In this document: in pieces, positions 1 to 52,644 of the stretch | Position numbering within the stretch: position 1 is the first letter of the stretch | How the letters are laid out: every line of letters starts with the position of its first letter | Source: Microcaldota archaeon | Lineage (GTDB): Archaea > Micrarchaeota > Micrarchaeia > Anstonellales > Anstonellaceae | Length of the DNA: 52,644 nt | NCBI GenBank assembly: GCA_026396415.1 | Contig: JAPLWX010000020.1 | Coordinates: forward strand, 1 to 52,644 | Direction: 5' to 3' | Position numbers and translations under genes: made by a program | Notes under the pieces: model-generated | Databases searched by the model: none | What the model saw: the letters and a program-made list of their open reading frames with translations, nothing else | Told to the model about the DNA's origin: nothing

Positions 1-124
1 GCGCAAAAAAGATGCCCTTTTTTCTCGCAATATTGCTTGAGATAGCGGTAAGCCTTTTTGTCTGTTTTTACGACGTTCTTGAATTCTCTGATGTTCACGG
101 AACCACCCATTCAATAGGTGGCTT

Positions 125-1381
125 TTGTTTTATAATTACCATTTCCTTTTGCACCCTCCGCGCCAGCCAAAGCGCGAGATTGCGGAGTATGTGAGGAAAA
201 ACGGCATTCTCGTGCCCGACATCTACGATTCTTTCAGGGATGCGCGAAAGGCCGAATCGAGCGGAAGGAAAGTCAGGGCAAGGAGCGAGCATCCGCAGGA
301 TTACAACGGAGTTTCAGGCATGCTCGAAAGCCCGTTATTGTCGAACCCCTCGATAACAGACGAGAAAAGCCTAAAGCTGCTTATCAAAGAAGGTGATTTC
401 ATGAAGAATAAAGGCTTCATGCTGCACATCGGGCACATCCATATGACAATGGAGCGCGGAAGAATTCTTGACAGACTTTTGTACAATCTTAAGGAAGACG
501 CCATCATGTACATTGAGCGAAAGAAAAAAGAAAAGAGAGATTTGATGCGGGAACCCGGCAACAGCAGCCACAATGCCGGCAGGTATTGCGAGCTTCTAGG
601 GGTTGATGAAAGAAAATTCTGGAAAAAGGCGTCATTTTCCTATTGGGAGGAGATTGACGGGAACAATCTTACAATAGTTGCTGATTCCTGCATCAAGGGA
701 CGGTACCATATACTCGTCCACAATCCAATAACCTATGCCATCCTGGAAAACGGCAAAGTAGCTTACTTAAGCCACAGTGCCCCTGATGATGTGATGCAAT
801 GCATCGTGGGTTCCCCTGATTTTTACGAAAAAGTGCGCAGCCTGCCAATGTTCTCCGCCATTAATTGCCCTGTTATCGAGGCAGAACACCTAAGCGGCAA
901 CCATTATTTCCTCCAGTACCTTCTCGGGCGCGATTTCGATCCTGTGGATTTTGCCCTGGACCGGCCCCCTGGCAAGAACGAGATTGCCGCCCTGTACTGC
1001 CGCGGAAGCACACTCGCAGGGCATCCGGACGGGGAAATCATTTCAGTGAAGAGATTATACAGCATGACCAAACAGATTCCGCACGATGGCGAATCCTGCA
1101 TGCATTCGGAAGGGATCTCCATGATGCTTTCAGAGCTTGCTTTGCGCAGGCAGAATGTCAATTTTATGCTTGCAGATTCAATCTTTAAGCAATCCGACAG
1201 GGAGACGGCGATTAAGTCATTTTTTTACAGATCCATCAGCCATACAGGCGTATCAAGGCTTTTCAAGCCAAAAATCTCTTTGCTTATGTTTGCCAGTGAC
1301 TTTGATAAGCGCGATAACAAAGAAGAATTTCAGGCAAAAGTGATTGCGGATGGGCGGAAGGCATACGTGGAGCTGCTCTAG
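125..1381 (+). CDS. hypothetical protein, 418 aa
   Basis: Long ORF with no competing ORF of similar quality; no family recognised. Its TAG stop overlaps the stop of the uvrA 3' stub on the other strand (CTAG). Confidence 0.6.
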   Translation: MFYNYHFLLHPPRQPKREIAEYVRKNGILVPDIYDSFRDARKAESSGRKVRARSEHPQDYNGVSGMLESPLLSNPSITDEKSLKLLIKEGDFMKNKGFMLHIGHIHMTMERGRILDRLLYNLKEDAIMYIERKKKEKRDLMREPGNSSHNAGRYCELLGVDERKFWKKASFSYWEEIDGNNLTIVADSCIKGRYHILVHNPITYAILENGKVAYLSHSAPDDVMQCIVGSPDFYEKVRSLPMFSAINCPVIEAEHLSGNHYFLQYLLGRDFDPVDFALDRPPGKNEIAALYCRGSTLAGHPDGEIISVKRLYSMTKQIPHDGESCMHSEGISMMLSELALRRQNVNFMLADSIFKQSDRETAIKSFFYRSISHTGVSRLFKPKISLLMFASDFDKRDNKEEFQAKVIADGRKAYVELL

Positions 1382-1431
1382 AGCACCTTCTTGAGATACT
1401 CGCCATAGTGGCTGTTCTTGCTGCGCATGAT
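1378..1431 (-). pseudogene. remnant of a uvrA 3' end ([17 protein letters not shown])
   Basis: The last 9 codons incl. stop are nucleotide-identical to the uvrA end at 3079-3105; upstream residues (IMRSKNSHY) align with IARNKASYT of the intact UvrA. Confidence 0.75.
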
Positions 1432-1443
1432 AAAATGCGCAGG

Positions 1444-1701
1444 CTAGCGCCGATAGACCTTGCCGCGATTCTCAAACCGCAGCATGAACACTTCTTCGCC
1501 AACAACTTTGTAAGTAAGCCTGAAATTCAGGATTCGCAGGCGATAAACATCCGAATCGCCCTTGAGCGGCTTGAACCTGCGGGGGTTCACCTCTATTTTG
1601 TCATAAAGCCGCTTGAGATGGATTCGGATTGAGTTATCAAGTGCCTTGACATCCTTTTCGAAATATTCGGTGAAGACAAGGCGGAAAGCCATTCTAGTCA
1701 A
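1444..1701 (-). CDS. RelE/ParE-family toxin-like protein
   Basis: Size and pattern FTEYFEKDVKALDNSIRIHLKRLYDKIEVNPRRFKPLKGDSDVYRLRILNFRLTYKVVGEEVFMLRFENRGKVYRR; overlaps the upstream antitoxin-like ORF. Confidence 0.75.
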   Translation of the reverse strand: MTRMAFRLVFTEYFEKDVKALDNSIRIHLKRLYDKIEVNPRRFKPLKGDSDVYRLRILNFRLTYKVVGEEVFMLRFENRGKVYRR

Positions 1702-1966
1702 GCCCCATGCGCTTCTCGAATTCCTTCTTTGAGTAGGTCTTTATCCTGCCTGCCTTGATTTCTTTTTCTATCTTTGCCACTTCCCGGAGGATTTCGCGCT
1801 CGTCATCCTCTTCCTTGCCAAGCGATTTCCGCCCCAGTTCATACTTGTCGGCAAGCTCCAGCAGCCCGGCGCGAAGCGCCTCTGTCTTTGTCTGCACTAT
1901 CCCCCTGCGTATCGCCTCGTCCACGATGTCTGAAAGATATCCCTGGAAATTCACGGTCATGTGCAT
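1694..1966 (-). CDS. antitoxin-like protein paired with the RelE-like toxin
   Basis: Small charged ORF with RHH-like N-terminus (VNFQGYLSDIVDEAIRRGIVQTKTEALRAGLLELADK), overlapping the toxin start. Confidence 0.7.
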   Translation of the reverse strand: MHMTVNFQGYLSDIVDEAIRRGIVQTKTEALRAGLLELADKYELGRKSLGKEEDDEREILREVAKIEKEIKAGRIKTYSKKEFEKRMGLD

Positions 1967-2032
1967 TTGCTCACCATATTACGTATTATATATAAGATTT
2001 ATAATCATTTGTATATAAATTCGAGAAAAACA

Positions 2033-2107
2033 GAGCGCGACGAGGCGCACAGGTTCGGCATTTCGTATCACCGCCTTCTTAGAAAGAAGAAGTTCAAGCC
2101 GGAATAA
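2033..2107 (+). pseudogene. remnant of a uvrC 3' end (ERDEAHRFGISYHRLLRKKKFKPE*)
   Basis: RDEAHRF-I-YHR is a diagnostic UvrC motif; only 24 codons plus a stop are present, with no start or other UvrC sequence. Confidence 0.7.
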
Positions 2108-2960
2108 TGCGAGGCATTTCTTCAATCCTCTGTGCGGCACCTGATTCCTGGCACTCATCCGCCTTTTTCTGCGCGGCATCGGAGTTTTTTCGTGCTATCT
2201 TTGCCCTTTCCTTCCCAATTCCTGCGATCACACGCCTGCGCTCGGTCCTCGTCTGGTTAAGCTCGAATATCACCGAACCGGCAATACCATCCAGGACAAA
2301 ATCAATATCGCTATAAGACACAGTCCGCTTGGTTGCCTGGAATTCCGCGTCAGGCAGGCAAAGCACATTCATATTGCCAACCATGTCATATTCTTTGACC
2401 TGCTTTTTGTATAGCGTAGCCGCCTCGGCATACTTGCCTTTGTGCATGAGCTTCGTTGCATCCGCGCTGTACATGTCGGGGATAAGCCTGCATCTCACTT
2501 TAGACTGTTCTATGACGCCTGCAACCGTGCACTTATAGCCGTATGTATCTATGTATTCTGCATATTCTTTCGAACCGCGGCGCATGCCGTCAGGTGTAAT
2601 CAGGAGAATCCCCTTGCGGTCGCACTTGATGCCCCCAATTTCCACGTTGAAATACGGCTCATACTGGGACATGAGATCCTCAATATACGTCCTATACGCT
2701 GTTATCGCCTCTTCGCGCCTGCCAAGCTTAGCAAGGGTATCGCCCAGCTCCCTGTAATTCGATGTCTTGGTAAAAGTCCAGATGCCGCTCTCTTTCTCTT
2801 GCTCTATCATGGTTTTGAGCTTTTCGACCTGGCGCTCCCATTTTTTGATCCGGTAACCCTGGTATGCAAGTCCAGGGCGCAAAAGTTTTGCAAAGAATTT
2901 GAACTTGGTGCCATTGGGCGGGGTGTGCGTGGACGTCTGTTGAATTGTTTTGGTCAACAT
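2094..2960 (-). CDS. hypothetical protein with TPR-like segment
   Basis: 288 aa ORF; segment YRELGDTLAKLGRREEAITAYRTYIEDL resembles a TPR. Confidence 0.5.
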   Translation of the reverse strand: MLTKTIQQTSTHTPPNGTKFKFFAKLLRPGLAYQGYRIKKWERQVEKLKTMIEQEKESGIWTFTKTSNYRELGDTLAKLGRREEAITAYRTYIEDLMSQYEPYFNVEIGGIKCDRKGILLITPDGMRRGSKEYAEYIDTYGYKCTVAGVIEQSKVRCRLIPDMYSADATKLMHKGKYAEAATLYKKQVKEYDMVGNMNVLCLPDAEFQATKRTVSYSDIDFVLDGIAGSVIFELNQTRTERRRVIAGIGKERAKIARKNSDAAQKKADECQESGAAQRIEEMPRIIPA

Positions 2961-3078
2961 GTTATTGTATATAATACGACCATTTTATAAAGTTTGATGG
3001 CAGCCGAAGCAGCCGGCTCACTGGACTTTTTTTTATTGGAGTAGATCCCACTTTGTTCACTATACTGCTGAAAAAAAT

Positions 3079-5904
3079 CTAGAGCACCTTCTTGAGATAC
3101 TCGCCCGTGTAGCTTGCCTTGTTCCTCGCGATTTCCTCGGGCGTGCCCTGCGCGACGATTTCGCCGCCCTCGTCCCCGCCTTCGGGCCCCAGGTCGATAA
3201 CATAGTCCGCGGTCTTTATCACGTCCAGGTTGTGCTCAATCACGATTATGGTGTTGCCCCTGTCCGCAAGCCGCTGCAGCACCGCAAGGAGCTTGGAAAC
3301 GTCGGCGAAGTGCAGCCCCGTGGTGGGCTCGTCAAGTATGTAGAGCATGGAGCCGTTCTCTCGGCGCGTGAGCTCTGCGGCGAGCTTTATCCGCTGCGCC
3401 TCGCCGCCCGAAAGCGTGGTGGCGGGCTGGCCAAGGGAGATGTAGCCAAGCCCCACGTCGCTCATTGTCTCAAGCTTGCTTTTCACAGCAGGGATGTTTT
3501 GGAAGAACTGCAGCGCGTCCTCCACGCTCATGGAGAGCACGTCGTGGATGTTCTTTCCCTTGTATTTTATCTGGAGCGTTTCGGAGTCATAGCGCTTGCC
3601 GTTGCATTCTTCGCAGGTGACATAGACATCGGCAAGGAAGGCCATCTCAATCCTTTTCACGCCGTCGCCCTCGCATGCCTGGCACCTGCCTTTCTGCACG
3701 TTGAATGAGAATTGCCCTGGCTCATAGCCGCGCGCGCGGGCCTCGGGCACGCCTGCGAACAGCTCGCGGATGGGCGTGAAAGCACCTATATATGTGGCAG
3801 GGTTGGAGCGCGGCGTCCTGCCAATGGGCGACTGGTCCACGGAAATCACGTCAGTAAGCGCGCCTGCGCCGTCAATCCTGTCGAACTTGCCAGGCTCCTC
3901 CTTGGACTGGTGGAAATATTTGCGCAGGGCAAGGTAGAGAGTCTCATTTATCAGCGTGCTCTTGCCTGAGCCTGACACGCCCGTGATGCAGATGAAGCAG
4001 CCTATGGGGAATTTCACGTCGATTTTCTTCAGGTTGTTCTCGCGCGCGCCCTTGAGGGTGAACCAGCGGGAAGGCTGGCGCCTTATCTTGGGCACGGGAA
4101 TTTTCAGCTCGCGGCGCAGGTACGCCCCTGTGAGCGAGTCGCGCGTCTTTTCCACTTCTTCAGGCGTGCCTATTGCCATTATCCTGCCGCCGTGCACTCC
4201 TGCGCCGGGGCCGAGGTCTATCATGAAATCAGCGCTCCGCATAGTTTCCTCGTCGTGCTCCACCACCACCATGGTGTTGCCAAGGTCGCGCAGTGTTTTC
4301 AGAGTAGAAATAAGCTTGTCATTGTCGCGCTGGTGGAGCCCAATGGACGGCTCGTCAAGCACGTAGAGCACGCCCATCAAGTTTGCGCCAATCTGCGTGG
4401 CTAGGCGAATCCGTTGTGCCTCCCCTCCAGACAAGGTGCCTGTCACGCGCGAAAGCGAAAGGTAGCCCACGCCCACGTTGAGGAGGAAGTCCAGCCTTGC
4501 CTGTATTTCGCGAAGCACCGGGCGCGCGATTGTCTCTTCCGTCTTGGTGAGCTTGAGAGAACTGAAAAAGCCATAGGCGGATTCCACCGAAAGGTCGGTC
4601 ACTTCGATGATGTCTTTATTGTTTACTTTTACCGCCAGCACCTCGGGCTTGAGGCGCCTGCCCTTGCAGGACGGGCAGTTAAGCTCGCGCATGTACTTTT
4701 CCATCTCCATGCGCCGTCCTTCGGAGTGCGTCTGCTTGTAAAGCCTGTCCAGGTTGTTGAGCACGCCCTCGAATTTCGTCCAGCCCTGATAGGACGAATC
4801 ACCGCTCTTGGACTCGAGCTTGTACTGCAGCTTCTCGTCGCATCCATGCAGCACTGCGTCGCGAGCGGCAGGGGTGAGCGCATTGAACTGCGTGTCAAGC
4901 GAGAAATCGAATTTCTTTCCAAGCGCCTCCAGAAGGTGCGCGTAATAGCCGCCCATTATGCTGTTGCGCCAGGGAAGTATGGCGCCCTCGCGCAATGTCT
5001 TCTGCTTGTCAGGCACCACCAAGTCGACGTCGAACACGATTTTCACGCCCATGCCCTTGCACTCCTCGCATGCGCCATAGGGGGAATTGAAGGAAAACAT
5101 GCGCGGCTGCATCTCGCCAAGCGAAATGCCGCAGTCAGGGCAGGAGTTCTTTTGCGAGAATAACAGTTCCTTTCCCTTCTCAATGGCGACAATGACAAGC
5201 CCGTCGCTGCTTTCGCGCAGCCCCACCTTGAGCGCTTCAAGCAGGCGCTGCCTGTTCTGGTTGGTGGCTGTGAACCTGTCCACCACCACCTCGATGGTGT
5301 GGCGCTTTGCCTTGTCGAGCTTGGGGACGTAGCTTTCAAGCTCCATTATGCTTCCGTTCACGCGCGCGCGAGAGTAGCCCTTTTGCCTGAATTCGTCGAA
5401 CAGCTTCTCGTATGTGCCTTTCTTTCCGCGCACAATGGGAGATATTATCTGGACGTTCTTCCCCTCTGCCCCGCCCTGCGAAAGCACTGCGTTTGCAATC
5501 TGCTCGGTGGTTTGCGAAGTAATAGGTTTGCCGCACTTGGGGCAGTGGGGGATGCCTATGCGCGCGTAGAGCAGCCTTAGGTAGTCGAATATTTCCGTGG
5601 TGGTGCCCACTGTGGAGCGGGGGTTTCTGGTGGTGGTTTTCTGCTCAATGGAGATGGCGGGCGAAAGCCCCTCGATGGAGTCCACATCGGGCTTGTTCAT
5701 CACCCCAAGGAACTGGCGCGCGTATGCTGAGAGCGACTCCACGTACCTGCGCTGGCCTTCGGCATAGAGCGTATCAAACGCAAGCGTGGACTTGCCCGAG
5801 CCTGAAAGCCCGGTTATCACTGTGAGCGAGTTGCGCGGAATCTCGAGCGTGAGGTTCTTCAGGTTGTGCTCTCTGGCGCCCTTAATTATAATCTTGTCTT
5901 GCAT
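3079..5904 (-). CDS. uvrA: excinuclease ABC subunit A
   Basis: [18 protein letters not shown], Walker [49 protein letters not shown], zinc motifs. Start set at the conserved MQDKI. Confidence 0.97.
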
Positions 5905-5905
5905 A

Positions 5906-5992
5906 TTATGCCCCTTGCTGTTCGGGCGCCATCTCGCCAAATCTTGATAGATTTAGCGACCGCGCGCCCTTGATTATGATTTTGTCCTGCAT
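5906..5992 (-). pseudogene. remnant of a uvrA 5' end ([18 protein letters not shown]...)
   Basis: 29 nt at 5964-5992 match 5876-5904 at 25 of 29 positions; all four differences are synonymous third positions. Confidence 0.7.
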
Positions 5993-6157
5993 ATCTCCAC
6001 ATCTAAGCGCGATAAATTTTGCCGACGGACTGCCCGGGCGCGTATTTATGGCTAAGGAAGCTTTAAATGGCTGGCTACAGCTATTTGCCAGTGGTTTGCG
6101 GGGAAATTTAGGCAGGGCCAGCAAGGAAATTCATAGGTTGATGGTGATTCCACGGAC

Positions 6158-7300
6158 TTGGTGCTTTGTAATCCTTTTCTTGACCAACATGGCGGGGCAG
6201 AGCGGGCCATTTTGGAGATCGCCAAGAGGTATTCCTGCCCCATTTATGCAATCGACTATAAGCCCGACCAGACTTTCCCAGAATTTTCGGAATTCGACAT
6301 CCGCAAAATCCCTGCCAATGCCATCGAATATCCTCCTGCAGCATTGGCTTCGCTTGACAGGGACGTTCGGCTTCAGTGGGCGGTAAGGGCGGGATTCAGG
6401 ATACTGCCCTTCAAGATAAAGATGGACTACGACGTAATAAGCGCGCACCTGAACCCAAGCGCCTGGATCAGAAACAGGAATGAGCGCGTTTGCTGGTACT
6501 GCCATGGGCCTACTCCTTCTTTCAGCCTCTACCCGTTGATGTGGCAGGAAAGGAATCTCCTCGAGAAAGCGCTGCTGTTTTCCGCCCAGCATGCATTCCG
6601 CGCAATTGATTTGCCATTGATGTCAAAGATCGAAAAAATTGTCACTTGCTCATCCTGGACATCTGAAAAGATTTCGCATGCCCTTGGCAGGGAGGATGCC
6701 TCAGTCGTGCATCCTGCAATCGACCCTCGCCATTTCAGCTGCATTGATTTCAAGAAAACATTCATCCACATATCCCGCATAGCGCCGGAAAAGCAGATGG
6801 AGTTGACAATAGGGGCTTTCAGGCAATTCAGCAAGAGGCATTGGGGATGGGAGCTGGTGATTGCGGGCTTCCTGTTCCCGAATGCCAGGAATGTGGATTA
6901 CCTTGCCAAGCTTCGCAAGCTTGCTTCCGGCCTGAATGTCAGGTTTGAGATAAACCCAAAAGACGCCAGGATCCGCGAGCTTTACTCGGGCTGCTTTGCC
7001 TTCCTTTTTTCATCCTTTGACGAGGACTGGGGCATCGTCATCCTGGAAGCAATGGCGTCCAGCAAGCCCGTCATTTCCATAAACAGGGGCGGACCCACCA
7101 TATCCGTCGTGCACGGCAAGACGGGCTTTCTGGTGGACAGCGCGGATGAGATGGCGCAAAAGATGCGCTTCCTTGCCGAGCATCCTGACATTTGCGAGGA
7201 GATGGGCAGGGCAGGAAGGAAGAGGGTGGAGCAGAACTACACGTGGAGGATATTCCTGGACAAGATGGAAAAAGTGTTCAAGGAAACCGCGAAGATGTGA
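6158..7300 (+). CDS. GT4-family glycosyltransferase
   Basis: C-terminal pattern YSGCFAFLFSSFDEDWGIVILEAMASSKPVISINRGGPTISVVHGKTGFLV typical of group 1/GT4 enzymes. Confidence 0.85.
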   Translation: MVLCNPFLDQHGGAERAILEIAKRYSCPIYAIDYKPDQTFPEFSEFDIRKIPANAIEYPPAALASLDRDVRLQWAVRAGFRILPFKIKMDYDVISAHLNPSAWIRNRNERVCWYCHGPTPSFSLYPLMWQERNLLEKALLFSAQHAFRAIDLPLMSKIEKIVTCSSWTSEKISHALGREDASVVHPAIDPRHFSCIDFKKTFIHISRIAPEKQMELTIGAFRQFSKRHWGWELVIAGFLFPNARNVDYLAKLRKLASGLNVRFEINPKDARIRELYSGCFAFLFSSFDEDWGIVILEAMASSKPVISINRGGPTISVVHGKTGFLVDSADEMAQKMRFLAEHPDICEEMGRAGRKRVEQNYTWRIFLDKMEKVFKETAKM

Positions 7301-9358
7301 TCACTTTTTCTTTGCCTTTGTTTTCCCTTTTCCGGCGCCGGCGGAATTTTCCTGCCCCTGATTTTCTTCCTTTGCTTGCGCTTTTTTCGGGCTTGTTTTC
7401 CTCTTTTTCGCGCCATCCAGCTTTCCTGAAAGCTCTGCCAGCTGGTCGCGCAACTCAATGGCGCGCTCGAAATCAAGGTCTTCCGCAGCGCGCTGCATCT
7501 CGGCTTCCAGGTTGATGGCAAGCGCGCGAAGTTCGGCATCTGACATGGCGCGCTGCTTGGCATCCTCCTCCTCGTCAGCGCCTGGCGCGAGCTGGGAGGT
7601 GCCCACCTGCTTGTAGATGGTGGTGGGCGTGATGCCGTGCTTGCGGTTGAATTCCTCCTGCACGCCCCTGCGGCGCGTGGTTTCAGCGACCGCAGCCTTG
7701 ATGGCGCCCGTCTCCTTCTCGCAATAGAGTATGACTGTGCCGTTCACATTGCGCGCTGCGCGGCCCATGGTCTGGATAAGGGAAGTTTCATTCCTCAGGA
7801 AGCCTTCCTTGTCAGCGTCAAGTATTGCCACAAGCGAAACTTCAGGTATGTCCAGCCCTTCGCGCAATAAGTTGATGCCCACCAGGCAGTCAAATTCACC
7901 AAGGCGCAATTTGCGGATGATTTCTGTGCGCTGTATGGTCTCCACCTCGGAGTGCAGGTAGCGCACCTTCACGCCCTTTTGCGTGAGGTAGTCGGTGAGG
8001 TCCTCTGCCATGCGCTTGGTGAGCGTGGTGACCAGCGTGCGCTCGTTTTTTGCCGCGCGCGCCTGCACTTCGCGCATGAGATCCTCGATTTGCCCCTCGG
8101 TTTTCCGGATGGAAATCTGCGGGTCAAGAAGCCCGGTGGGGCGCACCAGCTGCTCCACGACCTGATGCGACGTGTTCCGCTCGTATTCATTGGGCGTGGC
8201 AGACACGAACACGACATTTTTCATGTGAGTCTCAAATTCCTCGAACTTGAGCGGCCGGTTGTCATAGGCGCAGGGCAGGCGGAAGCCATAATCTATCAGG
8301 TTTTTCTTGCGCGTGCGGTCGCCGTGGAACATGCCGTGCAGCTGCGGAAGCGTCACGTGCGACTCGTCAATCACGATGAGGGCGTCTTGCGGAAGGAAGT
8401 CCATGAGGGTGTAGGGCGGCTGGCCGGGGGAGCGGCCGTCAAAGTGGCGGGAATAGTTCTCAATGCCCTTGCAGTAGCCAAGCTCCTCGATGAGCTCCAG
8501 GTCGTAGTTGGTGCGCTGCTTGAGGCGGTATGCCTCAAGGTCGGACAACTCGGGAAGCCTCTGCTCAAGCTCAATCCTGATGTTCTTCAGCGCGCGCTCC
8601 TTGGCGCTTTGCGGCACGATGTAGTGCTTTGCGGGAAAGATGCGCACTTCGGGAAGCTCGTCAAGCTTTGAGCAGGAGATTGGCTCGCAGAGGAGTATCT
8701 TTGAGATGGTGTTGCCGTCCAGCATGATGCGGATGATTTCCTGCTGGTAGCCAGGCACTATGTCTATGGTATCGCCTTTCACCCTGAAGATGCCTGGCTT
8801 GAGGTCGATTTCATTGCGCTCGTACTGGATGGCAATGAGCGAGGCAAGCAAGGCTGAGCGCTCCACCGTGGCGCCTTTCCGTATGTCCACGGACATGTCC
8901 AGCCATTCCTTGGGCGAGCCAAGCCCGTAGATGCAGGAAACCGTGGAGACGATTATTGCAGGGCCGGGAGAGAGCAGGAATGTGGTGGACTGCAGCCTGA
9001 GGCGCTCGATTTTCTCGTTTATCTGCGCGTCCTTCTCGATATAGGTGTCTGTCTGGGGGATGTAGCTCTCGGGCTGGTAGTAGTCGTAGTAGGAAACAAA
9101 GTAGCCCACCTTGTTCTTCGGGAAGAACTGGCGGAATTCGGAATAAAGCTGCGCTGCGAGAGTCTTGTTATGGGAAATCACGAGCGCGGTCCTGCCTGTG
9201 CGCGCAACAAGATTTGCAATGGTGAATGTCTTGCCGCTGCCAGTCACGCCCAGGAGCGTCTGGTTGCCCCCTTTCTTCAGCCCCTGCACCAGCGCATCCA
9301 CTGCCTCAGGCTGGTCGCCTGACAGGGAAAACGGCGCCACTAGACGATATTCCATCAT
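7301..9358 (-). CDS. uvrB: excinuclease ABC subunit B
   Basis: LLGVTGSGKTFTIANL, SYYDYYQPESYIPQTDTYIEKDAQINEKIERLR, helicase motifs and C-terminal UVR motif. Confidence 0.97.
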   Translation of the reverse strand: MMEYRLVAPFSLSGDQPEAVDALVQGLKKGGNQTLLGVTGSGKTFTIANLVARTGRTALVISHNKTLAAQLYSEFRQFFPKNKVGYFVSYYDYYQPESYIPQTDTYIEKDAQINEKIERLRLQSTTFLLSPGPAIIVSTVSCIYGLGSPKEWLDMSVDIRKGATVERSALLASLIAIQYERNEIDLKPGIFRVKGDTIDIVPGYQQEIIRIMLDGNTISKILLCEPISCSKLDELPEVRIFPAKHYIVPQSAKERALKNIRIELEQRLPELSDLEAYRLKQRTNYDLELIEELGYCKGIENYSRHFDGRSPGQPPYTLMDFLPQDALIVIDESHVTLPQLHGMFHGDRTRKKNLIDYGFRLPCAYDNRPLKFEEFETHMKNVVFVSATPNEYERNTSHQVVEQLVRPTGLLDPQISIRKTEGQIEDLMREVQARAAKNERTLVTTLTKRMAEDLTDYLTQKGVKVRYLHSEVETIQRTEIIRKLRLGEFDCLVGINLLREGLDIPEVSLVAILDADKEGFLRNETSLIQTMGRAARNVNGTVILYCEKETGAIKAAVAETTRRRGVQEEFNRKHGITPTTIYKQVGTSQLAPGADEEEDAKQRAMSDAELRALAINLEAEMQRAAEDLDFERAIELRDQLAELSGKLDGAKKRKTSPKKAQAKEENQGQENSAGAGKGKTKAKKK

Positions 9359-9366
9359 GTCAATCC

Positions 9367-9648
9367 CTAAAACATTTTTCCGTATCTTTTTTCATATTCT
9401 TTATGGTCACCCACAAAGAAGACGGTTTTTGTTTTTTTGCCAGCATCCATCAGGTAAAGTGCCCTATACTGCCCAAATTCAAGCACCAATACGTCTGGAT
9501 GTTTTTTCAGGGCACGTGTCGGAGCGCGAACTGCCAAAGCGTCTATTTTTTTCTTTATTTTTTCGGATATCGATTTGTCCATCTTTTTCAGCGATTCGGC
9601 TGCCTTTGCAGAATACAGAATTTCATACTTCCCAGCGCCAGCAGCCAT
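9367..9648 (-). CDS. RelE-family toxin-like protein
   Basis: YEILYSAKAAESLKKMDKSISEKIKKKIDAL...KKHPDVLVLEFGQYRALYLMDAGKKTKTVFFVGDHKEYEKRYGKMF. Confidence 0.75.
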   Translation of the reverse strand: MAAGAGKYEILYSAKAAESLKKMDKSISEKIKKKIDALAVRAPTRALKKHPDVLVLEFGQYRALYLMDAGKKTKTVFFVGDHKEYEKRYGKMF

Positions 9649-9656
9649 TTCATCAC

Positions 9657-9917
9657 TTAGATTTCACTGCTTTTGTACAATCGCGCTTTTCCTGCCTTGA
9701 CCTTCAAGTACTCGGCTTCGGCATCCTTGAACATCATTTCATCGATTACTTCTTCTTTGGTTTTCACCGCGCCGTACTTTGCCGCGAGTTCCACTGCCCC
9801 GACCCGGAAGATGTCTGCCTTGGATTTGAATATTCCTTTCTGCAGAAGGCGTTCAACTGCTTCAGAAACAAAATCGTCGTATTGGAGCATGGTTGACTTC
9901 ATTGGAACCACCTGCAT
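9657..9917 (-). CDS. antitoxin-like protein paired with 9367..9648
   Basis: Small acidic/basic ORF 8 bp upstream of the toxin; start chosen at MQVVPMKSTM because a palindrome sits immediately upstream. Confidence 0.65.
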   Translation of the reverse strand: MQVVPMKSTMLQYDDFVSEAVERLLQKGIFKSKADIFRVGAVELAAKYGAVKTKEEVIDEMMFKDAEAEYLKVKAGKARLYKSSEI

Positions 9918-9919
9918 GG

Positions 9920-9938
9920 ATATACAATGGTTGTATAT
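9920..9938. promoter_or_regulatory. probable TA operator palindrome atatacaa-tgg-ttgtatat
   Basis: Perfect 8-bp arms directly upstream of the antitoxin start, overlapping an AT-rich TATA-like stretch. Confidence 0.55.
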
Positions 9939-9986
9939 ATAATCCTTTTCTTCCATTCTGTTTTTTGCCCCTTGTTTTTATAATTG

Positions 9987-10109
9987 TATTGCATCTCTGC
10001 CGAGTTGCAATAGCCGCCAAATTCTGTCCGCAGAATTTGCCGTCCTATTTACCAGTCGCTTCGCTCTTGGTAAATGGCTAAAAAGCATTGGCATATGCTT
10101 TTTATCCTA
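9987..10109. repeat. intergenic hairpin cluster (array E)
   Basis: Stems tattgca/tgcaata; caaattctg-tccg-cagaatttg; atttacca...tggtaaat; outer tagcc/ggcta; aaaaagcat...atgcttttt. Confidence 0.75.
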
Positions 10110-10143
10110 TTCTCCCTAATTCGGCATGGAGAGGATGATTTTT

Positions 10144-11217
10144 ATGGCAGAGGGAAAAATGCACATGCTTACGCCCGGGCCTGTGGCGCTTGCAGACCCT
10201 ATCCGCCTTGCGCAGAGCAGGGAAATGATATACCACCGCGGCCCTGAAATCAAGGAGCTCATCTCAGGCATAGTGTCCGTGATGAAGAAGGACTTCAATG
10301 CCGACCACATTTTCCTGGTGACAGGCTCAGGCACTGCCGGCCTGGAGATGGGGTGGGCTTGCCTGACGCGCCCCACTGACAAGGCGCTCGTGCTCACCAA
10401 TGGCACGTTTGGCGACAAGCTTGCAGCGTGCGCGAAAATCTACTGCGCAAACACGCAGGTGGAAAAGGTGGCGCTTGGCAAGGGATGGAGCTTGGAGAGG
10501 GCAAAGGAAATCATAGACAAGTCAGGCGCGCAGGTTTTCGGCATGGTGTACAATGAAACGAGCACTGGCGTGCTGAACGATGCGCGCGCAATCTGCAAAT
10601 ATGCGAAAAGCAAGGGCATGGTGACAATATTGGACGCGGTGTCGGCATGGGCATCCGCGCCTTTGGACATCAAGGATTTCGGCGTGGATTTCACGGCAAC
10701 GGCATCGCAGAAGGCGATTGGCGCAGCGCCTGGCATGGCAATCGTTGCATGCACTGAGGAGGCGATGAAAAGGGCGGAAGGGATTCCTGCGCGCACCTTT
10801 TACCTGGACATGAAGAAGTTCAAGAAGGACATGGACACGTTCCAGACGCCCACCACGCCAGCCGTGTCGGTGCTCTACTCCATGAAAGCCGCCATTGACT
10901 ACATAAACGGGCGCGGCGGGTTTGACGCGCACAGGGCAAGGCATGTCAAAGCTGCGGAAAAATCCAGGAAATTCGTGGAGAGCATCGGCTTTTCCGTGTT
11001 TGCCGAGCCTGGCTTCTACTCGCCGTCCATCACCGGCTTCATCATGGAGGATGCGGACGGCTTCCGCAAGCGCCTGCGCGAGAAATACAGCCTTGTGACT
11101 GCGCGCGATTTCGGGGACCTGAAGGGAAAGTTCTTCAGGATTTGCCACCTGGGCAATTTTGACGACGCGCACCTGGATTATGCTTTTGATGCCATAAGGA
11201 AGGAGCTTGGCAAGTAA
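10144..11217 (+). CDS. class V PLP aminotransferase (serine-pyruvate/alanine-glyoxylate type)
   Basis: MLTPGPVALADPIRLAQSREMIYHRGPEI; SGTAGLEM; VSAWASAPLDIKDFGVDFTATASQKAIGAAPG. Confidence 0.9.
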   Translation: MAEGKMHMLTPGPVALADPIRLAQSREMIYHRGPEIKELISGIVSVMKKDFNADHIFLVTGSGTAGLEMGWACLTRPTDKALVLTNGTFGDKLAACAKIYCANTQVEKVALGKGWSLERAKEIIDKSGAQVFGMVYNETSTGVLNDARAICKYAKSKGMVTILDAVSAWASAPLDIKDFGVDFTATASQKAIGAAPGMAIVACTEEAMKRAEGIPARTFYLDMKKFKKDMDTFQTPTTPAVSVLYSMKAAIDYINGRGGFDAHRARHVKAAEKSRKFVESIGFSVFAEPGFYSPSITGFIMEDADGFRKRLREKYSLVTARDFGDLKGKFFRICHLGNFDDAHLDYAFDAIRKELGK

Positions 11218-11246
11218 GGAATGAGATTGCTGACGGGGAGGATATC

Positions 11247-12125
11247 ATGAAGATTGTGATTGCGGATAACATGGAGCCAGAAGTGGTGGCTGAGATAAAA
11301 AAGCTTGGCGACACGGCAGTGGCGCCATCCGACCTTAAGGCAGCGCTGGCTGATGCGGATGCGCTCATAGTGCGCAGCGCAACCAAGGTGACTGCGGAGC
11401 TTCTCACGCACGCGCCCAAGCTTCGGCTGGTGGCGCGCGCAGGCGTGGGGCTGGACAATGTGGACATGGAGGCGTGCAGGAAGCGCGGCATCAAGGTGGT
11501 GAACACGCCGGGCGCGTCCACGAATTCTGTCGCAGAGCTTGCGCTTGGCATGATGTTCGCGGTGTGCCGCAGGCTCCCGAAAGCGGATGCAAGCATGAAG
11601 GGGAAGCAATGGCTGAAAAAGGAGCTCACAGGCACAGAACTTATGGACAAGACGCTTGGCATCGTTGGGCTGGGAAGGATTGGCGCCTCGCTTGCCATAA
11701 AGGCTTCTGCGCTTGGCATGATAGTGATTTACTATGACCCAAAGCAGGAAGGGGCTGCAGCTGGCAAAAAAGTGTCGCTTGAGGAGCTTTTCGCAAGCTC
11801 GGACTACATTTCGCTCCACGTGCCGCTCACGCCCGAGACAAAGGGCATGATAGGCGCGGCAAGCATTGCGAATATGAAGAGGAATGCCGTGATCGTGAAC
11901 ACCGCGCGCGGCGGCCTGGTGGACGAGGACGCGCTTTGCAACGCGCTTCGGGAGGGCAGGATTGGCGGCGCGGCGCTTGATGTCTATCCCTCCGAGCCTT
12001 ACGGTGGAAAGCTTTGCGAGCTCGGCAATGTCGTTCTCACGCCGCACATTGCAGGCAGCACGAAAGAGGCGCAGGCAAGAATAGGGCAGGAACTGGTCGC
12101 GAAGCTTCGCGAGGAGTTGGGCTGA
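11247..12125 (+). CDS. serA: D-3-phosphoglycerate dehydrogenase-like 2-hydroxyacid dehydrogenase (short form)
   Basis: ARAGVGLDNVDMEACRKRGIKVVNTPGASTNSVAELALGMM; GIVGLGRIG; NTARGGLVDEDAL; no ACT domain. Confidence 0.88.
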   Translation: MKIVIADNMEPEVVAEIKKLGDTAVAPSDLKAALADADALIVRSATKVTAELLTHAPKLRLVARAGVGLDNVDMEACRKRGIKVVNTPGASTNSVAELALGMMFAVCRRLPKADASMKGKQWLKKELTGTELMDKTLGIVGLGRIGASLAIKASALGMIVIYYDPKQEGAAAGKKVSLEELFASSDYISLHVPLTPETKGMIGAASIANMKRNAVIVNTARGGLVDEDALCNALREGRIGGAALDVYPSEPYGGKLCELGNVVLTPHIAGSTKEAQARIGQELVAKLREELG

Positions 12126-13427
12126 ATGCTTTCTTTGAGACTTATCCGCGAAAACCCGTCGATATTGGAAGAGTCGCTTGCGCGCAGGAATGCCGACACT
12201 GCGCCTGCTGCGGAACTCATGGCGCTTGACAAGAAATGGAGGCTGGCAAAGAACGAGGCGGACAACCTCAAGGCGGAGAGGAATGCGGCTTCCATGAAAA
12301 TATCCGAAGCAAAGAAGACAGCCGCCAAGGGCGGCGCCCATTTGCCGCAGGCAAATAGGGAGGGCGAGGATGTTGCCAAGATAATTGCCAAGACAAAAAA
12401 GCTTGCGGCGGAGATTGGGGCGGCTGACGAGAAAGCGGATGCGCTTGAGGCGCAGATGAACGAAATACTTCTTACAGTGGCGAACATCCCGGACAAGACC
12501 GTGCCTTCAGGCAAGGGCAAGGAGGACAATGCGGAGGTGCGCAAGTGGGGCATGCCCAAGCTCACCAGCAAGGATGCCAAGCCCCACTACGAGGTGGCTG
12601 ACAAGCGCCTCATTGATTTTGAACGGGGCGTGAAGCTTGCAGGGCACAGGTTTGTAATGCTTCGCGGGCTTGCCGCGCGCCTCGAGCGCTCGCTCATAAA
12701 TTTCATGCTGGATTTGCAGGGAATGAACGGCTACACCGAGGTGCTGCCGCCATACATGGTGAACAGGAAGGCGATGATGGGGACCGGGCAGTTCCCGAAA
12801 TTCGCATCAGAGCAGTACAAGATAGAGGACGAGGACCTGTACATGATACCGACAGCAGAGGTGCCTGTCACCAACATGTTCTCGGGCGAGACTTTGAAGG
12901 AGGAGCAGCTTCCCATGTCGTTTTGCGCATATTCCGCGTGCTTCAGGCGCGAGGCAGGCTCGTACCAGAAGGACATCAAGGGCATAATGCGCCAGCACCA
13001 GTTCGACAAGGTGGAGCTGGTGAAGTTCACGAAGCCTGAAGAATCTTTCCACGAGCTTGAGAAGCTCACAAAGGACGCGGAGTCCGTGCTGCAAAAGCTT
13101 GGGCTGCCCTACAGGGTGGTGGAGCTTTGCACCGGCGACCTGGGGTTTGCCTCTGCAAAAACGTATGATATTGAGGCGTGGCTGCCCTCGCAGGACAGGT
13201 ACAGGGAGATTTCATCCTGCTCGAACTGCACCGACTTCCAGGCGCGGCGCGCGAACATCCGCTTCTGGCGCGCAGGAAAGCCGGAGTTCGTGCACACGCT
13301 GAATGGCAGCGGGCTTGCAGTGGGCAGGACTATGATTGCGATAATGGAAAACTACCAGGACGAGACGGGCTTTGAAGTGCCCAAAGCGCTGCGCGACTAC
13401 ATGAGATGCGATAGGGTGGAGTTCTAA
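12126..13427 (+). CDS. serS: seryl-tRNA synthetase
   Basis: [21 protein letters not shown]; class II motifs incl. [32 protein letters not shown] abuts the serA stop. Confidence 0.97.
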
Positions 13428-13576
13428 AGCTCAAGCATTTTCCTTGCTTTTTCATGTGAAATTGTTTTCCCGTGCATCAAATCTTTCCTTCCTTGAAGTA
13501 TGCCTTTCCTGAATTGGAGAGTGTATTCCCCTTCTTTGTCACCTTTCGGAATGTCTGCAAGCGTTAATCGTTTCAT
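13424..13576 (-). CDS. small antitoxin-like protein, 50 aa
   Basis: [51 protein letters not shown]-terminal [10 protein letters not shown] resembles small antitoxins. Starts 5 nt after the Mre11 stop. Confidence 0.5.
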
Positions 13577-13580
13577 GCAC

Positions 13581-14726
13581 TCAACTCGTTTTTTCAATTT
13601 TTTCCTTAATTTCCGCCAGGAACTTCCCGTTGCCCTCGAGGAGCGCCTCGAAAACCTGCTCCGGGTCGCCAAGCGTGAAATGCGCGCCCTCGAGCTTCTT
13701 CCGCAGTATTTCCATGCCCTGCTGCCGCGCGGAGAGCTTTTTCTCGCGCGAGAGCTTGATTTGCGCGATTCTTTCCCTCAGGTTCTCGCTGTTCATGCCG
13801 TTTTCCACGAAAATATTGTCCCCGAGGTGCGGCAGTGAAAGGTCGGCTGTGCCAAGCCCTTTTGCAAGCGTGCCCTTCACCACGATTTTTATGAGCGGCT
13901 CAGGCCCGCCTTTTGGCGCGGTTGCGGCAAGGCGCGACGCCTCCTTTTCCACTGCGGCGCGTATGTCGTCCGGCTTGGCAACGTCAAAGGCGAGGATGGA
14001 ATAGAACAGCTGGCGCGAGTCAACGGGCTTGAATTCGCCTTTGCGTGCGGCGGTGTCGTACAGGAGCCAGCCGCGCTGGCCCACCTCGTCCTTGCGCATC
14101 TGCGTCACCACGGTGCTGCCGGGGTTGAGCACCTTGCCTGTCAGCGCGGGCTGGTGCACATGCCCGCAGAGGTAAAGGTCAAAGCCGCCGGGCAGGTCGT
14201 CAAACGTTATGAAGGTGTCATTGCCGGACACGTCAAACTCCTGGAAGGACTGGTGGAGCACGAAGATGTTGAATGCGCCGGGCAGGGGCTTGCAGGCGAT
14301 TTGGGAAATCGCTGCCTTGGCATAATCCTCAGGCACGCTGCCCATGCCGGAAATCGCGATTTTCTCCCCGCCGCGCTCATGCAGCAGCGTGCGGTTGTGG
14401 AAATTCACCAACAGGCCTGCCTGCGCAAGAAGCTCGGTGGGATGCACAAACCCCCTTGCGCGCCTGTCATGGTTGCCGTGGATTGCGTAGATTGGCACGC
14501 CTGAAATTCCGCGCGAGCGGAAGATGGCAAGCGCCTCGGAGAGTATGGTCGTTACCTCGGCAAGGGTTTCCATGCGCGGCAGAGAGGTGTCGAAGTTGTC
14601 CCCGCCAAGTATGAGCGCGTCCGCCTCGCGCGCAGCCGACAGGATGGCGTCCCTGCCCTGCCGATGCGCGTCCGCTTCGAAGCGGCGGTAGCCAAAATGA
14701 GTATCGGTGACAAAGGCTACTTTCAT
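13581..14726 (-). CDS. mre11: Mre11/SbcD-type DNA repair nuclease
   Basis: MKVAFVTDTHFGYRRFEADAHRQGRDAIL, LILGGDNFD, YAIHGNHD, LYLCGHVHQP metallophosphoesterase motifs. Confidence 0.85.
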   Translation of the reverse strand: MKVAFVTDTHFGYRRFEADAHRQGRDAILSAAREADALILGGDNFDTSLPRMETLAEVTTILSEALAIFRSRGISGVPIYAIHGNHDRRARGFVHPTELLAQAGLLVNFHNRTLLHERGGEKIAISGMGSVPEDYAKAAISQIACKPLPGAFNIFVLHQSFQEFDVSGNDTFITFDDLPGGFDLYLCGHVHQPALTGKVLNPGSTVVTQMRKDEVGQRGWLLYDTAARKGEFKPVDSRQLFYSILAFDVAKPDDIRAAVEKEASRLAATAPKGGPEPLIKIVVKGTLAKGLGTADLSLPHLGDNIFVENGMNSENLRERIAQIKLSREKKLSARQQGMEILRKKLEGAHFTLGDPEQVFEALLEGNGKFLAEIKEKIEKTS

Positions 14727-14778
14727 GTCCAGGATTTGGCATGAAAGCTTTATAAAAAGAGAAATGCATAGAACCGTC

Positions 14779-14853
14779 ATGGTTGACAAGCTGATATTCA
14801 CCGGCGTGATGATAATCGCCGTGGTCGTAGTGGTTTATCTCCTTTCGCGCTAG
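14779..14853 (+). CDS. 24-aa single-TM microprotein candidate
   Basis: ATG..TAG encodes MVDKLIFTGVMIIAVVVVVYLLSR; hydrophobic core between charged ends; too short for the ORF track. Confidence 0.4.
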   Translation: MVDKLIFTGVMIIAVVVVVYLLSR

Positions 14854-14963
14854 TTTTTTCCCCTTGAGCCGCCAAAAAGTTTATAAACTCTTCTATTTAT
14901 AACGGCTTCACAACTTTTTAAAACTTAACTATCAGCTGCGTTAGTGGATATAGAGGTGGATGG

Positions 14964-15872
14964 ATGGCTATTGAAAAATGCCCTGAATGCGGAAGCCCAA
15001 GGCTTACAAGGGACTACGAGAAAGGCGAGATCGTATGCTCGAACTGCGGGCTCATAATCGCGGAGAACCTGGAGGACCCGCGCCCCGAGTGGCGCGCGTT
15101 TGACGCCGAGCAGCGCGAGAAGCGCGCAAGAGGCGGCGCCCCCATCAAGTACATGCGCCCGAACAAGGGGCTGGTCACGGAGATAGACCAGTACAACAGG
15201 GACATCCGCGGGGCGAAGATATCCCCGAAGAAGCAGGCGCAGCTCTACCGCATGAGGAAATGGCACAAGAGGGCTTCCATCGCCTCGTCCATGGAGAGGA
15301 ACCTTGCCATCGCGCTTTCAGAGCTTGACAGGATTGCATCCTACCTGGGGCTTCCGGACTCCATCAGGGAATCCGCAGCGCTGCTTTACAGGAAGTGCAT
15401 CAAGGCCGAGCTCATCCGCGGAAGGTTGATTGAGTCCGTTGTGTCTGCTGTCATTTATGCCACCTGCAGGATGCAGGGCATACCGCGCACGCTTGACGAA
15501 ATATCACGTGTTTCCGGAATTGAGAAGAAGGAAATCGGGCGCGCATACCGCTTTGTGAGGCGCGAGCTTGACATCGACGTGCCGCTCACCGACCCTGCGC
15601 ATTACGTGCCAAAGTTCACGGCAGCGCTCAAGCTGTCCGGGCATGTGCAGGAGCGCGCAATCTCGCTCCTCAAGAAGGCGATTGCCAAGGGGCTCATCTC
15701 AGGCAGGGGCCCCACGGGCGTTGCAGCTGCCGCGGTGTACATCGCATCCGCGATGTACGGCGAGAGGCGCACGCAGAAGGAAGTGGCTGACGTCGCGGGA
15801 GTGACCGAGGTCACCATCCGCAACCGCTACCGCGAACTCAAGAAGGAACTTAACCTCAAGGTAACACTGTAA
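14964..15872 (+). CDS. tfb: transcription initiation factor IIB
   Basis: Zinc ribbon CPECGSPRLTRDYEKGEIVCSNCGL plus two cyclin-like repeats; TATA-like and AT-rich upstream region. Confidence 0.97.
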   Translation: MAIEKCPECGSPRLTRDYEKGEIVCSNCGLIIAENLEDPRPEWRAFDAEQREKRARGGAPIKYMRPNKGLVTEIDQYNRDIRGAKISPKKQAQLYRMRKWHKRASIASSMERNLAIALSELDRIASYLGLPDSIRESAALLYRKCIKAELIRGRLIESVVSAVIYATCRMQGIPRTLDEISRVSGIEKKEIGRAYRFVRRELDIDVPLTDPAHYVPKFTAALKLSGHVQERAISLLKKAIAKGLISGRGPTGVAAAAVYIASAMYGERRTQKEVADVAGVTEVTIRNRYRELKKELNLKVTL

Positions 15873-15899
15873 AGTTGCCTTGTTTTTCTTTATTTTTTT

Positions 15900-16676
15900 T
15901 CACATATTAGGCGAAACCAAATCCCTGGCGCCTTCGTAACTTAAGCCGCCCAATTTCGCAAGATCGCTGAAGGCTTTTTCCATGCCGCCGAGCATGGGCG
16001 CCATGAGTGCCACTGCAAGCAAAGCAGACTGCTTTTCCTCCTTTTTAATATCCTTATTGAGCATCGTGCGCCCAAACTCAAGCAAGATGTTGAACTTTCC
16101 CTCGGTTATCCCAGAAAGCCAGTTCTTGGCAATCCCATTTATCGTGGCTTTGTTCCTCTCAAGCGCCTTTCCATCATTCGCGAAAAACGCCTCTGCCTTC
16201 AAAATCTCCCTTGCAACAAGGGATAGCCTTTCCTCCTGCCCAAGCCCTGCAATTTTCTCCCCAAGAGCATAAGCATATGCATCTTCATATGCTTTGTCAA
16301 GCGTTGCACGCCTAATCTTCCTTCTTGAGTCGGGAAGAGACGGGATATTGGCTTCCGCCTTATGGTAGAAGCTTGACACGGACGGAAGCTTTTGCACCCG
16401 TTCCCCTAAAAGCCCGTCCCTCACTTCTTTTTTGACCGCGGCTTCCTCTTTCATGATATTGGAGTAGCGGAAAAGCAGGAAATCCAATTTTCTGGGCTGC
16501 CCTGACTCCTGGCGAGCAGCATAAGCAAAATACTTGGCGGCGTTGACCATTCTTTCACCTCTCTCCTTTTCCTGCCACGAACGGTTTAAAAGGCAGCGCC
16601 TTTGATATGCTCTTCCCTCGGGCTCATCAGCAAGATGCTTCACAAAATAGCGCTTTTTGCGTTCCCAGCCAACCAT
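15900..16676 (-). CDS. hypothetical protein, 258 aa
   Basis: Only substantial ORF in the interval; no family recognised. Confidence 0.5.
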   Translation of the reverse strand: MVGWERKKRYFVKHLADEPEGRAYQRRCLLNRSWQEKERGERMVNAAKYFAYAARQESGQPRKLDFLLFRYSNIMKEEAAVKKEVRDGLLGERVQKLPSVSSFYHKAEANIPSLPDSRRKIRRATLDKAYEDAYAYALGEKIAGLGQEERLSLVAREILKAEAFFANDGKALERNKATINGIAKNWLSGITEGKFNILLEFGRTMLNKDIKKEEKQSALLAVALMAPMLGGMEKAFSDLAKLGGLSYEGARDLVSPNM

Positions 16677-16753
16677 TTTGCCAGCCCTCTTTTCTCTATG
16701 GCAAAAGTGTCAACTATTTTTCGTGAACCGCACTGATGGAAGGAAAGGGGAAT

Positions 16754-16806
16754 GAAAAAGTTGCAGACAACTTTTTCAGCTATTGTAAATTATCAAATTT
16801 ACAATA
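16754..16806. repeat. two tandem intergenic hairpins
   Basis: gaaaaagttg-caga-caactttttc (10 bp) then tattgtaaatt-atca-aatttacaata (11 bp). Confidence 0.75.
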
Positions 16807-16825
16807 CAAAAATAAAAAAGATGAT

Positions 16826-17173
16826 TTAGATTAATTCATTGTCATGCATGGACCGCTTCTCGAACTGGCTCTTTGTTCCCAGTGCCCTGTCAACGGGCTT
16901 TTTGCAGTCCCTGACAAGTTTCTTTATACCGCGCGCCTCGGAAATCAGGGTTATTTGCGGCAGCAGATTTTCTGTTTGGTTGATTTTCTTCAGGAGAAGC
17001 CCGTGGGGGTCGACTGCCTTGCGCACCCGGGCGATTTTCAGGGATTGGCGCATGGACGAGATTATTCCCAGGATTTCCTGCTTTTTTAAGTTCAGCTTTT
17101 CCGTGTCTGTCTGGATGGCTTTGTTCGTTAATTTTGTCAATTTCCCACCTTGCCCATTTTCCCGCACAAACAC
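16826..17173 (-). CDS. hypothetical protein, 115 aa
   Basis: Lys/Gln-rich helical ORF LTNKAIQTDTEKLNLKKQEILGIISSMRQSLKIARVRKAVDP. Confidence 0.45.
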   Translation of the reverse strand: MFVRENGQGGKLTKLTNKAIQTDTEKLNLKKQEILGIISSMRQSLKIARVRKAVDPHGLLLKKINQTENLLPQITLISEARGIKKLVRDCKKPVDRALGTKSQFEKRSMHDNELI

Positions 17174-17210
17174 TTTAAAAAGCCATTTTTTTCATTGAAT
17201 TTGAAATCAG

Positions 17211-17455
17211 CATCGAGCTTTGCTCGATGACTTGTCGAGCTCGGCTCGACAATTGTTGAACGCTTGCGCGTTCAACATCTGATGCGTTTTGCATCAGCAA
17301 AACGCACATCGCCGCGCTCTTTCAGCATCGGCAGAGCCGATGTCTGATGCATTTTGCTCCCGATTCGCCTGCAGGCGAATGGGCGCAGTTTTGCAAAGCA
17401 AAACTGCCGTTGCAAAATGCACATCAAATGCTGGAAAAGATGCTACATCTTTTCC
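17211..17455. repeat. intergenic hairpin cluster (array A), includes class I junction element at 17348-17421
   Basis: catcgagc-ttt-gctcgatg; ttgtcgagc-tcg-gctcgacaa; tgttgaacgc-ttgc-gcgttcaaca; tgcgttttgc-atca-gcaaaacgca; catcggc-aga-gccgatg; tgcattttgc[...]gcaaaatgca enclosing two hairpins; ggaaaagatg-cta-catcttttcc. Confidence 0.85.
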
Positions 17456-18846
17456 ACACTGCTCACCGCGTCCTGCGCGTCCTTCTTGTTCCGGTATCTG
17501 CGGTAGAGGACAAAATGCACCCCGCCCACCAGGAACCAGAGGATGGCGAAGTTCCTGCCTGCCTCGTGCAGCCAGATGACGAGGAAAAGCATGGCCACGC
17601 AGCCGAACACGGCGGCAAATGCCAGCAGCGGCACCTTGACGCCTTTCCATTGGATGTTCAGGGGAAGGCAGAACGGGCGCTTGATGTTGGGCTCGCTGAA
17701 TCGCAGCTTTATCAGCGAAAGGCTGGCTATCAGGTAAGCGGTAAGCGCGCCGAAGGCGTAAAGCTCGCCGAGGAAGAACAGGTCGCCGTACGAGGCAAGG
17801 ATGATTGCCACGGTGGAGAACAGGAGGATGGTCACCCATGGGGTGCGGAATGTGGGGTGCACCCACTTGAACCTGCGGGTGAGAAGCCCGTGGTTGCTCA
17901 TGGAATAGGTCACGCGCGAAACGCCTATTATCCCGGTATTCGCGGAGACGAAGCAGATGGCGAACCCTGTGGCGGCAACAATGGGCACGAGGATGCCGGC
18001 AAGCGGAAGCGCCTGCGCCACTGCCACAAGCGGGCTGTCCGACCTTTCCGCAAGCACCTGCGGGGTTACGATGCCCAGTGCCATGATGGATATCAGCACC
18101 GCGAATATGACCACGGACGATACGGCGGTGATATGGGCGCGCGGAAGCGTCTTTTCCGGGTTGCGCGTCTCCTCTGCGCCCTGGGAAATGCTTTCTATCC
18201 CGATGAATGCCACCATGGCAAGCGTCACGGAATAGAGGAAATTGTGGATGCCCGGGCTTTCAGCTATGGGCTTGAAGCCGGAAAGGAAAGTCTCGAGATT
18301 GAATCTAGTGCCGAAGCCCACTGCCATCAGGAGCACGAGCAGGGCTATGGTGCCTACTGTGAGCCAGGAATTCACCCACGAGGATTCCTTGATGCCGAAG
18401 AGGTTGATGGCGACCAGCACAAGAATCATGACGGTGCTTGCTATGGGAAGCATGGGGCGCAATGCCGGGAAGAAGAATGACAGGTACCCTGCCGATGCCA
18501 CTGCGAAAAGGGCGATGTCTATCGTGTAATCCAGCATCAGCCCCCAGCCGCCTATGAAACCGGCGAGCTTTCCGAACGCCCGTTCGCCATAGACCGACGC
18601 CCCGCCAGCAACCGGAATTGCGGATGCGAGCTCCGCATAGCAGAGGCCGGTGAGGACATAGACGCCTGCGGCAATGAGTATGGCAAGCGGCATCGCCCCG
18701 CCTGAATATGCGGCAATGAGGCCAAGCGCGAGGAAGATGTCGGCGCCCACGTCAGCAAAGCCCATGGAGAAGCTGCCGAGGAACCCCAGCTCCTTCTTTA
18801 GCGGGGAAATCCTGGCAATTATGTCCATGGGTGCGGGTATGTCCAT
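17443..18846 (-). CDS. APC-superfamily amino acid permease
   Basis: GFLGSFSMGFADVGADIFLALGLIAAYSGGAMPLAILIAAGVYVLTGLCYAELASAIPVAGGASVYGERAFG; many TM segments. Confidence 0.9.
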   Translation of the reverse strand: MDIPAPMDIIARISPLKKELGFLGSFSMGFADVGADIFLALGLIAAYSGGAMPLAILIAAGVYVLTGLCYAELASAIPVAGGASVYGERAFGKLAGFIGGWGLMLDYTIDIALFAVASAGYLSFFFPALRPMLPIASTVMILVLVAINLFGIKESSWVNSWLTVGTIALLVLLMAVGFGTRFNLETFLSGFKPIAESPGIHNFLYSVTLAMVAFIGIESISQGAEETRNPEKTLPRAHITAVSSVVIFAVLISIMALGIVTPQVLAERSDSPLVAVAQALPLAGILVPIVAATGFAICFVSANTGIIGVSRVTYSMSNHGLLTRRFKWVHPTFRTPWVTILLFSTVAIILASYGDLFFLGELYAFGALTAYLIASLSLIKLRFSEPNIKRPFCLPLNIQWKGVKVPLLAFAAVFGCVAMLFLVIWLHEAGRNFAILWFLVGGVHFVLYRRYRNKKDAQDAVSSVEKM

Positions 18847-18884
18847 AGTTTAGCCTCAGCAATGTTTTGTGTGCAAGGTTCGCC

Positions 18885-19868
18885 CTACTTTTTCCCCTCA
18901 AGATACAGATAAGCGGAATATGCGGCTGATACCGCCTCGCCCACGCCCACTATCGCCTGCTTGAAGCGCGTGTCCGTGACATCGCCTGCAGCGAAAAAGC
19001 CGTGCACATTGGTTTCCGAGTTGCGGTTTATCTTCACATAGCCCTTTGCGTCGATTTCCACGCCCGCCTCCTTTGCCAAGGCTGAGAGCGGCGTGTGCCC
19101 GATTGCCACGAAAACCGCGTCAACGGGAAGCCTGTCGCTCCCATTGTGCGGCTCGTCCAGGAGCACGCCTGCCGCCTTTTTCTCCCCGTAGATTTCCAGC
19201 ACGTTGGTATTGTAGATGATTTCGATTTTGGGATGGCTGGTGACCAAGGCATAGTTCGCCGGCTCTGCGCGTATCTTGTCCCCGCGGTAGATGATGTACA
19301 CCTTGCCTGCGAACTGGGTGAGCAGGAGCGCGTCTTTCGCCGCCGAGTCAGAGCCGCCTATCACCGCGACATGCTTGCCCTTGTAGAATGCGCCGTCGCA
19401 AAGCGCGCAGTAGTGCACGCCCCTGCTGGCGAATTCCTTTTCCCCAGGCGAGCCGAGCTTCTTCCATTCCGTGCCGGTTGCATAAAGCACGGTTTTGCCT
19501 TCGTACTTGCCGGAGTCCGACTCGATTTCAAACCCATTGCCCTTCTTTGATATTTTCTTGACCTTTTCGTCCTTTATCTCCACGTTGGGGTAGGCGCGCG
19601 CGTGCGCCTCGAGCTTGTCCGCAAGCTCCATGCCGGTAAGCGAGATGAAGCCCGGGTAGTTTTCCACCACGTGCGTGAGCGTGATGGTGCCGCCGCGCAG
19701 CTCGCCCATCACCAGCGTCTTGAGGCCCAGCCTTCCGGCATACATGCCGCCCGCAAGCCCGGCGACGCCAGACCCCACCACCAAAATGTCGTAAACCACG
19801 GAAATCACCGATTTTGGAACCTCTTGCCTAGGATGCGCCATTCGCTTTTTTAAGTCTATTCTCGCCAT
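18885..19868 (-). CDS. trxB: thioredoxin reductase family
   Basis: VVGSGVAGLAGGMYAGRLGLKTLV; CALCDGAFYKGKHVAVIGGSDSAAKDA; GFFAAGDVTD. Start uncertain. Confidence 0.9.
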   Translation of the reverse strand: MARIDLKKRMAHPRQEVPKSVISVVYDILVVGSGVAGLAGGMYAGRLGLKTLVMGELRGGTITLTHVVENYPGFISLTGMELADKLEAHARAYPNVEIKDEKVKKISKKGNGFEIESDSGKYEGKTVLYATGTEWKKLGSPGEKEFASRGVHYCALCDGAFYKGKHVAVIGGSDSAAKDALLLTQFAGKVYIIYRGDKIRAEPANYALVTSHPKIEIIYNTNVLEIYGEKKAAGVLLDEPHNGSDRLPVDAVFVAIGHTPLSALAKEAGVEIDAKGYVKINRNSETNVHGFFAAGDVTDTRFKQAIVGVGEAVSAAYSAYLYLEGKK

Positions 19869-19876
19869 CTCCACGC

Positions 19877-20329
19877 ATGAGGTGCCCATACTGCTCGCAC
19901 ACTGAAACGGACGTGGTGGACAGCCGCGACACCGACGACATGCGCATCAGGCGCAGGCGCGAGTGCGCCAAGTGCCGCCGCCGTTTCACCACGTACGAGG
20001 AGGTGGACAAGGAGGACATCTTCGTCATAAAAAAGGACGGCAGGCGCGAGAAGTTCGACAGGCACAAGCTGATGGCTGGATTGGAAAGGTCATGCGAGAA
20101 GCGCCCTGTTTCACGCGAGCAGATAGAGGAGATGGCGAACTGGGTGGAGGGGAAGCTGCGGAAAAGCGGGAAGAAGGAGATAGAGACCAACGGCATCGGC
20201 GAGCTGGTGATGGAGCGGCTGAGGAAGGTGGACGACGTGGCGTACATACGCTTCGCGTCCGTGTACCGCTCGTTCACGGACATCGACTCGTTCGAGGACG
20301 CGCTTCGCAAGCTCAAGAGGAAGAAATAA
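19877..20329 (+). CDS. nrdR: NrdR-type ATP-cone transcriptional repressor
   Basis: MRCPYCSHTETDVVDSRDTDDMRIRRRRECAKCRRRFTTYE zinc ribbon; ATP-cone domain. Confidence 0.95.
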   Translation: MRCPYCSHTETDVVDSRDTDDMRIRRRRECAKCRRRFTTYEEVDKEDIFVIKKDGRREKFDRHKLMAGLERSCEKRPVSREQIEEMANWVEGKLRKSGKKEIETNGIGELVMERLRKVDDVAYIRFASVYRSFTDIDSFEDALRKLKRKK

Positions 20330-20412
20330 CGGTTGCATGATGGGGAAATGGAACAGGGGCAGGAAAGCGGGAAAATAGGCAGAAGCTGGATGGAAACGGG
20401 GGGAATGCAAAA

Positions 20413-21303
20413 ATGAAAACTTATCTTCAGGTCGCGCTGTTCTTCGCGCTTACGCAGGTGATAGGGATTTTTGCCGGGGTAGTGCTAATACAGGGCGCGA
20501 TTGCAAATCCCGACATACAATCGCTTTCCGTTGCGCCTATGGCCAATGCCAACGACCCTGCAAACGCGCTGTTTTTCGTAGCATACATACTTTTCGGCGC
20601 CGTGGCAGTGGTGCTTGCCGCCCGCTACTACAAGGGCATGATAATGTTCCAGCTTCTCGAGGCGATGGTGATATTCTCCGCGTCTTCCATCGTGTTTTTC
20701 GCCTTTGCCCTGTTCCCGCTGAACATGGGGCTGCTGGACGGGCTTGCCTTCGGAGGCATGCTGGGGCTTGCGCTTGCTGCGGCAAAATTCATCTGGGTGG
20801 AGGCGAAGAATGCCGCCGCCATAGTGTCCAGCGCAGGCGTGGGGGCGATATTCGGCTTTTCGCTCGGTTTCCTTCCAGCAGTCATCTTCACGATACTGCT
20901 CTCGATTTACGATTACATCGCGGTTTTCAAGACGCGCCACATGGTGGAAATGGCGCGCGAGCTTTCCACGCGCCAGCTTTCCTTCGCAGTGACTGCAAAA
21001 GAGGCGCCTGCAAGGAAGAAGGATGAAAAGGTTGAAGTTTATGTGGAGCGCGCGAACCGCGAGGGCGACAGGCTCGATTTGGGGACAGGCGACCTGTCAG
21101 TGCCGGCGATGGTGGCGGTGTCTGCGTACACGCTTGGCCCGAATGGCATCATCTACTCGTTTGCAGTTGCCACTGGCTCCACGATTGCGCTCTACGCGCT
21201 TCTGAAGTTCGTGTCAAAGGAAAGGGTTTTCCTTCCCGCGCTGCCGCCCATCTGCCTGGGGGGCATGCTGGGGCTTTTGCTTGTGAAGCTGGCGGGGTTT
21301 TAG
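20413..21303 (+). CDS. presenilin/SPP-type GxGD intramembrane aspartyl protease
   Basis: Multi-TM protein with YDYIAVFKTRHM (YD), RLDLGTGDLSVPAM (GxGD) and LPALPPI (PAL) motifs in order. Confidence 0.82.
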   Translation: MKTYLQVALFFALTQVIGIFAGVVLIQGAIANPDIQSLSVAPMANANDPANALFFVAYILFGAVAVVLAARYYKGMIMFQLLEAMVIFSASSIVFFAFALFPLNMGLLDGLAFGGMLGLALAAAKFIWVEAKNAAAIVSSAGVGAIFGFSLGFLPAVIFTILLSIYDYIAVFKTRHMVEMARELSTRQLSFAVTAKEAPARKKDEKVEVYVERANREGDRLDLGTGDLSVPAMVAVSAYTLGPNGIIYSFAVATGSTIALYALLKFVSKERVFLPALPPICLGGMLGLLLVKLAGF

Positions 21304-21361
21304 CCATATTGCGCCCCCCCTCTATTTTATAAACACTTCTTGACACAATGCCGCAAAGGGT

Positions 21362-22846
21362 GTGTTGATGGCTAATTTCAAGGGAATTCACGTTGTTAAC
21401 AGGCTGCCCGAGCTTAGGGAAAAGGCAGCCAAGAACTTTGTAATCTGGCCAGGCACAGTGGACAGCATGAAAGACAAATGGGTCCTATATGCCAATTCCG
21501 ACAAGCCGTGGCAGAAGCTCGTGGGCTTCTGCATGCTTAATGAGATTCCGCTTATTGACAGGAATAAGTACACGCCGTTTGATTTTGCGGCGCATAAGAT
21601 ATTTGACATCTACAAACTCCTCATTGAAGCCGATGATCTCCTTTTCGCGGTAAAGAAATTCGAAACCGAAAAAAACACATTTGGGCTTGTGCTTATAGCC
21701 ACTATGAGGAAAAAAGAAAGGGTCGCTGCGCTGGAGGCCCTTGCCTATGCAAGCTGGAGGGACATTTACCAACATGATTTCGATACCGTAGGAGCCATAC
21801 AGGACAAAGCCTGGGAAAACACCAAAATCAAGAAAAACCAGGACTACTGCTCAATAGACGACATGCCCGAAGCCGAAAAAATAGCATTGGAGAAAAAGTC
21901 CCTGGGGCTTGCAGAGATGGTGTATGACCGGGTGCTCCGCGAAAGGGGGGAGAAGGAGGCGCAGCCCCTCACAGAGATTTTGGTGAACAACTCATCCTGG
22001 CAGTTCCTTGATTTCAATGCTGAAAAATATTCCGAAGAGGCGATAATCTGGTTCGGCAAGAAGATGGGCAAATACCCCCAGCCTACAGCTGAGTGCCCCT
22101 ACCCTTCGGATGGCAGCCTTGCCGCAAGGATAGCCGCCCTTTCCCCAGATGAGGAAGCCAGGTCTGCTGCAAGAGATGAGATTTTGCACATGCAGCCTGG
22201 GAATGCGGCATACCGGTTCTGCGAAAGCGCCGCCATTTCAAAATACCCAGATACCGCAATCCGTTCACTCGTGCTTGCAGTAGCCAGGATATGGCACCTC
22301 CATAAGCTGAATACTGACAAGGGCTATTATGAGCGCGCAGTGATGACGGACAGGCATTCAGTCCCGTATGATATCCGCCATAGGAATTATTCCCCGCGGC
22401 AAGCAGCCTGGCCGCTATTCAATGCCATGGGGCAAAATACGCTCCCAGAAGTCAGGATGCGCGCAGCAGAGCTTGCAGCACAGGTTTTCGACGGCTTGGA
22501 CGGCTATGACGGCATTGCGCTTCATAACGAGCTTCCATCCGATGCCAGGGGCTACCTGCTGAAGCACCTTGAAAGCAAGTTCAGTGTGCTGCAGGAAAGG
22601 GGCCACTACGAGGCGCTCCTCTGGCTGTTCGAGAACGGCTCTGCCAAAAAGGCAGAGGCGATGAAAGTGCTTGGGGAAAGCCTCGACAAGCTGCCGCGCG
22701 ACAATAGCAGGATGCTTGCAATAATCGCAGTGTGCTCGCAGGATGAGGGAGTGCGAGAGCACGCTTCAATGCTTTTCGGCGCAAGAAGCCACGAAAGGAT
22801 AGAATCGTTTGTCCCGAAGCACCTGATTCAGACAGAAGCAGTGTAG
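21362..22846 (+). CDS. hypothetical protein, 494 aa
   Basis: Long ORF, helical composition; no family recognised. Confidence 0.6.
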   Translation: MLMANFKGIHVVNRLPELREKAAKNFVIWPGTVDSMKDKWVLYANSDKPWQKLVGFCMLNEIPLIDRNKYTPFDFAAHKIFDIYKLLIEADDLLFAVKKFETEKNTFGLVLIATMRKKERVAALEALAYASWRDIYQHDFDTVGAIQDKAWENTKIKKNQDYCSIDDMPEAEKIALEKKSLGLAEMVYDRVLRERGEKEAQPLTEILVNNSSWQFLDFNAEKYSEEAIIWFGKKMGKYPQPTAECPYPSDGSLAARIAALSPDEEARSAARDEILHMQPGNAAYRFCESAAISKYPDTAIRSLVLAVARIWHLHKLNTDKGYYERAVMTDRHSVPYDIRHRNYSPRQAAWPLFNAMGQNTLPEVRMRAAELAAQVFDGLDGYDGIALHNELPSDARGYLLKHLESKFSVLQERGHYEALLWLFENGSAKKAEAMKVLGESLDKLPRDNSRMLAIIAVCSQDEGVREHASMLFGARSHERIESFVPKHLIQTEAV

Positions 22847-22853
22847 CTGGAAG

Positions 22854-23273
22854 CTAGCCAGGCTTTGGTTTTTTCTTTCCAGTTTTTTGGCTATTTTTAG
22901 CCGCAGGCTTTTTTGCAGCATCCGCTGGCTTTTTAGCCTCGGCAGCCGCAACTTTCCCAGCGATTGCTGGCTTTTTTTCCGCTTCTTCGCCTTTTTGCGC
23001 AGCCGCCTTGCTTTTTTCCGCAGCCAGGTTGAGGAAATCCTCCTCTTTCCTCGCCGCGTCCTGTATTTCCTTCACGAGCGCGTCGATTTCCGCCTCTCCG
23101 AAGCCGTGCGCGGCTGCGCCTTCCTCTATTGTCTCGTATGCGGCCAGCCCGCAGCCTATGCAGTGGAAGCCGTGCTCGAGGAGCACCGAGGCGGCAGCGG
23201 GATAGTTCATCACCAGCTCGCCTATTGGGGACGTGCGCGAAATCTCAAATGCCATGCACCAAGAGTACGCCAT
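22854..23273 (-). CDS. DUF1858-like domain with Lys/Ala/Pro-rich tail
   Basis: SPIGELVMNYPAAASVLLEHGFHCIGCGLAAYETIEEGAAAHGF, then KKPADAAKKPAAKNSQKTGKKKPKPG. Confidence 0.75.
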   Translation of the reverse strand: MAYSWCMAFEISRTSPIGELVMNYPAAASVLLEHGFHCIGCGLAAYETIEEGAAAHGFGEAEIDALVKEIQDAARKEEDFLNLAAEKSKAAAQKGEEAEKKPAIAGKVAAAEAKKPADAAKKPAAKNSQKTGKKKPKPG

Positions 23274-23324
23274 TGCCCTTTAAAGCTTTCCTACCAAATC
23301 TCCAATATTACGAGGTTTAGTTTA

Positions 23325-23729
23325 ATGGAAGATTACGAAAAAATGCTGGACAGGGCGCGCGCGGCGCTGCCCGAGAAGACGCTCGCATTCGAGCGGTTCG
23401 AGACGCCCCAGCTGGAATCCTTCCTGCAGGGCAGCAAGACGCTGGTGCGGAATTTCGACATCATACTCCAGAAGATAAGAAGGCCGCCGGAGATACTTTC
23501 CAAGTACTTTTCGCGCGAGCTTGCGGTGCCCGTCACAATACAGGGCGGCAAGCTCATACTGAACGGGAAGTTCTACACGAAGAACCTGCAGGACAAGCTG
23601 CAGGCGTTCGTGGACGCGGCAGTCGTGTGCAAGGAATGCAAGAGGCCCGACACCAAGATAATAGAGAAGGACGGGGTAAAGACGCTGGTGTGCGAGGCGT
23701 GCGGCGCGCGCGCGCCAGTGAGGATTTAG
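23325..23729 (+). CDS. translation initiation factor aIF2 beta
   Basis: RPPEILSKYFSRELAVP and C-terminal zinc ribbon CKECKRPDTKIIEKDGVKTLVCEACGA; start reset to the internal ATG. Confidence 0.92.
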   Translation: MEDYEKMLDRARAALPEKTLAFERFETPQLESFLQGSKTLVRNFDIILQKIRRPPEILSKYFSRELAVPVTIQGGKLILNGKFYTKNLQDKLQAFVDAAVVCKECKRPDTKIIEKDGVKTLVCEACGARAPVRI

Positions 23730-23738
23730 GTGTTTATC

Positions 23739-24041
23739 ATGGCAGATTCGCAACCGCCGCCGGAGATAAGCTGGGTGAAGCTCCCCAACGAGGCAGAGGG
23801 GGAGATACTTGGCGTGGTCATAGGCAACGTGGGAGGGGGCAGGCTCACCGTGCAGTGCAAGGACGGGAAGGAGCGCATGTGCAGGATACCTGGCAAGATA
23901 CGCAGGTTCATCTGGGTGCGCGACAACGACATTGTGATCATCAAGCCCTGGGCAATCGGCGGGGACAAGAAGGCGGACATCGTGTGGCGCTACAACAAGT
24001 ACCAGGCCGAGTGGCTGCGGAACAAGGGGCACATAAAGTAG
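23739..24041 (+). CDS. translation initiation factor aIF1A
   Basis: LPNEAEGEILGVVIGNVGGGRLTVQCKDGKERMCRIPGKIRRFIWVRDNDIVIIKPW OB fold. Confidence 0.92.
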   Translation: MADSQPPPEISWVKLPNEAEGEILGVVIGNVGGGRLTVQCKDGKERMCRIPGKIRRFIWVRDNDIVIIKPWAIGGDKKADIVWRYNKYQAEWLRNKGHIK

Positions 24042-24122
24042 ATTGCGGGCAAAGCCTGCACATTTCCGCGGCGAGGGCAAGCAGCGCAAAGGCATATTAA
24101 CCGCGTCTTCTGGAATAATATT

Positions 24123-24902
24123 ATGGCAACGCAGAGCAACCGCAAGCGCCCAAAGCGCGAGGACAAGCAAATCAAGCGCGAGGACCCGCTGGAGGAGCAG
24201 GTGTTCGACCGCGAAACGCGCTTTGCGCTCACCAAGCTCCGCCAGGCAGGGCACTTCGACGGGCTGGAATACCCAATTGCCAAGGGCAAGGAGGCAATTG
24301 TGTTCCTTGCAACCACGCGCGAAGGCGGCAAGGTGGCGGTCAAGATTTACAGGATAGACACCTCCAACTTCGTCCACATGCACGACTACCTTGATGGCGA
24401 TCCGCGCTTCGCAGGCACCTCGCGCCACAGGTTCGAGACTATAATTGCCTGGGCGCGGAAAGAGTACAGCAACCTGTCGAAATTCTACGAGGCGCGGGTG
24501 GCTGTGCCAAAGCCACTGGGATTTCTCCGCAACATCGTGGTGATGGAATTCCTGGGCGAGGGCAACATCGCCTTTTCTCAGATTTCGCAGGTGGGGAGCG
24601 AGCACCCCCAGAAGGACTACGAGTTCATGATTGAGCAGATAAAAAGGATTTACCAGGCGGGATTCGTGCATGCGGACCTGTCGGAGTACAATATCCTGGT
24701 GACGGATGATGGCCTGCGCGTGCTTGACTGCGCGCAGGGCGTGCTGCTCGCGCACCCGCACGCGGAGGAATTCCTGAAGAGGGACGTGGAGAACATCGTG
24801 CGCTATTTCAGGAAGCAGGGGGCAAAGGAAACTGATGCCGAAGCGGCGCTTGCATGGATACGGGACGGCAAGCCTATATTGCATGGACTGGAAGCAGTCT
24901 GA
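24123..24902 (+). CDS. rio1: RIO1-type serine protein kinase
   Basis: PIAKGKEAIVFLATT, VAVKIYRIDTSNF, GFVHADLSEYNILV, LDCAQGV. Confidence 0.95.
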   Translation: MATQSNRKRPKREDKQIKREDPLEEQVFDRETRFALTKLRQAGHFDGLEYPIAKGKEAIVFLATTREGGKVAVKIYRIDTSNFVHMHDYLDGDPRFAGTSRHRFETIIAWARKEYSNLSKFYEARVAVPKPLGFLRNIVVMEFLGEGNIAFSQISQVGSEHPQKDYEFMIEQIKRIYQAGFVHADLSEYNILVTDDGLRVLDCAQGVLLAHPHAEEFLKRDVENIVRYFRKQGAKETDAEAALAWIRDGKPILHGLEAV

Positions 24903-24960
24903 TGATGCGCGATTAGGGGCGAACCATCAGGGGGATAGAAGGAAGCCCTGCTGCCCCCTA

Positions 24961-24978
24961 GGGTTGGAAGCGGTCTGA
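24961..24978 (+). pseudogene. possible remnant of a rio1 3' end (GLEAV*)
   Basis: GGG TTG GAA GCG GTC TGA versus GGA CTG GAA GCA GTC TGA at 24885-24902; three synonymous differences only. Confidence 0.4.
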
Positions 24979-25073
24979 AATGGGCCCGGATGGCAAGCAA
25001 AAAGATCATTAGCATGCCATAAACAAATACATACCTATTTAAACATTTCGTATAACATATACTTGGTGATAAA

Positions 25074-25328
25074 ATGACGGTTAGGATTCCAATGATGGGC
25101 GTGTTAGTTCCAAAGAGCGAGGGCAATAAGCAATATAGCATTTATGGCAGCTACGAATCAAGGCTAGGGTATTTTCTCCTGAAAAAGAGCACTTTTGACA
25201 TGTTATCTGAAACTGTTGCGAGGAGATTGCCGATAAGAAATGGAGTTATGGCAGAAATAAAAGAGGTTATGGGCTTGGATGAGAAAGGCAGGCCAGCGGC
25301 AAGGCAGCAGAGCAGTTTTGCAGGATGA
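25074..25328 (+). CDS. hypothetical protein, 84 aa
   Basis: ORF with AT-rich promoter-like upstream; overlaps the next ORF by ATGA. Confidence 0.5.
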   Translation: MTVRIPMMGVLVPKSEGNKQYSIYGSYESRLGYFLLKKSTFDMLSETVARRLPIRNGVMAEIKEVMGLDEKGRPAARQQSSFAG

Positions 25329-25657
25329 ACGGGCTGGACATCAAAAAGGCTGAGTTTTTCATGATGGGCTGCTCAGCCGACGCAGACCAGGAATCCTTTG
25401 TTTTTTCCGTGCGCCAGGAAGGCAAAATAAAGGACATATTGCACGTGGTGACGAAATTGGATGACTATAAAATAATCAGTTTCGGCGAGGATACAGGTGA
25501 AAAGAAATATAGCACACGCTACGAGCTTGAAAGCGATCTTGGGCAAATCAGGCAGGAGATCAGGAGCAAGCTGACAGAGGGATTTGTTGCGGTGAGGAAG
25601 ATATGGGCGCACGACCGCAAAAGCGATTACCCGGTTGTCTACCCGCTGTACCCATAA
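25325..25657 (+). CDS. hypothetical protein, 110 aa
   Basis: ATGA-coupled to the previous ORF. Confidence 0.5.
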   Translation: MNGLDIKKAEFFMMGCSADADQESFVFSVRQEGKIKDILHVVTKLDDYKIISFGEDTGEKKYSTRYELESDLGQIRQEIRSKLTEGFVAVRKIWAHDRKSDYPVVYPLYP

Positions 25658-25779
25658 GCCCGGCGGCAGATAGCGATGCAAATCGGCTGCTCGCCTTGGC
25701 ACAGGCAAATCAGCCAAAACAAAAGGGGCTGCGTAGAGCCCAAAGTGGGGGCAGTAAAAGAAAAATAAAAAAGAGCTCC

Positions 25780-26109
25780 TTAGCCGGACACTTCAAATGC
25801 GATTCCGCCCGTGTATTTCACCACGAAATTATACACGACCACCATCAGCGCGCCGCCTATGAAGCCGCAGATTGCAAAGATCACCGGGAATGCGACTATC
25901 ATGATGCCTGCTCCAAGCCCTATTGCCGCAAGCCCGATCCCGGAGCTGCGAACACTTCCCATGGCAGCGCCTACAGCCGCGATTATCACGATGTATATCA
26001 GTGCATATACGATTCCCAGAATCGCATAAACTGCGGCAAGGGTAGTTGCCGTCGACACCACGCCGATCCTGGTCAGCTTCTTCACAGCCTTTTTCACGGA
26101 TACTGCCAT
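25780..26109 (-). CDS. small membrane protein, 109 aa
   Basis: Gly/Ala/Ile-rich hydrophobic segments with about three TM helices. Confidence 0.55.
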   Translation of the reverse strand: MAVSVKKAVKKLTRIGVVSTATTLAAVYAILGIVYALIYIVIIAAVGAAMGSVRSSGIGLAAIGLGAGIMIVAFPVIFAICGFIGGALMVVVYNFVVKYTGGIAFEVSG

Positions 26110-26174
26110 AAAACCCCTCCGCAGGCTCTTATGCCGGCATTGTTTATATTGTTACCCATATCCTGGAAAAAAAG

Positions 26175-26239
26175 AAGCCCCCGACGATGGAGCAGAGCAG
26201 GAAGCTCTGCGACAGTTTTTGGCACGAAGTGCCAAAAAG
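26175..26239. repeat. two-hairpin junction element next to tRNA-Thr (element G)
   Basis: Outer aagccccc/gggggctt encloses gcagagc-aggaa-gctctgc and tttttggcac-gaa-gtgccaaaaa. Confidence 0.7.
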
Positions 26240-26264
26240 AGGGGGCTTTGAACCGAAGGTGAAA

Positions 26265-26336
26265 AGCCCCCGACGAGATTTGAACTCGTGACATCCAGTT
26301 TACGAAACTGGCGCTCTACCGCTGAGCTACAGGGGC
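26265..26336 (-). tRNA. tRNA-Thr(CGT)
   Basis: Cloverleaf by eye: acceptor GCCCCTG/CGGGGGC, D stem GCTC/GAGC, anticodon arm CCAGT-TTCGTAA-ACTGG, T arm ACGAG-TTCAAAT-CTCGT, discriminator T; no CCA encoded. Confidence 0.95.
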
Positions 26337-26342
26337 ATTGAC

Positions 26343-26535
26343 AACTGCGAAGCAGGTGGCAATAGGTTGTGCATCAGCACAACCGTGTGGCCAATTTCCC
26401 GGAGGAAATTGGGCAATTGTTGAGCGACGGCAGTCGTCCTTTGGACGACTGCGCCCATTCGCCAAAGGCGAATCGGGAGCTCAACATGTCGGTCAAAACC
26501 AGCAGGTTTTGAGCGCAGGCGTGCGCTTTGCGCGA
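26343..26535. repeat. intergenic hairpin cluster (array B), includes class I junction element at 26418-26486
   Basis: ggttgtgc-atca-gcacaacc; ccaatttcc-cgga-ggaaattgg; tgttgagc[...]gctcaaca enclosing gcagtcgtcc-ttt-ggacgactgc and attcgcc-aaa-ggcgaat; tcaaaacc-agca-ggttttga; gcgc-ttt-gcgc. Confidence 0.85.
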
Positions 26536-26594
26536 TGTTAATAACTTTGCAAGGTTTTAAAAGCGATAAGCAGGCGCGCGTTGCCGCAGCGCGC

Positions 26595-27008
26595 CTATTT
26601 TTCCAGGCTTATGCCCCTCAGCCCCAATTTTGGCAGCGGCTTTTTCCCAAGTTTTGTTGTCGGCAGGATGAAGAATTCGCCCATAACCGAGATTTCCGCG
26701 CCTATCAGGTGGCCGCCGTGCACATTGAAGCGCGCATCGGACATGGAAATATGCGCGTGCAGCCCGTCCTCGCTTATGTTGCCGATGCAGGAAAGCATCT
26801 CGTAGTTTTCGCCCGGGAAGCGTCTTGTTTTCCATTTTTTTGCCTGCGGGCTGTAATAGGCGAGCTCCACATCGGTTATGGCGCCTATGCCCCACACCTG
26901 CGCGCCCGTAATCTTGTGCTCGCGCGCCCAATTGGAAATTGAGGATTTGACCTCTTCCCCTTGCTCCAGAATGAGCCAATAGCCTGATTTTTCCTTGCGG
27001 GATTGCAT
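26595..27008 (-). CDS. PPC/DUF296-domain protein
   Basis: YWLILEQGEEVKSSISNWAREHKITGAQVWGIGAITDVELAYY...LHAHISMSDARFNVHGGHLIGAEI. Confidence 0.82.
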   Translation of the reverse strand: MQSRKEKSGYWLILEQGEEVKSSISNWAREHKITGAQVWGIGAITDVELAYYSPQAKKWKTRRFPGENYEMLSCIGNISEDGLHAHISMSDARFNVHGGHLIGAEISVMGEFFILPTTKLGKKPLPKLGLRGISLEK

Positions 27009-27058
27009 GGAGTGGATGCCAAGGATAAATATATAATCACTGGAGGTGTATTTTTCCC

Positions 27059-28645
27059 ATGGAAAGCGAACTTTTCAGGTCCCTGGACGGCAAGTGGAAA
27101 TCCACCATGAAAATCCTTCTTGGCGAGGAATTCGGCAGCATGAAGGAATACGAGAAATGGCTTTTGGGAAGGAATCGGCCGCGGATTACCAGGAAGTCCG
27201 CAATATCAGGCAAGGAAGTCTCGTTTGTCCTGCCTGATTACCCGCAGTCAAGGATACTCTCGCTTGAGGAGATTGATTTCCAGAAGAGCTTTGCCCCGCT
27301 TTCCATCAACGAAGTAAAAGACATTGACTCCATAGCCGCCGCGGTGAAGGAAAGGGCGTATTACACCGGCAACATCCATCTTGGGAATTCGAAATTCATC
27401 GAGGGAAGCACAGACATCATAGAAAGCTTCTACATCTATGATTCCGGGCAGGTGAGCTTCTCGAAATACATTGCATATGGCTACAACCTGGAATATTCCG
27501 AGTGCGTCTTTGGCGCGATGAACTATGGGAACAGCAGCTTCTGCACCCAGATAAGCAATGCCATCAAGATTGTGCGCTCCCTTGAGATGTACAGCTGCTT
27601 CGACTGCCAGGACTCTTATTATTCTCACCGCCTGTTCAACTGCAAGAACACCATGTTCTGCTTCAACCTCAGGAATGCCTCGCATGCAATCGGGAACCTA
27701 AAGCTTGCGCCTGACAAGTACACGGCGCTGAAGAAGAAGCTTGTTTCGGAAATGGCTGCGGAGCTCAAGAAAAACAAGTCCTTGCCCAGCCTTATTGACA
27801 TTGTCGGGGATTCTGCACCTGACCCAGCCATGATGGCTGCCTTGAGGGGCAAGTTCGTGAAGCCAAAGGAAAAGCCTGTGAGCCGCGCTCCGATAGAAAA
27901 GGCATTCCAGAGCACGACAGGCGTTATTTTTGGCAAGCCGCTTGCAGGCATTGAGAAATATGGGGCTTGGCTGTCGGAACACATCCGGGAAACCAGGAAA
28001 GGAATATCTGCGCTCAGCGGGGAGGAATTCGTGGTTGCGAACCACGCGCAATACTTCAGGTACCCGAAAAGCAGGCTGGTGGGCGAGGAGGAATCGCTGT
28101 TCCTTGGGGCGGAGCTTGCGCTGACTGAGAAGGATTTGGAGGGGCTGAGCCTGAAAAACGTCGGGGGAAGGATTGGGAAGATAGCATTCTTCCGGCCGGG
28201 CTACGAGGAGGGAAAGCTTTCCAACAACATCGAAAGCATAATGGACGTTGACGTGACAAACGCATTTAGGAGCGTGCTGAACCTGCAGAGCAAGAACTGC
28301 GCGTACAACTACTACATGCTGGAATGCGAGTCCATGTTCGGTTGCAATTCCATCAGGAAATCCGCATTCCTTGTAAGGTGCTACAATTCGGCAAGGATGA
28401 ACAGGTGCTTCGAGGTGGACTCCTCGCGCGACTGTTCTGACGCTTATTTCTGCCAGAACTGCGAAAATGTGCAATCCGCGATGTTCTCATTTAACCTGAA
28501 GAACAAGAGGAACGTCATAGGGAATGCGGAATACTCGAAGGAGGAATACGCGAAAATCAAGAACTCGCTTTGCGCGCAGATTGTCTCCGAGCTTGAAAAA
28601 ACCCACGCGCTTAGGCACAGCATATTCACGATTGGGAAGGACTGA
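27059..28645 (+). CDS. hypothetical Cys-rich protein with internal duplication
   Basis: NTMFCFNLRNASHAIGNLKLAPDKYTALKKKLVSEM repeats as SAMFSFNLKNKRNVIGNAEYSKEEYAKIKNSLCAQI. Confidence 0.6.
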   Translation: MESELFRSLDGKWKSTMKILLGEEFGSMKEYEKWLLGRNRPRITRKSAISGKEVSFVLPDYPQSRILSLEEIDFQKSFAPLSINEVKDIDSIAAAVKERAYYTGNIHLGNSKFIEGSTDIIESFYIYDSGQVSFSKYIAYGYNLEYSECVFGAMNYGNSSFCTQISNAIKIVRSLEMYSCFDCQDSYYSHRLFNCKNTMFCFNLRNASHAIGNLKLAPDKYTALKKKLVSEMAAELKKNKSLPSLIDIVGDSAPDPAMMAALRGKFVKPKEKPVSRAPIEKAFQSTTGVIFGKPLAGIEKYGAWLSEHIRETRKGISALSGEEFVVANHAQYFRYPKSRLVGEEESLFLGAELALTEKDLEGLSLKNVGGRIGKIAFFRPGYEEGKLSNNIESIMDVDVTNAFRSVLNLQSKNCAYNYYMLECESMFGCNSIRKSAFLVRCYNSARMNRCFEVDSSRDCSDAYFCQNCENVQSAMFSFNLKNKRNVIGNAEYSKEEYAKIKNSLCAQIVSELEKTHALRHSIFTIGKD

Positions 28646-28721
28646 AAAATGAAAATAAACGCCGACGAGGAGATTTGTTCGTTCGCCGCAAACGCAGGGT
28701 TTGGGCGATGCCCCTTGAACC

Positions 28722-28965
28722 CGTTTTACGGGGGTTTGGGGGGCGCCGCACTAAGGGGGCGTAGCCCCCTTGGGGTGGCATTGAACTCCTAAGCCCCGAG
28801 GGGCACTAGATTTCCTGTTGACAGATTCCGCGTCTGATCTCGAGTCTAGCGCGATACCGGATTCTGCCACGTCGGCGTGTTCAAATCCCCGGAGGGATTT
28901 GGACTGACAGTCGAGCGAAGCTCGACTGCGTGTTCGGAGATTTGCTTTGCAGCAAATTCCAAAAT
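28722..28965. repeat. intergenic hairpin cluster (array D)
   Basis: aagggggc-gta-gccccctt; cacg-tcgg-cgtg; caaatccc-cgga-gggatttg; cagtcgagc-gaa-gctcgactg; atttgct-ttgc-agcaaat. Confidence 0.7.
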
Positions 28966-29046
28966 CTAATTTCGGTCATTGGCATTGCTGCCTCCGACTG
29001 TTAAGACGGCAATTGTTTAATAAGGTTTATTTCGGAAGTTCTGGTG

Positions 29047-29715
29047 ATGGATATGAAGCCCATAATAGCGCTCAATCTGAAAGCCTACAAGGAATCGCTC
29101 GGCCCGGCGTGCGCGGAGCTTTGCAGGCACGCGAGCGAGGTTTCGCTGCTGACAGGCGTGCGCATAATCGTTGCCCCCCAGGCAGTGGACCTGCGCGAGG
29201 CGTGCCAGATTTGCAGCGACGTCTTCGCGCAGCACGTAGATGCGAATGAGCCTGGCGCATTCACAGGCGCGCTCACCGTGGAGGCGATAAAGGCGGCAGG
29301 GTGCAAAGGGTCGCTTGTCAACCACTCGGAGCGCGGGCTTCCTGAGAAGCAGATAGAAGCGACCATCGCGCACCTGAAGGAAGCTGGGCTGGAGAGCATG
29401 CTTTGCACGAAAGACGCTGCGGAGAGCGCGCGATTGGCAAGATACGAGCCAACTTACATTGCGGTTGAGCCGCCTGAGCTCATAGGAAGCGGCATTTCAG
29501 TCTCCACCGCGCGCCCGGAAGTGGTTTCGGGCACAGTGGAGGCGGTGGCAAAGGTGAACAATACGCCCGTGCTTTGCGGCGCGGGCGTGTCCAATGCTTC
29601 TGACGTGAAAAAGGCGGTGGAGCTTGGCGCAAGCGGCGTGCTTCTCGCAAGCGCGTTCGTGAAGGCAAAGGACCCGAAAAAGCTCCTTACGCAGATGGCA
29701 GAATCAATCGCATGA
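29047..29715 (+). CDS. tpiA: triosephosphate isomerase (archaeal type)
   Basis: PIIALNLKAYKES, VNHSERGL, YIAVEPPELIGSGISVS, GAGVSNASDVKKAVELGASGVLLASAFVKA. Confidence 0.95.
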   Translation: MDMKPIIALNLKAYKESLGPACAELCRHASEVSLLTGVRIIVAPQAVDLREACQICSDVFAQHVDANEPGAFTGALTVEAIKAAGCKGSLVNHSERGLPEKQIEATIAHLKEAGLESMLCTKDAAESARLARYEPTYIAVEPPELIGSGISVSTARPEVVSGTVEAVAKVNNTPVLCGAGVSNASDVKKAVELGASGVLLASAFVKAKDPKKLLTQMAESIA

Positions 29716-29854
29716 TTCTGCCAGACTTTGGCTCGCAAGCCAAAGAAGGTGGCTGAAGCGCTATAGTGACGTTTTGTTTCATATGTGACAAAGCCTTTTT
29801 TAAGGCGGAAAAAAGCATAACCTGCAAACATTTTCAAGTTAGGGAGGTAATGAA

Positions 29855-31105
29855 ATGGCAAAGGAAAAAGTTGTTTTGGCATATTCGGGCGGATTGGACA
29901 CTTCAGTCATAGTCAAGTGGCTGGTGGACAAGGGTTACGACGTCATCTGCTACATGGCTGATGTGGGGCAGAAGGAGGACTTTGAGGCTGCAAAGCAAAA
30001 GGCGTTCAATTTAGGCGCAAGCAAAGTGATAATCAAAGACCTGAAGAAGGAATTTGTCACGGACTATATTTTCCCTGCAATACGCGCGAATGCGATTTAT
30101 GAGAACAGGTATCTCCTGGGCACCTCGCTTGCCCGCCCCCTTATTGCAAAGTACCAAATCGAGGTGGCAAAGCAAGAGGGTGCGGAAACAGTGGCGCACG
30201 GCGCTACCGGCAAGGGGAACGACCAGGTGCGCTTCGAGCTCACCTATTACGCGCTCAAGCCCGACATCAAGATAATCTCGCCGTGGAAGATGCAGGAGTG
30301 GCTGGACCAGTTCAAGGGCAGGGACGACATGATTGCATACGCAAAGAAGCACAACATTCCCGTGTCCGCCACGAAAAAGAAGCCGTACTCGGAAGACGAG
30401 AACCTTATGCACATATCGCACGAGGCAGGCATACTTGAGGACCCGGGATTCGTGCCCGACGACAGCGTGTATTCCCGCACGGTTTCCCCGTGGAAGGCGC
30501 CGGACAAGAGCACATGGATAGATGTTCACTTTAAGGACGGCACGCCCATAAAGATAGTGAACAAGGATGACGGGACAACCAAGACCGACCCGCTCGAGCT
30601 TTTCCTCTACGCGAACGAGGTCGGCTCGGCAAACGGAGTTGGAAGAATTGACATGGTGGAGAACAGGTACGTGGGCATAAAGTCGCGAGGCCTGTACGAG
30701 ACGCCGGGCGGCACCATCCTTCTCGCGGCGCACAGGGACATAGAGGCGATTGCCATGGACCGCGAGGTGATGACGCTGCGCGACATGCTCTCGCCCCGCT
30801 ATGCGGAAATCATCTACAACGGCTTCTGGTTCTCGCCCGAGATGGACTTCCTCACCGCGGCATTCAACAAGAGCCAGGAGTTCATAGACGGCAAAGTGAC
30901 ACTGGAGCTTTACAAGGGCAACGTCTTCACCCGCGCGCGCACCTCGCCCACCTCGCTTTACGACGAGGACCTGGGCTCCATGCACAAGGCGGGCGGGTTT
31001 GACCAGAAGGACTCCATCGGCTTCATCAAGATAAACGCGATACGCCTCATGGCGCACCGCGCAATCCTTGACAAGCTGGCAAAGAAGAGAGGGGAAAAGA
31101 AGTAG
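29855..31105 (+). CDS. argG: argininosuccinate synthase
   Basis: [58 protein letters not shown]. Confidence 0.97.
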
Positions 31106-31130
31106 CTGCTTTTTTCCTTCTTTTTATTTT

Positions 31131-31994
31131 TCATTTTTTATTATCTTGCCTGCTCACAAAATAGCGATAGCCATTGTCAGGGAAGAGCGTGGCTACTCGC
31201 GCGCCGTTTTTTGCATAGCGCTTTGCGGCAATCAAATTCGCGGCGGATGACGCGCCGACGAACATGCCGCGCTTCCAGAGGGCTTTCATTCCTGCAAGCG
31301 CCTCGTTTTCGCAGACCAGCCCCACTTCGTCAATAAGGCTGCGCTCGCGCGCGATTATGTCAGGTATGAAGTCCTCGCCTATGCCTTCTATGAGATGGAT
31401 GCCCGGCCTGCCGTTCGTGAGCATGGTGGACTGCTTGGGCTCCAGCACCACTATTTTAGTGCCAAGCTTTTTCTTGAGCACGCGCGCCACGCCTATTATG
31501 GTGCCGCCTGTGCCTGCGCCTGCCACAAACACATCTGGCTTGTGCTGCAGCAGCTCCTCGCCCAGAGCTTCCATGAAAAGAGGGTTGTGTATGTTGCCAA
31601 ACTGGTCAACGGTGATTGCTTTTGCCTCGCGCGCAAGGTGCGCGTTTTTCTGCGCAACTGCCTCGCCCACGGTGGGAGCCTGCACCACGTTTGCGCCATA
31701 GCCCTTGATAATGAGTATCCGTTCTTTTGATGCATTTGCAGGCATGTAGGCAGTGAAGCGCACGCCGCGCAGTGCTGCCCACATTGCAATCGAGATGCCT
31801 GTGTTGCCTGTTGTGGCTTCCACTATTTCAGTGCCATCGGCAATTTTGCCTTCTGCATGGAGCTTTTCGAGAAAGGGAAAAACAAAGCGGTCCTTTATCG
31901 AGCCTGAAGGGTTGAAGTACTCGAGCTTCACAGTAATGCCGTCCATAGTAACCGCAGGAGTATTCCCTATTTTTTCGAGTAAATTCTGCATCAA
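31131..31994 (-). CDS. cysteine synthase / O-acetylserine sulfhydrylase-like PLP enzyme
   Basis: IGNTPAV, EYFNPSGSIKDRF, EATTGNTGISIAM, AGAGTGGTIIGVARVLK, GASSAANLIAA. Confidence 0.9.
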   Translation of the reverse strand: MMQNLLEKIGNTPAVTMDGITVKLEYFNPSGSIKDRFVFPFLEKLHAEGKIADGTEIVEATTGNTGISIAMWAALRGVRFTAYMPANASKERILIIKGYGANVVQAPTVGEAVAQKNAHLAREAKAITVDQFGNIHNPLFMEALGEELLQHKPDVFVAGAGTGGTIIGVARVLKKKLGTKIVVLEPKQSTMLTNGRPGIHLIEGIGEDFIPDIIARERSLIDEVGLVCENEALAGMKALWKRGMFVGASSAANLIAAKRYAKNGARVATLFPDNGYRYFVSRQDNKK

Positions 31995-32001
31995 TATCGC
32001 C

Positions 32002-32091
32002 TCTAGCTGTCCTTATGGGTCAGGAGGCGCGCGCAACTCGCCCAATCGCGCGTGCCATGCCGTTTTGCGGCTTACCAGGAACAGCTAGAGC
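32002..32091. repeat. multi-branched palindrome upstream of the cysK-like gene
   Basis: 10-bp outer stem ctctagctgt/acagctagag encloses a GC-rich imperfect hairpin and gccg-ttttg-cggc. Confidence 0.6.
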
Positions 32092-32185
32092 TGGGCAGAA
32101 GAAGGGTTTGTGCAAGAGTTTGCATTGCTGTCATGCTTGAAATTGTGCTGGCGGGCGCTTATATTTGTGTGTAACAAAAAGACAG

Positions 32186-33292
32186 CTATTCCTTTTCCAT
32201 TCTTTCAGCATACTGCACCAGTATTTCCTGCATGGCAAGGTTGGAGTCTATCAGCGCGTCCACTGCCTCGAACCTGTTGACATCGCCGGGCGAGAATTTC
32301 TGCGCATTGATTTCGCGCGCCGGCTCGCCAAAAATAGGCGTGAGTGAACCCAATGCATAGTAAGGCTCACTGAGGCGCGCCTTCAGGATGTTTGGATTGA
32401 GAGACACAACTGCCCAGTTTATGAGCGCCTCGCGCAGGCGAAGGGCGGCATGGAGAACTGCAACCACCGTGATGCTGGCGCGCCATTTGGCATCACCCAG
32501 CGGAACCGTGATTTCCTTGCCTGAAAGGGCGGTGCCTGAACGGGCAAATTTGCTGTCCTGGTCTGAAAGCGCAAAAGGAATGAAATGGCTGGACGGGATG
32601 ATGGAAAACGTCAAAGGCATCGTGTCTCGCCCGATGCGCTTCGCTTTTGCCGCATAGCGCATGTGCTGTGCATATGATGCTGCGTCCAGAGAAGGGATGA
32701 CAGCGCAGAAATCTGCATCCTTTGGCTTGGCACTGCCTTTGGCAGCGGAGCCGTAAAGGAAGAAGGATGCACCTGGCTGGAAATGGCGCGAGAGCATGCC
32801 TGTGTAGTGCTTCAAGATGCGCAGATGCTGGCTTTCAGGGAGGGTTTCAAAATTGGGCTTGCGGACGAGGGAATCAAAGCCTGGCATCAGCAGCTTTATG
32901 GTGGCTGAAAGCGATTCGAGAAGCCCCATTTTGAGCCTATAGATGTCAAGCTTGCCGTTTTCAGGCAGCTTGTAGCCAGAAAGCGTTTCCATTGCAGTTG
33001 CAACAGGCTTTGCCTTGTCCCGGAAAGAACCTGAAATATCGGAGTTAATCCTGCAAAGCATGTTGGCGTGAGTATGGTCAATCTTGGCAACAATGTTGAA
33101 AATCCGCTGGTTGGCATCAAGAAGCGCATTGCGGTCCGAGGGATTGAAGAGTTTGCCATTCTCGAAGCTGTAGGGCAGGAATTTCCTGAAAAGCTTGGCT
33201 TCTTGCTCAGTGTAAACCTGCACGGCAGTGAGTTGTTTTGAAGCTGCCACCATTGCCAGGGCAATTCGTGCAGAAGGTAAAGATGTTGCCAT
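32186..33292 (-). CDS. nucleotidyltransferase-domain protein
   Basis: FFLYGSAAKGSAKPKDADFCAV nucleotidyltransferase signature. Confidence 0.65.
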   Translation of the reverse strand: MATSLPSARIALAMVAASKQLTAVQVYTEQEAKLFRKFLPYSFENGKLFNPSDRNALLDANQRIFNIVAKIDHTHANMLCRINSDISGSFRDKAKPVATAMETLSGYKLPENGKLDIYRLKMGLLESLSATIKLLMPGFDSLVRKPNFETLPESQHLRILKHYTGMLSRHFQPGASFFLYGSAAKGSAKPKDADFCAVIPSLDAASYAQHMRYAAKAKRIGRDTMPLTFSIIPSSHFIPFALSDQDSKFARSGTALSGKEITVPLGDAKWRASITVVAVLHAALRLREALINWAVVSLNPNILKARLSEPYYALGSLTPIFGEPAREINAQKFSPGDVNRFEAVDALIDSNLAMQEILVQYAERMEKE

Positions 33293-33332
33293 AAGGAAAT
33301 TATTGTGGCAAATATTTAAAAACTCGGCGATG

Positions 33333-35234
33333 CTAACAGGCGCGCGTTCCGGTTTCCTTTTTCACGCGCGCGATGAAGATGTCGACCGGGATGTTCTCCT
33401 CCACTTTTCCATCGCGCGTGCGGATGGCAAGCATGCCGCTTTCCTTCTCCTTCTGCCCCACCACAAGCATGTAGGGGATTTTCTGCATCTGCGCGTCCCT
33501 TATTTTCGCGCCGATTGTCTCCTGGCGGCAGTCGGCCTGCGCGCGGATGCCTGATTCGCGCATGCGCGCAGCAAGCGACTCGGTGAATTCATTGTATGGG
33601 TCGGAGACGGACAGGAGCACGACTTGCACGGGCGCGAGCCACACCGGGAATTTGCCCGCATAGTGCTCCACGAGTATGCCCAGGAAGCGCTCGAAGCTCC
33701 CGTAAATCGCGCGGTGGAGCATGACCGGCCTGTGCTTCTTGCCATCCGCCCCCTCGTAGGTTAGGTCGAATTTCTCAGGCATCTGCATATCAAGCTGTAT
33801 GGTGCCGCACTGCCAGCGCCTGCCAATCGCGTCTTTCAGGTGGAAGTCTATCTTCGGGCCGTAGAACGCGCCGTCGCCCGCGTTGACCTTGTAGGGAATC
33901 CCTTTTTCAGCAAGCACTTCTTTGAGCATGCGCTCCGCAAACTCCCATGTCTTTTGGTCGCCCATGGCCTTCTCCGGCCGGGTGGAAAGCTCCACCTCGT
34001 AGGAAAAGCCGAACGCTGAATAGGTTTCATGCGCAAGCGCTATCAAATCCGCTATCTCGCTTTTCATCTGTTCTTCTGTGCAGAAGACGTGCGCATCGTC
34101 CTGGGTGAAGCAGCGCACGCGGAAAAGCCCGGAAAGCACGCCTGAAAGCTCGTGGCGGTGCACCAGGCCGAACTCGCCCGCGCGCATGGGCAGGTCGCGG
34201 TAGGAGTGCGAATTCGCCTTGAATATGAGCATGTTGCCCGGGCAGTTCATGGGCTTCACCGCGAAGGGCTGCCCGTCGATTTCGGTGAAGTACATGTTAT
34301 CCTTGTAATGGTCCCAGTGGCCCGATCGCAGCCATAGGGACTGGTTGAGGATGATTGGCGTCTTGTTTATCTCGTAATTCCTCTGCCTCATCTTCTCGGT
34401 CATGAATTCCGCAAGCTGCGAGAGGATGATATTGCCCTTGTCGTGGAAGAATGGCATGCCGGGCGCCTCGGGCTGGAACGAGTAGAGGTCAAGCTCCCTG
34501 CCGATTTTGCGGTGGTCGCGCTTTTCTGCCTCCGCGATGAGCGCGAGGTGCTCGTCGAGCATCTTCTTTTCAGGGAAGGAGATGCCGTATATCCTCTGGA
34601 GGCTGTCATTCGCGGAGTCGGCGCGCCAGTAGGCGGATGATACTTTGGTGAGCTTGAACGCCTGCAGCACGCCGGTCGCTGGGACGTGGGGGCCGCGGCA
34701 AAGGTCGCACCACTTGTCGCCAATGTAATAGGCTGAATGCTCGCCTTCGGGTATTTCGTTTATCATTTCAATCTTGAACTTGTTTCCGGAAAAAAGCTTG
34801 AGGGCTTCGGATTTGGAAAGCTCGACGCGGCGGATGGGAAGGTTTTCCTGCGCGATTTTCGCCATTTCAGCCTCGATTTTTGCCAGGTCTTCGGGCGTGA
34901 AGGCGCGCGCATTGCCAAAGTCATAGTAAAAGCCCTCCTCCACCACAGGCCCGATGGTGGGGAGGATTTCAGGGTAGAGGCGGCTCACAGCCATTGCAAG
35001 CAGGTGCGCCGTGGAGTGGAGAAGCACTTCCCTGCCCTCGGCAGAGGCAGAGGTGAATGCCTTTAATGTGCAGTTGTCCGGAAGCTTGAAGGAGAGGTCA
35101 ACCTGCCTGCCGTTGACTTCTGCGGCATAGGTGGCTGCAAGCAGCCGCTTGCCTATCTTTGCGATGGCATCCGCTGCTGTGGAGCCTGCTGGCACGTCGA
35201 GAATCTTGCCGTCCGGCAATGTGACTTTTGGCAT
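33333..35234 (-). CDS. thrS: threonyl-tRNA synthetase (bacterial-type, TGS domain)
   Basis: MPKVTLPDGKILDVPAGSTAADAIAKIG TGS domain; FYYDF; NCPGNMLIFKANSHSYRDLPMRAGEFGLVHRHELSGVLSGLFRVRCFTQDDAH. Confidence 0.97.
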   Translation of the reverse strand: MPKVTLPDGKILDVPAGSTAADAIAKIGKRLLAATYAAEVNGRQVDLSFKLPDNCTLKAFTSASAEGREVLLHSTAHLLAMAVSRLYPEILPTIGPVVEEGFYYDFGNARAFTPEDLAKIEAEMAKIAQENLPIRRVELSKSEALKLFSGNKFKIEMINEIPEGEHSAYYIGDKWCDLCRGPHVPATGVLQAFKLTKVSSAYWRADSANDSLQRIYGISFPEKKMLDEHLALIAEAEKRDHRKIGRELDLYSFQPEAPGMPFFHDKGNIILSQLAEFMTEKMRQRNYEINKTPIILNQSLWLRSGHWDHYKDNMYFTEIDGQPFAVKPMNCPGNMLIFKANSHSYRDLPMRAGEFGLVHRHELSGVLSGLFRVRCFTQDDAHVFCTEEQMKSEIADLIALAHETYSAFGFSYEVELSTRPEKAMGDQKTWEFAERMLKEVLAEKGIPYKVNAGDGAFYGPKIDFHLKDAIGRRWQCGTIQLDMQMPEKFDLTYEGADGKKHRPVMLHRAIYGSFERFLGILVEHYAGKFPVWLAPVQVVLLSVSDPYNEFTESLAARMRESGIRAQADCRQETIGAKIRDAQMQKIPYMLVVGQKEKESGMLAIRTRDGKVEENIPVDIFIARVKKETGTRAC

Positions 35235-35328
35235 ACGGGGTATCGCGCTGAAAAAATTAATAAACACGCCGACGCGAGATGCTTCCTGGGCAATCTCGCA
35301 TAATTTTCCCATTTTAGACCGAAAGCCT

Positions 35329-35353
35329 TATAATAAACAAATTGTTTATTATA
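35329..35353. promoter_or_regulatory. perfect 12-bp-arm palindrome upstream of abiEi
   Basis: tataataaacaa-a-ttgtttattata, two nt before the ATG, overlapping a TATA-like ttataataa. Confidence 0.7.
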
Positions 35354-35355
35354 GC

Positions 35356-35940
35356 ATGTTCTCTGAAAAAGCCGTTTCGCGCGTGGTTGCCGCCATCGAA
35401 GCCTCCCCCGGCGGGATTGCTTCGCTGGAATTGCTGGAAAGCCTGCGCCTTTGCGGGCGCGATTCGCTCATCACCGCGCTTTCGCGCCTTGGCAAGGCGG
35501 GAAGGGTTGTGCGGCTCAAGCGCGGCGTTTACTCGGCCAGCCCGATGAGGGATGCGTTCGCCTGCGCGCAGGCAACCTATAATGGCTACCTCGCATTTTC
35601 ATCGGCGCTTTGCCTGCATGGCATGATAACGGAGATGCCATTCACAATCACTGTCGCAACCGCCTCGACATCGGAATCGAAAAGATTCGGGCAGTTTGAG
35701 TTCCGGGCGGTTGCGCTGGGGAAGCGCGCGGTGGGCTTTGAGCGGAAGGGCGCATACGTGGTTTCCACGAGGGCAAAGACGCTGTTTGATTGCCTGTACC
35801 TGCCGCGCTATTCCGTGGAGAAGGAAAAGCTGGAAGCGGCGTGGCGCGCGCTTTCCGCGAAGGAAAGGTCGGAATTCGCAGGCTATGCAAAGGAGCTTGC
35901 GCCAAACAGGGGGGATATCCATGATTTCGCCAAACATTGA
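35356..35940 (+). CDS. AbiEi-like type IV antitoxin
   Basis: N-terminal winged-helix-like segment, LITALSRLGKAGRVVRLKRGVYS, C-terminal antitoxin region; overlaps the AbiEii-like gene. Confidence 0.8.
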   Translation: MFSEKAVSRVVAAIEASPGGIASLELLESLRLCGRDSLITALSRLGKAGRVVRLKRGVYSASPMRDAFACAQATYNGYLAFSSALCLHGMITEMPFTITVATASTSESKRFGQFEFRAVALGKRAVGFERKGAYVVSTRAKTLFDCLYLPRYSVEKEKLEAAWRALSAKERSEFAGYAKELAPNRGDIHDFAKH

Positions 35941-36703
35941 CGCCTGCCGCGCGCTTGCAGTGCAGCACGGGCTGCCCCTGCAGTTCGTGGTGAAGGAATT
36001 CTACGTGATGGACGTGCTGGCGCAGCTTTCCTCGCGCGAGGAGTTCCGCAAGGATATGGTGTTCAAGGGCGGCACTGCGCTGAGCAAGGCGTATCTTGGC
36101 GGGGTGCAGAGGTTTTCAGAGGACCTTGACTTTGACATGGATGCCCCTTTTTCGGAAATACGCCGGCGCTGCGGGCGGATTGCGCCCTCGCTTGAGGGCT
36201 ATTCATCCGGGCCTGCAAGGAAGGTGGGCAAAACGCTGCAATTCTATTGCCGTTACAACAACCCTATCGGCGGCACTGACAATGTGAGGATTGACATTTC
36301 GCCGAAAAAAATCATTTCCAGCGCCGAGCCGGCGGTTGGCACCGCAACTTCGCTATTCTCGCAGCGTTCGGTATCCGGCTTTTTGGTTTATTCCCTTGAG
36401 GATTTGGCGGCAAGAAAACTTTGCGCGCTTGCCAGCCGGTGCGAGGGGAAGGACGTTTATGACTGCCACACGGCACTGCCGCTTTGCGGCAGGATGCGCC
36501 AGCCCATCGCGCGCATGCTGGAATCAGAGGGCATGGAAATGGCGCCTGATGAGTTCGTGGAGAATGCGATTGCTGCTGTGGAAAAGGCTGACGCGAAAAA
36601 GCTGCAAAGCCTGGCCAACCCGTTCATTCCCGCAGCGCTGCGCCCGCAGGACTGGCGGCTGGTGAAGGGAAACCTTGTTGCGATGCTATCAAGGCTGCTT
36701 TGA
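35921..36703 (+). CDS. AbiEii-like nucleotidyltransferase toxin
   Basis: MVFKGGTALSKAYLGGVQRFSEDLDFDM; DISPKKII; SLEDLAARKLCALASRCEGKDVYD. Confidence 0.85.
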   Translation: MISPNIDACRALAVQHGLPLQFVVKEFYVMDVLAQLSSREEFRKDMVFKGGTALSKAYLGGVQRFSEDLDFDMDAPFSEIRRRCGRIAPSLEGYSSGPARKVGKTLQFYCRYNNPIGGTDNVRIDISPKKIISSAEPAVGTATSLFSQRSVSGFLVYSLEDLAARKLCALASRCEGKDVYDCHTALPLCGRMRQPIARMLESEGMEMAPDEFVENAIAAVEKADAKKLQSLANPFIPAALRPQDWRLVKGNLVAMLSRLL

Positions 36704-36732
36704 AGATGCGCGCGGCGTGGAATTTATGCAAG

Positions 36733-36907
36733 CGCGGAGAGGAAAACGCCGAGCGTCAACTGCCGGAGCAGTCCCTCTTTTTGCGCAGCAAAAAGGGGCG
36801 CAATCGCCTGATGCGTCGGGCGATTGCCGTGGCGCGTTTTTGGCACGACAGACAATTGCAAAGCAATTGGATGCGAAGTCGTGCGCAGCACGACAACGGC
36901 GCCAAAA
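36733..36907. repeat. intergenic hairpin cluster (array C), includes a class I junction core at 36772-36830
   Basis: ctgc-cgga-gcag; ctttttgc-gca-gcaaaaag; gcaatcgcc...ggcgattgc; caattgc-aaa-gcaattg; gtcgtgc-gca-gcacgac; outer ttttggc/gccaaaa. Confidence 0.8.
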
Positions 36908-36917
36908 GGCGGCTTTT

Positions 36918-37961
36918 TTACGCCAGGGCGGATAGGAAGCCGCCGATTACCGTCTTGAATATGAAGAAGAAGAAAAGCGCGGCAAACGCGAGCGGGGGCG
37001 CGTATTTCAGCCCGAAGAGGACCTTTCCGCGCGAGATGATGCCCACCAGTATCGCGGTGAAAATGGAGTTGCCGATTATCAGGATGTAGGACAGCTGGTC
37101 GATGAACTTCACGTCGATGTTCATCTTGGGCGCGGGAAGCCCCGCCATGGACGCGCCCGCCCCTGCGCTCCCGCCTCCGAGGCTGCCTTGCACCTTGGAA
37201 AAGACGGTGATGAACTGGGTGGAAATCGCAAGCAGCAGCGGAAGCCCCAGCACAAGGATGAACGCCACGAATACCGCGTAGGTCTTCGCGTTTATCATCA
37301 TCTGGCGCTTCATCTCCTCGGTCTCGCGTATCTCTTCCGCCGACGTTTCAAGCAGGTAGGCAAGCTTCCCGCCCGCCTTCAGCCCGTTCTCGAAAAACAC
37401 CACCACGCGGCGCAATATGGTGCTGTCAATCGTGGCGGTAAGCTCCTTGAGCGCCTCGGAAAACGACTCGTTGCCCATGGAAATGGACGACACGTATATT
37501 ATCTCGGTCTGCAATGGCCCGAACTCCGGGCGCGCGGACGACTGGAACGCGGCATAGGGCGTCATGCCCGAGCGCAGGTTCGCCGAAACCATGAGAAGGA
37601 AGTCCGGCAATATGGCATCCACGCGCTGCGCGCGCTCGTTTATCAGGTAGTACAGGTGCATGTAGATGAGAAGCGACGCGGCAAGCGAAAAGGCAAGCCC
37701 GAAGGCGAAGCTCACAAACAGCCGCATGGTGAACGACGTGTCGGCAAGCAGGCCGAAATCCTTGAGGTCAAGGTATGGGAAGAGCGAGAACGGGATAAGC
37801 ACCCCCACCATGCCGAAGAGAAGGACGGTCAGGAGGCGCGAGCCGAACCAGACATTGGGGTTGGATTCTATGCCCGCGTATCCCAGCAGCTTGCCTAGCC
37901 TGTCCTTCCCGCGTTCCTTGAAGAACGGGGAGAAGCGCTTGTCAATCGTGTATTTCACCAT
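36918..37961 (-). CDS. TadC/T2SF-type membrane protein of a T4P-like system
   Basis: LPDFLLMVSANLRSGMTPYAAFQSSARPEFGPLQTEI, multiple TM; directly after a second T2SF gene. Confidence 0.85.
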   Translation of the reverse strand: MVKYTIDKRFSPFFKERGKDRLGKLLGYAGIESNPNVWFGSRLLTVLLFGMVGVLIPFSLFPYLDLKDFGLLADTSFTMRLFVSFAFGLAFSLAASLLIYMHLYYLINERAQRVDAILPDFLLMVSANLRSGMTPYAAFQSSARPEFGPLQTEIIYVSSISMGNESFSEALKELTATIDSTILRRVVVFFENGLKAGGKLAYLLETSAEEIRETEEMKRQMMINAKTYAVFVAFILVLGLPLLLAISTQFITVFSKVQGSLGGGSAGAGASMAGLPAPKMNIDVKFIDQLSYILIIGNSIFTAILVGIISRGKVLFGLKYAPPLAFAALFFFFIFKTVIGGFLSALA

Positions 37962-37974
37962 GCCAATCACTTGC

Positions 37975-38871
37975 CTAGCTGAAGAAATTCGGGCGCTTTG
38001 TATAAACATATGCGACGATGCCGGCCTGCGCAAAGAAACTTATCACCACTACGGCAAGCAGCACTTCCGAGCTGATGCCGAACATCCCGAACACCGAGAA
38101 TATCACAAGGACCGTGGTTCCGATGGTGGGCAGGACAGCGGAGAGCAGCATGAATATGAGGATGATGAAGTTGAGCTCCGCATTGAATGACTTTGATATC
38201 GAGAACTGGTAGTCCACCAGCACCTTGACCACGCTTTTGAGGGTGGCGGTGAGGTTGGCGCCTGAGCGTATTGCTGTGACCAGCTGCCAGGAGATTTTCT
38301 TGAGGTACTCGGACTGCGTGCGGATTGCCATGAGCTCAAGCTCATGCAGAAGCGGGTTTCCGCCCTTCACGTTGGTGGCGACGCGCTTGAATTCCATGCT
38401 GACATAGCCGTAGTTCGCGGTGCCGATGTTCTCGATCACGGTGAAAAGGGGGATGCCCGACGAGATTTGGATGAGCATGTCGCGCATGGCGAAGATCAGC
38501 TCCCTGTCAATGGTGGTGCCTATTGACTTGCCTATCATTTTCGGGTAGAAAAGGTAGAAGATGGTCGCGATGAGGAAAGTGAGGAAGCCGATAAGCAGGG
38601 GAAGCACTATCCTGAGCGGCGCCGGGATGGCGGAGACGGACAGCATGAGAATCCCGAGGAAAAGCAAGACCAGAACCCCCCAGGCAAGCGCGGAGAGCAC
38701 GGCGGCGGAGCAGTAGTGCTCCGCAGGGAACTCCACCCCTATGTTCCTCAGGTCGTAGCGCACATTGGGATAAAACGAGATTATCCGCACGCCTATGGCA
38801 TGGAAGCGCACGCCCATGGACTGCGCCTGGGCAAGGGAGAAGAACATGAACGGGATGCGCGTGATTGCCAT
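37975..38871 (-). CDS. TadC/T2SF-type membrane protein of a T4P-like system
   Basis: MRDMLIQISSGIPLFTVIENIGTANYGYVSMEFKRVATNVKGGNPLLHELELMA. Confidence 0.85.
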   Translation of the reverse strand: MAITRIPFMFFSLAQAQSMGVRFHAIGVRIISFYPNVRYDLRNIGVEFPAEHYCSAAVLSALAWGVLVLLFLGILMLSVSAIPAPLRIVLPLLIGFLTFLIATIFYLFYPKMIGKSIGTTIDRELIFAMRDMLIQISSGIPLFTVIENIGTANYGYVSMEFKRVATNVKGGNPLLHELELMAIRTQSEYLKKISWQLVTAIRSGANLTATLKSVVKVLVDYQFSISKSFNAELNFIILIFMLLSAVLPTIGTTVLVIFSVFGMFGISSEVLLAVVVISFFAQAGIVAYVYTKRPNFFS

Positions 38872-38882
38872 TTGGTTGCCTC
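38864..38882 (-). repeat. 19-bp direct repeat copy 1 (contains the tadC start codon)
   Basis: attgccatttggttgcctc, identical to 38973-38991. Confidence 0.9.
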
Positions 38883-38922
38883 GGTTCTGCGCGGGCGCGA
38901 TTGCGTCGCCGGCGCGTGATTG

Positions 38923-38972
38923 CAGTGGAATTTCTAAATTCCACTGCTGAAAAATTTCATCGGAAATTTTTC
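38923..38972. repeat. two tandem hairpins (array F)
   Basis: cagtggaattt-ct-aaattccactg and gaaaaattt-catcgg-aaatttttc. Confidence 0.75.
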
Positions 38973-38991
38973 ATTGCCATTTGGTTGCCTC
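38973..38991 (-). repeat. 19-bp direct repeat copy 2
   Basis: attgccatttggttgcctc, 109 nt from copy 1. Confidence 0.9.
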
Positions 38992-39090
38992 TGAAATGGT
39001 GGATGAAGGATTATTTTTTCCTTGAATGGAAGATTATTTTTCCTTGGGAGCTTGTTTTTTCTCTATTGCTGGAATGCCGCCCGGCGCCGG

Positions 39091-40827
39091 CTACTGCTGC
39101 TTTTTCCTCGACATGTCGCTCTTCGCGATTTCGAGTATCTCGTTCGGCTTGCTGTAGTAAAGCGCCATTATCCTGCCCACGCTCTCGATGTCGTTCATCT
39201 TGTTCTTTATGAGCCACTTGATGATGATGGCGCGGTTGGAGATGTCCTGGTAAATCTCGTCCTTTGTCATTCCCGTGTGCAGGTTGATTTCCTTGAGGTA
39301 CTTGTTCGGCTCGCCCACCATGTCAAAGCTGTCGGTGCGCGGGCGCCAGCGGTAGATGGAGTTGGTGGTGAGGTCGGCCTCGCTCTGCCCGCCCACAAGC
39401 TCGGCGATTTCAAGAGTGCGCCGGATGTTCCGCCTGCGGTCGCGGTACTGCACCACAAGGAGGTGCACTGCGTCAAGGTCGGAGGGAGGGAGGTTGATGG
39501 GCGGGGAGGTGAGCCTGCGCAGCGCCTGCATCGCGGTGTCCGCGTGCAGCGTGGAAATCACCGAGTGGCCCGTGTGCATCGCCTCGAAAAGCACCTCCGC
39601 CTCGGACTGGCGCCTCATTTCGCCCAGCACTATCCTGTCCGGCCTCATGCGCAGCGCCGTGACCATCAAATCCAGCATCGTCACCTCGCCCAGCCCTTCG
39701 GCGTTCGCATTGCGCGTGAGCAGCGGCACCCAGTTCCACTGGTAGGCGGGAAGCACGATTTCGCGCGTGTCCTCGATTGTCACGATGCGCTGGTTTGTGG
39801 GGATGAATGCCGCAAGCGCGTTGAGCGCGGTTGTCTTTCCCGACGCCGTGCCCCCTGCGATGATGATGTTCATCTCGTAGTGGATTGCCTGCCAGAGCAT
39901 GCCTGCCATCTCGGGCGTCATGGAATAGCCCGGGTCGCCGACAAGGTTGCCGACAGTCCAGGGGTTGCGGGCGAACCTGCGGATGGTGATGGTATTGCCG
40001 TGCGCGGATATCGGGGAAAGCGTGGCGCAGACACGGTCGCCGCTCTCGTAGCGCGCATCCAGTATGGGCGTGAGCGTGGCTATCTGCCTTCCCGCGCGCC
40101 TGCCTATCTGGCTTGCGAAGTTGAAGATGGACTCCTCGTCGGGCATGTACAGGTTGGACTTGAGCCAGCCGAATTTCCTGTGGTACACGCCCACCGGGGA
40201 CTTGGCGTTGTTGATGATGATTTCCTCCAGCCAGTCGTCCTGGTCCAATAGCTCGATTTCGCCAAGGCCGAACAGCTTGTGCAATAGCACGCCGACCAGC
40301 AGGTCCTCGGTCTCCTTGCCGAACGAGAACTGGGAGATGTAGGTCTTTATCTGGCCCTGGAAATCCTTCCTCACCTTTGCCGCCTTTTCCACATCGGAGA
40401 CGTCAAGCTGCGCGTTTACCGGCATCTGGCGGAGCATCTCGTCGCGGATGAGGTCGAGGAAAATCTTTGTCGCGGTGCCGAATTCCACCAGCGTGATGGT
40501 ATAGAATTTTTCCTTTTCGGTGTCGGAAACCACCACGCTTGCGGGCACGCCGTCGGCCACGAACGTGTAGCTGGAGATTATCTTGCCCTTGCTTGCGCCG
40601 TCATCGGGCGAAGGCGGCTCCATGGGAAGGAGGCGGAACTGCACTTTGGGCTTTTCGGAAATGTTGAGGGAGTAGATGAGGTCGACCACGCCGCCCTTTT
40701 CAAGCACGGAGCATATCGCCTCCACTTTCTGGGGCGGGATCCCCACCTCCTTTGCAACGCGCTCGACGTCCAGCACCTTGTGCTTCTGGACAAGCGAAAC
40801 AATCAGGTCGGCCTTTGTTTCAATCAT
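39091..40827 (-). CDS. TadA/VirB11-type secretion ATPase
   Basis: IIAGGTASGKTTALNALAAFIPTNQRIVTIEDTREIVLP; MRPDRIVLGEMR; TGHSVISTLHADTA. Start set at MIETKADLIV. Confidence 0.95.
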   Translation of the reverse strand: MIETKADLIVSLVQKHKVLDVERVAKEVGIPPQKVEAICSVLEKGGVVDLIYSLNISEKPKVQFRLLPMEPPSPDDGASKGKIISSYTFVADGVPASVVVSDTEKEKFYTITLVEFGTATKIFLDLIRDEMLRQMPVNAQLDVSDVEKAAKVRKDFQGQIKTYISQFSFGKETEDLLVGVLLHKLFGLGEIELLDQDDWLEEIIINNAKSPVGVYHRKFGWLKSNLYMPDEESIFNFASQIGRRAGRQIATLTPILDARYESGDRVCATLSPISAHGNTITIRRFARNPWTVGNLVGDPGYSMTPEMAGMLWQAIHYEMNIIIAGGTASGKTTALNALAAFIPTNQRIVTIEDTREIVLPAYQWNWVPLLTRNANAEGLGEVTMLDLMVTALRMRPDRIVLGEMRRQSEAEVLFEAMHTGHSVISTLHADTAMQALRRLTSPPINLPPSDLDAVHLLVVQYRDRRRNIRRTLEIAELVGGQSEADLTTNSIYRWRPRTDSFDMVGEPNKYLKEINLHTGMTKDEIYQDISNRAIIIKWLIKNKMNDIESVGRIMALYYSKPNEILEIAKSDMSRKKQQ

Positions 40828-40907
40828 GAAAACAACAACTCGCCTTAATTTAATAAATGCTTCATCTTCGGGGGCGGCATTGCTTTGCGGCATCGGCAGG
40901 GTGTTTG

Positions 40908-40932
40908 GGCGGCTACGGCTGCGAGAGCGGCA
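40908..40932 (-). pseudogene. possible remnant of the giant gene 3' end (PLSQP*)
   Basis: ggcggctacggctgcgagagcggca matches 41018-41042 at 23 of 25 positions. Confidence 0.5.
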
Positions 40933-41022
40933 TTACGGCATCGGCAGGGGTTTGGGCGGTATCAAAGAACGAAGCTCTTTGACTATGCGTTTTGCCGAGG
41001 CAAAATGCACATGGGCTGGCGG

Positions 41023-44000
41023 CTACTTCTGCGAGAGCGGCAGCGGCTGGCTTGATGCCAGGGCATTGTCATCGTAAAGCGCGAGGATTTCCGCATCGGT
41101 CAGGGCGCGGCTGAACACGCGCACCTCGTCAATCCTGCCGGAGAAGGGCTCGCTGATATAGTCGGGCCCGTTGCCGATTGCAAAGTTGCTGAGGCTCGTG
41201 ATCGGGGTCCCGAGGCTGGCGCTGCTGCCGGCCTGCGCCCCGTTGATGTAAAGCCTTGCCACGCCGCCCTGCCTTGTTGCCGCGACATGGTACCATTCAT
41301 TGTCCTGGATGGAGCCCTCGGGAGATGTCGCATAGCCTTGTATGAGGAGGCCCAGGTAGTGATGGTCGACGAAGAATTCCGTGCCATTGGCATTGCGTAT
41401 GCTGTCATAGTTGCCCATTATGTAGTTGTTAGCGGATGCGCCAGTCGTATTTATCCATGCCGAGAGCGTGAAGTCCCCTGTTCCGCTGAGAAGCGCCGAG
41501 GGCAGCATTATCTTGTCCGTTGTCCTGCCGCCGGTGTTGAATTCGTATGCCCCCCCCACTTTCCCATCAGGCACCCAGGCTGCGCCGGTCTTGGTGCCTG
41601 CGCCCAGGAAGCGGGAATAATCCACAATCATGCCGCGCTCGTCCGAGCTCACGTTGACGTCGAAAGGCATGGAGAGCATGGTCTCGGGCAGGAGCGCCCT
41701 TATCCTCAGGCCGGCATTGTATGCCGCGGTGAGGTTCTGCGCCGCAGCGCCGGAATAGGTGAACGCGAGGTTCATGCTGCACTGCTGCTGGAACCAGCCA
41801 TTGTAGTGGCCCAGGACATCCGCCGGCGTGAGCGAGCGCTTGTAGAAGCGCACCTCGCCAAGCTCGCCTGCAAATCCGCTCGCCCCGGGGCTGCCGATGT
41901 AGAACGCCCCGCTGCTTTCCAGGCTTCCAAGCGAAAAGCCGGCTGGCTGCTGGTAGAGCACGCCGTCCAGGTATACCGAGTAGTTGCCGGTGCGGTCAAC
42001 CGAGAGCGCGACCTGGTGCCAATCGCAGTCGGCAAGCGAAACCGCGGGCAAAATCGAGGCGGCGCTCCCATCGCTGGCGCCCTTGCTGCTTGAGCTGTAC
42101 ATCCCCATGGTGAGCGTGTTGTCCGTGCCCACGGCCCAGTTGATGCCCTGCGGCTTGCCATCGACAGTGGACATCTGCGAGAACAGCACGCCCCCCGGCT
42201 GGATTGCATCTGCGCGCACCCAGGCAAGCATGGAGAAGTCGCTTGCCTGCGTGACGGATACATCGTCTATGTTGTATGGCACGCCGGATATGGGGTAGAA
42301 TCGGAGCTGCATCCTGGCGTTCGGAAGAGTCTTGAATACGTTCACCACCTGGCGCCACGCCGTGTCCGTGGCGGCAGGCTCTATTATTCCGCCATCCGCC
42401 CCCCCGGTGGCATTGGCGTACAGCCATTGCCCGCTTGCCGAGAGGTAGGCATTGTTGATGGTGTCGTAAAGCGCATAGCGCGCAAGCGGGGTGCCCGTGG
42501 TCCCGACGCGCGCCCAGAACGAAAGCACGTACTTCGCATCGCCCGCAAGCGGGCCCATGAGCGCCGAGTTGTATGCATATGAGCCCTCTGCGCCGCTCAC
42601 CGATGCGGATGATGCACCTGAATGGTATGTGCCGGCCGAGCGCGCGAAGCCGACTCCGCCCGCCTTGGCCCAGCCGCTGAACTGCATATCGCCGGTGACA
42701 TTCAGGCTTATGCAGTAGTAGTCGCTGCTGCCCGAAAGCAGAGCGCAGGAATATGGCGATTCGCAGCCGCCCGGGCGGGAGGCGCTGCATTTGGCGTAGG
42801 GCGCGTAGTGGTCGACGCACTGCCCATAGTCCGAGAGGATGGTGTGGTTGGCCCCGTAGCTTGAAACGCCTATGCTTTCCCTGTTCAGCGTGTCGCAGAA
42901 CCCTGCTGCACATTCCGAGTCACTGAGGCAGGCGGCGCCAATCGGGCTGAGCGCGGGCTTGGGCGGTGCGCACACCAGGCTGTTTGTGCCAAGCGAGTCC
43001 TGGCAGCTTCCGGAGCAGCACTCGACGTCCAGGGCGCAGCTTGCATTCTGGGGCACGCATGACTTGCACAATCCTGCGCTGCACAAGCCAGAGGCAGCGC
43101 CCTGCGCAGCGCAGCATTGGCTGTTGGATGCGCAGGAAGCCGAGCTGTTTATCGGTATGCAGGCGGAACAGGCGCCATCCGCGCAAAATGAGCAGCCGGA
43201 CGGGCATTGCGATGAAAGATTGCAGGACTGGCCGCATGACAGTGCGTCCACGCATACTTTCACGCTTGAGTTCTCCAGGCTGGGCCTGCACAGGCCCGAA
43301 AGGCAGTCTGCGCCGGAAGAGCAGTTGAGCATGGGGCTTGCAATCAGGCAGGTCCCTGCGGGGGAGGTTGAGCTGCTGTATTTGCAAGCCATGCCTGAGC
43401 AGCACTTCTGCGCGGGCGAGCAGGCGGCCCTGCTGCAGCTTGTCCCTATCGCCGGGAGTGTGAATGCCGAGGACTCGTTCGGGGCTGAGCATGCCCCGTA
43501 CCTGTCGCATGCGCGGACCTGCATTTTTATCTGCATGCCCTCGGTGCAGCCTTCTGGAAGAAGCTCGCAGCTGAAAGAAGTGGAGCTGTGCCAGAAGCCC
43601 GTTATGGGCGTGTTGGAGGCAAGCCACCTGTACTCGATCCTGACGGGGGTGTCAAAGTCCGGGTCAGGGGGCATGTTGGTGGCGACGCAGTTCTGCACGC
43701 ATGTTATTGTCCCGTTGGAAGCAGACAGGCTCAGCACTGGCACTTGGAATGGGACTGCGGGCGGGTGATTGGCCGCGCATATGCCTTCCTTGCAGGTGAG
43801 GTTGGAGCCGGAGCAGCAGTCAGCGGCAGAAGTGCATGTCCTTCCGCCTTCGCTTAGGCAGCCGACACACGCCCCAAAGTCGGAAGAGCCGGTTGCCAGG
43901 TTGCAGAAGCTGTTCCCGCAGCACTCCGAGTTGGAGGCGCAGGTGACTGCGCCGATCGGGAGGCAGGGGCTGCATGCGCCGCCTGTGCAATAAGGCGCCT

Positions 44001-47000
44001 GGGGGGCGCACTCCGTTGCGGACGCGCAGGCCTCCCCGGCAGCTTTCTTTGCAACGCACACTCCGCCGCTGCAGGTTGATGACGGGCAGCATGAAAGCCA
44101 GGGGGAGCCGGGGCATGTTTCGCCGCCGCTGGTGCACACGCCCGCGTTGCAGGCTGCAGTGCCGCAGCTTGAAGACGCCGTGGATGAGCTGCAAGGCTGC
44201 CCCATTGGCAGGCAGTATGCGCTTTCGCATGAAGTGCACGGATAGCAGGTATGGGAGACCTGGTTGCAGCCGGCCTCGCAGTAGGGTGCATCGCCGGCCA
44301 TGCAGTCTTCATCGATATTGCAGGACTTGAGCTCGCATGCCCCGATGGTGTAGTTCTTGGGGGCGGGAGGCGGCAGTATCGCGCAGCGGTCGGCGGTCAT
44401 TGGCGCGTAATCCGCAACCGTGCCGTAGAGCATGCCGCGCGCGTTTGCCGCGTTGTACGGGTACTGCGACGGGTCTGCAAGCGAATCCGAGCCGGCATAG
44501 TAAGTGGTGTTCCAGCCGGGCTTTGCGGACCTGTTGGAGCCGCAGATGGAGACCTCCTTGCCTATTGCCAGGTTGTACCAGCTGTTGCCCTCGTTCTGCC
44601 CGGGAATGGTGGAGTTGTAGAAGTTCTGCCCGTCTTCCTCCTTTGCATAGAAGCCGGCGGTGGCGCCAAACGTGTTCCAGTAAAACGTGTTGCGCGTTGA
44701 GTGCGACAGGCGCAGCAGGTCGCTCGTGTACGAGGAGGACAGGAATGTGTTGCCGTACATCATGTTGCCGGCCGAATTGTCCTCGAAGTAAGCCGATACG
44801 CCGCCTGCGGCGGACGTGAACGTGGAGCCTGCCACCGTAAGCGCTTCGCCTCCGCTCACCCAAAGCCCGTAGCCGCCGCCCGTATTGGTGCCTGATGAGT
44901 TCGAGACGGCGGCATGGGTGGTTGCAAGATAGATGCCTGCGCCGGTCGCGCCGGTGGATGATGATGAGGCTGCAGCACCGTATATGGATGCATATGAGGA
45001 CGCGCCTTCCACTGAAATGCCGTTTTTGCTTGATGATGATGCGGATACGTTTGAGATGGTGGTGCCTATTGCGCCATCGGCAACCGTTATGCCGTTCCCG
45101 TCCCCGGATGATGCCAAGCCGTTTTGCAGCAGCGTATCATCCGTGAATTGGGCAAGGTAAACGGCATCGCTTGCGGCTGTCACATTCATGCCGGATATGT
45201 TGGTGCCTGAAACGCCGTCCAGGTAAATGCCTGTGCCCCCGGATGCCCGCATGCCTTCAATCGCATTGCCGTCCGAGCCGCCCGATGCCTGCAGGCGCAT
45301 GGCAGTGCCGGTGCCCGCAACGATGGTAATGTTGGCGAAGCGGTTGGCAGGGGAGTTGGTGATGAAAAGGGCGGTGCCTGCGCTGGTGGATGCCGTGTCG
45401 CCCGTGAATGAATTGTTGGCGCTTCCGCCCATGAAAATCCCATAGCCGCCGCCTGTTGCGTAGTTGTTGCTGAAGATGTTCGAGCCCGTGCTTGTGATGT
45501 CCATGCCCGTTCCGTTGCCATTGGCAGTCGCCACGTTGTTGGAGATGTTGTTGCAGCCGTAATCAGGCGAGTTGATGGAGATTGCCTTGCCGGCCGCAAC
45601 GGTGATGGCGTTGCCTGAAAGAGAATTGTTCGCGCTTGATGAGAGGTAGATTCCGAAGTAGCCTGCATCCGCGCTTCCCCTTGTGATTGCATTGAATGAT
45701 ATGGAGTTGTTGCTGCTCTGGTCGAGGAATATGCTGTGCCCGGTTGAATTGGAAAGCACATTGCCGGATATTACCGAGGCCTGGCTGGCGGGCTCCAGGT
45801 GGATTCCGTGCCTGCCTGAAAACACCGTGTTGTTTGCGACCAGGGCGCCCGTGGAACTGGCGATGTCCACGCCGTCCATGGAGGCGTTCAGGGTGCCCCC
45901 TATGACCGAGGCGGAGTCCGACTGGTTGATGCAAACCGCATGGCTGGAGGCGGAGGTTGCGTTGGAGCTGATGAGTTGGCTGTTATGGGACGCGGAAAGG
46001 TAAATGCCATAGCCGTACTGCGAGTATGCAAAGTTGTTGGAAAGCGTGCTGTAGTTTGAGCCTATGAGCAGGATGGCGGCTGAATGGGTTGCAAGCGCGG
46101 CATTGCTGCTTGTTATATGGATGGTGCTGTTCTGGATGTTGCTGTTCCTGGATGTGTTGAAGTAGATGCCAAATGCAAAGTTGCTTATGTTGCAGTTCTT
46201 CACCGTAGTGTTGAATTGGGTGGAGTAGACGCCGTAGGTGCCGGTGATGTTCGCACCGAGCAATGCGCCGCCCTGGCAGTCGAATGTGCCGTTGCTTCCC
46301 CCGTTTATGTAAATTCCGTGCCCGCTGCCGCTTGTGTTGATGCTTATTGCGGTGAAGTTGTTCCTGTTCGAGCTGTTCGCCGCGTAAATCCCATAGCCCG
46401 TGGAGCCGTTCACAAGAATCGAGGAGAATGCGGAATCGCTCGTGCTGCTCAGCACGACGCCTGACGAGCTGCCGTTGGCGCCGGCGCTGGTGCCGCCACT
46501 GCCTTTCGCGCCGCCTGTGCCGCCGCGGATGCCGGCTATGTTGTTCGAGGAGAGGCTGTTGGAGCTGGAGGAGATGAGGTAGATGGCAGAGACGCTGCCT
46601 CCAAGGCCGCCATAACCTAAGTTGCAGCCGCCTGTGCCGCCCGCGCCTCCGGTGAGCGTGGAGATGGAGTTGGAGGTGAGATTGATGAAGCTGGATGAGG
46701 ATAAGTAGATGGCTGAAACGGCGCCGCCTGTGCCGCCTGTGCCGCCATTGCCGCCTGTGCCGCCAATGCCTGCAGTGATGTTTGAGATGATATTGGAGGT
46801 GAGGTTGCTGGAGTTGGAGGAGGAGAGGTAGATTGCGGCAGAAGTGCCGCCTGGACTTCCGGCAGCGCCGCTGGAACCGTAGATTCCGGATATGCTGTTG
46901 CCCGTGATGATGGATTTGTTGATGCTTGTCAATGCCAGCCCGGCCGAGATGCTGATTGAAGAGAGATAGATTGGCGCTGATCTGGTGCGGGTGATGTTGA

Positions 47001-50000
47001 CCGTTTGCGACGAGATGTTGAGGGAGGTGGCATTGTAGAAGAAGAGGACGGGCTGGCTATCCATTGTATTTGCCGAGGCAGGCACATAGTAGTCGCCTGA
47101 CGCCTGGGTGGAAGTGAATGTGTTGGAATAGGAGTTGCTGTCTATTGAGAAAGCGGTTGAGAAGCCCGCGGCGCCGGAATTGCCGCCTGCCCCGGGCCCG
47201 CCTCCCGAACCGCCCGAAAGGGTGGAGATAATATTCGAGAGGAACAGGTTTGAGGCGGAAGAGATTAGGTAGAAGGCGGCAGAAGTGCCGCCAGTGCCGC
47301 CAACGCCTCCGCCTCCGCCGCCGCCGCTTGTGCCGCCTGTGCCGGCAGTGAGGCTGGAGATGTTATTGGAAGAGAGGTTGTTGGAATTGGAGGATGAGAT
47401 GTAAAATGCGGAGGCGGTCCCGCCAGTGCCGCCGCCGCCCCATGTGCCGCCAGTGCCGCCTATGCCTGCGAAGAGGCCCGAGACGGCGTTGGAGGTGATG
47501 TTGTTCGAGCTTGATGATGAAAGGTAGATTGCGATGGAATTGCCGCCCGCGCCGCCAGTAGCAAAGCTGGTGCCGATATCGCCGCCGGCAGCCCCGGTGA
47601 TATTCGAGATGATGTTGCCGAAGAGGATGGAACTGCTTGCCGATGCCAGGTAGATGCCGTAGGCAGGATATCCTGCGCCGCCCGCCGTGCTGGTGCTTCC
47701 CGCTGTGAGGTTGAGGAGGGTGTTCGAAGATATGTTGTTGAGGGGAGACGCCGCGTAGATTCCATAGACGGCTGAATCCGAAGGGGCTGCATCGTCCCTG
47801 ATGGTGTTGTTGTAGAGGGTGGAGCGGTTCGCGCTTGAATTGAGGTAGATGCCGGTGGGAAACTTCTTGATGATGCAGTTTTTCACAGTTGTGTTGGACT
47901 GGTTGGAGTAGACGCCGGAAGTCCCCGAGGCGTTCGTACCCATAAGTGATATGCCTTGGCAGTCCACGCTTACGTTTGAGCCGCCGTCGATGTTGATTGC
48001 TGATGAGCGGTTGGAGGAGGCGGTGGTGTTGATGATTTGCGTGTTGTGGGAAGCAGCCGTGACGACGATGCCATAACTAGATGTACCTGAAACGAGGTTG
48101 CGTGCGATTGAATTGTTTATGATGGTGTTGGGGCTCAGTTGAATGCAAATGCCAATAAGTGAGTTTGATGTTCCTGTGAAGTTGGAGAGTATGATGGAGA
48201 TTGTGTTATAGATATAGATACCACGACTGCTGCCGGATGTCCCCGTTGAGTTGGTAATTGTGCTATTGGTGTTGCTGTCGCCGAGATAGATGCCTACTCC
48301 GGTTATTGCAATGGTATTGCTGTTTGTTATACTATCGTTGCCTCCACCAGTGATAAATATGCCCGCGCCATGCCCCCAAGACCATGCTTTCGTTGTTGAT
48401 GCATTTACATTGTCTATCGTCCCGTTCTTCGCCCCTCCGGCAAAGTAAATGCCAACGTCGAAGTTGGAAATGTTGCAGTTCTTCACCGTGGTGTTGGGCT
48501 GGTTCGAGTAGACGCCGTAGGTGCCGGTTGAGTTGTTGCCGGCGATTGAGAAGCCTGCGCAGTTGAGCGTGACGTTAGCTGCTGTCACATTGAAGCATGT
48601 GGAGCCGCTGATGCTTGCGTTCGTGGTCATGTTGTAGGCCATATTTGCGGATGAGAGGGCGCCGCACCGGAGGATTGTTGGCGCGCTTGCGTTTGTCAGG
48701 GGCGCATAGTCCGCGCAGCCTGCGAAGTTGCAGGAGAACTTGCCGCCTGAGGTGGAGTTGCCGTAGGGATAGCCGCTGCCGGATGAGCCGATGTAGAGGC
48801 CGGGGATTGAGGAGTTGGAAGTGCCATAGACCTGCACGCTGCCGTTGATGACGTTTGCCCAGATGTTGCCCTCATTTGGCGTGGTGCCTATCGCCCCCGG
48901 GCTTGCGGTCTGCGCGTATTCCGCCTTTATCCAGTCGGCGGAGCGGTTGGTGTTCGAGATGCGCGCCTCGTCAAGGGAGCCATTGTATTTACCCCAATAT
49001 GTTGTATCTGTTTCATAGCCAATTCTCACCGTATTCGTGCTAAAAGTCCATGCACCATTCGCCGAAGCATTTGCAACCTTAACACCATCTACGTAAAGCA
49101 TTGCCATGCCTCCATTCGGAGCCGCAATTAAGGTCACAAGATGCCAGTTGCCATCTACAACACTTCCACCTGACATCCAACTAACTATACTTGCTGTGGC
49201 GTTCTTTATTTGTACGGCTGGAGAGGCACCGGAAAGCACTATAGTAATGCCATTATACGCAGAAGCTCCTCCGGCACGGCAGAATAATGCACAGGAGGCG
49301 CCACCCGTGCCATTGATTGACCCCCCACTTGACTTCACCCATATTGACCATGTGGATGTTGTGCTATCATAGTTCGTAGAGTTAGGAATGTATATGTGGT
49401 CGCCTGCAGTTGAATTGAATAAAGCTCCTCCGTCTGCCATCCCTGTTATGGCTGTTGGTGTTGTGATTGTTCCATTGTTTCCATAAATTGTATCTATTGC
49501 GTTCAAAGTTGTCCCATTTCCGAGATGATAAACCGCCACAAAGTTGCTGTCCCATGTCCCAGTCTTGTTCTCCCCGCTTGCGGCGCCCGTGTTGCCAAGG
49601 TAGGCGTAGATGCGCGTGAGGGCGCTGCCCGCGTAGTTGCCCTGCACCCAGAAGGTGCTGTTGACAGTGGAGTTGCCGCAGCTTTCAACCTCATAGTTGA
49701 GGATGTTTTTGGAGCTGTCCGTGAAGCGCACGTTGGCGCAGGTCGTGGCGTTCCAGTAGGTGGAGTTGGTGGTGTTGAGGCTCACAAGTGCAGGGAAGTT
49801 CGTGAGACTGCTTGCCACCGTGGTGTTGATGTCGATTGGCAGCATATATGGCCATGGGGCAAGCTGCGCAGTGGCTGTGGAGCAGTTGTAGTGGTTGGAG
49901 CCGTTGGTGTCGTTCACGTACAGGCCGGTTGTGGCGGTGAAGTTGTTGAGGCAGAAGGTGTTGTTGTTTGAGATGCTTGCGATGTAAAGAAGATTGTTCG

Positions 50001-52269
50001 CCCCGCCAATGGTGTTGTTGCTTATGATTGAGTTGTTGCAGTTTGACATTTTCAGCGTGTTGGAATTTGCTCCGGTTGCGGTTATCGTGTTGCCTATTAT
50101 GTTGATGTTGCTGCCAGCCAGATTGATGCCCGATGTCACGCCTCCGATTATGGTGTTGTTTGCCACGCTTACATTCACCGGAGCACCTGTAAATGACATT
50201 CCATCTACTATTCCGATTAGCGTGTTGTTCATTATTGCTATATTGTTCCCATTGGCTAATCGGATTGCCGCGTATGATGCTCCGGTTGAATACATGTATG
50301 AGTTCGTGACCGACACGGTTGTGCCGGGATACACGAACATCCCATAGCCAGTTATCGCCGAGAGGTTGCAGTTCGTCACATTGACGTTGCTTACTGTCGT
50401 CATATATATTGCATTAGCATAGGGGTAAGTGTCGTTGCGCGTGATGGTTATGTTTGTGTCCTTTACCGTCACTTTGTCGGTGGATACTGCCTGCACTCCG
50501 TGCTGGAAATTGCTTATCACGCAGTTCATCACGGTGGTGTTTGCCTGTGTGGTGTATATGCCGTTTGTGCCGGTTGAGTTGTTCCCAGTTATCGACCAGC
50601 CTGCGCAGTTGAGCGTAACGTTTGCCGCCGTGACAGTAAAGCATGTCGAGCCGTTGATGCTTGCGTTTGCGGTCATGTTGTAGACCGTGTTTGCACTGGA
50701 GAGGTTGCCGCACTGGAGTGCGGCCGCTGTGCTTGCATTGGTGAGAGGCGCATAGTCCGCGCAGCCTGCGAAGTTGCAGGAGAACTTGCCGCCGCTGCTT
50801 GCCGTTGTGTTGCTGTAGGGAACGCCTGCGCCGGATGTGCCGATGTAGAGGCCTGGAATTGATGATGCTGTTGAGCCGTAGACTGAAATGCTGCCGTTCA
50901 GCACATTTGCCCAGATGTTGCCCTGGTTGCTGCCGTTGTAGGTGCAGTTGTAGTAGTTCGAGCCGTTCAGGTCTTGGACGTAAGTCGTCGGGCTTGTTCC
51001 TGAATTTGAGAAGTTGTTCAGGCAGAAGGTGTTGTTGGATGCGCTTGAGTCAAGATAGAGCAGGGTAGTGGCATTGAGGATTGTGTTGTTGATGAATCGT
51101 GTTCCAACGGTTCCGCCAACGTTCTTTATGAACCCGACAGCATATGTCATTCCATAGCCGTTGATTGTGCTGTTTGCCACAGTGGCGTTTGTCGTGTCCT
51201 GCAACAGCAATGACCCGTATGTGCTGCTTCTGCCAGTTGCAGTGCAGTTATTGATTATTACGCCAGTGCTAAGATATACATACAGTGCCATTGATGTCGT
51301 TGAAACGCCGATTGAGGATAGCACGGAATTGGTTATTGTGGTGTAGTTACTGGTTTGGAGGATGATGCCATATTGCCCGTTGCTTGTCTGCGTGACTTTT
51401 GAGGTCACATTATCCACTGTGCTATTGGTTACGTTATTGAGACTTATTCCCCGTGTGTATTTGCTTATGTTGCAGTTCTTTACCGTCAGGTTGACTATGT
51501 TGATAGTAGAGATGCCCAAATAGGGATTGGCATCGTTGCCGGCTATGTTCGCGCCCATGCAGTCCACGGTCACATTGTTTCCGCCATCAATAACGATGCC
51601 GTGCGCACTCGTGGTGGTTATCGTGTTTTGGTTGAGGCTGTTCCTGTGCGCGCTTGAAGTAATGTAGACTGCATAGCCTCCGGTGAGTGTTTCGGCGATT
51701 GTGTTGTTCTGGATGAGGCCGTCGGTTGAACCGCTGTAGCGTATGCCGTTGGAGAAGCCCGAAACGTTGCAGTTCTTCACCGTGGTGCCCGTTCCTGCGC
51801 TGTAAACACCCCACGTGCCGGCTGCGCTCACGCCTGTTATTGTCTTGCCCATGCAATCAATCACAACGCCGCTGCCTGAATTGACTGTGATGGCCGCGGC
51901 GGTGTTCACGGTTGAGATGGAATAGAGCGTGTTGTTCTGTATTATGGTGTTTGCCGAAGAGCCCGTGTTCCTGATGGCAGTGTAGCGCGCGGCATTGGTG
52001 ACGTTTATGGTGTTGCTTGATATGATGCCGTTTGACGCGCCGTTGAACTGGATGCCGTCCTCAAAGCCGGTTATTATGCAATTCTTCACGGTTGTGTTGG
52101 ACTGGCCGGAATAGACGCCATATGTGCTGGCGGCATTGTTGCCGGTTATGGAATGCCCGTTGCATTCAATTGTCACATTGTCCGCCTGCACGTTGAAGCA
52201 CGAGCCGTTGCTTGCCAGGTCAGAGGTCACATTGCACACGTAGTTTGGCGTGGCAAGATTGCCGCACAC
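41023..52269 (-). CDS. giant modular surface protein: parallel beta-helix repeats, DUF2341/LamG-like domains, Gly-rich helices, Cys-rich region
   Basis: 3748 codons open; repeated SGSTCFNVTAANVTLNCAGFSIAGNNSTGTYGVYSNQPNTTVKNCNISNF (NosD/PbH1-like), LamG-like WSIWVKSS..LYVDGVKV..GYETDT and ISAWINTT..LYINGAQAGSS. Confidence 0.9.
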   Translation of the reverse strand: MCGNLATPNYVCNVTSDLASNGSCFNVQADNVTIECNGHSITGNNAASTYGVYSGQSNTTVKNCIITGFEDGIQFNGASNGIISSNTINVTNAARYTAIRNTGSSANTIIQNNTLYSISTVNTAAAITVNSGSGVVIDCMGKTITGVSAAGTWGVYSAGTGTTVKNCNVSGFSNGIRYSGSTDGLIQNNTIAETLTGGYAVYITSSAHRNSLNQNTITTTSAHGIVIDGGNNVTVDCMGANIAGNDANPYLGISTINIVNLTVKNCNISKYTRGISLNNVTNSTVDNVTSKVTQTSNGQYGIILQTSNYTTITNSVLSSIGVSTTSMALYVYLSTGVIINNCTATGRSSTYGSLLLQDTTNATVANSTINGYGMTYAVGFIKNVGGTVGTRFINNTILNATTLLYLDSSASNNTFCLNNFSNSGTSPTTYVQDLNGSNYYNCTYNGSNQGNIWANVLNGSISVYGSTASSIPGLYIGTSGAGVPYSNTTASSGGKFSCNFAGCADYAPLTNASTAAALQCGNLSSANTVYNMTANASINGSTCFTVTAANVTLNCAGWSITGNNSTGTNGIYTTQANTTVMNCVISNFQHGVQAVSTDKVTVKDTNITITRNDTYPYANAIYMTTVSNVNVTNCNLSAITGYGMFVYPGTTVSVTNSYMYSTGASYAAIRLANGNNIAIMNNTLIGIVDGMSFTGAPVNVSVANNTIIGGVTSGINLAGSNINIIGNTITATGANSNTLKMSNCNNSIISNNTIGGANNLLYIASISNNNTFCLNNFTATTGLYVNDTNGSNHYNCSTATAQLAPWPYMLPIDINTTVASSLTNFPALVSLNTTNSTYWNATTCANVRFTDSSKNILNYEVESCGNSTVNSTFWVQGNYAGSALTRIYAYLGNTGAASGENKTGTWDSNFVAVYHLGNGTTLNAIDTIYGNNGTITTPTAITGMADGGALFNSTAGDHIYIPNSTNYDSTTSTWSIWVKSSGGSINGTGGASCALFCRAGGASAYNGITIVLSGASPAVQIKNATASIVSWMSGGSVVDGNWHLVTLIAAPNGGMAMLYVDGVKVANASANGAWTFSTNTVRIGYETDTTYWGKYNGSLDEARISNTNRSADWIKAEYAQTASPGAIGTTPNEGNIWANVINGSVQVYGTSNSSIPGLYIGSSGSGYPYGNSTSGGKFSCNFAGCADYAPLTNASAPTILRCGALSSANMAYNMTTNASISGSTCFNVTAANVTLNCAGFSIAGNNSTGTYGVYSNQPNTTVKNCNISNFDVGIYFAGGAKNGTIDNVNASTTKAWSWGHGAGIFITGGGNDSITNSNTIAITGVGIYLGDSNTNSTITNSTGTSGSSRGIYIYNTISIILSNFTGTSNSLIGICIQLSPNTIINNSIARNLVSGTSSYGIVVTAASHNTQIINTTASSNRSSAINIDGGSNVSVDCQGISLMGTNASGTSGVYSNQSNTTVKNCIIKKFPTGIYLNSSANRSTLYNNTIRDDAAPSDSAVYGIYAASPLNNISSNTLLNLTAGSTSTAGGAGYPAYGIYLASASSSILFGNIISNITGAAGGDIGTSFATGGAGGNSIAIYLSSSSSNNITSNAVSGLFAGIGGTGGTWGGGGTGGTASAFYISSSNSNNLSSNNISSLTAGTGGTSGGGGGGGVGGTGGTSAAFYLISSASNLFLSNIISTLSGGSGGGPGAGGNSGAAGFSTAFSIDSNSYSNTFTSTQASGDYYVPASANTMDSQPVLFFYNATSLNISSQTVNITRTRSAPIYLSSISISAGLALTSINKSIITGNSISGIYGSSGAAGSPGGTSAAIYLSSSNSSNLTSNIISNITAGIGGTGGNGGTGGTGGAVSAIYLSSSSFINLTSNSISTLTGGAGGTGGCNLGYGGLGGSVSAIYLISSSSNSLSSNNIAGIRGGTGGAKGSGGTSAGANGSSSGVVLSSTSDSAFSSILVNGSTGYGIYAANSSNRNNFTAISINTSGSGHGIYINGGSNGTFDCQGGALLGANITGTYGVYSTQFNTTVKNCNISNFAFGIYFNTSRNSNIQNSTIHITSSNAALATHSAAILLIGSNYSTLSNNFAYSQYGYGIYLSASHNSQLISSNATSASSHAVCINQSDSASVIGGTLNASMDGVDIASSTGALVANNTVFSGRHGIHLEPASQASVISGNVLSNSTGHSIFLDQSSNNSISFNAITRGSADAGYFGIYLSSSANNSLSGNAITVAAGKAISINSPDYGCNNISNNVATANGNGTGMDITSTGSNIFSNNYATGGGYGIFMGGSANNSFTGDTASTSAGTALFITNSPANRFANITIVAGTGTAMRLQASGGSDGNAIEGMRASGGTGIYLDGVSGTNISGMNVTAASDAVYLAQFTDDTLLQNGLASSGDGNGITVADGAIGTTISNVSASSSSKNGISVEGASSYASIYGAAASSSSTGATGAGIYLATTHAAVSNSSGTNTGGGYGLWVSGGEALTVAGSTFTSAAGGVSAYFEDNSAGNMMYGNTFLSSSYTSDLLRLSHSTRNTFYWNTFGATAGFYAKEEDGQNFYNSTIPGQNEGNSWYNLAIGKEVSICGSNRSAKPGWNTTYYAGSDSLADPSQYPYNAANARGMLYGTVADYAPMTADRCAILPPPAPKNYTIGACELKSCNIDEDCMAGDAPYCEAGCNQVSHTCYPCTSCESAYCLPMGQPCSSSTASSSCGTAACNAGVCTSGGETCPGSPWLSCCPSSTCSGGVCVAKKAAGEACASATECAPQAPYCTGGACSPCLPIGAVTCASNSECCGNSFCNLATGSSDFGACVGCLSEGGRTCTSAADCCSGSNLTCKEGICAANHPPAVPFQVPVLSLSASNGTITCVQNCVATNMPPDPDFDTPVRIEYRWLASNTPITGFWHSSTSFSCELLPEGCTEGMQIKMQVRACDRYGACSAPNESSAFTLPAIGTSCSRAACSPAQKCCSGMACKYSSSTSPAGTCLIASPMLNCSSGADCLSGLCRPSLENSSVKVCVDALSCGQSCNLSSQCPSGCSFCADGACSACIPINSSASCASNSQCCAAQGAASGLCSAGLCKSCVPQNASCALDVECCSGSCQDSLGTNSLVCAPPKPALSPIGAACLSDSECAAGFCDTLNRESIGVSSYGANHTILSDYGQCVDHYAPYAKCSASRPGGCESPYSCALLSGSSDYYCISLNVTGDMQFSGWAKAGGVGFARSAGTYHSGASSASVSGAEGSYAYNSALMGPLAGDAKYVLSFWARVGTTGTPLARYALYDTINNAYLSASGQWLYANATGGADGGIIEPAATDTAWRQVVNVFKTLPNARMQLRFYPISGVPYNIDDVSVTQASDFSMLAWVRADAIQPGGVLFSQMSTVDGKPQGINWAVGTDNTLTMGMYSSSSKGASDGSAASILPAVSLADCDWHQVALSVDRTGNYSVYLDGVLYQQPAGFSLGSLESSGAFYIGSPGASGFAGELGEVRFYKRSLTPADVLGHYNGWFQQQCSMNLAFTYSGAAAQNLTAAYNAGLRIRALLPETMLSMPFDVNVSSDERGMIVDYSRFLGAGTKTGAAWVPDGKVGGAYEFNTGGRTTDKIMLPSALLSGTGDFTLSAWINTTGASANNYIMGNYDSIRNANGTEFFVDHHYLGLLIQGYATSPEGSIQDNEWYHVAATRQGGVARLYINGAQAGSSASLGTPITSLSNFAIGNGPDYISEPFSGRIDEVRVFSRALTDAEILALYDDNALASSQPLPLSQK
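48701..48747 (-). repeat. 47-bp exact repeat inside the giant gene, copy 1
   Basis: ggcgcatagtccgcgcagcctgcgaagttgcaggagaacttgccgcc. Confidence 0.85.
50747..50793 (-). repeat. 47-bp exact repeat inside the giant gene, copy 2
   Basis: Identical to 48701-48747. Confidence 0.85.
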
Positions 52270-52644
52270 GCAGCCAGGGAGCAGCCTGCGAAATTGCAGA
52301 TGAACTTGCCTCCGCTTGTGGAGTTGCTGTAGGGATAGCCGGTGCCCGAGGTGCCGATGTAAAGGCCGGAGATTGATGAGTTGGCAATGCCTGTCACCTG
52401 CACGCTGCCGTTGAGGACGTTGGCATAGATGTTCCCTTCCGCATGGCCGCTCACCGTGGTGTTGTAGTAGTTGCTCCCATTCGTGTCAGTCACATAATAG
52501 CTGCTGGTGTTGGTGAAGTTGTTCAGGCAGAAGGTGTTGTTGCCTGACTGCGCGTTTATTTCCACCAGATTGCCCGATGTTGCGGAAATGGTGTTGTTGG
52601 TGAATGTGTTGCTGCTCGATATTATTGTTGAATACCAGAATATT
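52227..52644 (-). CDS. upstream portion of the same giant protein in a shifted frame, runs off the window
   Basis: NNTFCLNNFTNTSSYYVTDTNGSNYYNTTVSGHAEGNIYANVLNGSVQVTGIANSSISGLYIGTSGTGYPYSNSTSGGKFICNFAGC matches the inter-module cassette of the giant ORF. Confidence 0.8.
   Translation of the reverse strand, partial: IFWYSTIISSSNTFTNNTISATSGNLVEINAQSGNNTFCLNNFTNTSSYYVTDTNGSNYYNTTVSGHAEGNIYANVLNGSVQVTGIANSSISGLYIGTSGTGYPYSNSTSGGKFICNFAGCSLAACAAILPRQTTCAM

Follow-up and report, generated by a model that had tools for sequence, protein, structure and literature searches.

Do the junction-like palindromes that recur along this archaeal contig encode a folded RNA, or are they mobile DNA? The window, that is the whole stretch of 52,644 nucleotides analysed here, lies on contig C40 of a 1.74 Mb draft genome (G000; 52 contigs) that TFIIB marks as archaeal. 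A sequence-only reading had proposed that three regions (17348-17421, 26418-26486 and 36772-36830) share one architecture of conserved linkers and hairpins, and this architecture is present at all three places. A descriptor of the form CCC-N-stem-loop-stem-GGG-N-stem-loop-stem with perfect stems matched the window exactly 4 times, as compared to 0.017 matches on average, and never more than 1, in 60 dinucleotide shuffles of the window. The fourth match, copy D, was absent from the earlier list (Table 1). Sequence comparison makes it likely that the copies are mobile DNA of Micrarchaeota, forming one family of elements that is non-autonomous and transposase-free and is built as a double hairpin of 45–60 nt.

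Table 1. Element copies, host hairpins and neighboring features in the window. Bit scores are those of R2, a covariance model of the core alone.
Feature	Position	Strand	Sequence or structure	Basis
Core copy A, 54 nt	17358..17411	+	TCCC-G-ATTCGCC/GGCGAAT-GGGC-GCAGTTTTGC/GCAAAACTGC-CGTT	Descriptor match; R2 69.7 bits
Core copy B, 53 nt	26426..26478	-	TCCC-G-ATTCGCC/GGCGAAT-GGGC-GCAGTCGTCC/GGACGACTGC-CGTC	Descriptor match; R2 67.4 bits
Core copy C, 60 nt	36772..36831	+	TCCC-T-CTTTTTGC/GCAAAAAG-GGGC-GCAATCGCC/GGCGATTGC-CGTG; no flanking stem	Descriptor match; R2 44.9 bits
Core copy D, 45 nt	12317..12361	-	TCCC-T-ATTTGCC/GGCAAAT-GGGC-GCCGCC/GGCGGC-TGTC; inside serS, antisense; no P1	Descriptor match; R2 50.5 bits
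serS, seryl-tRNA synthetase	12126..13427	+	Copy D as 14 extra codons in N-terminal domain	Pfam; homologues; PDB alignments
Left arm of copy A host hairpin (P1)	17345..17357	+	TGATGCATTTTGC	Perfect 10-bp stem with 17412-17421
Right arm of copy A host hairpin (P1)	17412..17425	+	GCAAAATGCACATC	Perfect 10-bp stem
Left arm of copy B host hairpin (P1)	26479..26486	-	TGTTGAGC	Perfect 8-bp stem with 26418-26425
Right arm of copy B host hairpin (P1)	26418..26425	-	GCTCAACA	Perfect 8-bp stem
Unoccupied sister of copy A host hairpin	17280..17310	+	TGATGCGTTTTGC-ATCA-GCAAAACGCACATC	Sequence; hairpin scan
Run of three simple perfect hairpins	17211-17229, 17232-17252, 17254-17277			Hairpin scan
Simple hairpin across permease stop codon	17432..17456			Hairpin scan

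The conserved unit consists of TCCC, a one-base bulge, a first hairpin (P2), GGGC, a second hairpin (P3) and a terminal CGTY. TCCC and GGGC, previously described as linkers, are indeed invariant but are not free: CCC pairs with GGG around the one-base bulge (G or T) and extends P2, so that P2 has the form of a bulged hairpin. P3 mirrors P2 in many subtypes (CGC, stem, bulge, GCG; model hits and DNA folds), so that the unit is roughly a head-to-head pair of bulged hairpins. Copies A and B had been called identical at the linkers and in P2; they do have the P2 stem ATTCGCC/GGCGAAT in common, but the last linker base differs (CGTT vs CGTC). The stem sequences vary among genome families (GCAGTTTTGC in f1, ATTGTTC and ATTGTTGC in f7) and TCCC, GGGC and YGTY are constant. 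Folding z-scores for copies A, B and C were −6.4, −6.5 and −3.0 as RNA and −6.2, −7.5 and −4.0 as DNA. Cores at four loci in several genomes (L037, L050, L151 and L168) have a common upstream flank like CCATTTTCCGTGAACGCT, which suggests that this flank is part of a longer subfamily's unit.

The outer stem (P1) had been taken for part of the element, with compensatory changes between copies. The P1 stems are real and perfect in copies A (10 bp) and B (8 bp), but they belong to the insertion-site hairpin and lie outside the conserved unit; the stem comes from a different hairpin at each site, and the apparent compensation is not compensatory evolution. Copy C, credited with a weak outer stem, is without P1, and the upstream CTGCcggaGCAG is a separate small hairpin. 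Among 21 strict cores the flanking stems are bimodal, with 7–10 bp in 9 and none in 12, whereas stems of 5 bp or longer appeared in 0.23 copies on average, and in 3 at most, in 20,000 trials of randomly paired flanks. In the larger set, 17/64 cores are flanked by a stem of 6 bp or more vs 0.34 expected (maximum 3). These sequence comparisons indicate that P1 is the stem of a hairpin whose loop received the unit and that a hairpin loop is a preferred site. The 12 strict cores without P1 make the hairpin target a preference and not a rule, and the insertion sites in SerRS, eL8 and AtpI have no clear hairpin.

Unoccupied hairpins are found close to copy A and in other genomes. About 35 bases upstream of the TGATGCATTTTGC/GCAAAATGCACATC stem lies an unoccupied sister hairpin, and the first of the three simple hairpins (at 17211), CATCGAGC-ttt-GCTCGATG, corresponds, without the insertion, to the hairpin that hosts a core in genome G012 (L059). 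The whole palindrome cluster at 17.2–17.46 kb is missing in the congener G008, where about 40 bases follow the permease. The search for unoccupied counterparts of copies B and C turned up no usable orthologous intergenic region. In the window as a whole, perfect hairpins of 8 bp or more number 26 vs 3.3 in shuffles. This excess, together with arms that are perfect and interchangeable, would also be expected if there were no defined element and the hairpins arose and grew by template switching and repair errors at hairpin tips. Such an origin is very unlikely: TCCC, the bulge, GGGC and YGTY are common to families with unrelated stems, and near-identical 57-nt units at unrelated sites require that the unit itself is copied.

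Several before and after states were found. The uS2 gene of the closest congener, G008, reads CCAGATGC-GCT-GCATCTG, and that of G000 reads CCAGATGC-[57-nt core]-GCATCTG, with the GCT tri-loop replaced. In uL24, G008 has GCTTTCGCC-TTT-GGCGAGCGG and G000 has GCTTTCAAT-[57-nt core]-GGCGAGCGG, with the TTT tri-loop replaced. Since G008 is the one sister genome that aligns at these two genes, loss in G008 rather than gain in G000 is possible. The 42 nt (14 codons) that SerRS has gained are absent from 13 aligned relatives, and two relatives in the PDB also show a 14-residue gap in the N-terminal domain, at a position that is presumably the turn of the tRNA-binding coiled coil. Two insertions relative to homologues are found in eL8.

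Other copies are nested. In V-ATPase subunit I (AtpI) one core lies inside the P3 loop of another, and in the tail of topoisomerase I an older unit holds a core in its P2 loop. For Pus10 the series is stepwise: the stretch between the CxxC pairs is empty in G003, G005 and G009, holds a single unit in G008, with CGCA as its P3 loop (the usual one, also found in L043 and L157), and in G000 holds the unit of G008 with a second core inside its CGCA loop. The net gain equals core length minus 3 in 5 of 6 measured cases (uS2, uL24, SerRS, the second eL8 copy and the inner Pus10 copy), consistent with the loss of a tri-loop or of three bases. No target site duplication was found at uS2, uL24 or SerRS; at one of the eL8 sites GAAAAG may be repeated, in low-complexity sequence. 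We also rejected a MITE as a description of the unit, which lacks its own terminal inverted repeats (the stem around it changes from site to site and is missing in 12/21 strict cores) and makes no duplication at these three genes. The clean pairs of sites, in which the sister genome keeps a hairpin with an intact loop where G000 carries the unit, make the spread of transposase-free hairpin repeats, and entry at the hairpin tip, testable with defined substrates.

The stems covary strongly. In an alignment of 70 model hits, 93% of the cells pair and two-sided changes number 200 vs 56 in shuffles, counts to be read in light of an alignment that leans to the model's structure and of related rows that are not independent; pairing falls to 32–55% when the alignment is slid. 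Both controls thus support what the sequence-only reading put forward, a real family of several copies in which linkers are invariant and stems compensated, with covariation that exceeds chance. That reading had left open selection on a folded RNA or on single-stranded DNA. A structured non-coding or cis-regulatory RNA, with stems kept by selection on the fold, would account for the two-sided covariation in P2 and P3 and for the very stable RNA folds. RNA helices under selection usually contain several per cent G-U pairs. Here G-U makes up 3 of 909 pairs, in hits that were free to be imperfect although some training rows of the model came from the perfect-stem descriptor, and this points to DNA palindromes rather than to selection on RNA. 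Many copies lie antisense inside coding sequence, including ribosomal protein and tRNA synthetase genes, the insertions are precise relative to sister genomes, and the neighbors of different copies have nothing in common. A scan of the window against Rfam at the gathering score returned no family for the element, in keeping with the earlier remark that no known family was recognised in it, and a tRNA at 26265-26336 as its sole match. An RNA origin of the stems is accordingly highly improbable, and single-stranded DNA is the more likely half of the alternative. For RNA-discovery pipelines, perfect stem covariation with almost no G-U can stem from mobile DNA palindromes.

The census of copies rests on model searches with R1, a covariance model of eight copies, and with R2. 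G000 has 48 matches at E≤1 and about 29 at E≤0.01, some of which are the reverse strand of another match; further copies in the genome, which the sequence-only reading had proposed to look for, are thus present. With R2 (E≤1e-4), 30 of the 296 sampled genomes of the phylum have matches, all in one class, and 266 have none; G053 has 17 cores among the matches listed. The E-values are approximate, and the hits that went into the two models came from the same analysis. Among named species genomes, the exact core pattern occurs in two archaeal MAGs only, labelled Candidatus Micrarchaeota and 'archaeon', and it was not found in 2.9 million viral contigs. Three pattern hits (L003, L005 and L006) were set aside as chance matches. 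Two copies of a composite of ~220 bp lie in unrelated flanks in G000 (L207, C7:700-1300, and L208, C18:33100-33600); their outer arms resemble CACTGAATGACCTCGGTG / CCGAGGTCATTCAC and enclose two three-way-junction modules. This seems to be a larger palindromic composite moving as one unit.

Protein genes carry many of the cores. Hosts confirmed by Pfam are uS2, uL24 (L26 family), eL8 (L7Ae), uS11, Pus10, V-ATPase I, topoisomerase I, SerRS, an epimerase and a DHH/DHHA1 protein in G005, and the copies lie mostly in tails and linkers. Cores in coding genes measure 45, 54 or 57 nt, all multiples of three; the exception is the outer copy in AtpI, with an interrupted P3. Between genes of the window the copies measure 53, 54 and 60 nt. 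Each core has four to six open frames, and 10/13 coding copies use the antisense frame TAV..GAP..NRE (binomial p about 2e-5 after six-fold correction, uncorrected for relatedness and peptide bias). The inner AtpI, the outer Pus10 and the N-terminal epimerase copy (L012/L016) use another frame or strand, so not all coding copies are in one frame; the epimerase copy runs in the sense direction (MGKILLTG in G008 vs MGKI-QASSTAV...HRKILLTG). The simplest explanation of the frame preference is tolerance of a hydrophilic peptide. Since uS2, uL24, eL8, probably uS11, SerRS and Pus10 carry element-encoded peptides, the annotation of Micrarchaeota proteins is affected. The effect on the host is most likely selfish or neutral.

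We searched for the machinery that might move the unit and found no mobilizer. Across 59 genomes, Y1 transposase, TnpB and reverse transcriptase (Y1_Tnp, TnpB and RVT_1) showed no significant association with element presence (p = 1, 0.57 and 0.17), and they were rejected as mobilizers. Reverse transcriptase genes are present in G000: two (L231, C31:4070-4726, and L232, C14:450-863) are preceded by Asn-rich stretches (..NNNFDNNNRRN..RFGM..) and, classified by eye, look like diversity-generating retroelements, and a third, on C52 (L233), by the same criterion looks like the group II intron type.

The unit could in principle be the fused ends of an IS200/IS605-type transposon (PATE), mobilized in trans by a Y1 transposase. 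Two bulged hairpins, a logic resembling that of single-stranded DNA and the lack of target duplication would fit such a derivative, Haloquadratum has a 52-bp PATE made up of IS605 ends (PMC3119063), and G000 has two Y1 genes. Nevertheless, Y1 genes occur in 4 of 17 element-bearing genomes (drafts, from which Y1 could be missing) and TnpB in 0/4 of G000, G012, G053 and G055, and Fisher tests gave the p values above for both. At the ends of 29 fetched Y1/TnpB loci we found no convincing core (one weak match, E 0.04), nor homologous IS605-type ends at these loci from incomplete drafts, and the hairpins beside the Y1 genes of G000 have TGAA loops and other stems. We therefore regard a PATE origin as unlikely. 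The TGAA hairpins themselves are perfect, unrelated to the core and follow the two IS200-type TnpA genes (L204, C25:116500-119900, and L203); they read AACTACCCCC-tgaa-GGGGGTAGTT and CCCACGCC-tgaa-GGCGTGGG.

The Haloquadratum walsbyi SMR-A elements and PATEs are likewise archaeal and transposase-free and make no target duplication (PMC3119063). SMR-A inserts within palindromes of other elements, and its mobilization was called 'enigmatic'; it is about 110 bp long, has terminal inverted repeats and targets IS605/PATE ends (PMC3119063). In contrast, the present element is 45–60 nt long without its own terminal inverted repeats; its targets are hairpin loops, among them those of the element itself, and it also inserts into coding genes.

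Bacterial RPEs and CGTC/GTAG REPs, as described in PMC3733652 and PMC10969869, are also short palindromic repeats with many in-frame copies in protein genes and a recurring peptide; some families lie inside palindromes, hairpins are paired head to head, and the mobilizer of the CGTC type is given there as unknown. By the same descriptions RPEs are about 100–150 bp long and the REP tag precedes a single hairpin, whereas the archaeal unit is a double hairpin of 45–60 nt that takes the place of hairpin tri-loops and also inserts into its own copies. Compared with RPEs by description, it is likewise an in-frame repeat with a recurring peptide in unrelated protein genes (uS2, uL24, eL8 twice, SerRS, AtpI and Pus10, with unoccupied homologues), and with it the Rickettsia phenomenon of a 'selfish palindrome inside protein genes' extends to an archaeal lineage. 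Membership in the bacterial REP/BIME superfamilies (GTAG or CGTC) is suggested by the head-to-head hairpins, the terminal CGTC, the in-frame intragenic copies, the P2 stems of 7–9 bp that often start with AT, and the insertion of some REP families into palindromes (PMC3733652). The same text, as we read it, places the REP tag before the stem and a CCA tail after it, and here CGTC stands 3' of the P3 hairpin. There is no 5' GTAG/CGTC tag on a single imperfect hairpin, as CGTY follows the second hairpin and TCCC precedes the first, and the double unit is indivisible, not found as singles and dimers. We found no link to a REP-associated transposase; for the GTAG class in particular, Y1 and the element were not associated across the 59 genomes, and Y1 genes had no cores beside them. 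An archaeal branch of REP/BIME is thus quite improbable.

Mitochondrial double-hairpin elements of sponges (PMC2800124) and Volvox (PMC2670323), compared by description, have two adjacent hairpins as one short mobile unit, often nested, palindromes in palindromes, as does the element described here. In the available portions of these papers they insert into variable parts of genes by a mechanism given as unknown, and no TCCC/GGGC/CGTY frame is reported; they are organellar, whereas the coding copies found here keep frame in universal genes. In the open literature, subscription journals being outside the scope, we found no description of palindromic repeats from Micrarchaeota or DPANN. In the way it works the element resembles all three kinds of repeat (REP/RPE, mitochondrial double-hairpin and SMR-A), and it is, as far as found, undescribed in these archaea.

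For the mobile double hairpin that we favor, a route can be proposed. A hairpin extruded as single-stranded DNA or as a cruciform would be the recognition target of a trans-acting machinery, and its opened tip would be the joining point. The comparisons above show the outcome: the unit stands where the host tri-loop was, the old stem is now P1, and the element serves as its own target at its hairpin tips, which yields nested copies. The stems may stay perfect either because the arms template each other in DNA or because the spread is recent. More speculatively, the target may be a DNA shape and not a sequence: the element may enter single-stranded hairpin tips, swap the tri-loop, use its own hairpins as landing sites for recursive growth and decorate universal translation proteins, all via a novel recombination activity, a proposal we hold as tentative.

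Two further features of the window were observed. An AbiEii-type nucleotidyltransferase (Pfam PF08843; 36703 is its last position, 35696 its first, + strand) lies directly 5' of copy C. An open frame of 3748 codons (41023-52269, − strand) is very large for such a genome.

Follow-up and report, generated by a model that had tools for sequence, protein, structure and literature searches.

The junction elements in the window, i.e., the 52,644-nt stretch of DNA analysed here (contig C40 of G000, an archaeal metagenome-assembled genome of 1.74 Mb and 92% completeness), are best read as members of a family of non-coding, mobile double hairpins (referred to as class I). We put the probability of this reading at about 80%, with the recognition of shape in trans being inferred. 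Evidence for insertion comes from a comparison with G008, a genome of the same genus that is about 80% identical to G000 (as with the other comparison genomes, both are draft assemblies). At all 12 loci where a class I or dimer-bearing insertion of G000 could be matched, the dimer was absent from G008. These loci comprise the intergenes of copies A and B, the start of an epimerase gene, a topoisomerase tail, C50, C7 (beside a tRNA-Ser gene), a tRNA intron, four MITE sites and Pus10. Whether they represent gains or losses was judged by presence/absence, intact target genes, patchiness and this one close relative. Taken with the antisense orientation of most in-frame copies inside genes, lineage-specific insertion at 12/12 loci argues for a mobile palindromic DNA element rather than an RNA family.

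Copies A (17348–17421, + strand), B (26418–26486, – strand) and C (about 36772–36830, + strand) were recovered at the positions given in the sequence-only reading, and their strand relative to neighbouring features differs from one copy to the next. The window contains three occurrences of the pattern GGGCGCA-N6-30-TGCCGT, where 0.11 would be expected (three being reached in 0/100 shuffles), and single-strand DNA folding yielded z-scores of –6.8, –9.3 and –3.7 for A, B and C, respectively. Two covariance models were built, both home-made, so that their E-values are rough. R1, trained on seven copies with copy C left out, scored copies A and B at 85 and 83 bits and still recovered copy C (28 bits), though it was absent from the training set; R2, trained on diverse members including all three, scored them at 81, 75 and 40 bits. 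R2 moreover revealed a fourth, short dimer that had been overlooked (12317–12361, – strand; 24 bits, E-value of 1e-4), in which CCC, a bulged T and ATTTGCC..GGCAAATGGG are followed by a second hairpin, with a bulged hairpin at 12340.

Copy A is supported as a whole three-way junction by R1, R2 and its DNA fold. Its outer stem P1 is an inverted repeat of the 5′ arm TGCATTTTGC (17348–17357) and a 3′ arm at 17412–17421. Within it, the minimum free energy structure and the bulged-hairpin scan place P2 at 17359–17383 (CCC, a bulged G at 17362, ATTCGCC-loop-GGCGAAT, GGG), and the same structure places P3 at 17384–17409 (CGCAGTTTTGC-AAA-GCAAAACTGC, a bulged C, then G), the bulge in the 3′ arm mirroring that of P2. 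The P1 of copy A appears to be a class II hairpin of earlier origin (GATGCATTTTGC..GCAAAATGCACATC) with copy A sitting in its apex, and a plain form of this hairpin type recurs at 17279–17310 and in G012. Class II denotes a second type of three-way junction, TCAG-hairpin-TCTGA-TG-hairpin-CACATC (window 17323–17347, L062 and L137:12068–12142). Upstream of copy A lies a cluster of related hairpins, recognised as inverted repeats (17206–17352, + strand; CATCGAGC.., TTGTCGAGC.., TGTTGAACGC.. and TGATGCGTTTTGC..), which also holds the class II TCAG-hairpin-TCTGA at about 17323–17347 and whose hairpins have many copies in G012, G005, G001 and G004. Other short interspersed repeats, at 38919–38979 and 16745–16812, likewise have many copies in genomes of the same genus.

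Copy B, supported by R1, R2 and folding, has TGTTGAGC/GCTCAACA as its P1 and the same P2 stem as copy A, together with a different inner P3 stem (GTCGTCC/GGACGAC). A hairpin pair at 26357–26416 (– strand) separates it from an adjoining tRNA-Thr(CGT) gene found by Rfam search (26265–26336, – strand). At this locus G008 has the tRNA-Thr gene and the neighbouring hairpins (92% identical for the pair), and copy B is missing. Copy C, detected by R1 and R2, consists of a P2 with CCC, a bulged T and CTTTTTGC..GCAAAAAGGGG, and a P3 with GCAATCGCC..GGGCGATTGC; the outer stem earlier called weak is indeed not a good P1. In the comparison of copy C with G008, the upstream gene differed and no copy was found near the downstream gene. 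In the window, copy C adjoins an AbiEii-type nucleotidyltransferase gene (35696–36703; type IV toxin-antitoxin family), and further along, at 41023–52269 (– strand), there is an open reading frame of 3748 aa, a length that is unusual in so small a genome.

The common three-way-junction fold proposed for A, B and C stands; the segments TCCC(G/T) and GGGC, taken at first for linkers, are mostly paired. Specifically, CCC pairs with GGG and leaves one base bulged (G in 21, T in 10 and A in 1 of 32 aligned copies), so that P2 is made of CCC, one bulged base, a stem of 7–9 bp and GGG. P3 begins right after P2 with CGC(A) and carries its bulge on the 3′ side near the base, as the mirror image of that in P2. 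Read on the opposite strand, P3 thus has the P2 design, which is also why the models match the same places on both strands. The junction linkers that are left after this re-pairing are a T, then nothing or a C, and then about 2 nt. The CGTY that follows P3 in the classic class I copies is partly paired in P3 and is missing from many relatives. One and the same stem may even serve in both roles: copy C and L096 have it as P2 (CCC, bulged T, CTTTTTGC..GGG), L061 as P3 (CCCCTTTTTGC..bulged T, GGG). The pairing of CCC with GGG around a bulge and the mirrored bulge in P3 indicate that two bulged hairpins of one design, in inverted orientation, make up the unit as a dimer. On the best reading, the mobile unit is P2 plus P3, each monomer having a foot of 3–4 bp, a one-base bulge on its outer side, a stem of 7–10 bp and a small loop.

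The size and frequency of these units were assessed over all aligned copies and in structural and bulged-hairpin scans of 440 kb of G000. P2 plus P3 spans 48–55 nt across the 32 copies. In the 440 kb, hairpins with a one-base bulge and exactly 3 or 4 foot pairs numbered 44 and 24, respectively, vs. 2.3 each in shuffles; adjacent pairs of oppositely bulged hairpins numbered 23 vs. 0, 0 and 0; and adjacent hairpins enclosed by a stem were found at about 20 places vs. 0 in Markov shuffles. Star-like arrangements, each with three to five bulged hairpins, were also observed (L132:19300–19660, L142:19267–19380 and L143:11270–11370), and their feet (GCGC, GGACC/GGTCC) have more than one possible pairing partner.

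A covariance-model search recovered copies at about 25 places in G000, and covariation exceeded that of shuffled controls; neither of the outcomes named as refuting the sequence-only reading thus occurred. In an alignment of 32 matches, fitted to the model and hence inflated in its pairing, 25 of the 29 base pairs showed double-sided changes, 94.7% of cells were paired (69% when shuffled) and the covariation score was 0.56 (0.13 in shuffles), with each of these measures being reached in 0/500 shuffles. Sliding the structure along the alignment lowered pairing to 33–49% (49% for a shift of one column). Even the seemingly constant CCC/GGG foot varies with compensation, being CGC/GCG in L052 and L056. 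The compensated differences noted earlier between copies A and B do keep the pairing, although they compare separate insertions and not orthologues of one locus. Selection on a folded RNA or single-stranded DNA had been suggested from them; selection on, or recognition of, a folded single strand fits both the covariation and the conserved bulges, but a functional RNA is not the best reading. Strong covariation among the copies in one genome can thus mark a mobile element and not a functional RNA, which calls for caution.

When R2 was run on 247 genomes of the class, 41 proved to have the fold; they are spread over many families, with up to at least 20 scored matches per genome. Distant matches that were spot-checked had the same fold and the same bulges, and presence was patchy even within a genus, with several species of the same genus having no R2 matches. 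As had been said of the three copies, the element belongs to no recognised family: Rfam gave no match to it above threshold, and searches at gathering and relaxed thresholds returned only tRNA and then chance-level matches. A tRNA-like structure as the source of the covariance-model matches was discarded, the top matches being unexplained by tRNA scanning. Two class I patterns had no exact counterpart in viral contigs, and a near-exact query with copy A found no match in plasmids.

Filled and empty sites could be compared most cleanly at two loci. In the gene identified by Pfam as Pus10, the hairpin GTGC^CGCA is intact in G008, and G000 adds exactly 54 nt (18 codons) at the start of its loop. 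In an IS200-like MITE on C41, the right-end hairpin CC-TTTA-GG is intact in G008, and in G000 its loop reads TT-54 nt-TA; the same G000 MITE carries a second dimer in its left-end hairpin, and further MITE copies in G000 (L061 and L071) keep the plain TTTA loop. As the host hairpins are intact in the relative, P1 at these two sites is the older stem and P2 plus P3 the part that moved. Neither site shows a target-site duplication. Direct repeats do occur near the C50 insertion (22 bp) and the topoisomerase tail, and some insertions exceed the unit, carrying P1 and neighbouring hairpins along (e.g., 102 nt in the epimerase gene). Given these larger insertions and the differing lengths of the direct repeats, more than one process may be at work.

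Nesting was seen in L059, where one class I element lies within the P3 apex of another, and in copy A with its class II hairpin. A tRNA intron (G000:C25:81327, L058:1440–1620) measures 127 nt with a class I-type dimer inside vs. 35 nt for its G008 counterpart (L244). The outer arms of this enlarged intron, CTTCTCTTTCTTTTCC and GAAGAGAAAGAAAAGG, are parallel rather than antiparallel complements. A 67-nt stretch containing a dimer is 100% identical in G008 and G000, with unrelated flanks. Not all copies occupy a hairpin apex: a good P1 is lacking in L051, in copy C and in the G008 copy with the identical 67-nt stretch. The reciprocal comparison of G008 copies with G000 revealed no orthologous flank within the stretches compared. 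In G008, tRNA-Thr and a tRNA-Ser gene are adjacent (L200, C53), and in G000 a tRNA-Thr and a tRNA-Ser gene each border a class I copy on separate contigs (window 26265–26486 and L044), which suggests that class I copies lie at a rearrangement breakpoint between the two tRNA loci.

About ten copies reside within the reading frames of conserved genes. The hosts of in-frame class I copies encode S2, L24, S11, L7Ae, L32e (in G001), topoisomerase I, Pus10, a V-ATPase subunit and an epimerase, and the two net inserts that were measured (+54 nt in Pus10 and +102 nt in the epimerase) are multiples of 3. Most of these copies are antisense to the gene and encode TAVLxxKTAPIGAxGSNRE in low-complexity tails, which fits tolerated insertions and not an RNA acting in one orientation. 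A class-V aminotransferase gene (L062) holds an in-frame class II element, where ~9 bp of flanking sequence is repeated.

These data can be accommodated in a mechanism in which the unit would be recognised by its shape (i.e., bulges, feet and junction) while the DNA is single-stranded, as happens in extruded cruciforms or during replication at the fork. It would then be pasted by a structure-specific enzyme, supplied in trans, into a second hairpin at its exposed, single-stranded tip. Recognition by shape would explain why the stems drift with compensation, whereas little more than the fold and some positions of the feet and bulges stays constant. That a structure-guided machinery of these archaea adds bulged double hairpins to hairpins elsewhere, at their single-stranded tips, so that these grow into nested junctions, is a tentative proposal to which we give somewhat less than even odds. 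If true, it would constitute a mobile-DNA mechanism without a known enzyme, escaping sequence searches because the fold alone is conserved.

Some dimers travel in larger carriers. One of these, E2, is an IS200-like MITE of about 200 bp with two hairpins and covarying terminal inverted repeats (CACANNCCCACGCC/GGCGTGGGNNTGTG), found at L052, L053, L054, L061, L066 and L069–L072 (G000 contigs C23, C33, C41, C18, C19 and C38), L206 (G112) and L209 (G126). It is present in several families of the class and at two sites is inserted at GTGA directly 5′ of a start codon. The other, E3, is a composite MITE with inverted repeats TGAATGACCTCGG/CCGAGGTCATTCA, each containing bulged dimers (L056:876–1130 and L057 in G000 contigs C7 and C18; L067; L136:8920–9240). 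Both carriers are IS200-like, with (T/G)TCAC ends and the hairpin CCCACGCC-TTTA-GGCGTGGG, features that the dimer itself lacks. Carrier and passenger are separate entities, since at one site the two species share the MITE but just one of them has the dimers.

A rival reading is that transposases of the IS200/IS605 type (Y1, HUH) move the dimers, as proposed for RAYTs and REPs, in which case the dimers would be archaeal REPs. Enzymes of this class typically act on bulged hairpins and on single-stranded targets, and G000 has two open Y1_Tnp genes, one of which ends in a hairpin like those at the ends of the dimer-carrying MITEs. However, no recognisable class I units flank these two genes, and the dimers have no GTAG tag. 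Moreover, across the 247 genomes Y1_Tnp occurred in 11 of 41 with the element and in 78 of 206 without it (27% vs. 38%, P=0.21), and was not found in a genome rated 100% complete that has 17 copies. A Y1 transposase as an obligatory partner is thus not supported, and we consider movement by such enzymes unlikely. TnpB was rejected as a partner as well, none being found in G000, G012, G059 and G066.

Perfect stems, nesting, the lack of an identified enzyme and the varying direct repeats beside some copies would also fit a scenario without any transposition, in which template switching during replication (quasipalindrome repair) generates the compensatory changes by mutation and the nested tips by snap-back copying. 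Such switching does not account for the fixed size of the unit or for a bulge position and foot sequence conserved across families of the class, and an identical 67-nt copy at unrelated sites of two species requires copying between loci, making this scenario quite improbable. Similarly, a spread of variants among hairpin-rich repeats through gene conversion or homologous recombination, with dimers as passive passengers of IS200-like MITEs, would suit the apparent tRNA-Thr/tRNA-Ser breakpoint and the dimers riding in MITE ends in several families; the Pus10, topoisomerase-tail and tRNA-intron insertions nevertheless lie outside MITEs, with flanking homology no longer than the hairpin itself, and we regard this explanation as very doubtful. 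Finally, a conserved functional RNA (a terminator, a processing or stability element, or a small RNA) whose fold is under selection is most improbable, since strong covariation, stable folding and the siting of several copies between genes and beside tRNA genes are outweighed by 0/12 orthologous loci being conserved, by mostly antisense copies in coding genes, by the varying strands of A, B and C, and by the lack of an Rfam match above threshold.

A mobile double-hairpin family, as preferred here, would let a single process account for several features of these genomes: the abundance of hairpins between genes, the nesting of junctions, the tRNA introns of increased length and the peculiar in-frame inserts of ribosomal proteins. 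The exact empty and filled sites, in turn, make target choice and unit boundaries directly readable. Integron attC sites offer a likeness in that they are recognised by fold and bulged bases rather than by sequence; the insertion of a 54-nt unit into a hairpin tip is, in contrast, not cassette recombination.

Our literature search yielded precedents in REP, RPE and DHE, and no archaeal report of the class I unit in the open-access literature searched. The double-hairpin elements (DHE) in the mitochondrial DNA of Allomyces (Paquin, Laforest and Lang 2000, via PMC2800124) are short mobile double hairpins for which no target duplication is reported; repetitive hairpin-forming elements of sponge mitochondrial DNA are related to them. 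Like DHE, class I elements are short, non-coding, multi-copy and patchy in close relatives, occur in spacers as well as genes and are tolerated in transcripts. They too have two adjacent hairpins as their unit, show mobility by presence/absence and lack target duplication in the two clean cases. Unlike DHE, they reside in archaeal chromosomes, are inverted dimers with paired mirror bulges, nest within themselves, sit exactly in hairpin tips (two cases) and lie in frame in essential protein genes. In-frame palindromic repeats are known from the Rickettsia palindromic elements (RPE), as discussed in PMC3733652; those are sequence families of one genus, whereas class I is defined by structure, found class-wide and located mostly in disordered tails. 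The short, palindromic and mobile GC clusters of yeast mitochondria, which merge and shuffle, have short flanking direct repeats (AG/ACT; PMC4478555), unlike the two clean class I cases.

Bacterial REP dimers within larger palindromes have been described in A. variabilis, T. roseum and H. neapolitanus (Di Nocera 2013, PMC3733652), and CGTC-tagged REPs apparently lack a dedicated transposase (PMC3733652). Class I elements share with REPs the form of bulged or imperfect short palindromes, the inverted dimers, the multiple copies and the presence both between and within genes. They differ in being archaeal, in a far wider freedom of sequence with covariation and in exact apex insertion vs. empty orthologues; since they also have no GTAG or CGTC tag in the canonical place and no association with Y1/RAYT, they are not classed as REPs. 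The Allomyces DHE are the best match in kind, and the bacterial REP dimers are the closest chromosomal relatives. With class I, a kind of mobile double hairpin described in organelle DNA and, more loosely, in bacterial REP dimers appears as a structure-defined family across an archaeal class. As far as searched, what sets class I apart from the known double hairpins is the mirror-bulged inverted dimer, the insertion into hairpin tips and the class-wide archaeal spread with compensated drift.

Follow-up and report, generated by a model that had tools for sequence, protein, structure and literature searches.

The DNA between an amino acid permease gene and its downstream neighbour in this archaeon carries a dense array of perfect hairpins. 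We consider it probable that this array belongs, as a mosaic copy, to a family of palindromic repeats dispersed between genes, also found in some relatives, which moves as DNA, is maintained by template switching and is mainly selfish or neutral. The window analysed here, a stretch of 52,644 nucleotides, is contig 40 of a 1.74-Mb assembly of 52 contigs. The best nucleotide relatives of the permease gene lie in MAGs labelled Candidatus Micrarchaeota and Candidatus ainarchaeum.

Anatomy of the array

The array (array A, 17211–17456, minus strand) is a composite of palindromic repeat modules that runs from the permease stop codon to the start region of the next gene; its parts are written here in permease sense. 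Both neighbours lie outside the repeat: upstream the permease gene (PF13520; 17443–18846, minus strand), and downstream a co-directional small ORF (16826–17173, minus strand) of 115 aa from its first GTG, for which no Pfam match was found. This ORF likely starts at a TTG after GGCAAGGTGGGAAA, matching the leader in a relative discussed below. A pair of 11-bp hairpins, both AT-rich and lying side by side (TGAAAAAGTTG..CAACTTTTTCA and TATTGTAAATT..AATTTACAATA), occupies 16753–16806; the first recurs exactly in L018 (16209–16234) and nearly so in L030.

A preliminary description of the window had reported short perfect stems covering nearly every base from 17173 to 17443. The packing is real, but the first stem begins only at 17211. 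Counting perfect stems of 7 bp or more with loops of 3–5 nt, we found nine (7–11 bp) between there and 17456, at 17211–17229, 17232–17252, 17254–17277, 17279–17297, 17283–17306, 17326–17342, 17363–17380, 17385–17407 and 17432–17456, the fourth being an alternative to the fifth. Dinucleotide shuffles of 17174–17456 gave a mean of 0.30 such stems and a maximum of five (n = 5000), and the single-strand fold of the array stands at z = −12.4 (DNA) or −10.6 (RNA) against shuffles. That description missed a tenth stem, which pairs 17348–17357 with 17412–17421 and encloses two other hairpins. The short loops of the palindromes are closed by a stable C-G pair.

Read from the permease end, the array (all parts on the minus strand) begins with an 11-bp hairpin, TGGAAAAGATG-TAG-CATCTTTTCCA (17432–17456), which overlaps the 3′ end of the permease gene. 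As first described, the permease stop codon (TAG, 17443–17445) forms the loop of this hairpin; it does so because the palindrome ends at the 3′ end of the gene, and nothing in these data shows that its position has a meaning. Next comes the hairpin TGCATTTTGC ... GCAAAATGCA (17348–17421), a genome-wide repeat that we term a host hairpin since its loop is here occupied by a 54-bp twin-hairpin module (E1 core, 17358–17411). Within this core the frame CGGCA..TGCGCCCATTCG..CGAATCGGGA is conserved and the apical stems co-vary; its two hairpins are GCAGTTTTGC-TTT-GCAAAACTGC (17385–17407) and ATTCGCC-TGCA-GGCGAAT (17363–17380). Then follow CATCGGC-TCT-GCCGATG with CTGA after it (17326–17342; frame as in CATCGAGC..GCTCGATGCTGA), and TGCGTTTTGC-TGAT-GCAAAACGCA with TCAGATG after it (17283–17306), an unfilled relative of the host hairpin. 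Last is a triple-hairpin module, E2 (17208–17280), with the layout GATG-TTGAACGC..GCGTTCAA-..-TTGTCGAGC..GCTCGACAA-GT-CATCGAGC..GCTCGATG-CTGA and homologous copies on contig 7 (L015) and contig 22 (L022).

The earlier view that promoter, terminator and CRISPR models do not account for the array held up. A promoter and terminator scan of the region returned nothing that explains it, the lone intrinsic-terminator match within it being a 5-bp stem that is not among its perfect stems; a CRISPR array was rejected given that the hairpins differ from one another and are irregularly spaced.

A dispersed family and a nested module

Comparing intergenic with shuffled sequence, as the preliminary description had proposed, gave 319 perfect stems against 45 expected. 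This density, like the others for this genome, comes from a 705-kb sample of stretches containing 104 kb of intergenic DNA, with intergenic limits set by a purpose-built simple codon-usage gene finder; pattern and model searches were run on the whole assembly. Clusters of at least three stems number 48 in the 705 kb, with five of them in the window. Stem densities for other genomes refer to short stretches, including array-rich contigs that were partly picked for having matches.

Array A is far denser in stems than chance allows, as first described, but the implied picture of a lone array of unrelated hairpins did not survive. Each stem does have its own sequence within the array, but the same hairpins recur in other arrays of the genome: array A is a member of a genome-wide family in which stems have come to differ through changes made in pairs. 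Two hairpins of array A make up a module of their own that lies within a third hairpin. It is 88% identical over 110 bp to L015 and 84% to L022, and it matches arrays on contigs 7, 22, 50, 52 and others. The hairpin CATCGAGC-nnn-GCTCGATG has nine copies in this genome, and the form in which it was searched for, ATCGAGC-nnn-GCTCGAT, has nine in G012, a member of another genus of the family. Overall, the modules of array A recur in their own genome, in that other genus and sparsely across the class.

The window holds several further arrays. A second large one, at 26192–26512, contains an E1 module and flanks and partly overlaps a tRNA-Thr gene (26265–26336), and clusters in the same style lie at 28882–28957, 29696–29815 and 36777–36894, the one at 29696 overlapping the 3′ end of the ORF before it (29044–29715). 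Hairpin arrays are also common near the ends of contigs of this genome, where edge spacers totalling 20 kb hold 65 stems, so they may break short-read assembly. Elsewhere in the window are a 3748-aa ORF (41023–52269) whose product, with its many short repeats and its Cys-rich stretches, is apparently a giant surface protein, and two adjacent ORFs (35131–36703) that by eye resemble an AbiEi/AbiEii-type toxin–antitoxin pair.

E1 is a twin hairpin of 54–57 bp with the scaffold CGGCAG(..)CTGCGCCCATTCG(..)CGAATCGGGA. Searches with a covariance model that took in both E1 and its outer stem gave 25 matches in its own genome at E ≤ 0.01 (ten at E < 1e-8), five in G012 and a thin scatter among other families of the class, and none in most of the searched relatives of the same genus or class; the exact scaffold pattern had no match among the viral contigs of IMG/VR. 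The case for E1 as a unit that moves, or is moved, rests mainly on an order of events in which the host hairpin came first and the insert second. The TGCATTTTGC/GCAAAATGCA host hairpin occurs 14 times in the genome, and 12 of the 14 copies have a loop of 3–6 nt; the filled copies hold 54 nt (the E1 core of array A) and 55 nt (contig 22), with no intermediate sizes, and on contig 22 the E1 core lies in the opposite orientation relative to the host flank. Two further host hairpins are filled, with 54 and 57 nt, and the outer stem CAGATGC/GCATCTG encloses E1 in L112 and a 3-nt loop in L015. The second E1 copy of the window (26415–26489, plus strand, inside the array at 26192–26512) occupies a different host stem, TGTTGAGC/GCTCAACA, and in L203, from another family, the sequence reads as one twin hairpin within the first hairpin of another. 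Various host hairpins therefore carry E1 in their loops, and it occurs in either orientation.

One orthologous spacer is available for comparison. In G008, a relative of the same genus with a permease 61% identical, only about 37 bp, free of hairpins, separate the permease stop from the next start. Gene order, the leader GGCAAGGTGGGAAA that precedes the next gene in both genomes, and a weak similarity of that gene to its counterpart in the window (24.5% identity over 110 aa, E = 0.03 against a tiny database) suggest that the two spacers are orthologous. With permeases only about 61% identical, the difference could also be a deletion in G008. Insertion is inferred from copies within the genome together with this one distant orthologous spacer: G008 is the nearest relative with such a spacer, no movement between closely related strains was caught, and an unsystematic look for target-site duplications found none.

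Covariation at the level of DNA or RNA

The stems of module copies differ from one another almost entirely by paired changes. Among six E1 copies aligned by sequence (MAFFT), pair cells show 27 double against three single changes and 98% remain paired, while shifting the partners by one to three columns lowers pairing to 35–41%. A wider E1 set is 94% paired and has 293 double-changed cells, in an alignment that was fitted to its model and so leans towards it. Three E2 copies, with few differences among them, show two to four double and no single changes. Stems are also predominantly perfect (325, against 93 with one mismatch).

Such covariation, very strong as it is, might be taken to mean that array A is a structured non-coding RNA or an mRNA 3′-end element, with hairpins selected in the transcript for end protection or termination. 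The array does lie directly downstream of the permease gene, and stem density in tandem and convergent spacers (3.7 and 3.1 per kb) is twice that in divergent ones (1.7 per kb). However, selection on a transcript should favour G.U pairs, and the hairpins have no such sense-strand bias: in tandem spacers, the hairpins that carry a single mismatch, read along the sense strand, have 10 G.U and 17 A.C, unlike the tRNA stems of the same genomes that served as a control (21 G.U, 4 A.C; Fisher p = 7e-4 against the hairpins). One-sided changes are hardly seen, modules are present in both orientations, and the perfect stems of the array are not followed by a T-run. Nor are stems confined to the DNA just past stop codons; when tested by position they were distributed through the spacer, and placement at 3′ ends only was not seen. 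An Rfam search of the window matched a tRNA and nothing in array A. Taken together, paired change of the arms without wobble bias points to palindromes at the level of DNA and not to a selected RNA, terminator or promoter, and we regard a transcript-level element as unlikely.

Two causes would fit this pattern of covariation: strict selection for a palindrome in the DNA, or a process by which one arm is copied to the other. The first would apply if the hairpins were cruciforms that selection keeps as sites bound by a DNA-structure protein (with a nucleoid, gyrase-like or replication function). Perfect DNA palindromes with short loops closed by a stable C-G pair, and a module frame conserved across families of the class, are what such sites might look like, and strong selection on DNA structure would also yield perfect stems without wobble bias. 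Binding sites sit poorly, however, with the patchy distribution of the family (most members of the same genus or class have no module match), with the near-empty orthologous spacer in G008 and with the free turnover of arm sequences, and we judge this explanation quite unlikely. We prefer template switching because close copies show paired changes without intermediates. Template switching at quasipalindromes both makes and repairs perfect stems (PMC8794818, PMC3820800), and the likeness extends to its signature, a two-sided change in one event with no G-U intermediates. It is a mutational process rather than an element, and is proposed here as the keeper of the perfect stems.

Known palindromic repeats and the proposed mode of spread

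Our best reading is that the family is REP/BIME-like in habit but does not pass as REP, and that in anatomy it comes closest to the palindromes of organelle DNA. Like the GTAG and CGTC families of REP/BIME (PMC3733652), which are extragenic palindromes of 20–40 bp in mosaic clusters and both orientations, the palindromes described here are short, lie outside genes and occur as many copies, often in clusters. Clustering in mosaics being the habit of REP/BIME, and two Y1 transposase genes being present in the genome itself, the palindromes might be mobilised by a RAYT or an IS200-type Y1 transposase. The family nevertheless differs from REP/BIME in having no GTAG or CGTC tag (2.9% and 4.9% of hairpins, against a background of 2.2% and 2.6%), no linked RAYT and, as a positive feature, nesting in loops; G-T pairs, often observed in the stems of GTAG REPs (PMC3733652), are rare. 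The hairpins beside the two Y1 genes are different ones, a search of the array-bearing genomes G012, G008, G005, G017 and G048 (incomplete MAGs) gave no Y1 gene, and no transposase that tracks the family was found. Mobilisation of this kind appears to us very unlikely. As a separate observation, near-identical palindromic units at L038:12011–12084 and L043:7011–7084 have CCCACGCCT ends, as in the terminal hairpin by the Y1 transposase of L105, and are possibly transposase-less derivatives of that IS200-like element.

The likeness to organelle repeats is one of anatomy, drawn from published descriptions rather than from comparison of sequences. In Volvox carteri, mitochondrial and plastid DNA contain short, nested palindromic repeats (PMC2670323), and there too hairpins with 3–5 nt loops fill the noncoding DNA; here, in contrast, the repeats lie in an archaeal chromosome, a defined twin hairpin of 54–57 bp enters the loop, and copies differ by paired changes in their stems. 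The double-hairpin elements in mtDNA of the fungus Allomyces (Paquin et al., 2000, as cited in PMC5910586) and the repetitive hairpin elements known from sponge mtDNA (PMC2800124) are, as far as those descriptions go, dispersed, probably mobile and intergenic, as here. Sponge elements have conserved stems and variable loops (PMC2800124), whereas here both the loops and whole apical stems vary. Two hallmarks of the organelle type were found in this genome, a twin-hairpin unit dispersed at many intergenic sites and a palindrome inserted within a palindrome. Our search, which extended to the open-access literature, turned up no account of such repeats from DPANN archaea or Micrarchaeota, and a look there for short dispersed repeats of cyanobacteria likewise gave no papers.

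We propose that the modules travel as DNA and that their preferred points of entry are exposed hairpin loops, which might be the tips of cruciforms or lagging-strand hairpins, so that nested arrays would arise. Stems would be kept perfect by template switches between the arms (quasipalindrome correction), a new base in one arm being copied to the other. Arrays would be tolerated in spacers and thinned from divergent promoter regions, any effect on mRNA 3′ ends being secondary, and for this reason we take them to be mainly selfish or neutral; tolerated, self-propagating palindromes are the best-supported description of the arrays. More tentatively, they may represent a new class of mobile DNA in Micrarchaeota-type archaea, which would transpose in either orientation into extruded hairpin loops, its own included, and so build branching, self-nested palindromes in which template switching rewrites both arms and unrelated stems come to share a folding frame.

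If true, this would place nested palindromic repeats of the organelle type in free archaeal chromosomes, and layers dated by their order, host hairpin first and insert later, would show how nested palindromes grow. The arrays would also serve as naturally occurring data on strong covariation, usually taken as proof of a functional RNA, in what is apparently DNA: a caution for RNA discovery based on covariation, and a test bed for the template-switching account of compensatory change.

Follow-up and report, generated by a model that had tools for sequence, protein, structure and literature searches.

A dispersed family of double-hairpin elements in a Microcaldota archaeon, with copies in hairpin loops and in frame within protein genes

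Mitochondrial double-hairpin elements of Allomyces and Schizosaccharomyces are, according to the accessible part of one report, short GC-rich units of two hairpins that lie mostly between genes; some sit inside genes (rns, rnl), and they are presumed to be mobile by means of an unknown enzyme (PMC10085805). The repetitive hairpin-forming elements of sponge mitochondria are likewise described, in the available portion of another study, as dispersed and mostly intergenic (PMC2800124). Rickettsia palindromic elements (RPE) are palindromic repeats found in frame in unrelated protein-coding genes (PMC10969869). The archaea considered here have small genomes, and their mobile DNA is little known; a literature search for hairpin repeats in Micrarchaeota found none. 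We analyzed a stretch of 52,644 nucleotides from a Microcaldota archaeon (contig JAPLWX010000020.1), hereafter the window, in which a cluster of hairpins beside a tRNA-Thr gene (array B) contains a member of a previously unlisted family of double-hairpin elements.

A first-pass annotation, made without database searches, had described array B as a set of named hairpins around an enclosed two-hairpin junction. Direct reading and a hairpin scan recovered every one of those hairpins in place (Table 1). The junction (26419-26485) is closed by an outer stem, GTTGAGC/GCTCAAC, formed by positions 26419-26425 and 26479-26485. Inside it lie a 10-bp stem at 26430-26452 (HP1) and a 7-bp stem at 26457-26473 (HP2), the latter with a bulged C and a GGG clamp. 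When the element is removed, the host hairpin reads TGTTGAGC-GAA-GCTCAACA, an 8-bp stem with a GAA triloop. The region 26337-26560 is predicted to fold at -105.6 kcal/mol, compared with -71.3 ± 4.6 for dinucleotide shuffles (z = -7.45), and the opposite strand folds about equally well. Stems of at least 7 bp with loops of 3 to 4 nt number 25 in the 1,545 bases of hairpin clusters and 20 in the other 51,099 bases of the window, the clusters having been chosen for this count after being seen. The architecture HP1-CCC-HP2-N-GGG occurs four times in the window and was absent from 20 dinucleotide shuffles.

Table 1. Positions of the hairpin arrays, element copies and adjoining features in the window (^, point at which the host hairpin is split by the element)
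Feature	Position	Strand	Evidence or remark
tRNA-Thr (CGT) gene	26265..26336	-	Adjoins array B; 100% identity with sister genome G008 over 74 nt
Mini-hairpin CTGC-GAA-GCAG (GCGAAGC within)	26345..26355		Read from sequence
Simple hairpin, 8-bp stem, ATCA loop	26365..26384		Hairpin scan; also in G008, where the loop is GTCA
Simple hairpin, 9-bp stem, CGGA loop	26391..26412		Hairpin scan; also in G008 with an altered loop
Host hairpin TGTTGAGC / GCTCAACA, split by double-hairpin element	26418..26486	+	Element parser
Double-hairpin element, 50 nt, clamp to clamp (CG..GGG)	26428..26477	+	Found first by blastn; R1 match; parser
Simple hairpin, 8-bp stem, AGCA loop	26493..26512		Hairpin scan
Simple hairpin GCGC-TTT-GCGC	26523..26533		Read from sequence
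Array A, run of hairpins including element	17211..17456		Orthologous site in G008 without array A
Element copy in array A, host hairpin TGCATTTTGC-AA^A-GCAAAATGCA	17359..17409	-	R1, parser
42-nt in-frame copy within SerRS coding sequence (12126-13427)	12319..12360	+	R1, parser; precise empty site in G008
Array C, two weaker double-hairpin matches	36773..36907	-	R1 and architecture search

A blastn search of array B against its own genome (G000) recovered the enclosed junction from further contigs and also from array A, where it has the opposite orientation. This agrees with the first-pass annotation, which had placed the element on the other strand there, the copy lying at 17351-17418 on the minus strand. 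We built a covariance model (R1) from seven clean copies only, because a first MAFFT alignment had misaligned the short copies. R1 matched the array B element at 87 bits (E 1.8e-22), that copy being among those from which the model was made. At E ≤ 1 it gave 43 matches in G000, a figure that takes in partial hits and echoes on the reverse strand, and about 29 non-overlapping copies reach E ≤ 1e-3; matches at E ≤ 1 were present in 15 of the 39 genomes searched, G000 counted. A second model (R2), built from 43 copies, was run on a sample of 246 genomes of the phylum. It detected the architecture at E ≤ 0.001 in 37 of them, which all belong to one class, and the same joints were seen in distant families (L315, L327, L328). 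R2 is nearly strand-symmetric, and its distant matches denote a common architecture, not strict orthology.

The copies occupy either strand and are found in intergenic DNA, in coding sequence and in one tRNA intron. This distribution upholds the earlier proposal that the unit is dispersed and does not belong to a single transcript, except that the unit that moves is the double hairpin and not the array. We are confident that the family is dispersed and mobile. A single transcript or noncoding RNA was ruled out as an account of the hairpins by their occurrence on both strands and in coding sequence and by their presence or absence between genomes.

Copies take the form CGC-r-stem-loop-stem-GCG followed by CCC-stem-loop-stem-y-GGG, usually with A on both flanks. 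Each of the two back-to-back hairpins has a GC clamp, usually a one-nucleotide bulge (in HP1 a purine after the CGC clamp), a perfectly paired stem of free sequence and a loop of mostly 3 to 4 nt; the stem tips are usually GC or CC in both hairpins. The clamp is 3 bp in the general form, and that of HP1 is often shorter in G000. The parser rewards bulges, and bulge counts are therefore biased upward. The element is 42 to 57 nt long. Among 57 parsed copies the modal length is 54 nt (22 copies), and the stems comprise 44 different sequences in HP1 and 39 in HP2.

Over this variety of stems the pairing persists. In the 43 copies, it is kept in 93.6% of cells, a share that falls to 65% in shuffles, and changes on both sides are seen at 26 of 27 pairs. 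The covariation score reaches 0.593, whereas no slid register exceeds 0.088. These counts come from an alignment fitted to the model, and the presence of related copies inflates the shuffle statistics; the gap to the slid controls is large. The first-pass annotation would have been refuted by conservation of the array as plain sequence without covariation, whereas the covariation is extreme. Strong covariation would also fit a functional RNA or regulatory structure, such as a leader, terminator or noncoding RNA, under selection on its fold. That explanation is scarcely tenable, given that presence and absence differ between sister species, that copies lie in coding sequence, on either strand and nested, and that an Rfam search of the window returned tRNAs only and no other family.

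Of roughly 1,018 paired cells, only some 15 (1.5%) are G·U pairs. Together with recurrent stem words, their scarcity suggests whole-stem replacement or arm copying over slow compensatory drift, although this is an inference. The loops change fastest. In 12 pairs of near-identical copies, defined as differing at no more than 10% of non-loop sites, 21 of the 24 loops differ, and divergence is 41% in loops of equal length compared with 3.3% elsewhere, about 12 times faster. One G000 copy matches a copy in another genus (G012) at every non-loop base and differs from it in both loops.

Filled and empty sites were compared in related genomes. SerRS has 42 extra nt in G000 where the closest sister, G008, is empty, and the filled and empty forms of uL24 differ by a net gain of 54 nt. 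Pus10 is found in three states: empty in G001-G007, G009 and G025, with one element in G008, and with two in G000, where a second element of 54 nt sits within the HP1 loop of the one present in G008. Counted by hand as far as its final clamp base, the first Pus10 element is 57 nt long; the parser gives 56 nt. The gains in these four comparisons (42, 54, 57 and 54 nt) equal the element length, and all are multiples of three. No target-site duplication of at least 2 bp was seen in any of the four; a 1-nt duplication cannot be excluded, as the flanking A is ambiguous. The intron of a tRNA-Thr(GGT) gene (G000:C25:81257-81458, in L073) also holds an element in G000 and is short in G008. ARAGORN misses this gene with its element-enlarged intron, as it does other intron-bearing tRNAs.

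In 18 of the 32 copies whose outer stem reaches 6 bp, exactly 3 nt remain when the element is removed. This remainder is split two and one in 13 of those 18, most commonly as GA^A or AA^A. Between genes, the element usually targets the triloop of a pre-existing hairpin, commonly as GA^A or AA^A. Its own loops are among the targets, and insertion into them causes copies to nest. The empty SerRS site shows no obvious hairpin, so that insertion does not strictly require one. In DNA, a GAA loop closed by GC has unusual stability, d(GCGAAGC) being an example. We also considered that there might be no dedicated element, the palindromes arising from errors of replication or repair (template switching, fold-back synthesis or hairpin capture at breaks). 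Perfect stems, recurrent stem words and rewritten loops fit such arm copying, and no enzyme has been found, but a class-wide grammar of joints, clamps, bulges, 54-nt modal length and GA^A target would be hard to obtain from undirected errors, which makes this origin improbable.

In-frame copies predominate in coding genes. They occur in unrelated protein genes, namely, SerRS and the Pfam-confirmed genes for uS2, topoisomerase I (TopoI), uL24, eL8, uS11, eL32, Pus10 and V-ATPase subunit I; antisense copies lie in ArgRS and in a papain-family protease (Pfam). Most genic copies use one common reading frame and encode peptides like TAVLxxKTAPIGAxGSNREE; the predicted peptide inserted in uL24 is TAVLRGKTAPIGAQGSNRE. 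Only coding genes gave the 42-nt form in parsing (eL8 twice, and SerRS), with the uS11 copy parsing as 41 nt. The ArgRS copy, at 52 nt, is the only one that clearly departs from a multiple of three. As predicted from sequence, a non-coding element adds short in-frame peptides to ribosomal proteins, tRNA synthetases and Pus10. The SerRS itself (12126-13427, plus strand) is of bacterial type, its best matches being bacterial at about 52% identity, which suggests, on sequence similarity alone, a gene transfer. A 3,748-aa open reading frame occupies 41023-52269 on the minus strand.

Thirteen of 15 genic copies, the tRNA intron counted, are in sense orientation, a bias that may reflect coding constraint or an RNA step. 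Mobility at the RNA level, by which a small and perhaps circular RNA would enter transcripts by reverse splicing and then be copied back, in the manner of tRNA introns or retroelements, could account for this bias and for the copy within a tRNA intron, and an RNA could plausibly insert from loop to loop. However, a search for reverse transcriptase (RVT_1) found none in 10 of 16 carriers (G012, G025, G068, G132 and G156 among them), G·U pairs are nearly absent, the intergenic arrays have units on either strand, and antisense copies are found in two genes. We regard an RNA route as unlikely, though it should be kept in mind.

We lean, without strong conviction, toward a non-autonomous mobile DNA element that is defined by its structure and moves by a DNA-level, loop-targeted mechanism. 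On a single strand, the two ends of the element would abut to form a nicked dumbbell. An as yet unidentified enzyme or repair pathway that recognizes hairpin tips would open a loop and join the dumbbell to it as DNA, and one arm might be rebuilt by copying the other. Such copying would account for the perfect Watson-Crick stems, the near absence of G·U and the rewritten loops. Successive insertions, both within existing hairpins and next to them, would enlarge clusters such as array B.

A rival explanation is a REP/RAYT-like system, in which a Y1 (IS200/IS605-type) transposase acts on hairpins as single-stranded DNA. G000 encodes two Y1 transposases, and bulged hairpins and insertion without long duplications recall IS200/IS605 biology (PMC2817692). 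The hairpins near the G000 Y1 genes are of another type, however, and the elements have neither a GT(A/G)G head nor a common stem sequence. Moreover, Y1_Tnp (PF01797) was not found in the carriers G008, G012, G025 and G032 (72-92% complete), which have 8, 15, 13 and 6 R1 matches, respectively. We consider this route quite improbable. The IS110/IS1111 DEDD transposase (DEDD_IS110) is missing from 13 of the 16 carriers, G000 among them. None of Y1, RVT_1 and DEDD_IS110 co-occurred consistently with the element, and all three were rejected as mobilizers; the carrier genomes are incomplete (72-100%), which limits what their absence can tell.

The first-pass annotation had also proposed that the tRNA-Thr locus be compared with sister genomes to see whether the array is present or absent as a unit. 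Array A does behave as a block, G008 lacking it entirely, but array B is a mosaic. In G008 an identical tRNA-Thr gene is followed by two of the simple hairpins of array B with altered loops, without a double hairpin, and then directly by tRNA-Ser. A 2.4-kb stretch (26416-28780), with a PCC-domain gene and a gene for a 528-aa protein, is present at this locus in G000 only and not in G008. Hairpin arrays border it on both edges, and its array-mediated gain or loss is possible. As far as sequence comparison can tell, the absence of array A from G008 and the altered tRNA-Thr locus indicate that hairpin arrays turn over and may promote rearrangement. These comparisons rest on one close sister, and the assemblies are fragmented.

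Several other features of this region were observed. The 528-aa protein (27059-28645, plus strand) has no Pfam match and belongs to a large paralogous family, with 24 matches in its own genome and many in relatives, whose members are often in tandem or occur as half-length pieces. Past the 3' end of the tRNA-Thr gene, 89 nt downstream, 13 nt of that end are repeated (AAGCCCCCGACGA; window 26175-26276), and a different two-hairpin junction (26175-26250) is found between the two copies. The tRNA-Ser(CGA) gene (28661-28876, minus strand) has an anticodon-loop intron and a hairpin-rich insertion of about 104 nt in its T-loop (about 28678-28781), which is absent from the sister copy (G008 C53:338-450); this is either a T-loop intron or a broken gene. 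Elsewhere in the genome, L078 (G000:C7:1-3000) and L082 (G000:C18:31300-35400) carry the same element copies with matching flanks on two contigs, which suggests a larger duplicated repeat or an assembly split.

If the proposed reading is true, this is a mobile element recognized by shape alone, with nested generations visible and exact empty sites. It raises a testable question, namely, which enzyme opens and rejoins hairpin loops. The element can also break tRNA-gene and open reading frame annotation, as well as assembly, in these archaea. It is doubtful for now whether it represents an entirely new category of mobile DNA, namely, an element of about 54 nt that forms a dumbbell, has its identity in its fold and not in its sequence, is moved by an unidentified hairpin-tip enzyme, nests in loops and has repeatedly entered essential genes in frame. 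We file it as a variant of dispersed palindromic mobile elements, a category that hinges on the unidentified machinery.

The element was also compared with several other known systems. The four filled and empty comparisons lack the target-site duplication of at least 2 bp that would mark a MITE of a DDE transposon. A group II intron or retroelement is at odds with the 10 of 16 carriers without RVT_1, and an IS110/IS1111 derivative with the 13 of 16 without the DEDD transposase. The outer stems vary freely between copies, which would sit poorly with a fixed core site as in integron attC. The element can sit within an archaeal bulge-helix-bulge (BHB) tRNA intron, but where it lies in a protein gene it leaves the reading frame open, and inspection of its ends by eye revealed no bulge-helix-bulge motif. 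The sponge hairpin elements are mitochondrial, and the available portion of their description mentions neither a clamp and bulge grammar nor loop targeting (PMC2800124).

The nearest known systems are REP/RAYT, RPE and the mitochondrial double-hairpin elements, each of which fails at least one tested defining feature. Like REP elements and BIMEs with RAYT, the family consists of dispersed bulged hairpins in clusters without large target duplications. REP elements have a common stem sequence and a GT(A/G)G head, whereas the archaeal joints are A^CG..GGG^A with 44 distinct HP1 stems in 57 copies, and several carriers have no detected Y1 protein. The likeness to RPE lies in the in-frame insertion in unrelated protein genes; RPE are about 150 bp long, form several sequence families and belong to one bacterial genus, whereas the archaeal element is 42 to 57 nt long, defined by structure and nested in hairpin loops. 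With the mitochondrial double-hairpin elements it has in common two adjacent hairpins in one short mobile unit, a likeness that does not rest on direct sequence comparison. The genome here is archaeal and not mitochondrial, as its ribosomal proteins (uL24/L26, L32e) and Pus10 attest, and the archaeal element combines arbitrary stems, a clamp and bulge grammar, triloop targeting, nesting and many in-frame genic copies, none of which is mentioned for its mitochondrial counterparts in the accessible part of that report.
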